Source of the DNA: Scytonema sp. UIC 10036
GTDB lineage: Bacteria; Cyanobacteriota; Cyanobacteriia; Cyanobacteriales; Nostocaceae
Direction of reading: 5' to 3'
NCBI RefSeq assembly: GCF_009725235.1
Contig: NZ_WJFC01000108.1
Coordinates: forward strand, 1-43,010
DNA: 43,010 bases
Part shown: piece after piece, positions 1 to 43,010 of the stretch
Layout of the letters: each line of letters starts with the position of its first letter
How positions within the stretch are numbered: the stretch's first letter is position 1
Position numbers and translations under genes: made by a program
Notes under the pieces: generated by a model
The model's input: the letters and a program-made list of their open reading frames with translations, nothing else
The model's database searches: none
What the model was told of the DNA's origin: nothing

Positions 1-749
1 CCCTTGTCCCCCCTGTCTCCCCTGTCCCCTTGTTGCTGCCAAGCGAGAAAAAGCAAGACAAAAACTTCAGTGCAAAGAGTTAATGTAAAAAAGTAATGAG
101 AAGCAATGCCCAAAGCATTAATTCCCGTCCAAGAAAGGGCAATCCATAGGGGTAACTGAGTGCGCTCTTTAATACATCGCGTCGTAACAACCAGGCACGC
201 GAGAGAAGCAATAACCCATACAATTGCTAAAGTATAATGACGGGATTCCTGTGCTAGAAAAATGGCATAGGGAGAGGTAGCCGCGATTGCTGCAGCTATA
301 TGGCTGACTACACGGGAACGAAAAGTAAGCCTAGATAAGGCATAAATTGCGGGGACAGACAATGCACCCAAAAAAGCAGCAAGCGATCGTGCTCCCCAGA
401 GAGAAACCAAACCATCTTGGGTAGGAAATAATTTTGTCCAGTAGTGAGTCAGAATAAAGTAAAGCGGTGGATGATTGCTTTCGCTCAATAAGTGCCTCAG
501 TACGTCTTTAACCCCTACACCAATTTGGGGTTGCAATGGGTGCAACAAGATATCGGTAGGAATCGGTTTATCTAAAGGGACTGGTAAAAAACTATTACCC
601 AAGCTGAATACTAGAGTAGAAAATTCATCTGTCCAAGGAGGCTTGGCAGTCAAATTCATCAGGCGCAAACCAATACCAATAAGCAGCCACACCAATAACA
701 GTGGTAGGGTGTTAAGTTTTGAGTTTTGAGTTTTGAATCTTAAATACAT
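1..749 (-). CDS. GT39-family (ArnT/PMT-like) membrane glycosyltransferase, C-terminus beyond window edge
   Basis: The minus-strand frame is open from an ATG at 749 to the left edge (249 residues, no stop), so only the N-terminal part is present. It shows a first membrane segment, then PPWTDE at about residues 37-42, matching the acidic pair after the first membrane helix of GT39/ArnT enzymes, then ESNHPPLYF and several hydrophobic segments. Family members move a sugar from a polyprenyl-phosphate donor to an acceptor outside the membrane. It lies 81 bp downstream of the polyprenyl-phosphate sugar synthase gene, so the two may form a donor/user operon. Two oddities: the first 11 residues are encoded by an AAAACTC-type short repeat, and the visible end (about bases 1-32) is a GGGGACA-type repeat read in frame as a Gly-Asp-Arg run. 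The ATG at 659 starts inside the domain and is less likely. Confidence 0.8.
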   Translation of the reverse strand, partial: MYLRFKTQNSKLNTLPLLLVWLLIGIGLRLMNLTAKPPWTDEFSTLVFSLGNSFLPVPLDKPIPTDILLHPLQPQIGVGVKDVLRHLLSESNHPPLYFILTHYWTKLFPTQDGLVSLWGARSLAAFLGALSVPAIYALSRLTFRSRVVSHIAAAIAATSPYAIFLAQESRHYTLAIVWVIASLACLVVTTRCIKERTQLPLWIALSWTGINALGIASHYFFTLTLCTEVFVLLFLAWQQQGDRGDRGDK

Positions 750-830
750 AAATTATTTGCGATCGCTCATAACTTATAACTCACAACTCCTAGCACTTTG
801 TTCCTGGATCGATCTCTAATCCCTCAAGAA

Positions 831-2075
831 CTACTTCACCTGTGTCACTCGCCAACTCAACTTTAGGTTAACCCAAAAGTTCCAGATGGTGGCAACTGCA
901 ATTGCAATTAAGTTAGCAACGTAGAGATTGCGAATAATAAAGGTTAAAGCTAGCTGTAAGATGAATACATTTAATGTTAAACCAGCAAGGCAAATAAGAT
1001 TGAATTTGAAAAACCGTAAAATGCGTTGATGCCATTGATTTTGTTGACTTGAGACATCACTAAAAGTCCAAATGTCATTCCACAAAAAGTTATTAAAAAT
1101 TGCAATTTCTCCTGCAATGATTTTGCTGAGAGTTGGGGGCAAAGCTAAAGTCGTAGAATCACCAAGCAAATAAAGCACAGTCATATCTACAAAAACGCCA
1201 CTCAACCCTACCAAACCAAAGCGAACAAAGCGACCGATAGGAAAACCCAAGCGTTGACTAAATCGTCCCAGCTTTCCGGTAGACAGGCGTAAGCGTATCA
1301 AATGATGCAAGTAGTCAAAATAATGTTTCCATGTCACTTTACTTTCACCCTGTTTGCGCTCGCAAAATACATATCCTACTTCACCAACTTGGTTTACATC
1401 ACCCCGCCCAATAACTTCCAAAAGAATTTTATAACCAACGGGATTCAAAGTTTGACCGACAAGGCAGTTTCGGCGTACTAAAAAATAACCACTCATGGGA
1501 TCGGAAACCCTACCAAGAACACCTGGTAAAACGATCAATCCCAAGACTTGAGCACCACGGGATAAGAAACGCCTAATAAAACTCCACGTACTAACCCCTC
1601 CACCTTCTACATGACGGCTAGCTACTGCTAAATCAGCTCCTCGTTCAATAGTACTTAACAGCTCCAAGAGGACATGAGGCGGATGTTGCAAATCACCATC
1701 AATCACTCCTAGAATATCGCCTTGTGACACTTGCCAGCCACGAACTACTGCACTAGAAAGTCCTTTTTCGTGTTGACGCCGCATCACTCGGAGTTGGGGG
1801 TATTCTCGCATCAACGATTTGGCAATATCCCATGTACCATCTGGACTATTATCATCAACTACAATCAGTTCGTAGTGACCGGGAATAGATTCATCTAGCA
1901 ACCCACTCAATACCTCAATTATTTTTTTGATATTTGCCGCTTCGTTATAAGTTGGGATAACCAGGGAAAAGAGAACTGCTTCACCTCCTATGCGCGGGCT
2001 TTTGGGTGGCAATTCAGAAATCCTCAAAGGACCTGTCGGTACTAACAAAAGTGAATTAGGTTGGATGATACTCAT
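831..2075 (-). CDS. Polyprenol monophosphate mannose/glucose synthase (GT2) fused to GtrA-like membrane domain
   Basis: 414 residues. After a ~35-residue lead the GT2 Rossmann core begins (LVIPTYNEAANI, residues ~38-49) with ELIVVDDNSPDGTW and VIDGDLQHPP, the DxD-type motif of DPM1-like enzymes. From about residue 285 a four-helix GtrA-like domain follows (VRFGLVGLSGVFVDM, then FNNFLWNDIWTF). This GT2-GtrA architecture makes a polyprenyl-phosphate hexose from a nucleotide sugar; the GtrA part is thought to help anchor or flip the lipid-sugar. The downstream GT39 gene would be a natural user of the product. The sugar cannot be read from sequence. The ATG at 2075 sits directly beside a GGGAATA tandem repeat and has no obvious ribosome binding site. 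Confidence 0.88.
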   Translation of the reverse strand: MSIIQPNSLLLVPTGPLRISELPPKSPRIGGEAVLFSLVIPTYNEAANIKKIIEVLSGLLDESIPGHYELIVVDDNSPDGTWDIAKSLMREYPQLRVMRRQHEKGLSSAVVRGWQVSQGDILGVIDGDLQHPPHVLLELLSTIERGADLAVASRHVEGGGVSTWSFIRRFLSRGAQVLGLIVLPGVLGRVSDPMSGYFLVRRNCLVGQTLNPVGYKILLEVIGRGDVNQVGEVGYVFCERKQGESKVTWKHYFDYLHHLIRLRLSTGKLGRFSQRLGFPIGRFVRFGLVGLSGVFVDMTVLYLLGDSTTLALPPTLSKIIAGEIAIFNNFLWNDIWTFSDVSSQQNQWHQRILRFFKFNLICLAGLTLNVFILQLALTFIIRNLYVANLIAIAVATIWNFWVNLKLSWRVTQVK

Positions 2076-2080
2076 TGAAA

Positions 2081-2116
2081 GGGAATAGGGAATAGGGAAT
2101 AGGGAATAGGGAATAG
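2081..2116. repeat. 7-bp tandem repeat (GGGAATA)n
   Basis: About five head-to-tail copies of GGGAATA, directly upstream of the start of the minus-strand glycosyltransferase gene and so within its 5' leader. It is typical of the short tandemly repeated repetitive sequences of filamentous cyanobacteria. Confidence 0.9.
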
Positions 2117-2277
2117 TGATTTCATTCCCCTGCTATAATGCGATCGCTAGTGGGTGTTTGGCTTGAAATAATTTGATTAAAGGTTAAAGGTTATTCTCTT
2201 ATAATTTCTTCAAAAATTCTATTTTCCAGGAATTTTTGTTAGTAATAAGTCATGTTTTATACTAATAACAGTGACAT

Positions 2278-2321
2278 CGGTCACTGGTCACTGGTTACTG
2301 GTTACTGGTTACTGGTCACTG
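2278..2321. repeat. 7-bp tandem repeat (TGGTCAC/TGGTTAC)n
   Basis: About six heptamers alternating between TGGTCAC and TGGTTAC just upstream of cofH. The same unit recurs at 8755-8785. Confidence 0.9.
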
Positions 2322-2354
2322 AAAAAAATGTTAACCGTCTGCTTCTACTAACCT

Positions 2355-3500
2355 GTGGTTACTGTAACTGTTGATGCTATCCTTGACCGTACCCTTGGGG
2401 GGTATGATTTGTCTCCTGAAGAAGGACTGACATTGTTAAAACAAACCGATCCGACTGCCATTGCTGCCATTCGCGCTACATCTGATAAATTGCGTCAACA
2501 GCAAACAGGAGATATTGTAACTTACGTTATTAACCGCAATATTAACTTTACCAATATTTGCGAGCAGCATTGTAGCTTCTGTGCTTTTCGCCGAGATTCA
2601 ACAGAAGAGGGGTCTTACTGGCTAGATTGGACACAAATTTTGGAAAAGGCAACAGATGCTGTGCGGCGAGGCGCAACCGAAATTTGTATGCAGGGGGGAT
2701 TGAACCTCGAAGCCAAGGTGAATGGCAAATCATTGCCTTACTACCTTAAGCTTGTAGAAACTATCAAGGCAAAATTTCCCAAGATACACCTACACGCGTT
2801 CTCTCCTCAAGAAGTGCAATTTATAGCAAGAGAAGATGGGCTAGAGTTGAGTGATGTTATTCTAGCTTTGCATGAATCTGGTGTGGATTCCATGCCAGGA
2901 ACAGCAGCTGAAGTTCTAGATGACGAAGTCAGACGTATTCTTTGCCCAGAGAAAATAAATACAGCTACTTGGCTGGAAATTGTGACAACAGCTCACAAAC
3001 TGGGTTTACATACTACCAGTACGATGTTATCGGGTCATATTGAGACCCCAGAGCAACAAATAAAACATTTGGAAAAATTGCGGCATCTCCAACAAGTGGC
3101 TATTCATGGCGAGTATCCAGCTTGCATCACCGAATTTATACTGTTACCATTTGTTGGCAAAGAAGCTCCCAAATCCTTGCGCCGCCGTGTGGGACGAGAT
3201 CAACCTGTTTTGGCAGATGCACTGTTACTAACTGCCGTGGCAAGGATTTTCTTAGGACATTGGATACCCAACCATCAACCGAGTTGGGTAAAACTGGGAT
3301 TAAGTGGAGCAACAGAAGCTTTAAAGTGGGGTTGTAACGATATCGGTGGCACATTAATGGAGGAACACATTACCTCAATGGCAGGTGCTCGAGGTGGTAC
3401 GAATATGGAAGTCGAAACCTTACAAAGTGCCATCGCATCCACAAATCGTCCTTACCAGCAGAGAGATACGCTTTATCGATTGTTGATTGCTGATTGCTAA
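2355..3500 (+). CDS. cofH: FO synthase subunit CofH (radical SAM)
   Basis: 381 residues. Radical-SAM enzyme that joins the tyrosine-derived radical to 5-amino-6-(ribitylamino)uracil on the way to FO (8-hydroxy-5-deazaflavin). The cluster motif is CEQHCSFC, with cysteines 69, 73 and 76, followed by AFRRD. QGGLN at ~115 and HAFSPQEV at ~150 are also CofH-like. In cyanobacteria FO is mainly known as the antenna chromophore of some DNA photolyases. The partner CofG is not in this window. The start is GTG at 2355; the next in-frame codons already match the family N-terminus, and no clear ribosome binding site is visible. The last residues (IADC) and the TAA stop are written by an ATTGCTA-type repeat. 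Confidence 0.93.
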
Positions 3501-3560
3501 TTGCTAATTGCTAATTGCTAATTGTTCGTTGTTCGCCATTAGCCATTAGCCATTAACCAT
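3482..3560. repeat. 7-bp tandem repeats (ATTGCTA)n and (CCATTAG)n at the 3' end of cofH
   Basis: ATTGCTA/ATTGCTG heptamers begin inside the last codons of cofH and provide its TAA. A run of CCATTAG/CCATTAA follows. Confidence 0.85.
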
Positions 3561-3643
3561 TAGACTAACCAATCTCTTGATCCCCAGGATACCATTCCAG
3601 GATAGGATGGACGTTGATTTAGGTATTGTTTCACTTGTTGCAT

Positions 3644-4045
3644 ATGAAGCGCTATTGGTCACGTCTACTTGCCCTGGTTTTGGTAGTCGTTGTTGGTCTA
3701 GTGGGCTGTTCTACTAACGAAGTGGGTGCTTTAACAGGGGATTACTCTCAAGACACCTTAACTGTAGTTAGTGCCTTAAGAACTGCCTTGAACATAACAG
3801 AAGACGCACCAAACAAAACAGCAGTTCAAACAGAAGCACGTAAAAAGATAAATGATTTTGCCGCCCGCTATCAGCGCGATCCTTCTATCTCTGGACTGAA
3901 TTCCTTTACAACCATGCGAACAGCTCTTAACTCTCTAGCTGGACACTATAGTTCCTATCCCAATCGGCCCGTACCGAAAAAACTTAAAGACCGTTTGGAA
4001 CAAGAGTTTCAGCAGGTTGAATCAGCACTCCGGCGTGGTGCATAA
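3644..4045 (+). CDS. psb27: Photosystem II assembly lipoprotein Psb27
   Basis: 133 residues from the ATG at 3644. Signal peptide with KR near the start, a long hydrophobic stretch and the lipobox LVGC (Cys22), so a lipid-anchored thylakoid-lumen protein. The mature part fits the Psb27 four-helix fold (LTGDYSQDTLTVVSALRTAL at the start, KKLKDRLEQEFQQVESALRRG at the end). Psb27 binds CP43 on the lumenal side of immature photosystem II and keeps the oxygen-evolving complex from assembling early; it also acts in repair. An upstream in-frame TTG at 3626 would add six residues before the signal peptide and is unlikely. The gene looks monocistronic. Confidence 0.93.
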   Translation: MKRYWSRLLALVLVVVVGLVGCSTNEVGALTGDYSQDTLTVVSALRTALNITEDAPNKTAVQTEARKKINDFAARYQRDPSISGLNSFTTMRTALNSLAGHYSSYPNRPVPKKLKDRLEQEFQQVESALRRGA

Positions 4046-4083
4046 GTGCCATTTGTCACAGCATTCTGTTTTCCTCAGTCATG

Positions 4084-4124
4084 GTTTAGATCGCCGACTT
4101 CTTGAAGAAATTGGGGGTCTAAAC
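4084..4124. terminator. Imperfect hairpin after psb27
   Basis: GTTTAGA at 4084 pairs with TCTAAAC at 4118-4124, with further pairing inside (ACTTCTTGAAGAAATT). The 3' side continues into CTCCTTTTATA. It may end psb27 transcription or be a dispersed palindrome. Confidence 0.4.
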
Positions 4125-4556
4125 TCCTTTTATATAAGTAAAGTTTATCACAGTTGATTCAGTAAAATTTCTAAATATTAATTAATCCTTTAGGACAGTA
4201 CGTTGGCTGAAAATTGTAATTAAAGTATTATATTTAACTTACTTATGTACTTAAAGTAAATTGTAGAATATGGCAACAGAAATCTAGCTTTAGAAGTCTA
4301 TGGCACATGGACTTCTAAACCTTATACTATGGCATTCAATATACATTTCCTTATTTGAATGAATACAAGTTGAGGTTCAATACTGCAAGGACTCTCGAAT
4401 TTTTGTAGGTTGGGTAAACCCGTGGTGACATCCAACAAATTCCTGTGAATGTTGGGTTTCGTTCCTCAACCCAACCTACGTGTTTTCGTATTTTTACGCT
4501 TAACCGACAAGTATTGAGTTGAGGTTGATGATTGTTTTGTACTTATAGTTCTACGT
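4125..4556. other. Intergenic region between psb27 and the GHL10-like gene
   Basis: AT-rich with no coding frame that I can support. It contains one repeat of the TAGGTTGGGTT family at 4405-4480. The rest shows nothing recognisable. Confidence 0.6.
4405..4480. repeat. Dispersed palindromic repeat, TAGGTTGGGTT family, copy 1
   Basis: Begins GTAGGTTGGGTAAACCC and ends with the inverted complement TTCCTCAACCCAACCTAC, so the outer arms pair over a ~76-bp element. Shorter copies occur at 8355-8384 and 17021-17051 (the latter inverted). Confidence 0.85.
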
Positions 4557-6062
4557 ATGTCTAAACGTTTTTTGAGTGTTGTAAAACCAATATTTTTTTG
4601 GCAACGCCTGTTAGCGGCTGCTCTTTTCACTAGCGGTTTGCTGATTCCTTGGATTGATAATCAATCTGCAAAAGCACAATTAACCGAATATTGCCAGCTT
4701 ACGCCAGAGGCAACGCAAGAAAAAGAAAACTTACGTTTGTCAGCCCTTAAAGGCAAACAAGCTGCTCAAAAGCGCTACCAGCAATTGGTACAAAAACAAG
4801 CACGAGATTTACAGGAATGCCGAAATCGTAATTGGCCGCAAATCCAAGCGATTTGGTTGCGTTTATATCCTTGTGATGCTCGCTCTGGAGCCATTGACCA
4901 AGTTATGGATCGGATTGTGAACAAGGGTTATAACCAAGTTTATTTGGAAGTTTTTTATGATGGACAGGTACTACTACCAACAGGGGCGAACCCAACAGTT
5001 TGGCCTTCTGTTGTTCGCACACCAGGGACAGAAAAAACCGACTTGCTTGCTGAAGCTATTCAAAAAGGGCGAGAACGAGGTCTCAAGGTTTATGCTTGGA
5101 TGTTTACAACTAATTTTGGCTATACTTACGCGCAACGTCCAGATCGGGAAGGCGCAATAGCTCGTAATGGGAAGGGGCAAACGAGCTTATATGTTGTAGA
5201 TAATAATTCTCAAGTTTTTATTGACCCCTATAACTTACAAGCAAAACGCGACTACTACCAAATGTTGCAAGAGGTGTTGCGCCGTCGTCCAGATGGAGTG
5301 CTCTTTGACTATGTACGTTACCCACGACAGGCGGGAAGTGACTCGATCGCAACGAAAGTGACAGATTTATGGTTGTACAGTGATGCCACTCAACAAGCCT
5401 TATTCCAACGAGCACTTAATTACAAGGGGCTAGATTTAATTCGGCGTTTTTTGGGCAAGGGATATGTAACAGCAGGCGATATTGCTGAAGTCGATCAACT
5501 CTATCCTCAAGAAGGAGAACCCTTGTGGCAGGGTCGAACTTCAGCCACAGAACAAAAGTCCATCATTCCTCCCAACCAAAGGCAACCACAACTGCAGTTA
5601 GAGTTGTGGCAGCTATCCGTTGCCCATGCCATGCAAGGCATTCTAGATTTTGTCAACCTAGCTGCTTATCCGGCACAACAGATGGGAATTCCAGCTGGCG
5701 CTGTTTTCTTCCCCGATGGTAACCAAATGGTAGGTCGGGGGTATGACTCCCGCTTACAACCTTGGGATAAATTCTCAAGTTCTTTGGAGTGGCATCCCAT
5801 GTCGTATGCAAATTGTTCTAATGCTGATTGTATTGTGGCTCAAGTACAACGAGTTTTAAACGTAGCACCACCAAACACTGTAGTTATTCCAGCTTTAGCT
5901 GGTAATTGGGGAGAATCTGTAAGCAACCGTCCATCCCTAGAAGTACAAATGCAAGCACTTCGCCAAGTGACTCCGCAATTAAGGGAGTTAGCCATTTTGC
6001 CTATTCTTGGCAAGATCCAGAGCATGATAATGAGCGCAAGTTCTGTCGGAATTAGGGGGTAG
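4557..6062 (+). CDS. Secreted family-10-like glycosidase (GHL10/YngK type)
   Basis: 501 residues. Signal peptide to about residue 41 (hydrophobic core LLAAALFTSGLLI, cleavage after AKA-Q). A short coiled charged stretch follows (residues ~50-90), then a TIM-barrel-like domain typical of GHL10 proteins: AIWLRLYPCDA, NQVYLEVFYDG, GLKVYAWMFTTNFG, FIDPYNLQAKRDYY and DGVLFDYVRYPRQ. These proteins are predicted to act on glycans outside the cytoplasm; substrate unknown. The TAG stop lies at the start of a GGGGTAG tandem repeat. The last 223 bp overlap, tail to tail, the extended mgtE frame on the other strand; this gene's C-terminal codons look family-like, so the overlap is mgtE's oddity. Confidence 0.82.
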   Translation: MSKRFLSVVKPIFFWQRLLAAALFTSGLLIPWIDNQSAKAQLTEYCQLTPEATQEKENLRLSALKGKQAAQKRYQQLVQKQARDLQECRNRNWPQIQAIWLRLYPCDARSGAIDQVMDRIVNKGYNQVYLEVFYDGQVLLPTGANPTVWPSVVRTPGTEKTDLLAEAIQKGRERGLKVYAWMFTTNFGYTYAQRPDREGAIARNGKGQTSLYVVDNNSQVFIDPYNLQAKRDYYQMLQEVLRRRPDGVLFDYVRYPRQAGSDSIATKVTDLWLYSDATQQALFQRALNYKGLDLIRRFLGKGYVTAGDIAEVDQLYPQEGEPLWQGRTSATEQKSIIPPNQRQPQLQLELWQLSVAHAMQGILDFVNLAAYPAQQMGIPAGAVFFPDGNQMVGRGYDSRLQPWDKFSSSLEWHPMSYANCSNADCIVAQVQRVLNVAPPNTVVIPALAGNWGESVSNRPSLEVQMQALRQVTPQLRELAILPILGKIQSMIMSASSVGIRG

Positions 6063-7465
6063 AGGGTAGGGGTAGGGGGTAGGAGTAGGGAGTGGGGATT
6101 ACCCACCCTATCCCTATCCTTAAAGACCTGTAAAGCAAATGAGATCATCGATAGGAATGTAAAAAACCCAAGAGCATCCAACGTAGTTGTCATGAGCGGA
6201 CCACTAATTAGGGCAGGATCGAGATTGATTCGCTTCAACCCCATAGGTAATAGCGTTCCTAAGGTGGCAGCTAGGAGGACATTCACGATCATTACCATTC
6301 CTGCAATTAGCGATACCCAGCGATCTTGAGGAGGCGACCAAATTAGAGAGAGTGTGCCAAGGGCTAAACCTAGTGCGATGGCTGTACCCACACCTGCCAT
6401 AACTTCTTTACGCAGAAGCGGAATTGTATCTTTTGATGTGACTTCTCCTACGCCAATGCCTCTGACTGTCACTGACACGACTTGAAAGGCTACGTTGCCA
6501 CTGCTATTAGCCAAAATTGGCATGATGATTGCCAAAACCGGTACCTGTGAAATGACTCCCTGAAAAGGTGAAATGGCACTGGCTGCACCAATGTACAAAA
6601 CGATATTTGCTAACAGCCAAGGCAGTCGCTTGCGAATAGTCACGTGGGGAGGGGACAACGCATCTTCATCGCCACCACTTACACCTGCCAATTTTTGAAT
6701 GTCTTCTGTGGCTTCTTCTTCCAAAATGTCTATGACATCATCAATCGTGACAATTCCTACCAACCTGTCTTCTCGGTCAACTACGGGAATGGCTATCAAG
6801 TCATACCGCTTCATAATGCGGGCAACTTCTCCTTGAGATGTTTCTGTCTTGACTCTAACAACGCGATCGCTAGCTATCTCTCGTATTAAGACATCAGGGA
6901 AAGTAAATATTAGCTGGCGCAAGGAGACAACACTTACGAGCTTGCGATTATCGTCAGTCACATAGGCGTAGTAGATAGTCTCTTTGTCTTTGTCTTGAAG
7001 ACGGATTTTGCTGAGAGCTTCCCCTACTGTCAGTCCTTCCCGCAAGCGCACGTATTCTGTTGTCATGACACGTCCTGCAGTGCCTTCAGAATAGCCGAGA
7101 ATTGTTGCTGTGGCTTGACGTTGTTCTGGACTCAGTGTTTGTAACAGCCGTTTGACAACTCCGGCTGGCAGTTCGTCAAACAATTCTGCCCGTTCATCGG
7201 GACTCATTGCTTCAACAATTTGGGCAACTTGAATATCGTGTAGGGAATTTATCAAATCCTCCTGTACGTCCGGAGGTAAGTATTCAAATACGTCGATCGC
7301 CTGACATTTGTTGAGTAAGCGAAATGCGATCGCCCTTTTCTTCTTGGGCAATTGTGCAATGTAGTCTCCGGCGTCAACAGGTTGCAAACCATTCAAATCC
7401 AACTTAAGTTGATTGAGGTCTGCAATGTCAATGGCTGAATTGCGAATATCCTCAGTGAGCATCAT
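5840..7465 (-). CDS. mgtE: Magnesium transporter MgtE with an aberrant C-terminal extension
   Basis: 541 residues from the ATG at 7465 (a second ATG at 7462 has the better 7-nt spacing to AGGAGG at 7475-7470). Order: MgtE_N superhelical domain (~20-130), two CBS domains (~135-260), then five membrane helices (~285-450). MPILANSSGNVAFQ and VTVRG are typical of the pore region, and the Asp in TTTLDALGFFTF matches the selectivity-filter aspartate of known MgtE channels. The cytosolic domains sense Mg2+ and close the pore. Family homology ends near base 6122; the frame then continues 94 codons through the GGGGTAG repeat and the antisense strand of the glycosidase gene. That tail has no membrane-protein character and probably arose when the original stop was lost. 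Confidence 0.92.
   Translation of the reverse strand: MMLTEDIRNSAIDIADLNQLKLDLNGLQPVDAGDYIAQLPKKKRAIAFRLLNKCQAIDVFEYLPPDVQEDLINSLHDIQVAQIVEAMSPDERAELFDELPAGVVKRLLQTLSPEQRQATATILGYSEGTAGRVMTTEYVRLREGLTVGEALSKIRLQDKDKETIYYAYVTDDNRKLVSVVSLRQLIFTFPDVLIREIASDRVVRVKTETSQGEVARIMKRYDLIAIPVVDREDRLVGIVTIDDVIDILEEEATEDIQKLAGVSGGDEDALSPPHVTIRKRLPWLLANIVLYIGAASAISPFQGVISQVPVLAIIMPILANSSGNVAFQVVSVTVRGIGVGEVTSKDTIPLLRKEVMAGVGTAIALGLALGTLSLIWSPPQDRWVSLIAGMVMIVNVLLAATLGTLLPMGLKRINLDPALISGPLMTTTLDALGFFTFLSMISFALQVFKDRDRVGNPHSLLLPPTPTLYPLIPTELALIIMLWILPRIGKMANSLNCGVTWRSACICTSRDGRLLTDSPQLPAKAGITTVFGGATFKTRCT
6055..6100. repeat. 7-bp-type tandem repeat (GGGGTAG)n between convergent genes
   Basis: Runs of GGGGTAG/GGGTAGG. 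On the plus strand the first unit gives the TAG stop of the GHL10-like gene. On the minus strand it is read through in frame by mgtE as a Leu/Pro-rich stretch. The same repeat type recurs at 22978-23042. Confidence 0.88.
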
Positions 7466-7570
7466 AAAACCTCCTATTGTCTCCCCCGCGCTGGGAGACA
7501 AACTCGCCAGCTCAGAGGAGGTTGGTACTGCCGTCGTCTTGGGGATTCTGGTCCATAAACCTAGAAAATC
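7466..7570 (-). promoter_or_regulatory. mgtE 5' leader with anti-Shine-Dalgarno copy and hairpin
   Basis: On the minus strand the ribosome binding site AGGAGGTT (7475-7468) has an exact complement AACCTCCT upstream (7523-7516). Between them is a strong hairpin, GTCTCCC/GGGAGAC with a short loop (about 7500-7480). Pairing of the two 8-mers would hide the ribosome binding site, as in translational off-switches. Metal-sensing leaders are common in front of Mg2+ transporter genes, but I do not recognise the M-box consensus here, so ligand and class are open. Confidence 0.45.
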
Positions 7571-8354
7571 AACATCGACTCCAAAATAACTATGGAATCG
7601 CTAAGTTATAATACTAACCCGGATTAGTGTAATCCGGTAGATGCTGAAACTTCAGTATAGGCAACTTCTGATATCCAGACAACCAAATTTCTTACTGCCC
7701 TGATGTCTGTTGATCTGAGTAGATTCTACTACTGTGGCTATCTGTGTCAAGCCCATAGGTAAATTTCTTTAACCGCTTTTTAATGTTAAAATCCTTACTC
7801 AGCAAGAAGTAGCCTTTATTTGAGCACAAAAATAAAGATTGTGTAATCATACGGAACTCCATGACTTTTCATCGAGAAAATCGAAAAAACCTTCGATACG
7901 CGTCACCCTAACGAATTAAATTCCCAAGGTGATTTGTATTGTAAGCTACAATTGGTGAGAGATACGATCGAAATGCATTGCCAAAAAAAGCAGAAGCTGC
8001 TACAAGCATTAAATCGCGATATTTAGAAACAGCCATCTGACTTTTGGTGAGATTTGTATCTACCTCATGGTGAGTAGTGTTATCAATCCCAAATATCTTT
8101 ATTCGCTGTTCACAAATCACTAATTTGTCCAAGCTCCTAAAGTTTTCGCCAGCAAGTTAGAAGGTTTTTGTTGATGTGAAGCCTTCGATACTGCGGCTGT
8201 TTATCTTAGGATAAGCGATCTGCTAAAACTCCTCACTACCAAACGATATCAATTATATCGATCTGCTGTTGAGGTGTAAATCAAAGGACGTTTATTTAGT
8301 CAATAATACACCAATTTAATTATATAGCAATCCTATTTAATTTGTGAAATACAC

Positions 8355-8384
8355 GTAGGTTGGGTTGAGGAACGAAACCCAACA
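8355..8384. repeat. TAGGTTGGGTT-family repeat, copy 2
   Basis: GTAGGTTGGGTTGAGG followed by AACGAAACCCAACAT; TGGGTT and AACCCA form a small hairpin. Near-identical in inverse orientation at 17021-17051. Confidence 0.85.
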
Positions 8385-8439
8385 TTTACAGATTTTAGTG
8401 AGTGTTACAGCAAATTTCAACTTGATGAGGTACGAAAAT

Positions 8440-8487
8440 TACCCCCCTCTGTCCCCCCGATGCCTTGGGGGATGAAAGGGGGGTGTA
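8440..8487. repeat. C-run/G-run palindromic element
   Basis: ACCCCCCTCTGTCCCCCC, a GATGCCTT centre, then GGGGGATGAAAGGGGGG. The two C-runs can pair with the two G-runs to form an imperfect hairpin. It resembles dispersed cyanobacterial intergenic repeats; no other copy is in this window. Confidence 0.65.
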
Positions 8488-8655
8488 CCTCATAAGACTG
8501 AGAAAGGCTATAACACTTTCAAGTAACACCCTATCTTTTCCGGAAGTTACAAAACCAAAATTTTTTATCTAATCCCAATAAGTCCACTGAAAACATTTTT
8601 CCCCTCATTGCCATTCCCTCTTACAGTTTAGAAGACCACCTCCTTAGACAATAAG

Positions 8656-8689
8656 AAAAACCCCCTACTTAGCTTTTTGGAGTAGGGGG
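8656..8689 (-). terminator. Rho-independent terminator of the 48-residue gene
   Basis: CCCCCTACT (8661-8669) pairs perfectly with AGTAGGGGG (8681-8689) around an 11-nt loop. Read on the minus strand the stem is followed by TTTTT (8660-8656). It lies 82 bp past the stop of the minus-strand small gene, supporting that this gene is transcribed. Confidence 0.75.
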
Positions 8690-8754
8690 AATGCGCGAGG
8701 AGGAAAATAAAATTGCTTTCAAGAGTCAACAGTTAAAAAAATAGTTCTTTAACC

Positions 8755-8785
8755 GGTCACTGGTTACTAGTCACTGGTCACTGGT
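8755..8785. repeat. 7-bp tandem repeat (TGGTCAC/TGGTTAC)n
   Basis: Same unit as 2278-2321. It overlaps the last codons of the minus-strand small gene and supplies its TGA stop. Confidence 0.85.
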
Positions 8786-8917
8786 AAGTCCAGCGCGTTT
8801 CAGAGAACCATCGGCATATAACTCTAGTGGAATAAGTTCAAGCCTACCGTTAACTTTAACTTGGCTGTAGACAACTTTTACAAGTGGCGATTGGTTTTGA
8901 TTATAACGTAAAGACAT
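8771..8917 (-). CDS. Small 48-residue protein of unknown function
   Basis: ATG at 8917 is preceded by AAGGAGA with good spacing. The product begins MSLRYNQNQSPLVKVVYSQ and continues with a polar, beta-strand-like sequence (VKVNGRLELIPLELYADGS) and no membrane segment or cysteine. The final residues TSDQ and the TGA come from the tandem repeat, so the original C-terminus was probably near AGL. A clear terminator follows (8656-8689), and the gene stands alone, divergent from the GH15-like gene. I do not recognise the family. The evidence for a gene is the ribosome binding site, the terminator and normal codon use, not homology. Confidence 0.6.
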   Translation of the reverse strand: MSLRYNQNQSPLVKVVYSQVKVNGRLELIPLELYADGSLKRAGLTSDQ

Positions 8918-9274
8918 GGTTTGCTTCTCCTTTATATATAATTAATTGATAGGTGTCTTCATAGACTTATAACTTATTTATTTTGTTTCCCGAACAATTT
9001 TTATTGGCTTATATTTTTGTCCCGATCTATAGATAACAGAGGGAGTATAAAGATAAAGATAAAGTAGACTACTAACTGATAAAGATTTGAAAAAATCTTC
9101 AATTTAGAGTATATTTTTCTCAATCGTAGAAAACCAATGAATCAAAAACGAAAAACTCGTCTCCAACTCACGATCTCCCAAGCCAATACTCTGGTTCAGA
9201 ACTGGTTTTGGTTTGGTGACATCATTTACTTCACAGCCTAATGGTGCTATTCCGAAAACCAGGATAAGACAAGT
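8918..9274. other. Divergent intergenic region
   Basis: AT-rich spacer between the divergent 48-residue gene and the GH15-like gene, with an AGATAAAGATAAAG stretch near 9050-9064. It must carry promoters in both directions, but I cannot assign one with confidence. Confidence 0.5.
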
Positions 9275-12200
9275 ATGAAAACAGATGCTCAACTGCAAAC
9301 TCGCCTTGATTCTTATTATCAACAAATCAAGACAATTATCCTTGCCCGTCAGAACCCAATGACTGGATTGCTGCCAGCGAGTACAGCAATAACCGCCCAC
9401 GGTGATTATACGGATGCTTGGGTACGCGATAACGTTTACAGCATTCTGGCAGTTTGGGGTTTGGCGCTAGCATACCGAAAGGTTGATGAAAGCAAGGGAC
9501 GGACTTATGAGTTAGAACACAGTGTTGTTAAATTAATGCGGGGACTGCTGTTTGCCATGATGCGGCAAAGTGCCAAAGTCGAGCAATTTAAGCACACTCA
9601 AGCTCCCTTAGATGCTTTACACGCCAAATACAACACGGCGACTGGTGACATTGTTGTTGGTGATGATGAATGGGGACATTTACAACTGGATGCAACATCA
9701 ATCTTTTTGTTGATGTTGGCACAGATGACGGCTTCTGGATTGCAAATTATTTACACTTTTGATGAAGTCAATTTTGTCCAAAACCTGGTATATTACATTG
9801 GAAGAGCTTATCGTACTCCAGATTACGGTATTTGGGAGCGAGGTAATAAGATCAATCACGGTAATGCTGAATTAAATGCCAGTTCCATAGGGATGGCAAA
9901 AGCCGCCTTGGAAGCTATCAACGGTTTAGATTTATTTGGCGTTCATGGTTGCCAAGCATCAGTTATTCACGCTTTGCCTGATGAAATCGCCCGCACTCGG
10001 ATTACTCTAGAATCTCTGTTACCTAGAGAATCCGCTTCAAAAGAAATTGACGCAGCATTGTTAAGCATAATTAGTTTTCCTGCGTTTGCAGTAGAAGACG
10101 CGCCGTTGCGAGAGCGGACTTACAACGACATTATCAACAAACTTGAAGGAAAATACGGCTGCAAGCGATTTTTGAGAGATGGACACCAAACAGTTTTGGA
10201 AGACACAAATCGCTTGCACTACGAACCTTTTGAACTCAAACAGTTTGAAAAGATTGAGTGCGAATGGCCTTTATTTTTTACCTATCTCTTTTTGGATGGG
10301 TTGTTTTGTGGCAAACAAGAGCAAGCTAAATACTATCAAGAGCGTTTGGAGTCTTTATTAGTTGAGCGAGATGGCTTGCTCTTGTTACCGGAATTGTATT
10401 ATGTGCCAGAAGAGTCAATAGAAGTAGAAAAGCAAGCACCTCACAGTCAGTTGCGTTTACCTAATGAGAACATTCCTCTTGTGTGGGCACAAAGTTTATA
10501 TTTTCTCGGTCAAATGTTGAGTGAAGGTTTGATAGCTGTTGGTGATATCGATCCTTTGGGAAGGTATTTGTACATAGGAAAAAACCAGAGACCTTTAGTT
10601 CAAGTTGCCCTGATTGCAGAAGATGAAGATTTACAAGCAAAACTGGCAGTTCATGGTATTGAGACGCAAACACCCAAGCAAGTAGAACCCATTCAAATCA
10701 GGCAAGCAATTGACCTTTCAGCGATGTATACCCAAATTGGGCGGAACGATAAATTAGGTTTAACGGGGCGTCCAATACGACGGCTGAGAAGTTTAACAAC
10801 ATCTAAAATTTTTCGCATTCGCGGTGAAACGGTTGTCTTTTTACCTTCGTTTTCCGACTCTCAAGTGTTCTACTTAACTCTGGATTACCATTTTTTGGTG
10901 GATCAGATCAGAAGTGAACTAGCGTATATGCAAAAATACTGTACTGAGTTGGGACGACCCACGATAACTTTAATGTTAACTCACACCATATTAGAAACAG
11001 GGAGTGAAGCATTACTGTCGCTGATGCAAGAACTAAAGGACGGTATTTGTAATGGTGTTCGGGTAAAATTAGGGCGGCTCAATCAGTTAATGCTAACTGC
11101 TGCAACTCAAAGAATTGATGTTCTCCAAGACTTTGAGTTTTCTCAATCATCAGTGCAAAATGCTATGCCTCGCTGTTCTTATTTAGTTTACAATCCACAG
11201 AAAAACTGGCAGTTGGGTCATATACGAGAGTTTCAAGTGGAGTGTGAAACAGATCTTGGATTGTTGCTTGTTTCCTTGCGATCGTCAGAAAATCTTTACG
11301 AGCAGATCGAGTTGTTACAGACTTTGACTCGTTTGCAAGGGCTGGAGTTTGATACTGGTTTTGGCGGACCGGGACGTCCCGTGACTGTGGGCGATCTGCT
11401 AGATGAAGTGTATACAAAAGCCGGAGATGCAGGGATTTGGGCAGTTGTCCGTCGCGCTGCTGGATTACGACAAATGAGTGACATTGGCTTGTCGGATGTA
11501 GTGACTAGTATTTTAGTCCGTGGCAAGCAAATTGCAGTCGGTAAAGCTTACAGCGAAGATTCACTTATCACGCTTCCACTGTCTCACAGTGAAATTGTTG
11601 AGAAAATTAATATCTTTTGTCGTGAGGATATTCGCGATGGCGTTCTCACTCAAGAAATACTCATTTATTTGAGTGCCTTGATTAAAGCAGAGCCAGAACT
11701 TTTTCAAGGGCTGCTGACGCTAAGGATAGGGTATATTATCTTACTTATTACTAGTGAGTTGGCACGAGAGTTATATGTGACTCAGGATGAAGCATACGAA
11801 CACTTGATGCAGCTTTCTCCTTTTGAGGTGAAAGCGAGAGTGCGTCAGGTGTTGTATGAGTACTCTAGTATGAGCAATTTGTTACGTCAACAAGAGTCCT
11901 TACACGTTAAACAAAAAGAAAGCGATATTGATTGGGTGGTGCTACCAACTTTAGTTGATGAAATACAAGATGTTCCACCAGGGGGCTGGCGGCGTTTCCG
12001 TCAAGCCGAAGGAACAACCGGACGCGTGCCAAAAGACTTTTTTAAGCAGGTTTGGTTGGTTATGGGACACTGTAAAGGATTGGTCATTGGCGATAAATTA
12101 GAGCGACGCAATCGTTTGGATAGTGAAGAAATTTTGTCAGAAATGACTCCAGGGGAAAAGAACTTTGCCCTGCAAATCGAACATCTGTTGAATAAAATAG

Positions 12201-12490
12201 AAGCTCCTGAGTACAGGCAGGTATGTATTGAGACATTGATGGAATTGGCTGCGATCGCATCTAGTAATCCCAGTTTACAGATTGAAGAATACATAGTGCT
12301 AGATGTATTGATCGGTCACGCAGTACGGTTGGCATGGTTGGACAATCATGGTAATAGGCGCGATCGCTATGATGAGGACAAAGCCAGTGCGTGGCGATCG
12401 TTTTACAACACTTCCCCCAAAGAATGCGCTAGCTATATTGTCAAAGCATTCCGCTTCTTAACCGAATTTGGTCAAGATTTGGCAGCTTAA
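9275..12490 (+). CDS. GH15-fold protein related to phosphorylase kinase alpha/beta subunits
   Basis: 1071 residues. The N-terminal ~450 residues form an (alpha/alpha)6 glucoamylase-like domain with WVRDNVYSILAVWGLALAYR (residues ~49-68), the signature shared by GH15 and phosphorylase-kinase alpha/beta subunits; GDDEWGHLQLDATSIFL and KINHGNAELNASSIGMAKAA also fit. The C-terminal half matches the long alpha-helical part of the kinase regulatory subunits. Bacteria lack phosphorylase kinase, so the role is unknown: a hydrolase on oligosaccharides or a regulator of glycogen metabolism are both possible. No signal peptide, so probably cytosolic. The start follows a 357-bp spacer. No frameshift or break is visible, and neighbours give no functional hint. 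Confidence 0.85.
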   Translation: MKTDAQLQTRLDSYYQQIKTIILARQNPMTGLLPASTAITAHGDYTDAWVRDNVYSILAVWGLALAYRKVDESKGRTYELEHSVVKLMRGLLFAMMRQSAKVEQFKHTQAPLDALHAKYNTATGDIVVGDDEWGHLQLDATSIFLLMLAQMTASGLQIIYTFDEVNFVQNLVYYIGRAYRTPDYGIWERGNKINHGNAELNASSIGMAKAALEAINGLDLFGVHGCQASVIHALPDEIARTRITLESLLPRESASKEIDAALLSIISFPAFAVEDAPLRERTYNDIINKLEGKYGCKRFLRDGHQTVLEDTNRLHYEPFELKQFEKIECEWPLFFTYLFLDGLFCGKQEQAKYYQERLESLLVERDGLLLLPELYYVPEESIEVEKQAPHSQLRLPNENIPLVWAQSLYFLGQMLSEGLIAVGDIDPLGRYLYIGKNQRPLVQVALIAEDEDLQAKLAVHGIETQTPKQVEPIQIRQAIDLSAMYTQIGRNDKLGLTGRPIRRLRSLTTSKIFRIRGETVVFLPSFSDSQVFYLTLDYHFLVDQIRSELAYMQKYCTELGRPTITLMLTHTILETGSEALLSLMQELKDGICNGVRVKLGRLNQLMLTAATQRIDVLQDFEFSQSSVQNAMPRCSYLVYNPQKNWQLGHIREFQVECETDLGLLLVSLRSSENLYEQIELLQTLTRLQGLEFDTGFGGPGRPVTVGDLLDEVYTKAGDAGIWAVVRRAAGLRQMSDIGLSDVVTSILVRGKQIAVGKAYSEDSLITLPLSHSEIVEKINIFCREDIRDGVLTQEILIYLSALIKAEPELFQGLLTLRIGYIILLITSELARELYVTQDEAYEHLMQLSPFEVKARVRQVLYEYSSMSNLLRQQESLHVKQKESDIDWVVLPTLVDEIQDVPPGGWRRFRQAEGTTGRVPKDFFKQVWLVMGHCKGLVIGDKLERRNRLDSEEILSEMTPGEKNFALQIEHLLNKIEAPEYRQVCIETLMELAAIASSNPSLQIEEYIVLDVLIGHAVRLAWLDNHGNRRDRYDEDKASAWRSFYNTSPKECASYIVKAFRFLTEFGQDLAA

Positions 12491-12904
12491 TATTTGTGCT
12501 AGTGGTTCATATCACCTCGTTTCATATCACCTCGTTCCCAGCCTCAGGCTGGGAATGCCTTACACAAGGCTCCGCCTCCTATATCGTTTGGTCGCAATGT
12601 CTAAACTGTACGTTCGCTTATTTTGAGATCCAAAGGGGAATTAAAGCCTTAATGTAAAAGGAAAAAGAGGATTTTTACGTGAACCATTATTTTTGTGTAA
12701 AATTTGTGACCATTCAAAAAGGCTAAGAGAGGCGGTTATTTAAGCCGTAGGCATAGGATAAATCATAAAATGACCAAAAGCTCCTATGGGACTAAAAATG
12801 CCTGAATCCATTTCACAGCCTGAATTACAACCCCTGTAAAGCTTAATTAAATCTTGCGGTTAAAAATGAGCGAACGTACAGTCTAAAAATCCGTTAATAA
12901 AGAA
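12491..12904. other. Intergenic region with one palindromic repeat
   Basis: Holds the TCGTTCCCAG-family repeat at 12530-12580. I see no coding frame or clear regulatory site in the remainder. Confidence 0.6.
12530..12580. repeat. TCGTTCCCAG-family palindromic repeat, copy 1
   Basis: CTCGTTCCCAGCCTCAGGCTGG type hairpin (CCCAGCCT/AGGCTGGG), then AATGCC and GGCTCCGCCTCC. Other copies: 20118-20170, 20258-20358, 33869-33943, 36314-36342. Confidence 0.9.
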
Positions 12905-13306
12905 TTATTTTGACTTTTTAGGAATAGATTCAGGATCGCGAACTTGCGGTAAGTTCTCTAAAATTGCCGTCAGTATAGAAATACCAGTATCCAAATCGGA
13001 GTCAACCAACACAGCAGTAACAGGTGTGGCAACGATTGGTTCAATCAATTCTTTGATGCGTGGCTTGAGTAGCTCGTGTAACTCCGAGCGAAATTGCTTC
13101 GCGGACTCTATGCGATCTGCATCAAGCAAGGTTCGTTCTGCGGGAGCTAATGTGTCGTGCAGAATCACTACAACTCCATGGTGAAGGATTTGGCAAACTA
13201 CTTTGGAAGGACGTTGCCCTACGTATTCTCGAAAGAAGGCTTGTAGTTGTTGAGTGATAGTACGTTCAACCTGGGCACAAGTGGGTTTAGTTAAGGACAT
13301 AGCCAT
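12905..13306 (-). CDS. DUF2294-family protein
   Basis: 133 residues. It matches DUF2294 in its layout: VERTITQQLQAFFREYVGQRPSKV near the start, a middle ILHHGVVVILHDTLAPAE, and ARI/KQFRSELHELLKPRI helices. No membrane segment, so cytosolic. The family is widespread in cyanobacteria and Firmicutes with no settled function. The start could be the ATG at 13306 or the second ATG two codons later; neither has a clear ribosome binding site. It is divergent from the hybrid histidine kinase gene across a 340-bp spacer, which does not prove a link. Confidence 0.8.
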   Translation of the reverse strand: MAMSLTKPTCAQVERTITQQLQAFFREYVGQRPSKVVCQILHHGVVVILHDTLAPAERTLLDADRIESAKQFRSELHELLKPRIKELIEPIVATPVTAVLVDSDLDTGISILTAILENLPQVRDPESIPKKSK

Positions 13307-13645
13307 GGGGTATCAAGCTTTTTCGAGTGAATTTCATCTATCCTAAGATGGATTATGAATTAACTGCACTAATATAGCAATAGATGGAGTTGCTAAATAG
13401 CTTCTTCCTGTAGTATGAGATATATTATAGGGTCAAATATTCCACATTCTAGCGTCAAATAACTAGCCAACTGCTAGCTTTCAAGTAGCCCAAGCGCATT
13501 TGCCTAGTTTAGATGGAAGCGAGCCAGATTCACCGACGTTTTTGTGTTTGGGAATGCCTCGTTGATGCTGTGAATAGCTCTAAGCTCTTTATTGGGTTGA
13601 AGCGGCTATCAAGTGTTGCAGATCTTTAAGAGGCAGTTGGTGTCG
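13307..13645. other. Divergent spacer before the histidine kinase gene
   Basis: No gene, repeat or clear promoter could be supported. It presumably carries both divergent promoters. Confidence 0.5.
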
Positions 13646-16192
13646 ATGAACTTACATCATCCAGTAAATATTCTGATTATTGTTGATAATCTGACAGATT
13701 GTCACACTTACCGACGCTATTTATTGCAAGATCCAAACTGTCAGTATAATGTGCGAGAAGCAGCATCAGGAAAAGATGGGTTAGCCTTGTGCGCTCGGAT
13801 GTTGTTTGATGCAATTGTTGTGGATTTTCCGCTTCCTGACCTTGACAGTTTGGAATTTTTTACAGAGATCGAGAGACAAGCGAGACACCTTTCCGACAGC
13901 GCTATACCAGTCATCTTATTAGTAAAATCAGAGAAGAAAGCAGTTGCTATCCAAGCCATGCAACTTGGCGTGCAAGACTACATAATTAAAGAGCAAGTCA
14001 ATCGCGAAGTTTTTCTATCAACTGTTTCTGGAGCGATGCTGCAAGGCAGCCGCTACGCGAACGCAAATTTTCGCCCTAGAAATGGTAGATTAAATGATGG
14101 CTTTTTTGTTAAGTGGTCTAATAGTAAAAAGCAGGAGTTAGAAATTTCCCAGCAACAGGCAATAGTCTTAGGACAGCAAACGAGTTTACTAAATGATGTG
14201 AGTGAAACAATTTTAGAACTCGATCTCGAGACCAGTAAATACAAGCAGATAGAAGATGATTTAGCACAAACAAAAAGTATCTTGCAATCTGTTATTGAAG
14301 GGATATCAGATATCGTTTTTGTTAAAGATTTACAAGGGTGTTATGTCCTAGCCAACGATGCTACAGCTTCATGGTTGAATACTACAGTTGAGGCAATGCT
14401 TGGTCAAGATGATACTGCTTGGTTTCCTCCAGATGTTGCTCAACGCTTAATGCACATAGATCGGCAAGTTATTCATACTGGAAAAAGTATGACCTATGAG
14501 GAGCAAGTTCCCAGACAAGGAATGATGCGATCGCTACTGACAACTAAGTACCCGTGGCGCGATGCACGAGGAAACATTCTAGGAGTAACAGGGATTTCAC
14601 GAGATATCAGCTCTGGCAAACAAGCAGAGGAAATGCTCAAGCAACGCGACTCAGAATTTCAAGCTCTAGCAGACAACGTGTTGCACCTGTTTTGGACAAC
14701 TCGCCCTGATGGTTATCACGAATATTTCAATCAGCGTTGGTACGAATATACTGGATTAACGCCAGAACAGTCACGCGGATGGGGCTGGAGTCACCTGTTA
14801 CATCCAGATGACCGACAAAGGAGTTTGGAAATTTGGCATCAGTCACTGCGTACAGGTGAAAATTATACCATAGAGTATCGATTTCAACGAGCAAGTGATG
14901 GACAATACCGTTGGTTTTTAGGTCAGGCATTTCCTTTACGAGATTCCAATGGGCAAATTATCAGGTGGTTTGGCTCTTGTACGGACATTCACGAGCAAAA
15001 GTGCGCGACTGAAGAACGCGATCGGGCGTTGGAAAGAGAACGCTTGGCTCGCGAGCAAGCAGAAGTTGTCAACAGTCTTAAAGACGAATTTCTCGCGATA
15101 CTTTCTCACGAGTTGCGATCGCCACTGAACCCCATTCTAGGTTGGACGCAACTTTTACAAAATCACCAGTTGAGTGAAGCCAAAACTAAACAAGCTCTAG
15201 CATCAATTGAGCGCAACGCCAAACTTCAAACTCAACTAATAGACGATTTACTAGATATGGCTAGGATTTTGCGTGGAAAATTGGCGTTGGATCTCGTTCG
15301 AGTCAATCTCGTTTTTGCGATTGAAGCTGCTATTGAAACCGTTCGCAAAGCAGCAGATGACAAGTCAATAGCGATTGAAACAAAGTTAGAAAATATTGGG
15401 CAAGTATTAGGCGATACAGCTAGGTTACAGCAGATTATTTGGAATTTACTTTCAAATGCAGTAAAGTTTACCCCAAAAGGCGGACGAGTCGAAATTAAAC
15501 TCCAGCACCTTGGCGATTTTGCCCAGATCTTAGTTAGCGATACGGGTAAAGGAATTCCGCCTGAATTTCTGCCGCACGTATTTGAATACTTCCGCCAGGG
15601 GGATGCTTCTATAACCCGTCAGTACGGTGGGCTAGGGTTGGGGTTAGCTATTGTTCATCACCTTGCAAGCGTACATGGGGGTACGGTAACAGCCGATAGT
15701 CCTGGAGTTGGGCAAGGAGCTACTTTTACCGTAAAATTACCGTTGTTAAAGAATAAAATTAATACAATAGATGAAGCAAGTCAACTTTCAAACAATCAAA
15801 TCGATCTCACGGAAGTACGGATACTTTTAGTCGATGATGAGGCAGATTCGCGACACCTTATCGCTTTCGTACTAGAGCAATATGGGGCTGAAGTTATGGC
15901 AGTGGCTACAGCAGCAGATGCATTAATTGCCCTTACCTCCTTCAAGCCAGATATATTGATTAGTGACATCGCAATGCCTGTAGAAGATGGTTACACTTTA
16001 ATGCGTCGCGTGCGATCGCTTCCTCCCGAACAAGGCGGACAAATTCCAGCAATTGCTCTGACAGCTTATGCACGAGAAGAAGATCGGCAAAAATGCTTTG
16101 CTGTGGGTTACCAGCATCATCTCTCAAAACCTATTAACTCTGCTACTTTGTTAGCGGCGATCGCGTCACTATTGTTGGCAAGCAAGCTTTGA
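13646..16192 (+). CDS. Hybrid sensor histidine kinase (REC-PAS-PAS-HisKA-HATPase-REC)
   Basis: 848 residues from the ATG at 13646, with AAGAGG upstream; a TTG 11 codons earlier is also in frame. Order: receiver domain (~8-125, likely phospho-acceptor Asp60 in VVDFPLPD), a coiled linker, PAS (~205-320), PAS/PAC (~335-450), HisKA with FLAILSHELRSPLNP (His488), HATPase_c with NLLSNAVKF, DTGKGIPP and GGLGLGLAIVHHL, and a C-terminal receiver (~725-840, Asp774 in LISDIAMP, LTAYA and the conserved Lys in LSKPIN). There is no membrane segment, so it is a soluble sensor; the input signal is unknown and no cofactor-binding residue is obvious in either PAS. No partner regulator is adjacent. The 3' end abuts a truncated Rpn-type gene with no spacer, so its last few codons may not be ancestral. 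Confidence 0.9.
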   Translation: MNLHHPVNILIIVDNLTDCHTYRRYLLQDPNCQYNVREAASGKDGLALCARMLFDAIVVDFPLPDLDSLEFFTEIERQARHLSDSAIPVILLVKSEKKAVAIQAMQLGVQDYIIKEQVNREVFLSTVSGAMLQGSRYANANFRPRNGRLNDGFFVKWSNSKKQELEISQQQAIVLGQQTSLLNDVSETILELDLETSKYKQIEDDLAQTKSILQSVIEGISDIVFVKDLQGCYVLANDATASWLNTTVEAMLGQDDTAWFPPDVAQRLMHIDRQVIHTGKSMTYEEQVPRQGMMRSLLTTKYPWRDARGNILGVTGISRDISSGKQAEEMLKQRDSEFQALADNVLHLFWTTRPDGYHEYFNQRWYEYTGLTPEQSRGWGWSHLLHPDDRQRSLEIWHQSLRTGENYTIEYRFQRASDGQYRWFLGQAFPLRDSNGQIIRWFGSCTDIHEQKCATEERDRALERERLAREQAEVVNSLKDEFLAILSHELRSPLNPILGWTQLLQNHQLSEAKTKQALASIERNAKLQTQLIDDLLDMARILRGKLALDLVRVNLVFAIEAAIETVRKAADDKSIAIETKLENIGQVLGDTARLQQIIWNLLSNAVKFTPKGGRVEIKLQHLGDFAQILVSDTGKGIPPEFLPHVFEYFRQGDASITRQYGGLGLGLAIVHHLASVHGGTVTADSPGVGQGATFTVKLPLLKNKINTIDEASQLSNNQIDLTEVRILLVDDEADSRHLIAFVLEQYGAEVMAVATAADALIALTSFKPDILISDIAMPVEDGYTLMRRVRSLPPEQGGQIPAIALTAYAREEDRQKCFAVGYQHHLSKPINSATLLAAIASLLLASKL

Positions 16193-16838
16193 GTTTCTAG
16201 AACCAACAGCACTTGCGGAAGAAAAATATAACTTACTCGTCTATCCTGTACTGATTAACATTCTCAAAAACACAGAGGACGATACTGCAATTGTCAATCG
16301 TTATGAGTCGAGCTTTGCCGGATTACAAGCTCGTCAAGATTATCGTGTGATTAATCTGTGGGAAGTTGATGTGGATATAGTTTTCGAGCAACCGCTACCT
16401 GCATTGCTGCCATTTGTGCCAATTCTCAAGGGCGGGGCAGAAGAATCGACAATTCAACAAGCGTTGCGACAATTGCGCGACAACGAGCAATTAAATCAGT
16501 TAGAAACAGTGCTGGCATTTTTTGCTAGCTTCGTATTAGATAGTGCGGTAGTACAACAAATCATGAGGTGGGATATGGCGGTTTTAAGAGAATCTCCCTG
16601 GTATCAGCAAATATTAACAGAGGGTGAAGTACGTGGGGAAGCACGTGGGGAAGCACGTGGGGAACGTAAAGGAATTATATCTGGGATTGAACTAGGGTTG
16701 GAAATCAAATTTGGTACTGAAGGGTTGCAATTGATGCCACAAATCTCTCAGATTACCGATCTGCAACAGTTAAAGAGTATTCAACAGGCTATCAAAACTG
16801 TGAACTCTTTAGACCAATTGCAGCGATTTATTTCGTAA
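16191..16838 (+). pseudogene. 5'-truncated Rpn-family (PD-(D/E)XK) nuclease/putative transposase
   Basis: The reading frame is open from the kinase stop codon onward: EFLEPTALAEEKYNLLVYPV and VINLWEVDVDIVFEQPLPAL match the middle of cyanobacterial Rpn/DUF4351-type proteins, but the N-terminal ~80-100 residues with the PD-(D/E)XK catalytic core are absent. The frame has no ATG until well inside; GTG at 16347 could give a 163-residue product. C-terminal features are intact, including a Gly-Glu-Ala-Arg run encoded by a 12-bp direct repeat (16628-16664) and the usual helical tail. I read it as the remnant left by a deletion or recombination that joined it to the kinase gene. Confidence 0.7.
16628..16664. 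repeat. 12-bp direct repeat inside the Rpn-type remnant
   Basis: Three copies of GTACGTGGGGAA/GCACGTGGGGAA read in frame as RGEA units. Similar RGEA/RGER expansions are common in this protein family. Confidence 0.85.
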
Positions 16839-17147
16839 TTATTGCGCGAGTGTACGGTTTGAATTGTTGGTTAAAGCTAATTTTTGAGTTCAATAAGAAG
16901 GGAACAGGAAACAGGGAGGAACGACCTGTTTCCCTTTGAACCAATGCTGTTTACCTCCTTGTTCACGAAGGCTGAAACCCTGTTTTTTTCTTTTATTTCT
17001 AAAAGTTTGTGGTTTACTGAATGTTGGGTTTCGTTCCTCAACCCAACCTACACAATATATTTGGCGATTTAAGATTTACTTTATAAATGACCTTTCATGT
17101 CATAAAATGTGGCGCAGGCGGTTTTGTGAAAGCCGCTTCTACTTAGC
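16839..17147. other. Intergenic region with a hairpin and a dispersed repeat
   Basis: GGAAACAGG near 16908 pairs with CCTGTTTCC near 16927, forming a 9-bp stem. The inverted TAGGTTGGGTT-family copy follows at 17021-17051. No gene seen. Confidence 0.6.
17021..17051. repeat. TAGGTTGGGTT-family repeat, copy 3 (inverted)
   Basis: ATGTTGGGTTTCGTTCCTCA then ACCCAACCTAC, the reverse complement of the copy at 8355-8384. Confidence 0.85.
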
Positions 17148-17963
17148 TTATCCATTTGTAAAAGTGCTAAATTTATGTACGGCTTTGACTAAATCGTCTG
17201 GTGTTCCTATATCTAAATAAGTTCCATCGGGAAATGCTTCTGCTTCCACATGAAAACCTTTTTCAATAGCAGATTGAATAATATCGCCAATAGGTATTTC
17301 TGGTAGTTGTGATAGAAGGTTACTTTTTGCCTTGAGAGGCATGAGGTACTCGTGTAAAAATAGTGTGAAAGCTGGTGTCCAAACTGCAATACCCCACATA
17401 TAACGCAGTTGCGATCGCTTGGGTTTTTCGACTACAAGATGAACTCTACCCATATCGTCAAACTCAACCATTCCCGCTTTATGAGGTTGATGCGTTGGAA
17501 ATAATCCTAAGACGACATCAGCACCACTCATTTCCAAGCGCGAGAGTACTCGTGCAAAAGCGTCTTCGGGTTGAAACAAAATATCGGGAAAGCCTAAAGC
17601 AATTATGGCATCTTGAACAAACGGGTACGCCTGATCCAAGGTGAAAGGGACTCCATATGGTAAACCCATTATCAGGTAACCCAAGTTCATGGAAAGCATA
17701 GTGCCATCACCAAAATATGCCGGGATATCCCACTTACCGGGGCGCAGTATAAAATATGCTTTATCAATACCTGCTATCTGCATTTTTTCTAGCAAGTATT
17801 GAGAAACGACTTTTGGTCGCCAATCCTGTTGGTTCCCGAAGTCTTGAAAGCCAATAGGATACAACTCTTTACTCAGTGGTAAAGGAGAAATTCGCTTTGC
17901 TTGTCCACCGGCTGGCAATAGTCCGATAATTTGGCGCTTGTTCATAGGCGATTGAATTTCCAT
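17148..17963 (-). CDS. Sugar-phosphate nucleotidyltransferase (RfbA-like)
   Basis: 271 residues from the ATG at 17963; the frame extends 32 codons further upstream but that part is unlike the family, and an ATG at 17945 (MNKRQIIGLLPAGG) is equally possible. The Rossmann-like NTP-transferase start IIGLLPAGGQAKRISPLPLS and the following KELYPIG correspond to the GGxGTRLxPLT...K signature, although the glycine-rich loop is altered (GGQAKRISPL). Later parts (ADVVLGLFPT, VVEKPKRSQ, GTYLDIGTPDDL) fit the family. The enzyme would activate a sugar phosphate to a nucleotide sugar; substrate not readable. It is followed by no partner biosynthetic gene. Confidence 0.78.
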   Translation of the reverse strand: MEIQSPMNKRQIIGLLPAGGQAKRISPLPLSKELYPIGFQDFGNQQDWRPKVVSQYLLEKMQIAGIDKAYFILRPGKWDIPAYFGDGTMLSMNLGYLIMGLPYGVPFTLDQAYPFVQDAIIALGFPDILFQPEDAFARVLSRLEMSGADVVLGLFPTHQPHKAGMVEFDDMGRVHLVVEKPKRSQLRYMWGIAVWTPAFTLFLHEYLMPLKAKSNLLSQLPEIPIGDIIQSAIEKGFHVEAEAFPDGTYLDIGTPDDLVKAVHKFSTFTNG

Positions 17964-18095
17964 GATTATACTTTTGCATAATCTATAGCCACAATGCCTA
18001 GTCGTCCAGTAACAAAAAAATATCCCTCCCCAAGAAATACTGTTCCAAGCAGCAGTCAAAGGAAGGGTTGCGAAATTTTTATCCTGAAACAGACA

Positions 18096-18410
18096 CTATT
18101 TAACAGAAACAGCATCAATATCTATTGTTTCTGTAGTGGAAGTAGAATTTTCTGCGGTACTAGCTGCTTGAACGCCATCTTGAGTCTTACGGGCTTTAAA
18201 GCCTTCTATCAATATCTGGGATACCTCGGAAACCAGTAGAGTTAAAATCACTACATCGTCCAGTTCTCCCAAAACTGGAATGAAGTCAGGAGCAATATCA
18301 AATGGGCTGACAACGTAAAGTAATGTTCCTAAAACGATCCACCAACGATACTTTGGATTGCGTAGTGTATTGCGATACCAGCTATAAACTGATTGAATGG
18401 AAAAGTTCAT
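18096..18410 (-). CDS. YkvA-family (DUF1232) membrane protein
   Basis: 104 residues. Contains the DUF1232 core with a membrane segment, WWIVLGTLLYVVSPFDIAPD, then FIPVLGELDDVVIL, the hallmark SPxDxxPDFIPxxGxxDD pattern. The C-terminal ~30 residues are Ser/Thr/Glu-rich and probably disordered. The ATG at 18410 has GGAGG eight bases upstream. Function of the family is not settled. It lies 132 bp upstream of the nucleotidyltransferase gene on the same strand and may share a transcript. Confidence 0.85.
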   Translation of the reverse strand: MNFSIQSVYSWYRNTLRNPKYRWWIVLGTLLYVVSPFDIAPDFIPVLGELDDVVILTLLVSEVSQILIEGFKARKTQDGVQAASTAENSTSTTETIDIDAVSVK

Positions 18411-18621
18411 ATTTTTATCCTCCAGTTACCTTTAATTCTGGCAAGATATGCCCTAGATTTCCTGTGGGAATAACCGCCCTAGTTTTTCTGGAATATGCTA
18501 CATAACGTGTTACTACTTACCACTGATGTTAACAATTAGTTATTGAATTTGTACATTAATCTCTAAAATAAAAGTGCTTTGGGAATAGATACATTATCCT
18601 AGGATGGAGGGAGCAAAAACT

Positions 18622-19401
18622 GTGGATATCTTAGATCTGTTTCAGAAGGGCGGTCCGGCGATGTGGCCATTGCTTGCCCTGTCGATTCTATCTTTAAGTG
18701 TCGTTTTCGAGCGTTTGTGGTTCTGGTTGCGGATATTGAACCAAGAAAAACAAATCGTCGATCGCGTCTTGGATGCAGCCCAAACTGATTGGGGCGCAGC
18801 ACGTGAAATTGCTAAAAAGAGAATCGATCAACCCATAGGAAGATTTCTCTATGCCCCCTTACGCTTGCTGAAAAACGATCCAGAAACTTTTCGACTGGCT
18901 TTAGAAGCAACAGCAGAAGATGAATTGGCTGGGATGCGACGGGGAGAAAAAATATTGGAAGCAGTGATTGCTCTTGCACCTTTATTAGGATTATTAGGCA
19001 CGGTTTTGGGGTTGATTCAATCTCTTGGCGATTTACGAATAGGAGATTTGGGCACCGAAGCTACAGCAAATGTACCTGCAGGTATTGGTCAAGCGCTGAT
19101 TAGCACGGCATTTGGTTTGATTGTTGCCATAGCAAGTTTAGTATTTTATCGTCTCTTCCAAGGTCTTGTTGTTAATCAAGTCAAGATTTTTCATAAAGCA
19201 GGTAACGAGTTAGAGTTGCTGTACCGTCAGTCGCCTCCTGACTACACAGAAACTACACCTGACCCTCTGGCACTACCGCAAAGTATCATGAGAGATTCTC
19301 AGGATAGCTTCAACTCTCCCCGAAAAAAAAGTAGAGGTCGGTTTACTGAAACTCCCGAACCACCACCAGAGTCCGATCTCCCAAGACCAAATGATGGCTG
19401 A
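18622..19401 (+). CDS. exbB: ExbB/TolQ-family proton channel subunit
   Basis: 259 residues from the GTG at 18622, chosen because GGAGGGAG (18606-18613) is a good ribosome binding site for it; an ATG at 18604 overlaps that site and would add six residues. Three membrane helices: [20 protein letters not shown] near the start, then [19 protein letters not shown] and [19 protein letters not shown] with the conserved small and polar residues of the MotA/TolQ/ExbB pore. The C-terminal ~50 residues are Pro/Ser-rich and likely disordered. Together with ExbD, 32 bp downstream, it should use the proton gradient to energise an outer-membrane process. No TonB or receptor gene is nearby. Confidence 0.88.
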
Positions 19402-19433
19402 CAAAAAGCTCGAATAACCATGAGATTTATAAA

Positions 19434-20096
19434 ATGAAAGTTAACTTACATACCCCTGTAGAAGAAGCTCAAATTCAAATCCTTCCTCTCATTGATGTCA
19501 TTTTTTGTATTTTGACATTCTTTATTTTGGCTGCTTTGCAATTTACTCGACAGCAGGCAATTAACATCGATTTGCCCAAAGCTAAAACAGGTACTTCTGC
19601 TGCCACTGTCGTATCACAAGCAGGACGGGAAATATTACCTGTGACTCTTGATGCTGTTGGTCAAACTTACGTAGAAAAACAACCAATTAATCGGGAACAA
19701 CTCAGATCTGCTTTAGAGGACTATATCAAAAAGAACCCTAAGGGCGTTTTTGTTCTCAATGCCTCTCGGTCTGCAACCTATAACGATGTGATCGAAATGT
19801 TAGACTTATTGCGATCTGTGGGAGGCGATCGCGTTTCTTTGGGAATCATTCCCAGTTCTTCAGGGCTATCGACAGAGCCCTCTTTACCCGCTTCTCCCTC
19901 TTTTCCCAATAGTCCCAATGCACCGGGAGGAGCACCTTTACCAAATACCGTGCCCCCCGATCTGTTCAATCTTCCACCTGCGCCCAATCAAATTCCTTCC
20001 GGACAAGGTATTACTCCGGTGAATCCATCCGGAAATTCTCCTTCTTCACCTCAAGGAAGTGCAGGTGGAAAACCGAATCCTGCTCCCAAAAGGTAA
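19434..20096 (+). CDS. exbD: ExbD/TolR-family protein with long proline-rich tail
   Basis: 220 residues. One membrane helix (residues ~17-37, LPLIDVIFCILTFFILAALQ) that contains the conserved Asp of the ExbD/TolR channel (PLIDVIF). The periplasmic domain follows (VTLDAVGQTYVEKQPINREQ, VFVLNASRSATYNDVIEMLD). From about residue 143 the sequence is a Pro/Ser/Asn/Gly-rich tail of ~75 residues, unlike the short ends of E. coli ExbD and TolR; it may reach peptidoglycan or a partner. The pair exbB-exbD is a compact operon with a 32-bp gap, then a cluster of palindromic repeats. Confidence 0.88.
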   Translation: MKVNLHTPVEEAQIQILPLIDVIFCILTFFILAALQFTRQQAINIDLPKAKTGTSAATVVSQAGREILPVTLDAVGQTYVEKQPINREQLRSALEDYIKKNPKGVFVLNASRSATYNDVIEMLDLLRSVGGDRVSLGIIPSSSGLSTEPSLPASPSFPNSPNAPGGAPLPNTVPPDLFNLPPAPNQIPSGQGITPVNPSGNSPSSPQGSAGGKPNPAPKR

Positions 20097-20117
20097 TCGT
20101 AGGTAAGCATTTGTCCT

Positions 20118-20170
20118 CTCGTTCCCAGCCTGAGGCTGGGAATGCCTTCGGTGGAGGCTCCGCCTCCTGT
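20118..20170. repeat. TCGTTCCCAG-family palindromic repeat, copy 2
   Basis: CTCGTTCCCAGCCTGAGGCT with the paired GGGAATGCC arm and a downstream GGAGGCTCCGCCTCC palindrome; same plan as copy 1. Confidence 0.9.
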
Positions 20171-20257
20171 ATTGCGAAACAGCTCCAATGAAAAAATTTC
20201 ATCCCGATAGTGAAAAAGGTAAAGTAGGGTGGGCAATGCTTACCCTACTCCTGTATT

Positions 20258-20358
20258 GCGAGGCAGAGCCTCGCTTAATGCATTCCCAGGCAGAGCCTGG
20301 GCACGAGGGTGAGGCAGAGCCTGGGAACGAGGGTGAGGCGGAGCCTGGTAACGAGGGT
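20258..20358. repeat. TCGTTCCCAG-family repeat cluster, copy 3 (tandem, inverted)
   Basis: AGGCAGAGCCTCGC, then three successive CAGAGCCTGGG/CGGAGCCTGG-ACGAGGGTG units. It looks like an internally expanded version of the repeat. Confidence 0.85.
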
Positions 20359-20513
20359 TATTAGTTTAAAGAAAGATTTCTGCTAACTTACAAGTTGTTA
20401 GTTTTATGTCAGGCTTTGTTTAAGCAATAGATCGAAATCCTTGTGATGAGATCGCCTTTTAGGCGGCTCCCATTGGAAGTATAGCCATTCACATTTGCTA
20501 AGAGGTTGTGGCA

Positions 20514-20876
20514 ATGAACATCGGGGCATTATTACTTGTTTGGTTGGTAACAGCCATTGGCTTATTTATTGTTAGCAAGCTACCATTTGGAGTTGAAATT
20601 GACTCACCAGAAAAAGCTTTTATTTCCGCAGCCGTTCTGGGAATTGTAACAGCAGTTGTTAGACCAATTTTACGCCTTGTATTTACCGTCCCCAACTTTC
20701 TGACTTTTAACTTGTTATCCAGCTTCTTCACGTTTATTATCTCTGTTGTCAGTTTTGGGATTGCAGCTTGGTTAGTACAAGGCTTCCGCCTGCGTTACGG
20801 TGCAGGAAGCGCTATTTTAGGAGCTCTTACGCTCTCTATTCTCAGTAGTTTAATTTACCATTTACTAGGAGTATAA
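20514..20876 (+). CDS. Small four-helix membrane protein, phage-holin-4 superfamily type
   Basis: 121 residues from the ATG at 20514, with AGAGG nine bases upstream (a GTG two codons earlier is also possible). Four membrane helices: GALLLVWLVTAIGLFIVSKL, ISAAVLGIVTAVVRPILRLV, FNLLSSFFTFIISVVSFGIA and SAILGALTLSILSSLIYHLL, with RPIL in the second loop as in the family. Despite the name, chromosomal members are widespread in bacteria and are not known to be lytic. No phage genes are nearby, so I do not infer a prophage. Confidence 0.82.
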   Translation: MNIGALLLVWLVTAIGLFIVSKLPFGVEIDSPEKAFISAAVLGIVTAVVRPILRLVFTVPNFLTFNLLSSFFTFIISVVSFGIAAWLVQGFRLRYGAGSAILGALTLSILSSLIYHLLGV

Positions 20877-20879
20877 AAT

Positions 20880-20988
20880 TTGTTAGTTGTTAGTTGTTAG
20901 TTGTTGGTTGTTAATTGTTGGTTGCTCTTAGCTACTAACCACTAACCACTAACCACTAACCACTAACCACTAACCACTAACCACTACT
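20880..20988. repeat. Facing 7-bp repeat arrays (TTAGTTG)n and (CTAACCA)n
   Basis: TTAGTTG heptamers (20880-20925) face CTAACCA heptamers (20934-20988), so the arms are roughly inverse complements and could fold into a long hairpin between the two convergent genes. The right arm provides the TAG stop of thf1. Confidence 0.88.
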
Positions 20989-21660
20989 AGACTGCTGACT
21001 TCTTTGTTCTCGTCTTTTACGATCTGCAGAAAGCAGATCGGACATAACTGCTAGTGCCTGAGACACTTTATCTAAGTTAGAACGGTAAATTTCCAAATCT
21101 TTACTGAGTTTGTCATCAGATAAATGTAATCCATCAGCAATTTTTTTCAGTGCTTCAGTGAGTTGCTTTTGGTCTTTTACAAGTTCTGGATCTGACAATT
21201 CTAGTAAAGAAAAAACTCCAATGGCAAACAAGCGATTATACTTAAAGGCTGGGTTTTTGGAAATTGCTTGCAGTGAGGACTGAAGATCGACATCTCGGTC
21301 TAAATGCGTTTGTTGACTTAACCACGCAATTAATTCTGAAGGTGGTAAGCTTTTCGCTACAGATTGTAATCTTTGAGCATCTTGTCTGTAACGCTGCGGA
21401 TCTTCTTCTAATGCCCGAACAAGAGCGTTAAAAATCGACTCCTTATCCCGTTCTGGCTGGTAGCCTTGCATAAAACGCTCAAAGGCTGTGACGACGCCCA
21501 GGGCATAAATTGGTTCGTAGCTAAAATCTACATTGACTGACAGCAAATGCATTTCCACCATTAACTCTTCCACAACCCGACGGTAGATTGTATTTATCGG
21601 GCGGGTATGAAGGTTATAGAAAGTTCGCTTAGTATCAGAAACAGTACGGACGTTATTCAC
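20977..21660 (-). CDS. thf1: Thylakoid formation protein Thf1/Psb29
   Basis: 227 residues. Matches Thf1/Psb29 throughout: VRTVSDTKRTFYNLHTRPIN at the start, YRRVVEELMVEMHLLSVN, DFSYEPIYALGVVTAFERFM and a helical C-terminus ending in a charged coiled region. The protein binds FtsH proteases and helps photosystem II biogenesis and repair in thylakoids. The last residues (SSSG) and the TAG stop are encoded by the neighbouring tandem repeat. With psb27 it is the second PSII biogenesis factor in this window, although the genes are 17 kb apart. Confidence 0.93.
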   Translation of the reverse strand: MNNVRTVSDTKRTFYNLHTRPINTIYRRVVEELMVEMHLLSVNVDFSYEPIYALGVVTAFERFMQGYQPERDKESIFNALVRALEEDPQRYRQDAQRLQSVAKSLPPSELIAWLSQQTHLDRDVDLQSSLQAISKNPAFKYNRLFAIGVFSLLELSDPELVKDQKQLTEALKKIADGLHLSDDKLSKDLEIYRSNLDKVSQALAVMSDLLSADRKRREQRSQQSSSG

Positions 21661-21788
21661 AAAGCATAATTATAAGGGCGACTTATTTTTATTCTCTCGC
21701 TTTACGGCAACTTTGCCAAGTTCGGGTTTTCTCTTTGTATCAAACTCGTCTAGAATTCGGGATCGATAGCTGTTTGCTTCTACACATT

Positions 21789-22385
21789 ATGATTCTTTCG
21801 CAACAACTACAGACCCTTGCTAGTTACCTTGTTGGTGAATTTGATAATCGAGAACAAGCTCTTGCAGATCCTGCTTGGTACGTTCATTTGCGCCTGTGGC
21901 ACAGAAGAGTTCCCCTTTTTCAAGAGGATAGCGTAACCATTTTTGCCGAACAAGCCAACATTGTCACACTTGATAAACCTTACCGTCAGCGAATTCTACG
22001 TCTCACTGAAGGACAAGATGCTCATACGTCTATTAAAGCGCAATACTATATGCCAAAAAATCCCAGTTCTTTAATAGGTGCTGGTTGTAACTCTGATTTA
22101 CTCAATACGCTGACTCCTGACCAATTAGAATTGCTACCAAGCTGCGTACTTGATGTCAGCTATAATACTATAGCTCCAGGCAGCTATAAATTTACTGCTA
22201 CTCCACCAACTAACACTCTTTGCAGTTTTACTTATGGTGGTAGTACTATACAAGTTTCTTTGGGCTTTGAATCTACTCAAGATAAATTCATGAGTTTTGA
22301 CAAAGGTATCGACCCGATAACTGGAAAAGCGACTTGGGGTGCAATTTTAGGACCATTTCGATACACTAAACGAGAACGGTTTTAA
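21789..22385 (+). CDS. CpeT/CpcT-family phycobilin lyase-like protein
   Basis: 198 residues from the ATG at 21789; an upstream ATG in the same frame would add 18 residues unlike the family. Recognised from LQTLASYLVGEFDNREQALA, WYVHLRLWHRRVPL, FAEQANIVTLDKPYRQRILR, the central LPSCVLDV and the closing GIDPITGKATWGAILGPFRY. CpeT/CpcT proteins are beta-barrel lyases that attach phycocyanobilin or phycoerythrobilin to a specific cysteine of phycobiliprotein beta subunits. No phycobiliprotein gene is adjacent and this may be a divergent paralogue, so I leave the symbol open. Confidence 0.82.
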   Translation: MILSQQLQTLASYLVGEFDNREQALADPAWYVHLRLWHRRVPLFQEDSVTIFAEQANIVTLDKPYRQRILRLTEGQDAHTSIKAQYYMPKNPSSLIGAGCNSDLLNTLTPDQLELLPSCVLDVSYNTIAPGSYKFTATPPTNTLCSFTYGGSTIQVSLGFESTQDKFMSFDKGIDPITGKATWGAILGPFRYTKRERF

Positions 22386-22423
22386 TTTTGGATTTTGGAT
22401 TTTGGATTTTGGATTTTGGATTT
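22386..22423. repeat. 7-bp tandem repeat (TTTTGGA)n
   Basis: Five copies of TTTTGGA directly after the CpeT-like stop codon. Confidence 0.9.
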
Positions 22424-22464
22424 ACCGATTTGGGCATTGGGATTTGAATCTAAAATCCAAGCGT

Positions 22465-22833
22465 TTAGCTAGCAATGCTGCGAGGTATACCTTCTAAAGC
22501 TTCCTCTTCAGTTTCAAAGATTTCAAACACAGTGTCCATCATAGTGACTTCAAACACCAGTTTGGCTTCTGGATGGACATTACAGATCCGAAAACTACCT
22601 TTGACTTTATCAGCATCGCGCATTCCAGCAACTAAGGATGTTAATCCAGAACTATCAATAAAATTGACCTGACCGAGATTAACTACCACATGGCGGCTGA
22701 GTTTGGAAATACATTCTTGCAACTTCAAGCGAAATTGCCAAGCTGTCGTGATATCAAGTCGTCCGGATGGGGTCAGAACGATAACTGTATTCCCATCCTG
22801 GGTTGTATAAGTTTGCTGATCGATATAAATCAC
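22465..22833 (-). CDS. STAS-domain anti-sigma-factor antagonist
   Basis: 122 residues from the GTG at 22833, preferred because AGGGGAG lies five bases upstream; a GTG at 22851 would add six residues. A single STAS domain: VIVLTPSGRLDITTAWQFR, VVVNLGQVNFIDSSGLTSLV and the terminal MMDTVFEIFETEEEAL. The serine pair in IDSSGL is the phosphorylation site of SpoIIAA/RsbV-type proteins. It should switch partners by phosphorylation, binding an anti-sigma kinase or a similar target. No cognate RsbW-like kinase or phosphatase is adjacent. Confidence 0.9.
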   Translation of the reverse strand: MIYIDQQTYTTQDGNTVIVLTPSGRLDITTAWQFRLKLQECISKLSRHVVVNLGQVNFIDSSGLTSLVAGMRDADKVKGSFRICNVHPEAKLVFEVTMMDTVFEIFETEEEALEGIPRSIAS

Positions 22834-22977
22834 TGAGTCTCCCCTTAGCACTCCTCAAACATCCTCTTATTTCAAGTAAAATGGACTATTTCTGGCTTTA
22901 GCACTAGATGACAAAGCTACAGATCTTGCTGTCATTATTTTTGCTTGGTGCTTACCTTTAGTAGTTTAACTCACTTA

Positions 22978-23109
22978 ATAGGGGTTAGGGGTAGGGGTAG
23001 GGGTAGGGGGTAGGGGTTAGGGGGTAGGGGTAGGAGTTAGGGATTGAGGGTGGGTTAAAATTCTTTGTGTAACATTCACTGTTCCCCGTTCCCTGTTCCC
23101 TGTTCCTTT
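22978..23109. repeat. 7-bp tandem repeats (GGGGTAG)n and (GTTCCCT)n
   Basis: GGGGTAG/GGGGTTA units at 22978-23042, then GTTCCCC/GTTCCCT units at 23079-23109 next to the 3' end of hemF. Confidence 0.85.
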
Positions 23110-23112
23110 TAA

Positions 23113-24150
23113 TTACGAATTATGAAAGTTTGCCCAATCTTGGGGTTTGAGGAAGGTTTCGTACAATTCGGCTTCAGGAGAATTGGGTTCGGGTTGGTAG
23201 CCGTATTCCCACCGCACTAGGGGTGGAAGTGACATCAGGATAGATTCGGTGCGTCCGTTGGTTTGCAGCCCGAAAATTGTTCCTCTGTCATACACCAAAT
23301 TGAATTCTACGTACCTTCCCCGGCGATACAGTTGAAAATTTCGTTGGCGATCGCTATATTCCATCTTGTGTCGCCTTTCCACAATTGGCATGTAGGATGG
23401 TAGAAAAGCGTTACCACAATTTTGTACAAAAGCAAACAGTTGTTCCCAAGAGCGTGGTGCCAATTCCCCAATTTCATTGCTGTAAATAGCAGCTGCACTG
23501 TCTTTATAGGGACCGCGATACAAAGCTCCGCGTCCATCTTGGTAATCAAAAAATAATCCACCAATACCGCGTGTCTCTTGACGGTGTTTTAAGTAGAAAT
23601 ATTCGTCACACCAACGCTTGAAAACCGGATAATACTCTGGGGAATTGGCATCGCAAGCCTGCTTGAGTGTTTTGTGAAAATGAGATGCATCTTCAGCAAA
23701 AGGATAGTATGGTGTGAGGTCGGCTCCGCCTCCAAACCACCAAACGGGTCCTGCTTCAAAGTAGCGGTAATTTAAATGAACTGTTGGTACATAAGGATTG
23801 CGAGGGTGTAACACCATTGAAGTGCCTGTGGCATAAAAACCATGCCCTGCCGCTTCTGGACGTTGAGCTATGATAGAGGGCGGCAAGTGAGAACCCCAAA
23901 CTTCTGAAAAATTTACACCGCCTTGTTCAAATATTGCACCCTCACGCATGACACGAGAGCGTCCACCACCCCCTTCTGGGCGTTCCCATGTGTCCTCTTG
24001 AAATTGTCCCATGCCATCGAGTTCTGCCAACGTTTGAGAAATTTGGTCTTGTAACTGTTTCATGAACTGACTGACTCTGGTTTTAGCGTCAGTTGGCAGG
24101 GTATGTGTCGGTTCTGCTGGCAAAGTAGGGATTTGGGCGTTGGTCAACAT
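23113..24150 (-). CDS. hemF: Oxygen-dependent coproporphyrinogen III oxidase
   Basis: 345 residues from the ATG at 24150 (an ATG eight codons upstream at 24174 is also possible). It turns coproporphyrinogen III into protoporphyrinogen IX with O2 in heme and chlorophyll synthesis. Family signatures are all present: [60 protein letters not shown], and [20 protein letters not shown] near the C-terminus. The length is normal for a bacterial or cyanobacterial HemF. It is cytosolic and transcribed alone. Confidence 0.95.
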
Positions 24151-24438
24151 AAACTCTATACAAGTGTTTGGCATGACTACAGTTTAGTTATTTTCTCTCA
24201 AATGCGTGTAAGCTTGTATGTTTGTTTATTTTTCTCAACTTATTTGTGGTTGCGTAAAGTTTAAGTATTGTTTCGACCATTTGGCAAACCCCTTTGTATT
24301 TCATACTTCATCCTTCAGATGGCTTGCTATGTATGGGGAAATTTTGAGAAAGTTAAATGCGAAGTTTAACGACAGAACAGATGTGTACTGTGTCAAAGTT
24401 ACCAGTTGTAGCGTGTAGCGAGGAGGAAGACTAGGAAG

Positions 24439-24942
24439 ATGCTAAGTTGTTTATCCAAATTCGTCCGTCGCAAACGTCGTCTGTTTTGCGCTTCTCTGGT
24501 ACGAACGTATCGAGAGATCAGTTCTGCTTCTGTAGATGAATTATGGCAAAAAGTGGTTGATATAGCAGATGTTTCCTGGCATCCACTGCTTAAAAGTACT
24601 AACGTCCCCTATGGCTTAGTCCCGAAACCTGGGTTAATTTATCAAGCAGTCACGCGCTTGTCTCCCATTCCCATCAGAATTTTTGTTGAGAGTGTTAATC
24701 CAAGAGAATTATTAAGTATACGAGTGCTAGCTATTCCCGGAGTTGAGGAACGAGTCACGTACAAAGTTGAGTCCACAGTCTGTGGTACTTGTTTATCTTA
24801 CTCTGTGACTTTACGTGGTTGGCTATCACCTTTAATTTGGCCCTTTTCCCGTCCTTATGCAGTTCGTGTTGCAAGAGCTTTAGTTGAAGCGGCTGAGGTG
24901 TCAGGGCAAAGAAAATCTATCAAGGATAGTTGTTTTGGTTAG
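24439..24942 (+). CDS. SRPBCC-fold (polyketide cyclase/START-like) protein
   Basis: 167 residues. The region from about residue 22 (YREISSASVDELWQKVVDIA) to 155 has the strand-helix pattern of SRPBCC proteins: a WHPLLKS loop, PGLIYQAVTR, FVESVNPRELLSIRVLAIPG, VTYKVESTVCGTCLSYSVTL and a final long helix. Such proteins bind hydrophobic ligands in a cavity. The first 20 residues are basic. A GAGGAGG stretch lies just upstream and AGGAAG closer to the ATG. The stop TAG comes from the following GGTTAGT repeat. Ligand unknown. Confidence 0.7.
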   Translation: MLSCLSKFVRRKRRLFCASLVRTYREISSASVDELWQKVVDIADVSWHPLLKSTNVPYGLVPKPGLIYQAVTRLSPIPIRIFVESVNPRELLSIRVLAIPGVEERVTYKVESTVCGTCLSYSVTLRGWLSPLIWPFSRPYAVRVARALVEAAEVSGQRKSIKDSCFG

Positions 24943-25020
24943 TGGTTAGTGGTTAGTGGTTAGTGGTATAAAAGTACTAACAACTAACAACTAACAACTA
25001 ACAACTAACCACTAACAACT
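24938..25020. repeat. Facing 7-bp repeat arrays (GGTTAGT)n and (AACTAAC)n
   Basis: GGTTAGT units (24938-24966) face AACTAAC units (24980-25020), forming a hairpin-like pair between the SRPBCC gene and mrp. The left array gives the SRPBCC stop codon. Confidence 0.88.
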
Positions 25021-25061
25021 ATACAATTAAAAATTGTTCGGTATTAGGATAACAAAATACT

Positions 25062-26132
25062 ATGTATGATGTGCTAGATTCTCGTTCAGTTTTAGAAGTA
25101 TTGCGTCCAGTACAAGATCCAGAACTTCGTAAAAGTCTGGTAGAAATGAATATGATTCGCAATATTAAAATTGATGGCGGTCAAGTTAGCTTTACTTTGG
25201 TACTGACAACTCCTGCTTGTCCTTTACGTGAATTTATTGTTGAAGATTGTCAAAAAGCTGTTAAGCAGTTGCCAGGAGTAACAAATGTTTCCGTAGAGGT
25301 GACAGCAGAAACGCCTCAGCAAAAAAGTTTGCCGGATCGCAATGGGATTCCTGGTGTAAAAAATATTCTTGCAGTTTCTAGTGGTAAGGGAGGAGTCGGT
25401 AAAAGTACGGTTGCCGTTAATGTTGCAGTTGCGCTAGCACAGACAGGAGCAAAAGTTGGGTTGCTTGATGCCGATATCTACGGTCCTAACGATCCCACTA
25501 TGCTTGGACTTGGTGATGCTGAAATGGTTGTCAGGTCAACACCAAAAGGCGAAATTCTAGAACCTGCTTTCAACCATGGTGTCAAACTCGTCTCCATGGG
25601 ATTTTTGATTGACCGGGATCAACCTGTTATTTGGCGCGGTCCCATGCTGAATGGAGTGATTCGTCAGTTTCTCTACCAAGTAGAGTGGCAAGAGTTAGAC
25701 TATTTGATTGTAGATATGCCTCCCGGCACGGGGGATGCTCAGCTAACGTTAGCACAAGCAGTTCCAATGGCAGGGGCAGTGATTGTCACTACCCCACAAA
25801 CTGTGGCTCTGTTGGATGCTCGTAAGGGTTTGCGGATGTTCCAGCAAATGAACGTTCCAATTTTGGGAATAGTAGAAAATATGAGCTACTTTATTCCACC
25901 AGATATGCCAGATAAACAGTATGACATTTTTGGTTCCGGAGGTGGTTCTAAAACTGCAACTGAATTGGGCGTACCATTGCTAGGATGCGTACCTATGGAA
26001 ATTTCTACCAGAATTGGTGGCGACAGTGGTGTTCCCATTGTTGTTTCTGACCCAGATTCAGCAAGTGCCAAAGCTTTGAGCGCGATCGCACATGCTATTG
26101 CCGGTAAAGTATCAGTTGCTGCTTTGACCTAA
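25062..26132 (+). CDS. mrp: Mrp/HCF101-type P-loop Fe-S cluster carrier
   Basis: 356 residues. N-terminal MIP18 (DUF59) domain (residues ~5-80, LRPVQDPELRKSLVEMNMI) with the usual TPACP (Cys53), then a MinD/ParA-like ATPase with the deviant Walker A GKGGVGKS (108-115), DADIYGPNDPTM and IVDMPPGTGDAQLT. These proteins carry and transfer 4Fe-4S clusters. The CxxC pair that bridges a cluster in E. coli ApbC is absent: the segment after ENMSYF reads IPPDMPDKQYDIFG. This matches the plastid HCF101 side of the family, which serves photosystem I Fe-S assembly; that role here is inference. It is followed 80 bp later by rodA. Confidence 0.9.
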   Translation: MYDVLDSRSVLEVLRPVQDPELRKSLVEMNMIRNIKIDGGQVSFTLVLTTPACPLREFIVEDCQKAVKQLPGVTNVSVEVTAETPQQKSLPDRNGIPGVKNILAVSSGKGGVGKSTVAVNVAVALAQTGAKVGLLDADIYGPNDPTMLGLGDAEMVVRSTPKGEILEPAFNHGVKLVSMGFLIDRDQPVIWRGPMLNGVIRQFLYQVEWQELDYLIVDMPPGTGDAQLTLAQAVPMAGAVIVTTPQTVALLDARKGLRMFQQMNVPILGIVENMSYFIPPDMPDKQYDIFGSGGGSKTATELGVPLLGCVPMEISTRIGGDSGVPIVVSDPDSASAKALSAIAHAIAGKVSVAALT

Positions 26133-26212
26133 AATTGTCAAAATTTGTCTGGTTAAAGTACGGGCAACACCGAATACCTATGTCAGATATTTAATTTATT
26201 TAAAAACCCACA

Positions 26213-27517
26213 ATGTTGTTAAAACGTTCGCTTCCTAGAGTTCGCTGGAAGTTTTGGTTTAAACCTTGGCAGCAAGTAGATTTGTTGTTATTTATATTAC
26301 CAGTCGCGCTTACCGTATTTGGCGGTGTCATGATCCGCAGTACAGAATTGAACCAGGGTCTTACGGACTGGTGGTGGCATTGGCTTATGGGCGGTATTGG
26401 TCTCGTCCTAGCCCTTTTCATTTCTAGATGCCGTTACGAAAATCTCATTCAGTGGCATTGGATAACATACGCCCTAACAAACGCCAGCTTAATTGCAGTT
26501 ATGTTGGTTGGTTCCAGCGCTAAAGGCGCACAAAGATGGATTAGTGTTGCGGGCTTTAACGTACAACCTTCAGAATTCGCTAAAATAGGTTTAATCATTA
26601 CCTTAGCAGTGATGTTACACAAACGCACTGCTTCTAATTTGGATAATGTGATTAGAGCTTTAGGAATTACCGCAGTGCCTTGGGCATTGGTGTTTTTGCA
26701 GCCAGATTTGGCAACATCACTTGTATTTGGTGCGATCGTATTGGGGATGTTGTATTGGGCAAACGCTAACCCAGGTTGGTTAATACTGCTAGTTTCTCCT
26801 ATTTTTGCAGCCATTCTGTTCGGCATACACTGGCCTTTCTCCATTGCGTTATTTGGTGACTTCACTTTGACCCCTTTGGGATTGCTGTGGTCATTTGCTA
26901 TGGGATTGCTTGGCTTTTTAACTCTTCCCTGGCGTCGGTACGGGCTTGGCGGTATAGGTGCTTTGTCTCTAAATCTTTTAGGTGGGGAATTAGGCATTTT
27001 TGCGTGGAATCACGTATTAAAGGAGTATCAAAAGGATAGATTAACAGTATTTGTTAATCCCGAACACGATCCTTTGGGAGCAGGATATCACCTCATCCAG
27101 TCCCGTATTGCTATTGGTGCAGGTGAATGGTGGGGATGGGGTCTTTTTAAAGGTCCCATGACTCAGTTAAATTTCGTGCCCGAACAGCATACAGACTTTA
27201 TTTTCTCGGCTGTAGGTGAGGAATTTGGTTTTATTGGCTGTTTGGTCATTCTATTTGCCTTTTGTTTGGTGTGTCAGCGTCTGCTGCACGTTGCCCAAAC
27301 TTCTAAAGATAACTTTGGTTCGTTGCTAGCTATAGGCGTTTTATCCATGATCGTGTTCCAAATGGTTGTAAATATTGGCATGACGGTTGGTTTAGCGCCA
27401 GTTGCGGGAATTCCCCTTCCTTGGATGAGTTATGGACGTTCTGCCATGCTGAAAAACTTTATTGCTCTGGGACTTGTTGAGTCTGTCGCAAATTTCCGCC
27501 AACGGCAAAAGTATTAA
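26213..27517 (+). CDS. rodA: Rod-shape SEDS glycosyltransferase RodA
   Basis: 434 residues with about ten membrane helices. SEDS family signatures include GAQRWISVAGFNVQPSEFAK, FLQPDLATSLVFG, the extracellular loop NPEHDPLGAGYHLIQSRIAI with GAGEWWGWGLF, FVPEQHTDFIFSAVGEEFGF and the C-terminal PLPWMSYGRSAML. The protein polymerises lipid II into peptidoglycan with a class B penicillin-binding protein during elongation. HTDFIF and GHxL-like features are nearer RodA than FtsW. An ATG at 26213 fits; no partner pbp2 is adjacent. Confidence 0.92.
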   Translation: MLLKRSLPRVRWKFWFKPWQQVDLLLFILPVALTVFGGVMIRSTELNQGLTDWWWHWLMGGIGLVLALFISRCRYENLIQWHWITYALTNASLIAVMLVGSSAKGAQRWISVAGFNVQPSEFAKIGLIITLAVMLHKRTASNLDNVIRALGITAVPWALVFLQPDLATSLVFGAIVLGMLYWANANPGWLILLVSPIFAAILFGIHWPFSIALFGDFTLTPLGLLWSFAMGLLGFLTLPWRRYGLGGIGALSLNLLGGELGIFAWNHVLKEYQKDRLTVFVNPEHDPLGAGYHLIQSRIAIGAGEWWGWGLFKGPMTQLNFVPEQHTDFIFSAVGEEFGFIGCLVILFAFCLVCQRLLHVAQTSKDNFGSLLAIGVLSMIVFQMVVNIGMTVGLAPVAGIPLPWMSYGRSAMLKNFIALGLVESVANFRQRQKY

Positions 27518-27519
27518 CT

Positions 27520-27690
27520 ATAGCTAATGGCTAATGGCTAATGGCTAATGGCTAATGGCTAATGGCTAATGGCTAATAGTCAATAGGGTGTAGGTAGGGC
27601 TATGCCATATATTCTAATGTTTGGTGGGCTGTGTTCCCTACCTATTACGGAGTAGCAATTAGCAATTAGCAATTAGCAATTAGCAATTAA
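27520..27690. repeat. 7-bp tandem repeats (CTAATGG)n and (AGCAATT)n
   Basis: Eight or so CTAATGG units (27523-27573) and, after an 80-bp spacer, AGCAATT units (27654-27688). Confidence 0.9.
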
Positions 27691-27740
27691 CTAAAAACTC
27701 GTAGTAAGCTAGAGGTAGGAGCAAGCAAGGGTAAATAACG

Positions 27741-27935
27741 ATGATTCTTCTGCCTGGAGCAACTGTTCGTGTTAAGAATCCTGCAGATACTTACTATCGC
27801 TATGAAGGTCTAGTGCAACGGGTGAGTGATGGAAAAGTAGCTGTTCTATTTGAAGGTGGTAATTGGGATAAATTAATTACATTCCGTCTCTCAGAGTTAG
27901 AACTCGTAGAAACAACAGCACGAAAGAAAAAGTAG
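27741..27935 (+). CDS. ndhS: NAD(P)H-quinone oxidoreductase subunit S (NdhS)
   Basis: 64 residues. An SH3-like domain beginning [20 protein letters not shown] and continuing with [20 protein letters not shown] and [15 protein letters not shown], the NdhS/CRR31 signature. NdhS sits on the stromal/cytosolic side of the photosynthetic NDH-1 complex and helps bind ferredoxin for cyclic electron flow. The basic tail ARKKK is usual. It lies directly upstream of a cyanobacterial HAS-barrel gene on the same strand, separated by a 15-bp inverted repeat. Confidence 0.92.
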
Positions 27936-27940
27936 TTGTT

Positions 27941-27994
27941 TGTCATTAGTCATTTGTCAAAAGTCCTTTGAAAAAAAATAAATGACTAATGACA
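27941..27994. terminator. 15-bp inverted repeat after ndhS
   Basis: TGTCATTAGTCATTT (27941-27955) pairs exactly with AAATGACTAATGACA (27980-27994) around a 24-nt loop. There is no T-run after it, so it may be a repeat pair rather than an intrinsic terminator. Confidence 0.45.
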
Positions 27995-28026
27995 CTTGAC
28001 CAATGACACTTGACCAATGACTTATT

Positions 28027-28686
28027 ATGCGCCTTCCCCTACCACAGTTTGATAGAAGCAATCGTCATCCCAACCACATTGCTGAGGTGATCGAAACGGC
28101 AACTTGCGAGTTTTTAGCTCAGTGTTTGGAACCGGAGGATTTAAGTTTTCCCTCAATGCCTCCTTTTGGTAGCTGGGTTCGTTCTCTGGATGAAGAGACT
28201 GGGAATGAAATTTATGGGATTGTCTATCACGTAACAACTATGCCTATAGATTCGGTGCATCGAGCAGTGGCTTTAGGTTTATCACTAGAGGACTTGCGCT
28301 CGGAGCAACCTCAAATTTTTGCTATGCTCAAAACCGAGTTTCGGGCTGCGATTGTGGGGTTTCAACAACCTGGAAGTGATAATACGTTTGTCAATGGTAG
28401 AATTTACCAATATCTATCACCTCGTCCACCTCAAATCCATCAAGCAGTTTACCGCTGTGAACCAGAAAAAATTATTAAATTCACCGAAGAACTGGATTTT
28501 TTACAAACATTGCTTTCTATCAGTGGTGCTCCAGTAGATTCTTTAACTGCAGCAGCTATTAGAGATGTATATCAGCTACGCAAAGCCGACAGACAATGGC
28601 TTGTGAAAGCAGGACGTACTCTTAGTGTACTGCTTAAAGAGGATTACGATCGCCTGCGATTTATCTTAAGCCAAATCCACCCATAG
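28027..28686 (+). CDS. HAS-barrel-domain protein of cyanobacteria
   Basis: 219 residues. The N-terminal ~130 residues look like a HAS (HerA-ATP synthase) barrel: ATCEFLAQCLEPEDLSFPSM, GSWVRSLDEETGNEIYGIVY and FRAAIVGFQQPG. The C-terminal part is helical (LDFLQTLLSISGAPVDSLTA, then RKADRQWLVKAGRTLSVLLK). HAS-barrels in HerA-type ATPases mediate protein contacts; no ATPase domain is present here, and the function of this stand-alone type is unknown. The only context is ndhS, 91 bp upstream on the same strand. Moderate confidence in the domain, high that it is a gene. Confidence 0.75.
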   Translation: MRLPLPQFDRSNRHPNHIAEVIETATCEFLAQCLEPEDLSFPSMPPFGSWVRSLDEETGNEIYGIVYHVTTMPIDSVHRAVALGLSLEDLRSEQPQIFAMLKTEFRAAIVGFQQPGSDNTFVNGRIYQYLSPRPPQIHQAVYRCEPEKIIKFTEELDFLQTLLSISGAPVDSLTAAAIRDVYQLRKADRQWLVKAGRTLSVLLKEDYDRLRFILSQIHP

Positions 28687-28917
28687 GTCATTAGTTTTGA
28701 GATAATCGTTTGGGTAGTATAAGGAAAATTTTTATTTTTTTTCAGGGTATGAAGTTGCTGTCTCTAGGTCTAAAAAAACCTTGTAAGTGCAGACAAACGG
28801 AATCTACTCAAATTTCTTTAAATTTAAATTAACGGTAGATTTGCAATTTGTTAAGTTTTACTAATCTAAGAAAGACCTCAATTGAAGCCCCTCTAATGCC
28901 ATTTCTGCGTCCTACCT

Positions 28918-31068
28918 ATGGAACTCACATTACAAGTTCTTGCTTTGGAACCAGCTTTCCCAGTTCTTAGCAAGGAACCTATTGTTCCTATTGCTATTCT
29001 GTTGGTAGTCATTTTAATTGTACCAATCCTGTTTGAGCGGCTGCGATTGCCAGGATTAGTAGGATTGCTTCTCGCCGGGTTAGTCCTCGGACCAAATGGC
29101 TTCGAGATTTTGCTTAAAGATTCTGCCCTCATAAATCTATTGTCGGATATTGGGTTAGTTTACCTGATGTTTGTGGCAGGGTTACAAGTAGATATACAAC
29201 AATTTCGTCGTGTAAAAAGTCGTTCGTTAGGATTTGGATTTTTTGCATTTATAGTTCCTTTACTAGTAGGAACTGCTATAGGGCGGATTTTTAACTTTGA
29301 CTGGAATGCTGCTATTTTGATTGGCTCTTTATTGGCTTCCCACACTCTGGTTGCGTATCCCGTAATTGCTCGCTTGGGTGTTGCCAATAATGAAGCTGTG
29401 GCTGTTACTGTCGGAGCCACTATTGTCACCGATATTGGTGCTTTGCTAGTATTGGCAATTAGCTTAGTCGTTCAAAAAGCAGAACAGTTTAATTATAGCT
29501 TATTGATAGGATTAATTAGTTCTTTAATTGTCTACTCAATTGTAGTTCTAGTTGGTTTTGATTGGTTGGGTAAAGAGTTTTTTCGCCGTTCTGGAGACGA
29601 GGAAGGCAACCAATTTTTATTCGTGCTTCTTGCTGTATTTATGACTTCTGTAGGAGCGCAAATCATTGGAGTGGACAAGATTGTAGGAGCTTTCTTAGCT
29701 GGTTTGGCTGTTAATGAAACAGTGGGAGAAGGTCCAGCTAAAGATAAGGTATTATTCGTTGGCAACGTATTATTTATTCCTATCTTTTTCGTTAATCTAG
29801 GTTTGCGGCTCGATTTACCTTCTTTGGTAAACAATTTTCAGACTTTATGGTTAACGGTTCTGATTGTTGTTGGTTTAATTATAAGTAAATTTATCGCAGC
29901 TTTTTTAGCAAAGATCGCTTACCGCTACACTTGGCAAGAAGTGCTCACAATGTGGTCGCTGTCAATACCGCAAGTAGGTACGACGTTAGCAGCAGCATTA
30001 GTTGCTTATCAAGCTAAATTGCTAAATATTCAAACTCTAAACAGCGTTATTATTTTGATGCTGCTGACTTCAATACTGGGACCGTTAATAACGAGTCGCA
30101 CTGCTGTAGGGTTAACTTCTCCACCGTTCAAAGAGCAGAAGGTTATGGTTCCTTCTTACCAAAAGCCAGAGGAACGAGATAGCCAGTATACTATCATAGT
30201 CCCCGTTTACAATCCCCAAACACAGCAACATCTTATTGAAATGGCGGTTCTGCTGGCACGACAGACACATGGAAGAATTGTGCCCCTAGCGATCGCAACG
30301 GCTTTTGCTCATATGGATGCACCTCAGTTGGATGCTTCCGTTGAACGGAGCCAACGCTTGCTAGCAAAAGCAACGGCACTGAGTAAAGTTTTGGGTGTAG
30401 AAGCTCAACCGTTGATGCGAATTGATGATGCCTTTGCTCAAGGAATTAGTCGAGCTGCTCGAGAACAAAAGGCAAGTTTGATTGTCATGGGTTGGGGTAA
30501 AAGAACTGGGTTAAAAGCACGTTTGTTTGGCAATGTCATTGATAACGTTCTGTGGTCTTCTCATTGTCCGGTAGCTGTAACTCGTTTGGTGGATTCACCA
30601 AGTAAAATTCAACGGATTTTGGTTCCATTAGAAAATTTAACGCCACCTTCATTGCAATCGGTACAGTTTGCCCAAATATTAGCAGAAGCAAATCAAGCAC
30701 AAGTGACAGTACTAAACGTCTGCGAACGTCGTACCAGTTCACACAAGATTGCTTGGCGGCGATCGCAACTCTCACTGACTGTATCTAAACTTGGGACACC
30801 AAATCCACCAGAGATTCAGATCGTAGCTCATGAGAATACCGCTCAAGCAATTTTACAGGCAGCCAGATTGTTTGATTTAGTCGTATTGCCTTTTGTCCGC
30901 AATCGTACTAGCCCCGATAGGTTGGCAATTAGTGATGTCACGACTGAACTGGCGAATCAACTCACCTGTTCCATCGTGATGCTTGGAGAACCCCAACGCA
31001 CTCAAACAGCCGCTGTACCTGCGGGTGTTCCTACGACTACAGCAGCCATGTCTGAAGGAATTGTATAA
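28918..31068 (+). CDS. CPA2/Kef-type cation:proton antiporter with C-terminal universal-stress domains
   Basis: 716 residues. Residues ~15-390 form a 12-13 helix Na+/H+ exchanger domain with the CPA2 signs VPILFERLRLPGLVGLLLAG, GLVYLMFVAGLQVD and GVDKIVGAFLAGLAVNET. In place of the RCK/TrkA-N domain of Kef, two Usp-like domains follow (~425-560 and ~565-700), the first with LIVMGWGKRTG and the GN-x-ID-x-VL-WSSHCPVAV motif (GNVIDNVLWSSHCPVAV) that binds ATP in Usp proteins. The transporter should exchange K+ or Na+ for protons under nucleotide control. The ATG at 28918 begins MELTLQVLALEP. Confidence 0.88.
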   Translation: MELTLQVLALEPAFPVLSKEPIVPIAILLVVILIVPILFERLRLPGLVGLLLAGLVLGPNGFEILLKDSALINLLSDIGLVYLMFVAGLQVDIQQFRRVKSRSLGFGFFAFIVPLLVGTAIGRIFNFDWNAAILIGSLLASHTLVAYPVIARLGVANNEAVAVTVGATIVTDIGALLVLAISLVVQKAEQFNYSLLIGLISSLIVYSIVVLVGFDWLGKEFFRRSGDEEGNQFLFVLLAVFMTSVGAQIIGVDKIVGAFLAGLAVNETVGEGPAKDKVLFVGNVLFIPIFFVNLGLRLDLPSLVNNFQTLWLTVLIVVGLIISKFIAAFLAKIAYRYTWQEVLTMWSLSIPQVGTTLAAALVAYQAKLLNIQTLNSVIILMLLTSILGPLITSRTAVGLTSPPFKEQKVMVPSYQKPEERDSQYTIIVPVYNPQTQQHLIEMAVLLARQTHGRIVPLAIATAFAHMDAPQLDASVERSQRLLAKATALSKVLGVEAQPLMRIDDAFAQGISRAAREQKASLIVMGWGKRTGLKARLFGNVIDNVLWSSHCPVAVTRLVDSPSKIQRILVPLENLTPPSLQSVQFAQILAEANQAQVTVLNVCERRTSSHKIAWRRSQLSLTVSKLGTPNPPEIQIVAHENTAQAILQAARLFDLVVLPFVRNRTSPDRLAISDVTTELANQLTCSIVMLGEPQRTQTAAVPAGVPTTTAAMSEGIV

Positions 31069-31370
31069 TTACTGAGCAGTGACAAATGACAAATGACAAA
31101 TGACAAATGACAAACTTTATTTTTATAAAGATTTTGTAAAATCTAGGTTAAATACTAACAACAGGCAGAGAATGTCTGTTATTTTTTTTATGACTTGTTA
31201 AGACCCGCGAGTACAGAGATAACAAGCGCTCATCCAGGGGCAACTAACTACATCCATCCATCACTCTTTCGAAAAGTATATTTCTTCTGCTGTATTTTTG
31301 TTTAAAGCCTGGGTAATCTAAGTACAAGCGCAAGCGAAGAAAGCAAACATCTGTTAGTAACTGGGAAACT
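31069..31370. other. Intergenic region before the UDP-xylose synthase gene
   Basis: Begins with five ATGACAA heptamers (31077-31113). The rest is AT-rich with no supported gene. A minus-strand frame overlapping the next gene's start was rejected. Confidence 0.6.
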
Positions 31371-32306
31371 ATGAGAATTTTGGTAACAGGCGGTGCTGGG
31401 TTTATTGGCTCCCATCTTATCGATCGGTTAATAACCGATGGAAATGAAGTCATTTGCCTAGACAATTTTTATACAGGGCACAAACGCAATATTTTGAAAT
31501 GGCTGGATCACCCATATTTTGAGATGATCCGTCATGATATTACCGAGCCAATTAGATTGGAAGTCGATCAAATTTACCATTTGGCTTGTCCTGCTTCCCC
31601 AGTACATTACCAGTACAATCCCGTAAAAACAGTGAAAACCAACGTCATGGGTACGTTGAATATGTTGGGATTGGCTAAGCGAGTCAAAGCAAGATTTTTG
31701 TTAGCTTCAACAAGTGAAGTATACGGCGATCCAAACGTTCATCCTCAAAGCGAGGAGTATTGGGGTAATGTGAACCCTATCGGAATTCGCTCTTGCTATG
31801 ACGAAGGAAAACGCATTGCTGAAACTCTGACTTTTGATTACTACAGACAAAATAAAGTTGATGTCCGAGTTGCAAGAATATTTAATACCTACGGACCTCG
31901 AATGCTGGAAAACGATGGTCGGGTGGTTAGCAACTTTGTAGTTCAAGCGTTACGAGGGACTCCTTTGACTGTTTATGGAGAAGGTTCGCAAACCCGCAGT
32001 TTTTGCTATGTCTCCGACTTGGTAGACGGTTTGATGCGTCTCATGAATAACGAATACGTCGGTCCGGTCAATTTGGGAAATCCAGATGAGTACACAATTC
32101 TTGAGTTAGCGCAAGCAGTGCAAAACCTAGTTAACCCCGACGCAAAAATTCAGTTTGAGCCACTACCTTCTGACGATCCGCGTCGCCGCCGTCCTGATAT
32201 TACAAGAGCAAAAACTTGGTTAAATTGGGAACCTAGCGTTCCTTTGCAAGAGGGGTTAAAACTGACTGTAGAAGATTTTCGCGAGCGTATTAAAAATGGT
32301 CAGTAA
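31371..32306 (+). CDS. uxs: UDP-glucuronate decarboxylase (UDP-xylose synthase)
   Basis: 311 residues. An extended short-chain dehydrogenase: [20 protein letters not shown] with the NAD-binding GxxGxxG, then [12 protein letters not shown], the specific UXS motif, [10 protein letters not shown] and the catalytic Tyr/Lys in [19 protein letters not shown] and NTYGPRM also match. It converts UDP-glucuronate to UDP-xylose with tightly bound NAD. The next gene makes its substrate, so the two form an ordered UDP-sugar pair 107 bp apart, probably for exopolysaccharide. The ATG at 31371 agrees with the family start. Confidence 0.92.
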
Positions 32307-32413
32307 CCAATAGTTAGAAAACTGCTGGCGTTGGGAACTATCAATTTATAACCCTTTGCTCCCACTGAAAGTTTCTTCAAACAATTACCCCATAAAACGA
32401 GGAATAAAACGAA

Positions 32414-33805
32414 ATGCGTGTTTGTGTTATAGGTACAGGTTACGTCGGTTTGGTTACAGGTGCGTGCTTAGCTCATATTGGTCATGATGTTATTTGTGTA
32501 GACAATAACGAAGAGAAAGTCAAAATTATGAAGTCCGGGCAATCACCAATATTTGAGCCGGGACTGTCAGATATTATGCAATCTGCAATTAATGCAGAAA
32601 AAATTGAATTTACCACCGATTTGGCAGCTGGCGTTGCTCACGGGGAAATTCTGTTTATTGCAGTCGGAACACCGCCTCTACCAACTGGTGAAAGCGATAC
32701 TCGCTACGTTGAGGCTGTAGCCCGTGGTATTGGCGCTCACTTAAATGGTGGTTATAAGGTTATTGTTAACAAGTCTACAGTGCCTATCGGTTCTGGTGAC
32801 TGGGTACGGATGATTGTTTTAGATGGTATTGCCGAACGTCAAAAAACACTTGTAACTGCAGGTGGAGCTTCGGAATTAGAGAAGTTACCTGAAATTACAG
32901 CTGAGTTTGATGTGGTGAGCAACCCAGAGTTTCTACGGGAAGGCTCAGCGGTATATGATACTTTTAACCCAGACCGGATCGTTTTGGGTGGTAACAGCCC
33001 AAGAGCGATCGCTTTAATGCAACAACTTTACGCTCCCATTGTTGAGCGTAAATTTGCTGAAGACCAATCTTTACCTCCAGTACCAGTGTTGGCAACAGAT
33101 TTGAGTTCGGCAGAAATGATTAAGTATGCCGCTAACGCTTTCTTAGCAACTAAGATTAGTTTTATTAACGAAGTTGCTAACATTTGCGATCGCGTTGGAG
33201 CTGACGTGACTCAAGTTGCCAAAGGTATCGGTTTAGACTCCCGTATTGGTAACAAATTCTTGAATGCTGGTATTGGTTGGGGTGGTTCTTGTTTCCCCAA
33301 AGACGTTGCAGCCTTAATTCACACTGCTGATGACTACGGTTATGAAGCTCAGTTAATGAAAGCAGCTGTGAGCGTTAACGAACGCCAGCGTTTAATTGCA
33401 ATTGAAAAACTGCAGCAAGCCCTGAAAATCCTCAAAGGTAAATCTGTTGGATTGTTAGGTTTAACCTTTAAGCCCGATACAGATGATATGCGTGATGCGC
33501 CCGCCCTCAATATTATCGAGCAGTTGAACCGCTTGGGAGCAAAAGTTAAAGCCTATGACCCCATTGTTTCCCAAACAGGTATGCGTCACGGTTTGACTGG
33601 CGTGTTAGTAGAAACCGATGCAGAAAGACTTGCTGATGGCTGTGATGCTTTGGTGTTGGTAACTGAATGGCAGCAGTTCAGAAACTTAGATTACGCCAAA
33701 ATGGCTACACTCATGAGCCATCCAGTGATGGTTGATGGTCGTAACTATCTCGATCCTGAGACAATGATTCGGGCTGGTTTCCAATATATTGGCGTTGGTC
33801 GGTAG
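32414..33805 (+). CDS. ugd: UDP-glucose 6-dehydrogenase
   Basis: 463 residues. N-terminal NAD domain (MRVCVIGTGYVGLVTGACLA), VGTPPLPTGESD, NKSTVPIGS, NPEFLREGSAVYD, the central helix with KYAANAFLATKISFINE and the catalytic Cys293 in GWGGSCFPKD, then the C-terminal UDP-binding domain (LLGLTFKPDTDDMRDAPAL). It oxidises UDP-glucose twice to UDP-glucuronate. GAGGAATAAAACGA precedes the ATG. The stop is followed directly by a GATTTTGG-type repeat. Confidence 0.95.
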   Translation: MRVCVIGTGYVGLVTGACLAHIGHDVICVDNNEEKVKIMKSGQSPIFEPGLSDIMQSAINAEKIEFTTDLAAGVAHGEILFIAVGTPPLPTGESDTRYVEAVARGIGAHLNGGYKVIVNKSTVPIGSGDWVRMIVLDGIAERQKTLVTAGGASELEKLPEITAEFDVVSNPEFLREGSAVYDTFNPDRIVLGGNSPRAIALMQQLYAPIVERKFAEDQSLPPVPVLATDLSSAEMIKYAANAFLATKISFINEVANICDRVGADVTQVAKGIGLDSRIGNKFLNAGIGWGGSCFPKDVAALIHTADDYGYEAQLMKAAVSVNERQRLIAIEKLQQALKILKGKSVGLLGLTFKPDTDDMRDAPALNIIEQLNRLGAKVKAYDPIVSQTGMRHGLTGVLVETDAERLADGCDALVLVTEWQQFRNLDYAKMATLMSHPVMVDGRNYLDPETMIRAGFQYIGVGR

Positions 33806-34140
33806 ATTTTAGATTTTGGATGCGTGGATGCGTGGATTTTGGATTAAAGCCAAAATCCTGTATCAATCTCTCGTTCCCAGGCGGAGCCGCCTATCTCGTT
33901 CCCAGGCGGAGCCTGGGAATGCCATCTTAGAGGCTCCGCCTCTGTCACCCATCCAACCCAAGCAAGCGAGCGGATTTCGTTGCTAGAAAAACCGCTCTCA
34001 ACACTTGGTTGACCGTTATTGGTTATGATAATTAGCTCTTCAATAAGAGGATATTTGTAGAGTTTACTTGTTATATTCAGATTCCCCTAACTCCCTTAAA
34101 TTGGAACCATGATAATTGTTACAGGTAACTGAAAGAAGGG
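33806..34140. repeat. Repeat-rich intergenic segment, with TCGTTCCCAG-family copy 4
   Basis: Starts with TTTTGGA- and TGCGTGGA-type units (33806-33845). The TCGTTCCCAG-family repeat at 33869-33943 has a duplicated left half (CTCGTTCCCAGGCGGAGCC appears twice) and the GAGGCTCCGCCTC palindrome. The rest to 34140 shows nothing recognisable. Confidence 0.85.
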
Positions 34141-34235
34141 AAAAAATATTTACTTAGCTCCAAAAAAAAGGAAAAAAATATTTACTTAGCTCCAAAAAAA
34201 AGAAAAAAAATATTTACTTAAGTCCAAAAAGAAAG
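34141..34235. repeat. Three A-rich 32-bp direct repeats
   Basis: The core TATTTACTTAGCTCC starts at 34147 and 34179, and again with two changes (TATTTACTTAAGTCC) at 34211, an exact 32-bp period. Long A-tracts separate the cores. 32 bp is close to three helical turns, so the sites face the same side and the A-tracts should bend the DNA. They lie just upstream of the promoter at 34246-34274. Whether they are regulator sites is inference. Confidence 0.9.
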
Positions 34236-34245
34236 ATTGAAAAGA

Positions 34246-34274
34246 TTGAAATACTAGATTTTAGTTGATAAATT
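34246..34274 (+). promoter_or_regulatory. Sigma70-like promoter before the structured element
   Basis: TTGAAA (34246-34251), a 17-bp spacer, then TAAATT (34269-34274). A start near 34281-34283 would place the self-complementary region at the very 5' part of the transcript. The region is AT-rich, so a chance match is possible. Confidence 0.5.
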
Positions 34275-34288
34275 TTAATTTAATTGGT

Positions 34289-34497
34289 AAAGAAGGCAGA
34301 AGTACGCTCGTCTGACGGCAGAAGGTTCCCCACGCGCTTATTGCGGGGGATTTAATAAAGTTACGGAGCATTTATTTGTCTCCATAACTAAGGTAGGGGG
34401 CGCTACACCATCTGAGGTGATGGCACAGAAGACTTATTTTTGTATTAAAAACTACAATATTCCTTCTGCCCCCCGCAGGAGCAAACGTGCCTTTCTT
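34289..34497 (+). ncRNA. Candidate structured RNA or cis-regulatory leader (~209 nt)
   Basis: A long closing helix in three blocks: AAAGAAGGCA (34289-34298) with TGCCTTTCTT (34488-34497), GCTC with GAGC plus CTG with CAG, and a perfect 9-bp GGCAGAAGG (34317-34325) with CCTTCTGCC (34462-34470). Inside, TTTAATA/TATTAAA can pair, and at least three hairpins form: CCCC..GGGG at ~34328-34348, AGTTA-GGAG/CTCC-TAACT at ~34359-34389, and CCATC/GATGG at ~34408-34422. The size and long closing stem recall 6S RNA, but the branched interior does not fit well, and I recognise no known class. It may be an independent RNA or the leader of the peptide gene 81 bp downstream. Strand is inferred from the promoter. 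Confidence 0.5.
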
Positions 34498-34577
34498 CTG
34501 GTAAAACTGCTGCTAAGCTAATTCAACTGTTGATGACTATTTAAGTTATAAAGTAGTATTTTTTGTGGGAGAAAAAA

Positions 34578-34886
34578 ATGGCAAGCATTGAAATTAATGA
34601 ATTGCGTCCTGCAGGCGCTGAACTGTTTCATGATTCTGAAAGCTTTCTTGATGAGCTAAGCGATAGGGAAGTTTGGGGTGGCGCAGCGAGCGCCTCTGCT
34701 CCTGCCACCTTAGGTGCGCTATTAAGTCCCACATTAGGAGATGGCAGCATAAATATAACGGGAGGAAACGGCAGCTTACCCATAGACATAACAGGAGGAC
34801 CTGGCAGCATACCTCTAACGGGATCTGACAGCATCGGTGACCTCTTCGGTAACACCCTCGGTATAGTTCCTGCACCTAGAAATTGA
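34578..34886 (+). CDS. Double-glycine leader peptide, putative secreted/RiPP-like precursor
   Basis: 102 residues from the ATG at 34578, with GGGAG six bases upstream. The N-terminus resembles leaders of cyanobacterial peptide precursors: INELRPAGAELFHDSESFLD, then ELSDREVWGG, with a double-glycine site at 34-35 where a C39-type exporter peptidase would cut. The 67-residue remainder is AASASAPAT followed by imperfect repeats (GDGSINITGG, NGSLPIDITGG, PGSIPLTGS), rich in Gly, Ser, Thr and Ile, with no Cys. No modification enzyme, peptidase or exporter gene lies in the window, so it would depend on trans-acting machinery, or act as a plain secreted repeat peptide. An upstream in-frame TTG (34563) is less likely. 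Confidence 0.72.
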   Translation: MASIEINELRPAGAELFHDSESFLDELSDREVWGGAASASAPATLGALLSPTLGDGSINITGGNGSLPIDITGGPGSIPLTGSDSIGDLFGNTLGIVPAPRN

Positions 34887-34899
34887 ATCCAGTAATGCC

Positions 34900-34965
34900 A
34901 AAACTCCGGTTTCTTTGTGTTTAACCAACGAGAACTCAAGCTTTCAGTGTAGAAACCGGGGTTTT
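34900..34965 (+). terminator. Perfect 15-bp stem-loop after the peptide gene
   Basis: AAAACTCCGGTTTCT (34900-34914) pairs with AGAAACCGGGGTTTT (34951-34965), with one G-U pair and a 36-nt loop. It begins 14 bp after the stop and ends in TTTTAG, so it could stop transcription or protect the 3' end. It resembles dispersed CCGGTTTC palindromes of cyanobacteria. Confidence 0.5.
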
Positions 34966-35163
34966 AGCCTTGACAAATCGCTCATTGTCTGAAATGTTCA
35001 TTCATAACAGGATGCCCAACAAGGCTTTCCTAAATCCAAAATAGAAACAATTCGCAAAAAAAGTCAAAGAAATGGATAAATGACGATCGTGGCATTTCTT
35101 TATTGGTAGTGAGAGAATACGTGTAAGTAAAAACCAAAGGCTTGATGGTACATTATCAACATC

Positions 35164-36252
35164 ATGGGCAATACTTTTGGGCATTTGTTTCGCGTGACTA
35201 CTTTTGGTGAATCCCACGGAGGCGGTGTGGGAGTCGTTATCGATGGTTGTCCTCCAAGACTGGAAATTTCTACAGAGGAAATTCAAGTAGAACTAGACAG
35301 GCGGCGTCCCGGACAAAGTAAGATTACCACTCCTCGCAAGGAAGCTGACGCTTGTGAAATTCTATCTGGAGTGTTTGAGGGTAAAACTCTGGGAACGCCA
35401 ATCGGAATTTTGGTGCGTAACAAAGATACCCGCTCTCAAGACTACGATGAGATGGCTGTTAAGTACCGCCCTTCTCACGCTGATGCAACTTACGATGCCA
35501 AATACGGTATCCGTAATTGGCAAGGTGGAGGTCGATCTTCAGCACGAGAAACGATTGGACGAGTCGCTGCAGGTGCGATCGCGAAAAAAATTCTCCGTCA
35601 AGTTGCTAACGTGGAAGTCATAGGTTACGTTAAGCGCATCAAAGATTTAGAAGGTGCGATCGAGCCAAACACTGTGACTTTAGAACAAGTTGAGAGCAAC
35701 ATCGTTCGTTGTCCCGATACTGAATGTGCAGAAAGGATGATTGAACTGATCGAACAAACCGGGAGACAGGGAGATTCCATCGGTGGCGTCGTGGAATGTG
35801 TGGCGCGAAATGTACCTAAAGGTTTGGGCGATCCAGTTTTTGATAAGTTGGAAGCTGAGCTTGCTAAAGCTGTCATGTCCCTTCCTGCTAGCAAAGGTTT
35901 TGAAATTGGTTCTGGTTTTGCAGGGACGTTGTTAACGGGGTTTGAACATAACGACGAATTTTATATTGATGAAAATGGTGAAATCCGCACCACCACAAAT
36001 CGCTCTGGGGGAATTCAGGGAGGGATTTCCAACGGTGAGAATATTATTTTGCGTGTTGCCTTTAAGCCGACAGCAACTATTAGAAAAGAACAAAAAACGG
36101 TTACCAATGAAGGAGAAGAGACAGTTTTAGCAGGTAAAGGACGCCACGATCCTTGTGTACTACCTCGTGCTGTACCTATGGTGGAAGCAATGGTGGCAAT
36201 TGTGCTGTGCGATCGCTTATTGCAGCATTACGGGCAGTGCAAAGTTTTGTAG
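35164..36252 (+). CDS. aroC: Chorismate synthase
   Basis: 362 residues. Last step of the shikimate pathway: EPSP to chorismate with reduced FMN. The three family signatures are present: [17 protein letters not shown] near the start, the middle [20 protein letters not shown], and [12 protein letters not shown] towards the end, with the C-terminal [20 protein letters not shown]. Normal length for the long-loop bacterial form. ATG at 35164. It is cytosolic, stands alone between the peptide gene and the tandem-repeat protein gene, and has no evident link to either. Confidence 0.96.
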
Positions 36253-36313
36253 GTAAGTTTTACTTTATATGAAGTATTAGTACGAGGGGGGACACCCGTA
36301 TCACAACTCTCAC

Positions 36314-36342
36314 CTCGTTCCCAGGCTCCGCCTGGGAACGAG
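36314..36342. repeat. TCGTTCCCAG-family repeat, copy 5 (minimal palindrome)
   Basis: CTCGTTCCCAGGC and its inverse complement GCCTGGGAACGAG around a 3-nt centre: a near-perfect 29-bp palindrome after aroC, the simplest copy here. Confidence 0.9.
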
Positions 36343-36450
36343 ATAGTGCTAACTAGAGGGGGTAAGATACTAACTCTACCATTTTAATGTCAGTGCTGTT
36401 ATAGTAGCATTAGTAACAAAAATATAAAGTATATTGTACTAGACATTATT

Positions 36451-38274
36451 ATGGAAGAAGAGTTTCAGAATCGGGTCAAACACTTTACAAGCTTGAAATA
36501 TAAATATAAAGCAACTTCATATCAAGATTCAGCCCCTTCTAGCTTACTGTATCTTATTTTGCAAAAAATTGATATAGGAATTAAACTAACTCAAATTGAG
36601 TTGGATTGGTTAAAAGAGCACAAGCTTTTTGAAACTGTAGAAAATTTCCTGAAAGAGGAACAGCGTAAAGCAGAAGAAATCATAAAACTTGAAAATGAAT
36701 TTTATCATCTCAAGTCTCAGTACAAAATTCCCAACTACTGGAATAGTTTTAAGAATGATATTTCAAGCCCTCTATTTGCAATTCTTTGGAAACTAAACTC
36801 AGAAAATCAGCTGAACTTTGAAGAGATTGAATGGTTAAAGGCAAATCAGCTTTTTGCTACAGTTATAATGATTGAGGAGATGGAACTGCAGCAGCAGTTT
36901 ATTGCGTTAAAAGAGAAATACCACGCAACCAAGTATGAGGACTCATCTCCCTATAATCCATTACACACAATTCTTAAAAAACTAGACACAAAAACACGGC
37001 TAGAATATAGTGAAATTGAATGGTTGATTAATCATGGGTTAGCTGAAACCGTAGCAATTTTTCAGCAACAAGAAACAGAAAGAGAGGCTGTCTTCGCACA
37101 ACTTAAGGACAAGTACAAAGCCAATAAATATACAGAGGTCTCTACAGCTAGTTTATTATACCTGATTTTACAAAAGCTTAATGCCAACGAAGATCTGATT
37201 TACTCAGAAGTGAATTGGCTGGAGCAGCATGGGTTAACTGAAACAATAGCTATAGCTAATGAATTGGAAAAAGAACGAGAGTTTTGTATTTTAAAAAGTA
37301 AGTATAAAGCAGAGCATATAGATGAATTTTCACCATCCAGCCAATTATACAATGTTTTGAAATTAATTGATACAGACAATGCTTTACAAGAGGACAATAT
37401 TGAGTTCTTGAAAAAGTACCAACTTTATGGAACCATTGCCATTGCTAACGAAAAGTATGCTCGCAATCTAAAATCAAAAGTCACATTAGGATGGACTTTA
37501 AGTCAGTCAGAAATTGATTGGTTGGTGAATAATAATCGACATGATATTATTACTTTTGCTCAGCAACATCACTTTATAGAGTTAAAGAGAAGGTTTGGCA
37601 TTTCCGACTCAAAAAATCAATTACCTTTTGAAATATTTTACAAAATTCTGTTGAAACTTGAGTCTAAAGAGCGTTTGGATTCAATATCAGTAGCACATCT
37701 TGTAGAGAGAGACTTTTTATTCAACTCTGGAAAGATAGCGAATGTATATTATACACTGGAAGCAGAATTTTATGAAAAAGAATTCGCTCGAACTCAGGAA
37801 CAATCACATATTCCGACTGCTAGCAATTACTGGCGGAAAGCAGGCGAGCTACAAAGAGCATTGAATATACTTACAAATATAGAGTTAGAAAAAATTTCAG
37901 ACAACCATATCAAATCAGCTATCCTACTTTCTAAAGGTGCTGCTTTGAGAGATATGTTTGATTTAATAAATGCAGAAAGTTCTGCTATAAGAGCAATAGA
38001 CTATAATTCTGAAAATTATCAAGCTTACATTTTATTAGGAATTATATCTTACGATAGAGGTAATTATTTACAAGGGGACTATTTCTTTGAAAAAGCAATG
38101 ATGCTGGGCCGTCAACCCGAAGAAATCGATGACGAAATTAAGCAAATTTTGAAAACAATGACAAGCGATCGTCACAGAAAGAATACTGTTGACCACTTAC
38201 TTAAAAAAGATATAGAGCGTTATGCTTGGGCTAAATTCTATCAAAAGAGAGTGAAGAACAAGGATATAAAATAA
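36451..38274 (+). CDS. 607-residue tandem-repeat protein with TPR-like C-terminus, function unknown
   Basis: About seven repeats of 60-68 residues fill residues ~11-440. The consensus is F-x-x-LK-x-KYKA-x-x-Y-x-x-x-SP-x-S-x-LY-x-IL-x-KLD, then L-x-x-x-EI-x-WL-x-x-H-x-L-x-ETI-x-I and a charged helix; one unit is only a half repeat (SQSEIDWLVNNNRHDIITFA). All look alpha-helical, giving a solenoid. Residues ~450-560 resemble TPR units (SNYWRKAGELQRALNIL, ENYQAYILLGIISYDRGNYL). No enzymatic motif, signal peptide or membrane segment, so probably a cytosolic scaffold. Codon and base use is more AT-rich than its neighbours, suggesting transfer. A SemiSWEET gene begins 25 bp downstream and is probably on the same transcript. 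I do not recognise the family by name. Confidence 0.75.
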   Translation: MEEEFQNRVKHFTSLKYKYKATSYQDSAPSSLLYLILQKIDIGIKLTQIELDWLKEHKLFETVENFLKEEQRKAEEIIKLENEFYHLKSQYKIPNYWNSFKNDISSPLFAILWKLNSENQLNFEEIEWLKANQLFATVIMIEEMELQQQFIALKEKYHATKYEDSSPYNPLHTILKKLDTKTRLEYSEIEWLINHGLAETVAIFQQQETEREAVFAQLKDKYKANKYTEVSTASLLYLILQKLNANEDLIYSEVNWLEQHGLTETIAIANELEKEREFCILKSKYKAEHIDEFSPSSQLYNVLKLIDTDNALQEDNIEFLKKYQLYGTIAIANEKYARNLKSKVTLGWTLSQSEIDWLVNNNRHDIITFAQQHHFIELKRRFGISDSKNQLPFEIFYKILLKLESKERLDSISVAHLVERDFLFNSGKIANVYYTLEAEFYEKEFARTQEQSHIPTASNYWRKAGELQRALNILTNIELEKISDNHIKSAILLSKGAALRDMFDLINAESSAIRAIDYNSENYQAYILLGIISYDRGNYLQGDYFFEKAMMLGRQPEEIDDEIKQILKTMTSDRHRKNTVDHLLKKDIERYAWAKFYQKRVKNKDIK

Positions 38275-38299
38275 AAAAGTTGTCAAAAGGGTGCATTCC

Positions 38300-38554
38300 A
38301 TGGATTTTGTTATGATTTTAGGCTTGCTCGCTGCCACGATTACAACATTTTCCTTCTTGCCACAAATGTTGAAAACATGGCACACAAAATCAGCCAAAGA
38401 TGTGTCCTACATTATGCTGATTTCTTTTAACACGGGTATATTCTTATGGTTGCTCTACGGTATTGCTCTCAAATCCTTGCCAATTATTCTTGCAAACAGC
38501 ATAACTTTAGTTTTTAACCTGATAATTCTATGGCTTAAAATTAAATATAGATAA
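38300..38554 (+). CDS. SemiSWEET sugar transporter
   Basis: 84 residues from the ATG at 38300 (a GTG three codons upstream is in frame). Three membrane helices with the PQ-loop motif in FLPQMLKTWHTKSAKDVSYI and a conserved Asn in SFNTGIFLWLLYGIALKSLP and ANSITLVFNLIILW. SemiSWEETs are half-size SWEETs that dimerise to let sugars such as sucrose or glucose diffuse across the inner membrane. It follows the repeat protein gene by 25 bp and precedes the radical SAM gene by 22 bp, so the three may be co-transcribed. Confidence 0.9.
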   Translation: MDFVMILGLLAATITTFSFLPQMLKTWHTKSAKDVSYIMLISFNTGIFLWLLYGIALKSLPIILANSITLVFNLIILWLKIKYR

Positions 38555-38576
38555 ACCTGTTATTAATTAAACACCT

Positions 38577-40184
38577 GTGACATCTTCTGTATTTTCTGCG
38601 GAACGCCTTTTATTTGAAAGAGCTACTTCCGCGCCGGACGCTATTCCTACTGTATTTGCCTTTCCCAACGAGTACGGTGTGGGCATTACAAGCCTTGGAT
38701 ATCAAGTGGTATGGGCTACTCTGGCTATGCGTTCCGATGTACAGGTGAGCCGTTTATTCACTGATACTCGCGAACAACTTCCCAGAACTCCTGAGTTAGT
38801 CGGATTTTCAATGTCGTGGGAGTTGGATTATGTCAATATCTTGAACTTGCTCGAATCTCTGACAATTCCCATTAGAGCAAATTTTAGAGGCGATCGCGAC
38901 CCTATTGTTTTTGGCGGGGGTCCCGTGCTCACAGCCAACCCCGAACCTTTCGCAGATTTCTTTGATGTCATTTTGCTGGGAGATGGTGAAAATTTATTAG
39001 GGAATTTTATTGAAGCGTATAAAGAAGTTAGAAACGCAGATCGACAAACCCAACTGAAAGCTTTAGCACAAGTTCCTGGTGTTTACGTTCCTAGCTTGTA
39101 TGAAGTGGAGTACCATCCCTCAAATGGAACAATCAAATCCATTCAACCTACTTCTACAGAAATCCCCAGTACACTACACAAGCAAACCTACCGGGGAAAT
39201 ATCCTCTCAGCATCCACAGTCGTTACAGAAAAAGCAGCTTGGGAAAACATCTACATGGTAGAAGTGGTAAGAAGTTGTCCCGAAATGTGCCGTTTCTGTT
39301 TGGCGAGTTATCTCACACTTCCTTTTAGAACTGCTAGTCTGGAAAGCTCGTTAATTCCAGCAATTGAAAAAGGTTTATCAGTGACTAACCGCTTGGGATT
39401 TCTCGGAGCTTCAGTTACCCAACATCCAGAGTTTGAGACTTTGCTAGATTATATCAGTCAGCCAAAGTACGATGACGTGCGTCTCAGTATTGCCTCAGTA
39501 AGAACCAATACAGTGACAGTACAGCTAGCACAAACTTTAGCAAAACGAGACACAAAATCGCTGACTATTGCTGTAGAAAGTGGTTCTGAAAAAGTGCGAC
39601 GTATTGTTAATAAAAAGTTGCAAAATGACGAAATTGTGCAAGCAGCAATCAATGCTAAAGCGGGAGGATTATCTGGGTTAAAACTTTATGGGATGGTCGG
39701 TATTCCCGGTGAAGAACCAGAAGATTTGGATGCAACAGTCGCGATGATGCGCGAACTGAAAAAAGCAGCTCCGGGACTGCGGCTAACACTGGGATGCAGT
39801 ACTTTTGTCCCGAAAGCGCATACTCCCTTCCAATGGTTTGGGGTCAATCCTCAAGCAGAAAAACGACTGCAGTTTTTACAAAAGCAATTTAAACCAAAAG
39901 GGATAGACTTTCGCCCTGAAAGCTACAACTGGTCAATTATTCAAACTTTATTGTCGAGAGGCGATCGCCGACTTTCCGAGATGCTGGAACTGACGCGAAC
40001 ATTTGGAGATTCCTTAGGTAGCTACAAACGTGCTTTCAAACAACTGAAGGGAAAAATTCCCGACCTAGATTTTTACGTTCATGCCAATTGGTCAACGGAA
40101 CAAATACTTCCTTGGAATCACTTGCAAGGACCATTGCCTCAGTCTACACTACTGAAACATTTGGGAGATGCCACTACACTTTAA
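38577..40184 (+). CDS. B12-binding-domain radical SAM protein
   Basis: 535 residues from a GTG at 38577. An N-terminal cobalamin-binding-like Rossmann domain (~20-150, GVGITSLGYQVVWATLAMRS, GGGPVLTANPEPFADFFDVI) without a clear DxHxxG cobalamin motif, then a radical SAM barrel with CPEMCRFC (Cys234, 238, 241). VESGSEKVRRIVNKKL and GLKLYGMVGIPGEEPEDLDA are typical of the methylthiotransferase-like branch. The C-terminal part (WFGVNPQAEKRLQFLQKQFK) fits cyanobacterial homologues. The substrate is unknown. The stop codon overlaps by three bases the stop of an IS630-like remnant on the other strand. Confidence 0.88.
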   Translation: MTSSVFSAERLLFERATSAPDAIPTVFAFPNEYGVGITSLGYQVVWATLAMRSDVQVSRLFTDTREQLPRTPELVGFSMSWELDYVNILNLLESLTIPIRANFRGDRDPIVFGGGPVLTANPEPFADFFDVILLGDGENLLGNFIEAYKEVRNADRQTQLKALAQVPGVYVPSLYEVEYHPSNGTIKSIQPTSTEIPSTLHKQTYRGNILSASTVVTEKAAWENIYMVEVVRSCPEMCRFCLASYLTLPFRTASLESSLIPAIEKGLSVTNRLGFLGASVTQHPEFETLLDYISQPKYDDVRLSIASVRTNTVTVQLAQTLAKRDTKSLTIAVESGSEKVRRIVNKKLQNDEIVQAAINAKAGGLSGLKLYGMVGIPGEEPEDLDATVAMMRELKKAAPGLRLTLGCSTFVPKAHTPFQWFGVNPQAEKRLQFLQKQFKPKGIDFRPESYNWSIIQTLLSRGDRRLSEMLELTRTFGDSLGSYKRAFKQLKGKIPDLDFYVHANWSTEQILPWNHLQGPLPQSTLLKHLGDATTL

Positions 40185-40366
40185 ACGGTCATAAATTGAG
40201 CTTTTTTAAAAGTCTGGAATTGCAGAGTAAGTAAGGAAGTTAATTCTTTTTTATGTGTTTGGTGTGCTGTATTTATAAAATTAGTCATGGCTGCTTTAAA
40301 TTCAGAAAACTCTGGATAATACTTGGAGTATAAACATTGTTGCTTATAGTTGTTCGTATGTAGTAA
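40181..40366 (-). pseudogene. C-terminal remnant of an IS630-type transposase
   Basis: The minus frame reads HTNNYKQQCLYSKYYPEFSE, then FKAAMTNFINTAHQTHKKEL and TSLLTLQFQTFKKAQFMTV before TAA. The last segment matches the usual end of IS630/Tc1-type DDE transposases (a LKSLMTLNFQ-like motif). Only about 60 residues remain; upstream the frame is broken, and no catalytic residue or terminal inverted repeat is visible. Confidence 0.55.
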
Positions 40367-40528
40367 AACCCTTTAATTTATCAAAAAATATTTCCGCAAG
40401 AGTTCTATTAAAACCAGAAGTTCCTTGTTGCAACCCAATATACTTCACTGTTTTGCACGAATACTTTATTCCCTCCTCTTTCCTAAAACCGGCAAACCTG
40501 AGAACTTTCAAGCAGTTTTTTTGTATCA

Positions 40529-41097
40529 TCAGCTTCCCTTGTTACCCATTCTGCAATGACACTTTGACCGTTTTTGTATGCACCAAACAATAGCGCCTAC
40601 AGGAAGAGCGAAGATAACTCCAATTGCTACATGAAAAAGCACGTCAAGAAAATTGTAGTAGGAGAGGTATGTGAGGGAGACAGCTAAAGGGCTGTCCGAG
40701 GAATTAGAGGGATTATCTTTGGCTAATTTAGTAAAATGATGTTTTTAACAGGTTCAGAAGCAACCTGAGAAGAAACACCGCTAACTGCTAAACCCGTAGA
40801 TACGACACTAATTAAAAGCTCCGATCTTTCTTGTCGTTTTTCAGCCGCTGTTTGCTGTACGCGATCGCTTTCGGCTTGTTCAATTTCTACAATACCTCGA
40901 ATAGTAGCAATCATTTCCTCAAATAGTTGTTTGGCTGGGGTAAGGTAGCCTAAATCCACGCGAATTTGTTCCTTAATATTATATTCTGTGCATTTAAGGA
41001 ATTGTTCGCAAAATTCTAAATAAAATAACTATCTCCCGTGTCCTTCATAACAAGATAGACTTGAAAAAACACCAACCATTGCAGTGAAAGTTCCCCT
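40529..41097 (-). pseudogene. Frameshifted gene for a coiled-coil membrane protein
   Basis: One frame runs from about 41097 to a stop at 40723 (NIKEQIRVDLGYLTPAKQLF, then EEMIATIRGIVEIEQAESDR, a coiled-coil region). A second frame, shifted by one base, continues from about 40741 to 40529 and encodes a membrane helix (LFHVAIGVIFALPVGAIVW) and a basic end. Adding one A to the five-A run at 40743-40747 joins them. Together they resemble a cyanobacterial family with a REGIVEIEQAE-like coil and one C-terminal membrane segment. I see no start codon of good quality. The two-frame arrangement may be a pseudogene, a sequencing error or phase variation at the A-run. Confidence 0.5.
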
Positions 41098-41259
41098 GAA
41101 CTTTACCTCTCGGCGATCGAGCGTGTTGGCAATAGATTTATGGTTATCGGTTGGTGTTTAATATTAAGTTAGAACGAGCAAACCGATAAAATTAAGGAGT
41201 GCTTATGGTTCCTTACCGCTCAAATACCTTGTCCAATAATTATTACAGCCACTAAGTTA

Positions 41260-41448
41260 ATGCAAACAACAGCCGAATACTATTGTGCCTTTTGTGGCGA
41301 ATCGAACACAACTTTCGTAGACCTAAGTGCAGGCGGACAGCAATCTTACGTGGAAGATTGCCAAGTTTGCTGCCATCCCAACATTTTGTACGTGAGGGTA
41401 GATGAAGATACGCTTGATGTAGAAATAGATACAGAGTACGAAGAATAA
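41260..41448 (+). CDS. CPXCG-type cysteine-rich zinc-ribbon protein
   Basis: 62 residues. Two cysteine pairs, YYCAFCGE near the start and EDCQVCCHPN in the middle, form a small zinc ribbon, followed by an acidic C-terminus ending EIDTEYEE. This is the layout of the CPXCG-motif cysteine-rich family, in which the first pair is usually CPxCG; here the proline is replaced by alanine (CAFCG). Function unknown. It is the only intact gene between remnants on the opposite strand. Confidence 0.85.
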   Translation: MQTTAEYYCAFCGESNTTFVDLSAGGQQSYVEDCQVCCHPNILYVRVDEDTLDVEIDTEYEE

Positions 41449-41485
41449 ATAGATGAGTTGAATTGATGAGTTGTGACCCCAAATT

Positions 41486-41737
41486 TCATGGCACAGTAAA
41501 CCTGCATATTAACCTATGTTCCCCAACTAATGATTTCTTACCCATTGAGTCAGGAGTAAACTCCTTATTTATGTCTTCCCGATCTACACTACTTAATTTT
41601 GTCCATGTTGTTAAATCTTTGGCTATACTGGTATCAAAACCATTATTAAGACAAATCCCGGTAAGATTGCTAATAAGATAGCGGTCGTGAAAATCATCCC
41701 AGACGGGCCAGAGAGCCGAGTTTTGCAGTCTGCCATT
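41486..41737 (-). pseudogene. Unidentified gene fragment in frame after the HsdM remnant
   Basis: After the HsdM stop the same frame stays open for 83 codons: NSALWPVWDDFHDRYLISNL, TGICLNNGFDTSIAKDLTTW, TKLSSVDREDINKEFTPDS. The pattern HDRYLISN-(x)-G-(x)-GFDTS looks like the end of a real protein and not like a shadow frame, but I cannot name the family. It is not an HsdS subunit. There is no start codon of its own. Confidence 0.4.
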
Positions 41738-42126
41738 TCATCCTACTGCCTCCACATCGTGTAGTAGCTTTTCTAACCCAGAGGCAATTTCTCGCTCAAT
41801 TTCCAATACTTCTCTTATCAACTCCGCTGGATCGTCATCAGAAACAGCCTCAGTTACTTTTGGTTTATAACGCCCAGCAGCTAAATTATAATTATTCTCA
41901 GCAATAGTATCCAAAGTTGCCCACCAACACCGGGGTTCCTCATTTCCCAACTTCAACAGCGTACCCGTTTCCACACCGGGCGGCACTTCAAAACCTGATT
42001 CCTTATATACTTTCCACTGCTTTAACAAATTAGGAATATCATTTTTTTCTGGTGTTTCCGGTCTACCTCCAGCCGTAATTTTATTGGTTTCATAACCATC
42101 ATTATCATAGAATCTCTTAACACAAA
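41738..42126 (-). pseudogene. hsdM: C-terminal remnant of a type I restriction-modification methyltransferase (HsdM)
   Basis: The frame is open from about 42148 to a TGA at 41738 and encodes RFYDNDGYETNKITAGGRPE, NDIPNLLKQWKVYKE, AENNYNLAAGRYKPKVTEAV, DDDPAELIREVLEIEREIAS and LEKLLHDVEAVG, the normal C-terminal part of HsdM proteins. The SAM-binding and NPPF catalytic regions are missing, and hsdS and hsdR are not in the window. It is the remnant of a type I restriction system. Confidence 0.8.
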
Positions 42127-42297
42127 AATTATTTATTAAGAATTTTTTTTAAAGAAAGTATAAATATCCAGGACATTACACTGTTCGGGATTTTTTTTGT
42201 CTGATAATAATTAAAGTCTTACATCCGTTAAAACACTGAAGTCAAGTACCTCTTTCACAAAACTGTTGCGGATTTTACTGTTTCTCATTGGAAAAAT

Positions 42298-42780
42298 ATG
42301 AAGTTATTTGAAAGTTCATTAAAATACGTAAGTATAGGGAATCTAGTGTTAGTAACAATCGCAACTTTATTATTACCGATAATTGATGCCAAAGCGCAAG
42401 AAAAGATAACAAGGCAAATAGAACTGACAAACAACTCAACCAATTTCCCATCTTTACCAGCCCAAGAAAAAGTTTGCCCATCTTCTAGATTGCTACCAAA
42501 ACGCAGTTTTGAAACAACCAAATATTTAGTATATATTTGTAGGGGAGAGAAAGCAGGTTCTCTTGGATACTATGTTCGGGTTTCCAAAACAGAGGGCGGT
42601 AAAACAACGATACCCGTGACTCAAGCAAATGGAGAAACTTATATTGCTGTTAAAGAAGAGTTAGCACACGCCATAAACCCTTACGAGCTGGTAGTGATTA
42701 AAAAGGGGCGTCTCATTCTTAAAGAAAAAGTCAGAAGTGCATTTAAAGGTGACGGTCAACCTTTAACAATTAGTAGATAG
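42298..42780 (+). CDS. Secreted protein of unknown function
   Basis: 160 residues. Signal peptide to about residue 34 (IGNLVLVTIATLLLPIIDAKAQ, cleavage after AKA). The mature part has two cysteines about 22 residues apart (KVCPSS and VYICRG), which may form a disulfide, and a beta-rich sequence (SLGYYVRVSKTEGGKTTIPV, ETYIAVKEE, YELVVIKKGRLILKEKV). I recognise no family, although such small exported proteins are common in cyanobacteria. The TAG stop coincides with the first unit of the following tandem repeat. Confidence 0.7.
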   Translation: MKLFESSLKYVSIGNLVLVTIATLLLPIIDAKAQEKITRQIELTNNSTNFPSLPAQEKVCPSSRLLPKRSFETTKYLVYICRGEKAGSLGYYVRVSKTEGGKTTIPVTQANGETYIAVKEELAHAINPYELVVIKKGRLILKEKVRSAFKGDGQPLTISR

Positions 42781-42965
42781 TGGTTAGTTGTTAGTAGATA
42801 GTTGTTAGTAGATAGTGGTGAACAACCAACAACTAACCAACAACCAACAACTAACCACCAACAACCAACAACTAACAACCAACAACCAACAACTAACAAC
42901 AAACAACAAACAACTAACAACAAACAACAAACAACAAACAACTAACAACTAACAACTAACAACTA
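42777..42965. repeat. Large 7-bp repeat array (GTTAGTA / AACAACC / AACAACT)n
   Basis: A short left arm of GGTTAGT/AGTAGAT units (42777-42820) faces about 140 bp of AACAACC, AACAACT and AACAAAC heptamers, the longest array in the window. The arms are partly inverse complements. Confidence 0.9.
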
Positions 42966-43010
42966 ACTAAACTGTAAAAAGACATACATTCTTAAAGAAA
43001 AAATTAAGCA

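Follow-up and report, generated by a model that had tools for sequence, protein, structure and literature searches.

A double-glycine-type peptide gene in Scytonema sp. UIC 10036, probably an orphan precursor of a cyanobacterial HopA1/APH-associated RiPP family

The question raised by this locus was what kind of peptide is encoded by a short reading frame that has the leader of an exported precursor but no processing genes beside it. In the window (the whole 43-kb stretch of DNA that was analysed), the frame started with ATG and comprised 102 codons plus a stop (Table 1), and the N-terminus of its product was MASIEINELRPAGAELFHDSESFLDELSDREVWGG. The first-pass annotation had described a DSESFLDEL leader of the bacteriocin or RiPP type and a repetitive core free of cysteine, and these features were confirmed in the frame. 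The leader was present, the protein had zero Cys in 102 residues, and the 67 residues past the first GG included 8 Ser and 6 Thr. At the protein level, the tandem repeat of the core gave two units of 11 residues each and an incomplete third. The protein search returned three homologues of the window protein, two of which belonged to Scytonema sp. UIC 10036 itself (77% and 74% identity over 98–99% of the length), and the other to S. hofmannii PCC 7110 (79% identity over 33% of the length). Furthermore, leader codons 1–33 were compared with those of eight relatives, and dN was 0.13–0.27 while dS was at least 1.2 in all eight comparisons, two of them saturated; each value was an average over both lineages, so a recent loss might postdate the signal. 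The leader dN was far below dS, so the frame has been under protein-level selection. Judged from the homologues and the leader dN/dS, the frame is a real gene, beyond chance.

Known domain models gave little further indication of the kind of peptide. Pfam assigned the window protein to no family, the bacteriocin models of Pfam and NCBIfam did not match it, and no NHLP or Nif11 (N11P) leader was matched in Pfam or NCBIfam at E values up to 10. A single NCBIfam line, YscP, scored 14.1 bits where the cut-off is 76.5, and was taken as a chance match. The AlphaFold models of four sequences had a mean pLDDT of 48.8.

Table 1. Features of the precursor gene and its immediate surroundings in the window.
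Feature	Position	Strand	Basis or remark
Dispersed repeat 5' of the precursor gene	34286..34504	.	81% identity with a single site of G195; partial matches in further genomes
GGGAG, Shine-Dalgarno-like, six bases 5' of the ATG	34567..34571	+	Sequence reading
Precursor ORF, 102 residues	34578..34886	+	Homologues; leader dN below dS
Leader, residues 1–38	34578..34691	+	Alignment with relatives; low-confidence helix, residues 6–32
GG, residues 34–35, out of the family register	34677..34682	+	Alignment, offset count, site model
Ala37-Ser38, position of the GG in the three closest relatives	34686..34691	+	Alignment, site model
Core by family register, without Cys	34692..34883	+	Alignment
33-bp tandem repeat in the core, 2.0 copies, 78% matches	34748..34813	+	DNA-level repeat
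Dispersed palindrome 3' of the gene, possibly a terminator	34890..34969	.	Similar copies elsewhere in related genomes

The leader proved to be that of a large family. A profile built from four sequences matched 73 proteins at E values up to 1. Genome contigs were also scanned, which gave 114 confirmed stretches; the top 80 were retained and corresponded to 76 loci, several of them sharing one genome; because the best stretches were kept, these loci lean toward close leaders. All 76 loci (best 80 of 114 stretches) carried cyanobacterial titles, and the leader pattern picked out 234 precursor ORFs in them, often in tandem. In one locus, L023, the leader pattern yielded zero precursors. When the ORFs of the loci were merged with the protein matches, at least 291 distinct precursors bearing the leader were obtained. 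In 600 random pairs from 92 non-redundant precursors, the mean identity of the leaders was 0.60, whereas that of the cores was 0.21 and that of shuffled cores was 0.19. The result answered a check proposed in the first-pass annotation: leaders are conserved and cores variable. Within the clade of the window gene the cores were alike, with an identity of 0.76 between the window core and that of each UIC 10036 protein (P0002 and P0003). Cysteine, in any number, occurred in just 13 of 285 family cores, and the description of the core as unlike lanthipeptide cores thus holds for the family as well.

In a sample of 118 genomes from a single family-level cyanobacterial group, 86 had the leader at E 1e-6, with at most 48 candidates scored per genome. 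HopA1 was present in 117 of the 118 genomes of the same group; being near universal, and present also where the leader was not found, it does not track the leader. The link between leader and HopA1 rests on gene neighbourhood. In addition, a plasmid search returned one record covering 31% of the query, AP018323.1, with a best match of 65.6% identity over 32 residues. This 42.6-kb plasmid of Nostoc sp. HK-01 had four sites of the same leader type. A phage origin of the window gene was also considered, and no match was obtained.

The neighbours of the relatives were examined by clustering ORFs of at least 90 aa at E 1e-20. Among the 76 loci (best 80 of 114 stretches), an APH/choline-kinase-like protein was encoded in 56 and a HopA1-domain protein in 55, the kinase being present in all 55. 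Rotamases were found in 48 of these loci, a cNMP-C39-ABC exporter in 41, HlyD in 40, and M16 peptidases in 29, while 16 loci had none of the six cassette families. Domain identities were checked on one representative per family. The kinase representative matched the NCBIfam model LxmK at 5e-23 with 81.7 bits, which was below the model cut-off of 315, and the HopA1 representative matched no NCBIfam model. The kinase motifs HND-K-NN and IDWE were kept in at least 96% of 54 sequences. Similarly, at least 96% of 53 lyase sequences had a Lys, an Arg, and a Tyr spaced like Lys219, Arg229, and Tyr236 described for CaoY (PMC9486802), with positions matched by spacing. The natural reading is that the kinase and the lyase would form a dehydratase working on the leader family. 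Another neighbour was an aldo/keto-reductase-like protein, encoded at L006:13269-14309 and in 16 other loci (best 80 of 114 stretches); the HopA1 gene preceded it in 17 of 17 loci, and a rotamase gene followed in 16 of 17. The Lys expected of active enzymes looks replaced in this protein, which may thus be a partner without catalytic activity.

The relatives were compared with known systems. Family 1A (Eyles et al. 2021, PMC8153245) was described as a group of 570 peptides from 183 clusters, occurring in Cyanobacteria alone. Its GG leader is conserved, its cores vary and share no conserved Ser, Thr, or Cys, and there are several precursors per cluster. Compared by description only, the relatives fit each feature given in that account, including the HopA1/phosphotransferase pair. 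The window copy shared the conserved leader and the variable, Cys-free core. However, its GG was at residues 34–35 instead of 37–38 as in the relatives, and the HopA1/phosphotransferase pair was absent from the 43 kb of the window, although present in 55 of the 76 loci (best 80 of 114 stretches). Owing to this difference in neighbours and the displaced GG, the window gene is described here as an orphan relative.

In class V lanthipeptides and thioamitides, a kinase and a HopA1 protein make up the dehydratase pair. The class V lanthipeptides cacaoidin, lexapeptide, and pristinin (PMC9486802, PMC7794033) have a kinase (LanK) and a HopA1-like lyase (LanY), and enzymes of these two types are encoded beside the precursors of the relatives. 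They were different in that their cores supply Cys for the thioether ring, whereas the window core has none and few family cores have any. Thioether rings are therefore not expected in most family members, and the name class V lanthipeptide is a poor fit; the cyanobacterial 'type-B' class V precursors were gathered for containing Cys (PMC9486802). The bacteriocin clusters of cyanobacteria (Wang et al. 2011, PMC3140520) share double-glycine leaders, C39-ABC, HlyD, rotamase, M16, several precursors, and variable cores with the loci studied here. They differ in their precursor classes, given as NHLP, N11P, HetP, DUF37, or other, and HopA1 does not figure in the part of that account compared here. 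A literature search with the leader letters returned nothing, and topical literature searches returned no characterised product of the leader family.

The isolation of the window gene was then considered. Members of the six cassette families had no tblastn match at E 1e-3 in the whole 43-kb window, in agreement with the first-pass annotation, which had noted no modification or export gene nearby and called the peptide an orphan. The term stands, but the isolation is unremarkable: among the 38 loci flanked by 8 kb or more in both directions (best 80 of 114 stretches), 8 had neither the kinase nor the HopA1 gene. Orphan precursors are a normal part of this leader family. The closest genome met (G195, taken to be PCC 7110) had P0004 letter for letter on its main contig. 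P0004, the closest relative with known surroundings, lay within a complete cassette near 8.84 Mb, and a second cassette was located near 9.45 Mb. Moreover, two precursors of the same genome, near 1.73 and 5.44 Mb, were separated by over 500 kb from each of its four HopA1 matches. With 26 C39-domain matches and 4 HopA1 matches in this close Scytonema genome, the earlier suggestion of shared machinery appears likely. HetC (from PMC10986499) was considered as the exporter and set aside, as nothing ties the leader to HetC in particular.

The UGDH-aroC neighbourhood was common to the window and G195, with protein identities of 98% and 99% and DNA identities of 89–94%. In G195 the UGDH-aroC interval was filled by some 6.6 kb of different sequence, in which the leader pattern found no precursor. 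The presence of other genes in the interval suggests a variable site. A further dispersed repeat was located near 33894-33942, in the same interval of the window. When the palindrome 3' of the gene was folded as RNA, its z value was −2.76, and 2 of 200 shuffles were as stable. A consensus terminator scan found no terminator-like site, and a promoter scan found 3 promoter-like sites against 2.5 expected. Several other features of these stretches were recorded. By eye, the G195 interval (L146) contained toxin-antitoxin-like, acetyltransferase, and methyltransferase ORFs. In the window, both the precursor gene and the dispersed repeat 5' of it were preceded by a 32-bp A-rich tandem repeat of 3.2 copies (34132-34235). 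Heptanucleotide tandem repeats were many in the intergenic stretches of the window, the longest being AACAACT, with 21.4 copies at 42821-42967.

The most unusual property of the window copy was the position of its GG. The leader ended in WGxxGG, with the GG at residues 37–38, in the three closest relatives, and in WGGAAS in the window protein. The first GG of the window protein was 9 residues past the LFxDSESFL block, the only such case among the 291 collected precursors; this GG is thus out of the register with the conserved leader positions that was looked for in a C39-processed double-glycine substrate. The first GG was at 10–13 residues in 265 of the 291 precursors and at 17–20 in 6. It was at 8 residues in 3, each of which had a second GG at 12, and 16 had no GG there, 14 of these having GA or GS instead. 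A site model was built from 91 non-redundant relatives, and it favours GG-type sites because its training sites were assigned by GG or G[AS]. The sites of the three closest relatives scored 22.7–29.2. For the window protein, the best position was after residue 38, between AAS and ASA, with a score of 9.1, and 12 of the 91 true sites scored lower. The second was a cut after residue 63, at the internal core GG 62–63, with 4.4, and a cut between WGG and AAS was outside the six best positions. The model prefers residue 38 in the window by register alone, and the score of 9.1 is by itself no proof of a site, since the best decoy elsewhere reached 17.2. The first-pass annotation had placed the cut at the visible GG; as this GG is out of register, a mature product starting with AASASAPAT is unsupported. 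The displaced GG of the window copy would have arisen either by mutation at the family site or through a short deletion that shifted it.

Leader family membership, the linked cassettes of the relatives, the motifs of the kinase and lyase, and the orphan location were all observed. With these, the window gene is probably a satellite of the cyanobacterial HopA1/APH-associated RiPP family, an orphan precursor modified in trans. An APH-like kinase and a HopA1-like lyase whose genes lie at other places in the genome would recognise its leader. Phosphorylation of core Ser and Thr by the kinase would be followed by elimination of the phosphate by the lyase, to give dehydroalanine or dehydrobutyrine. 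A C39-ABC exporter with HlyD would then remove the leader and export the product. Lanthionine is not expected within the window peptide, because it has no Cys, and the processing of this copy may be altered or lost, because its cutting site is displaced.

The displaced GG, unique among the 291 collected precursors, would also be compatible with a decaying satellite, copied from a cassette into a variable intergenic site, whose processing and export ended when the cutting site was lost. The dispersed repeats around the gene and the absence of a precursor from the syntenic site of the close Scytonema genome are in favour of such decay. Nevertheless, it is rather unlikely, as the frame is intact, residue 38 still scores above 12 of the 91 true sites, and the leader dN is low relative to dS, although this lineage average may predate a recent loss. 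The idea of the first-pass annotation, a secreted signal or structural peptide that stays unmodified and only borrows a C39 exporter, agrees with the lack of a cassette in the window, the 26 C39 matches of the related genome, and a core without Cys or an evident modification pattern, but it is improbable, since 55 of the 76 loci (best 80 of 114 stretches) have the same leader close to a kinase/HopA1 pair, which points to a modified peptide, and the GG on which the idea relied is out of register.

As a satellite precursor, the window gene is ordinary in kind, one member of a large and apparently uncharacterised cyanobacterial family of dehydratase-linked peptides. The detail of note is the spacing of its cutting site, which was unmatched among the 291 collected relatives. 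The leader family occurs in 86 of the 118 genomes sampled from one cyanobacterial group and is linked to a dehydratase/exporter cassette, yet its cores are almost free of Cys, and the literature searched holds no characterised product. Tentatively, it might be a distinct RiPP class, in which a class V-type dehydratase works on nearly Cys-free, hypervariable cores rich in Ser, Thr, Asn, and Gly, yielding exported products with many dehydro- (or later D-) amino acids and no thioether rings; satellites would extend the product range in trans and could evolve new processing sites. With orphan copies such as this one, mining anchored on clusters misses members of the family. Moreover, orphans with displaced cutting sites are a natural test of tolerance in leader recognition and C39 cutting.
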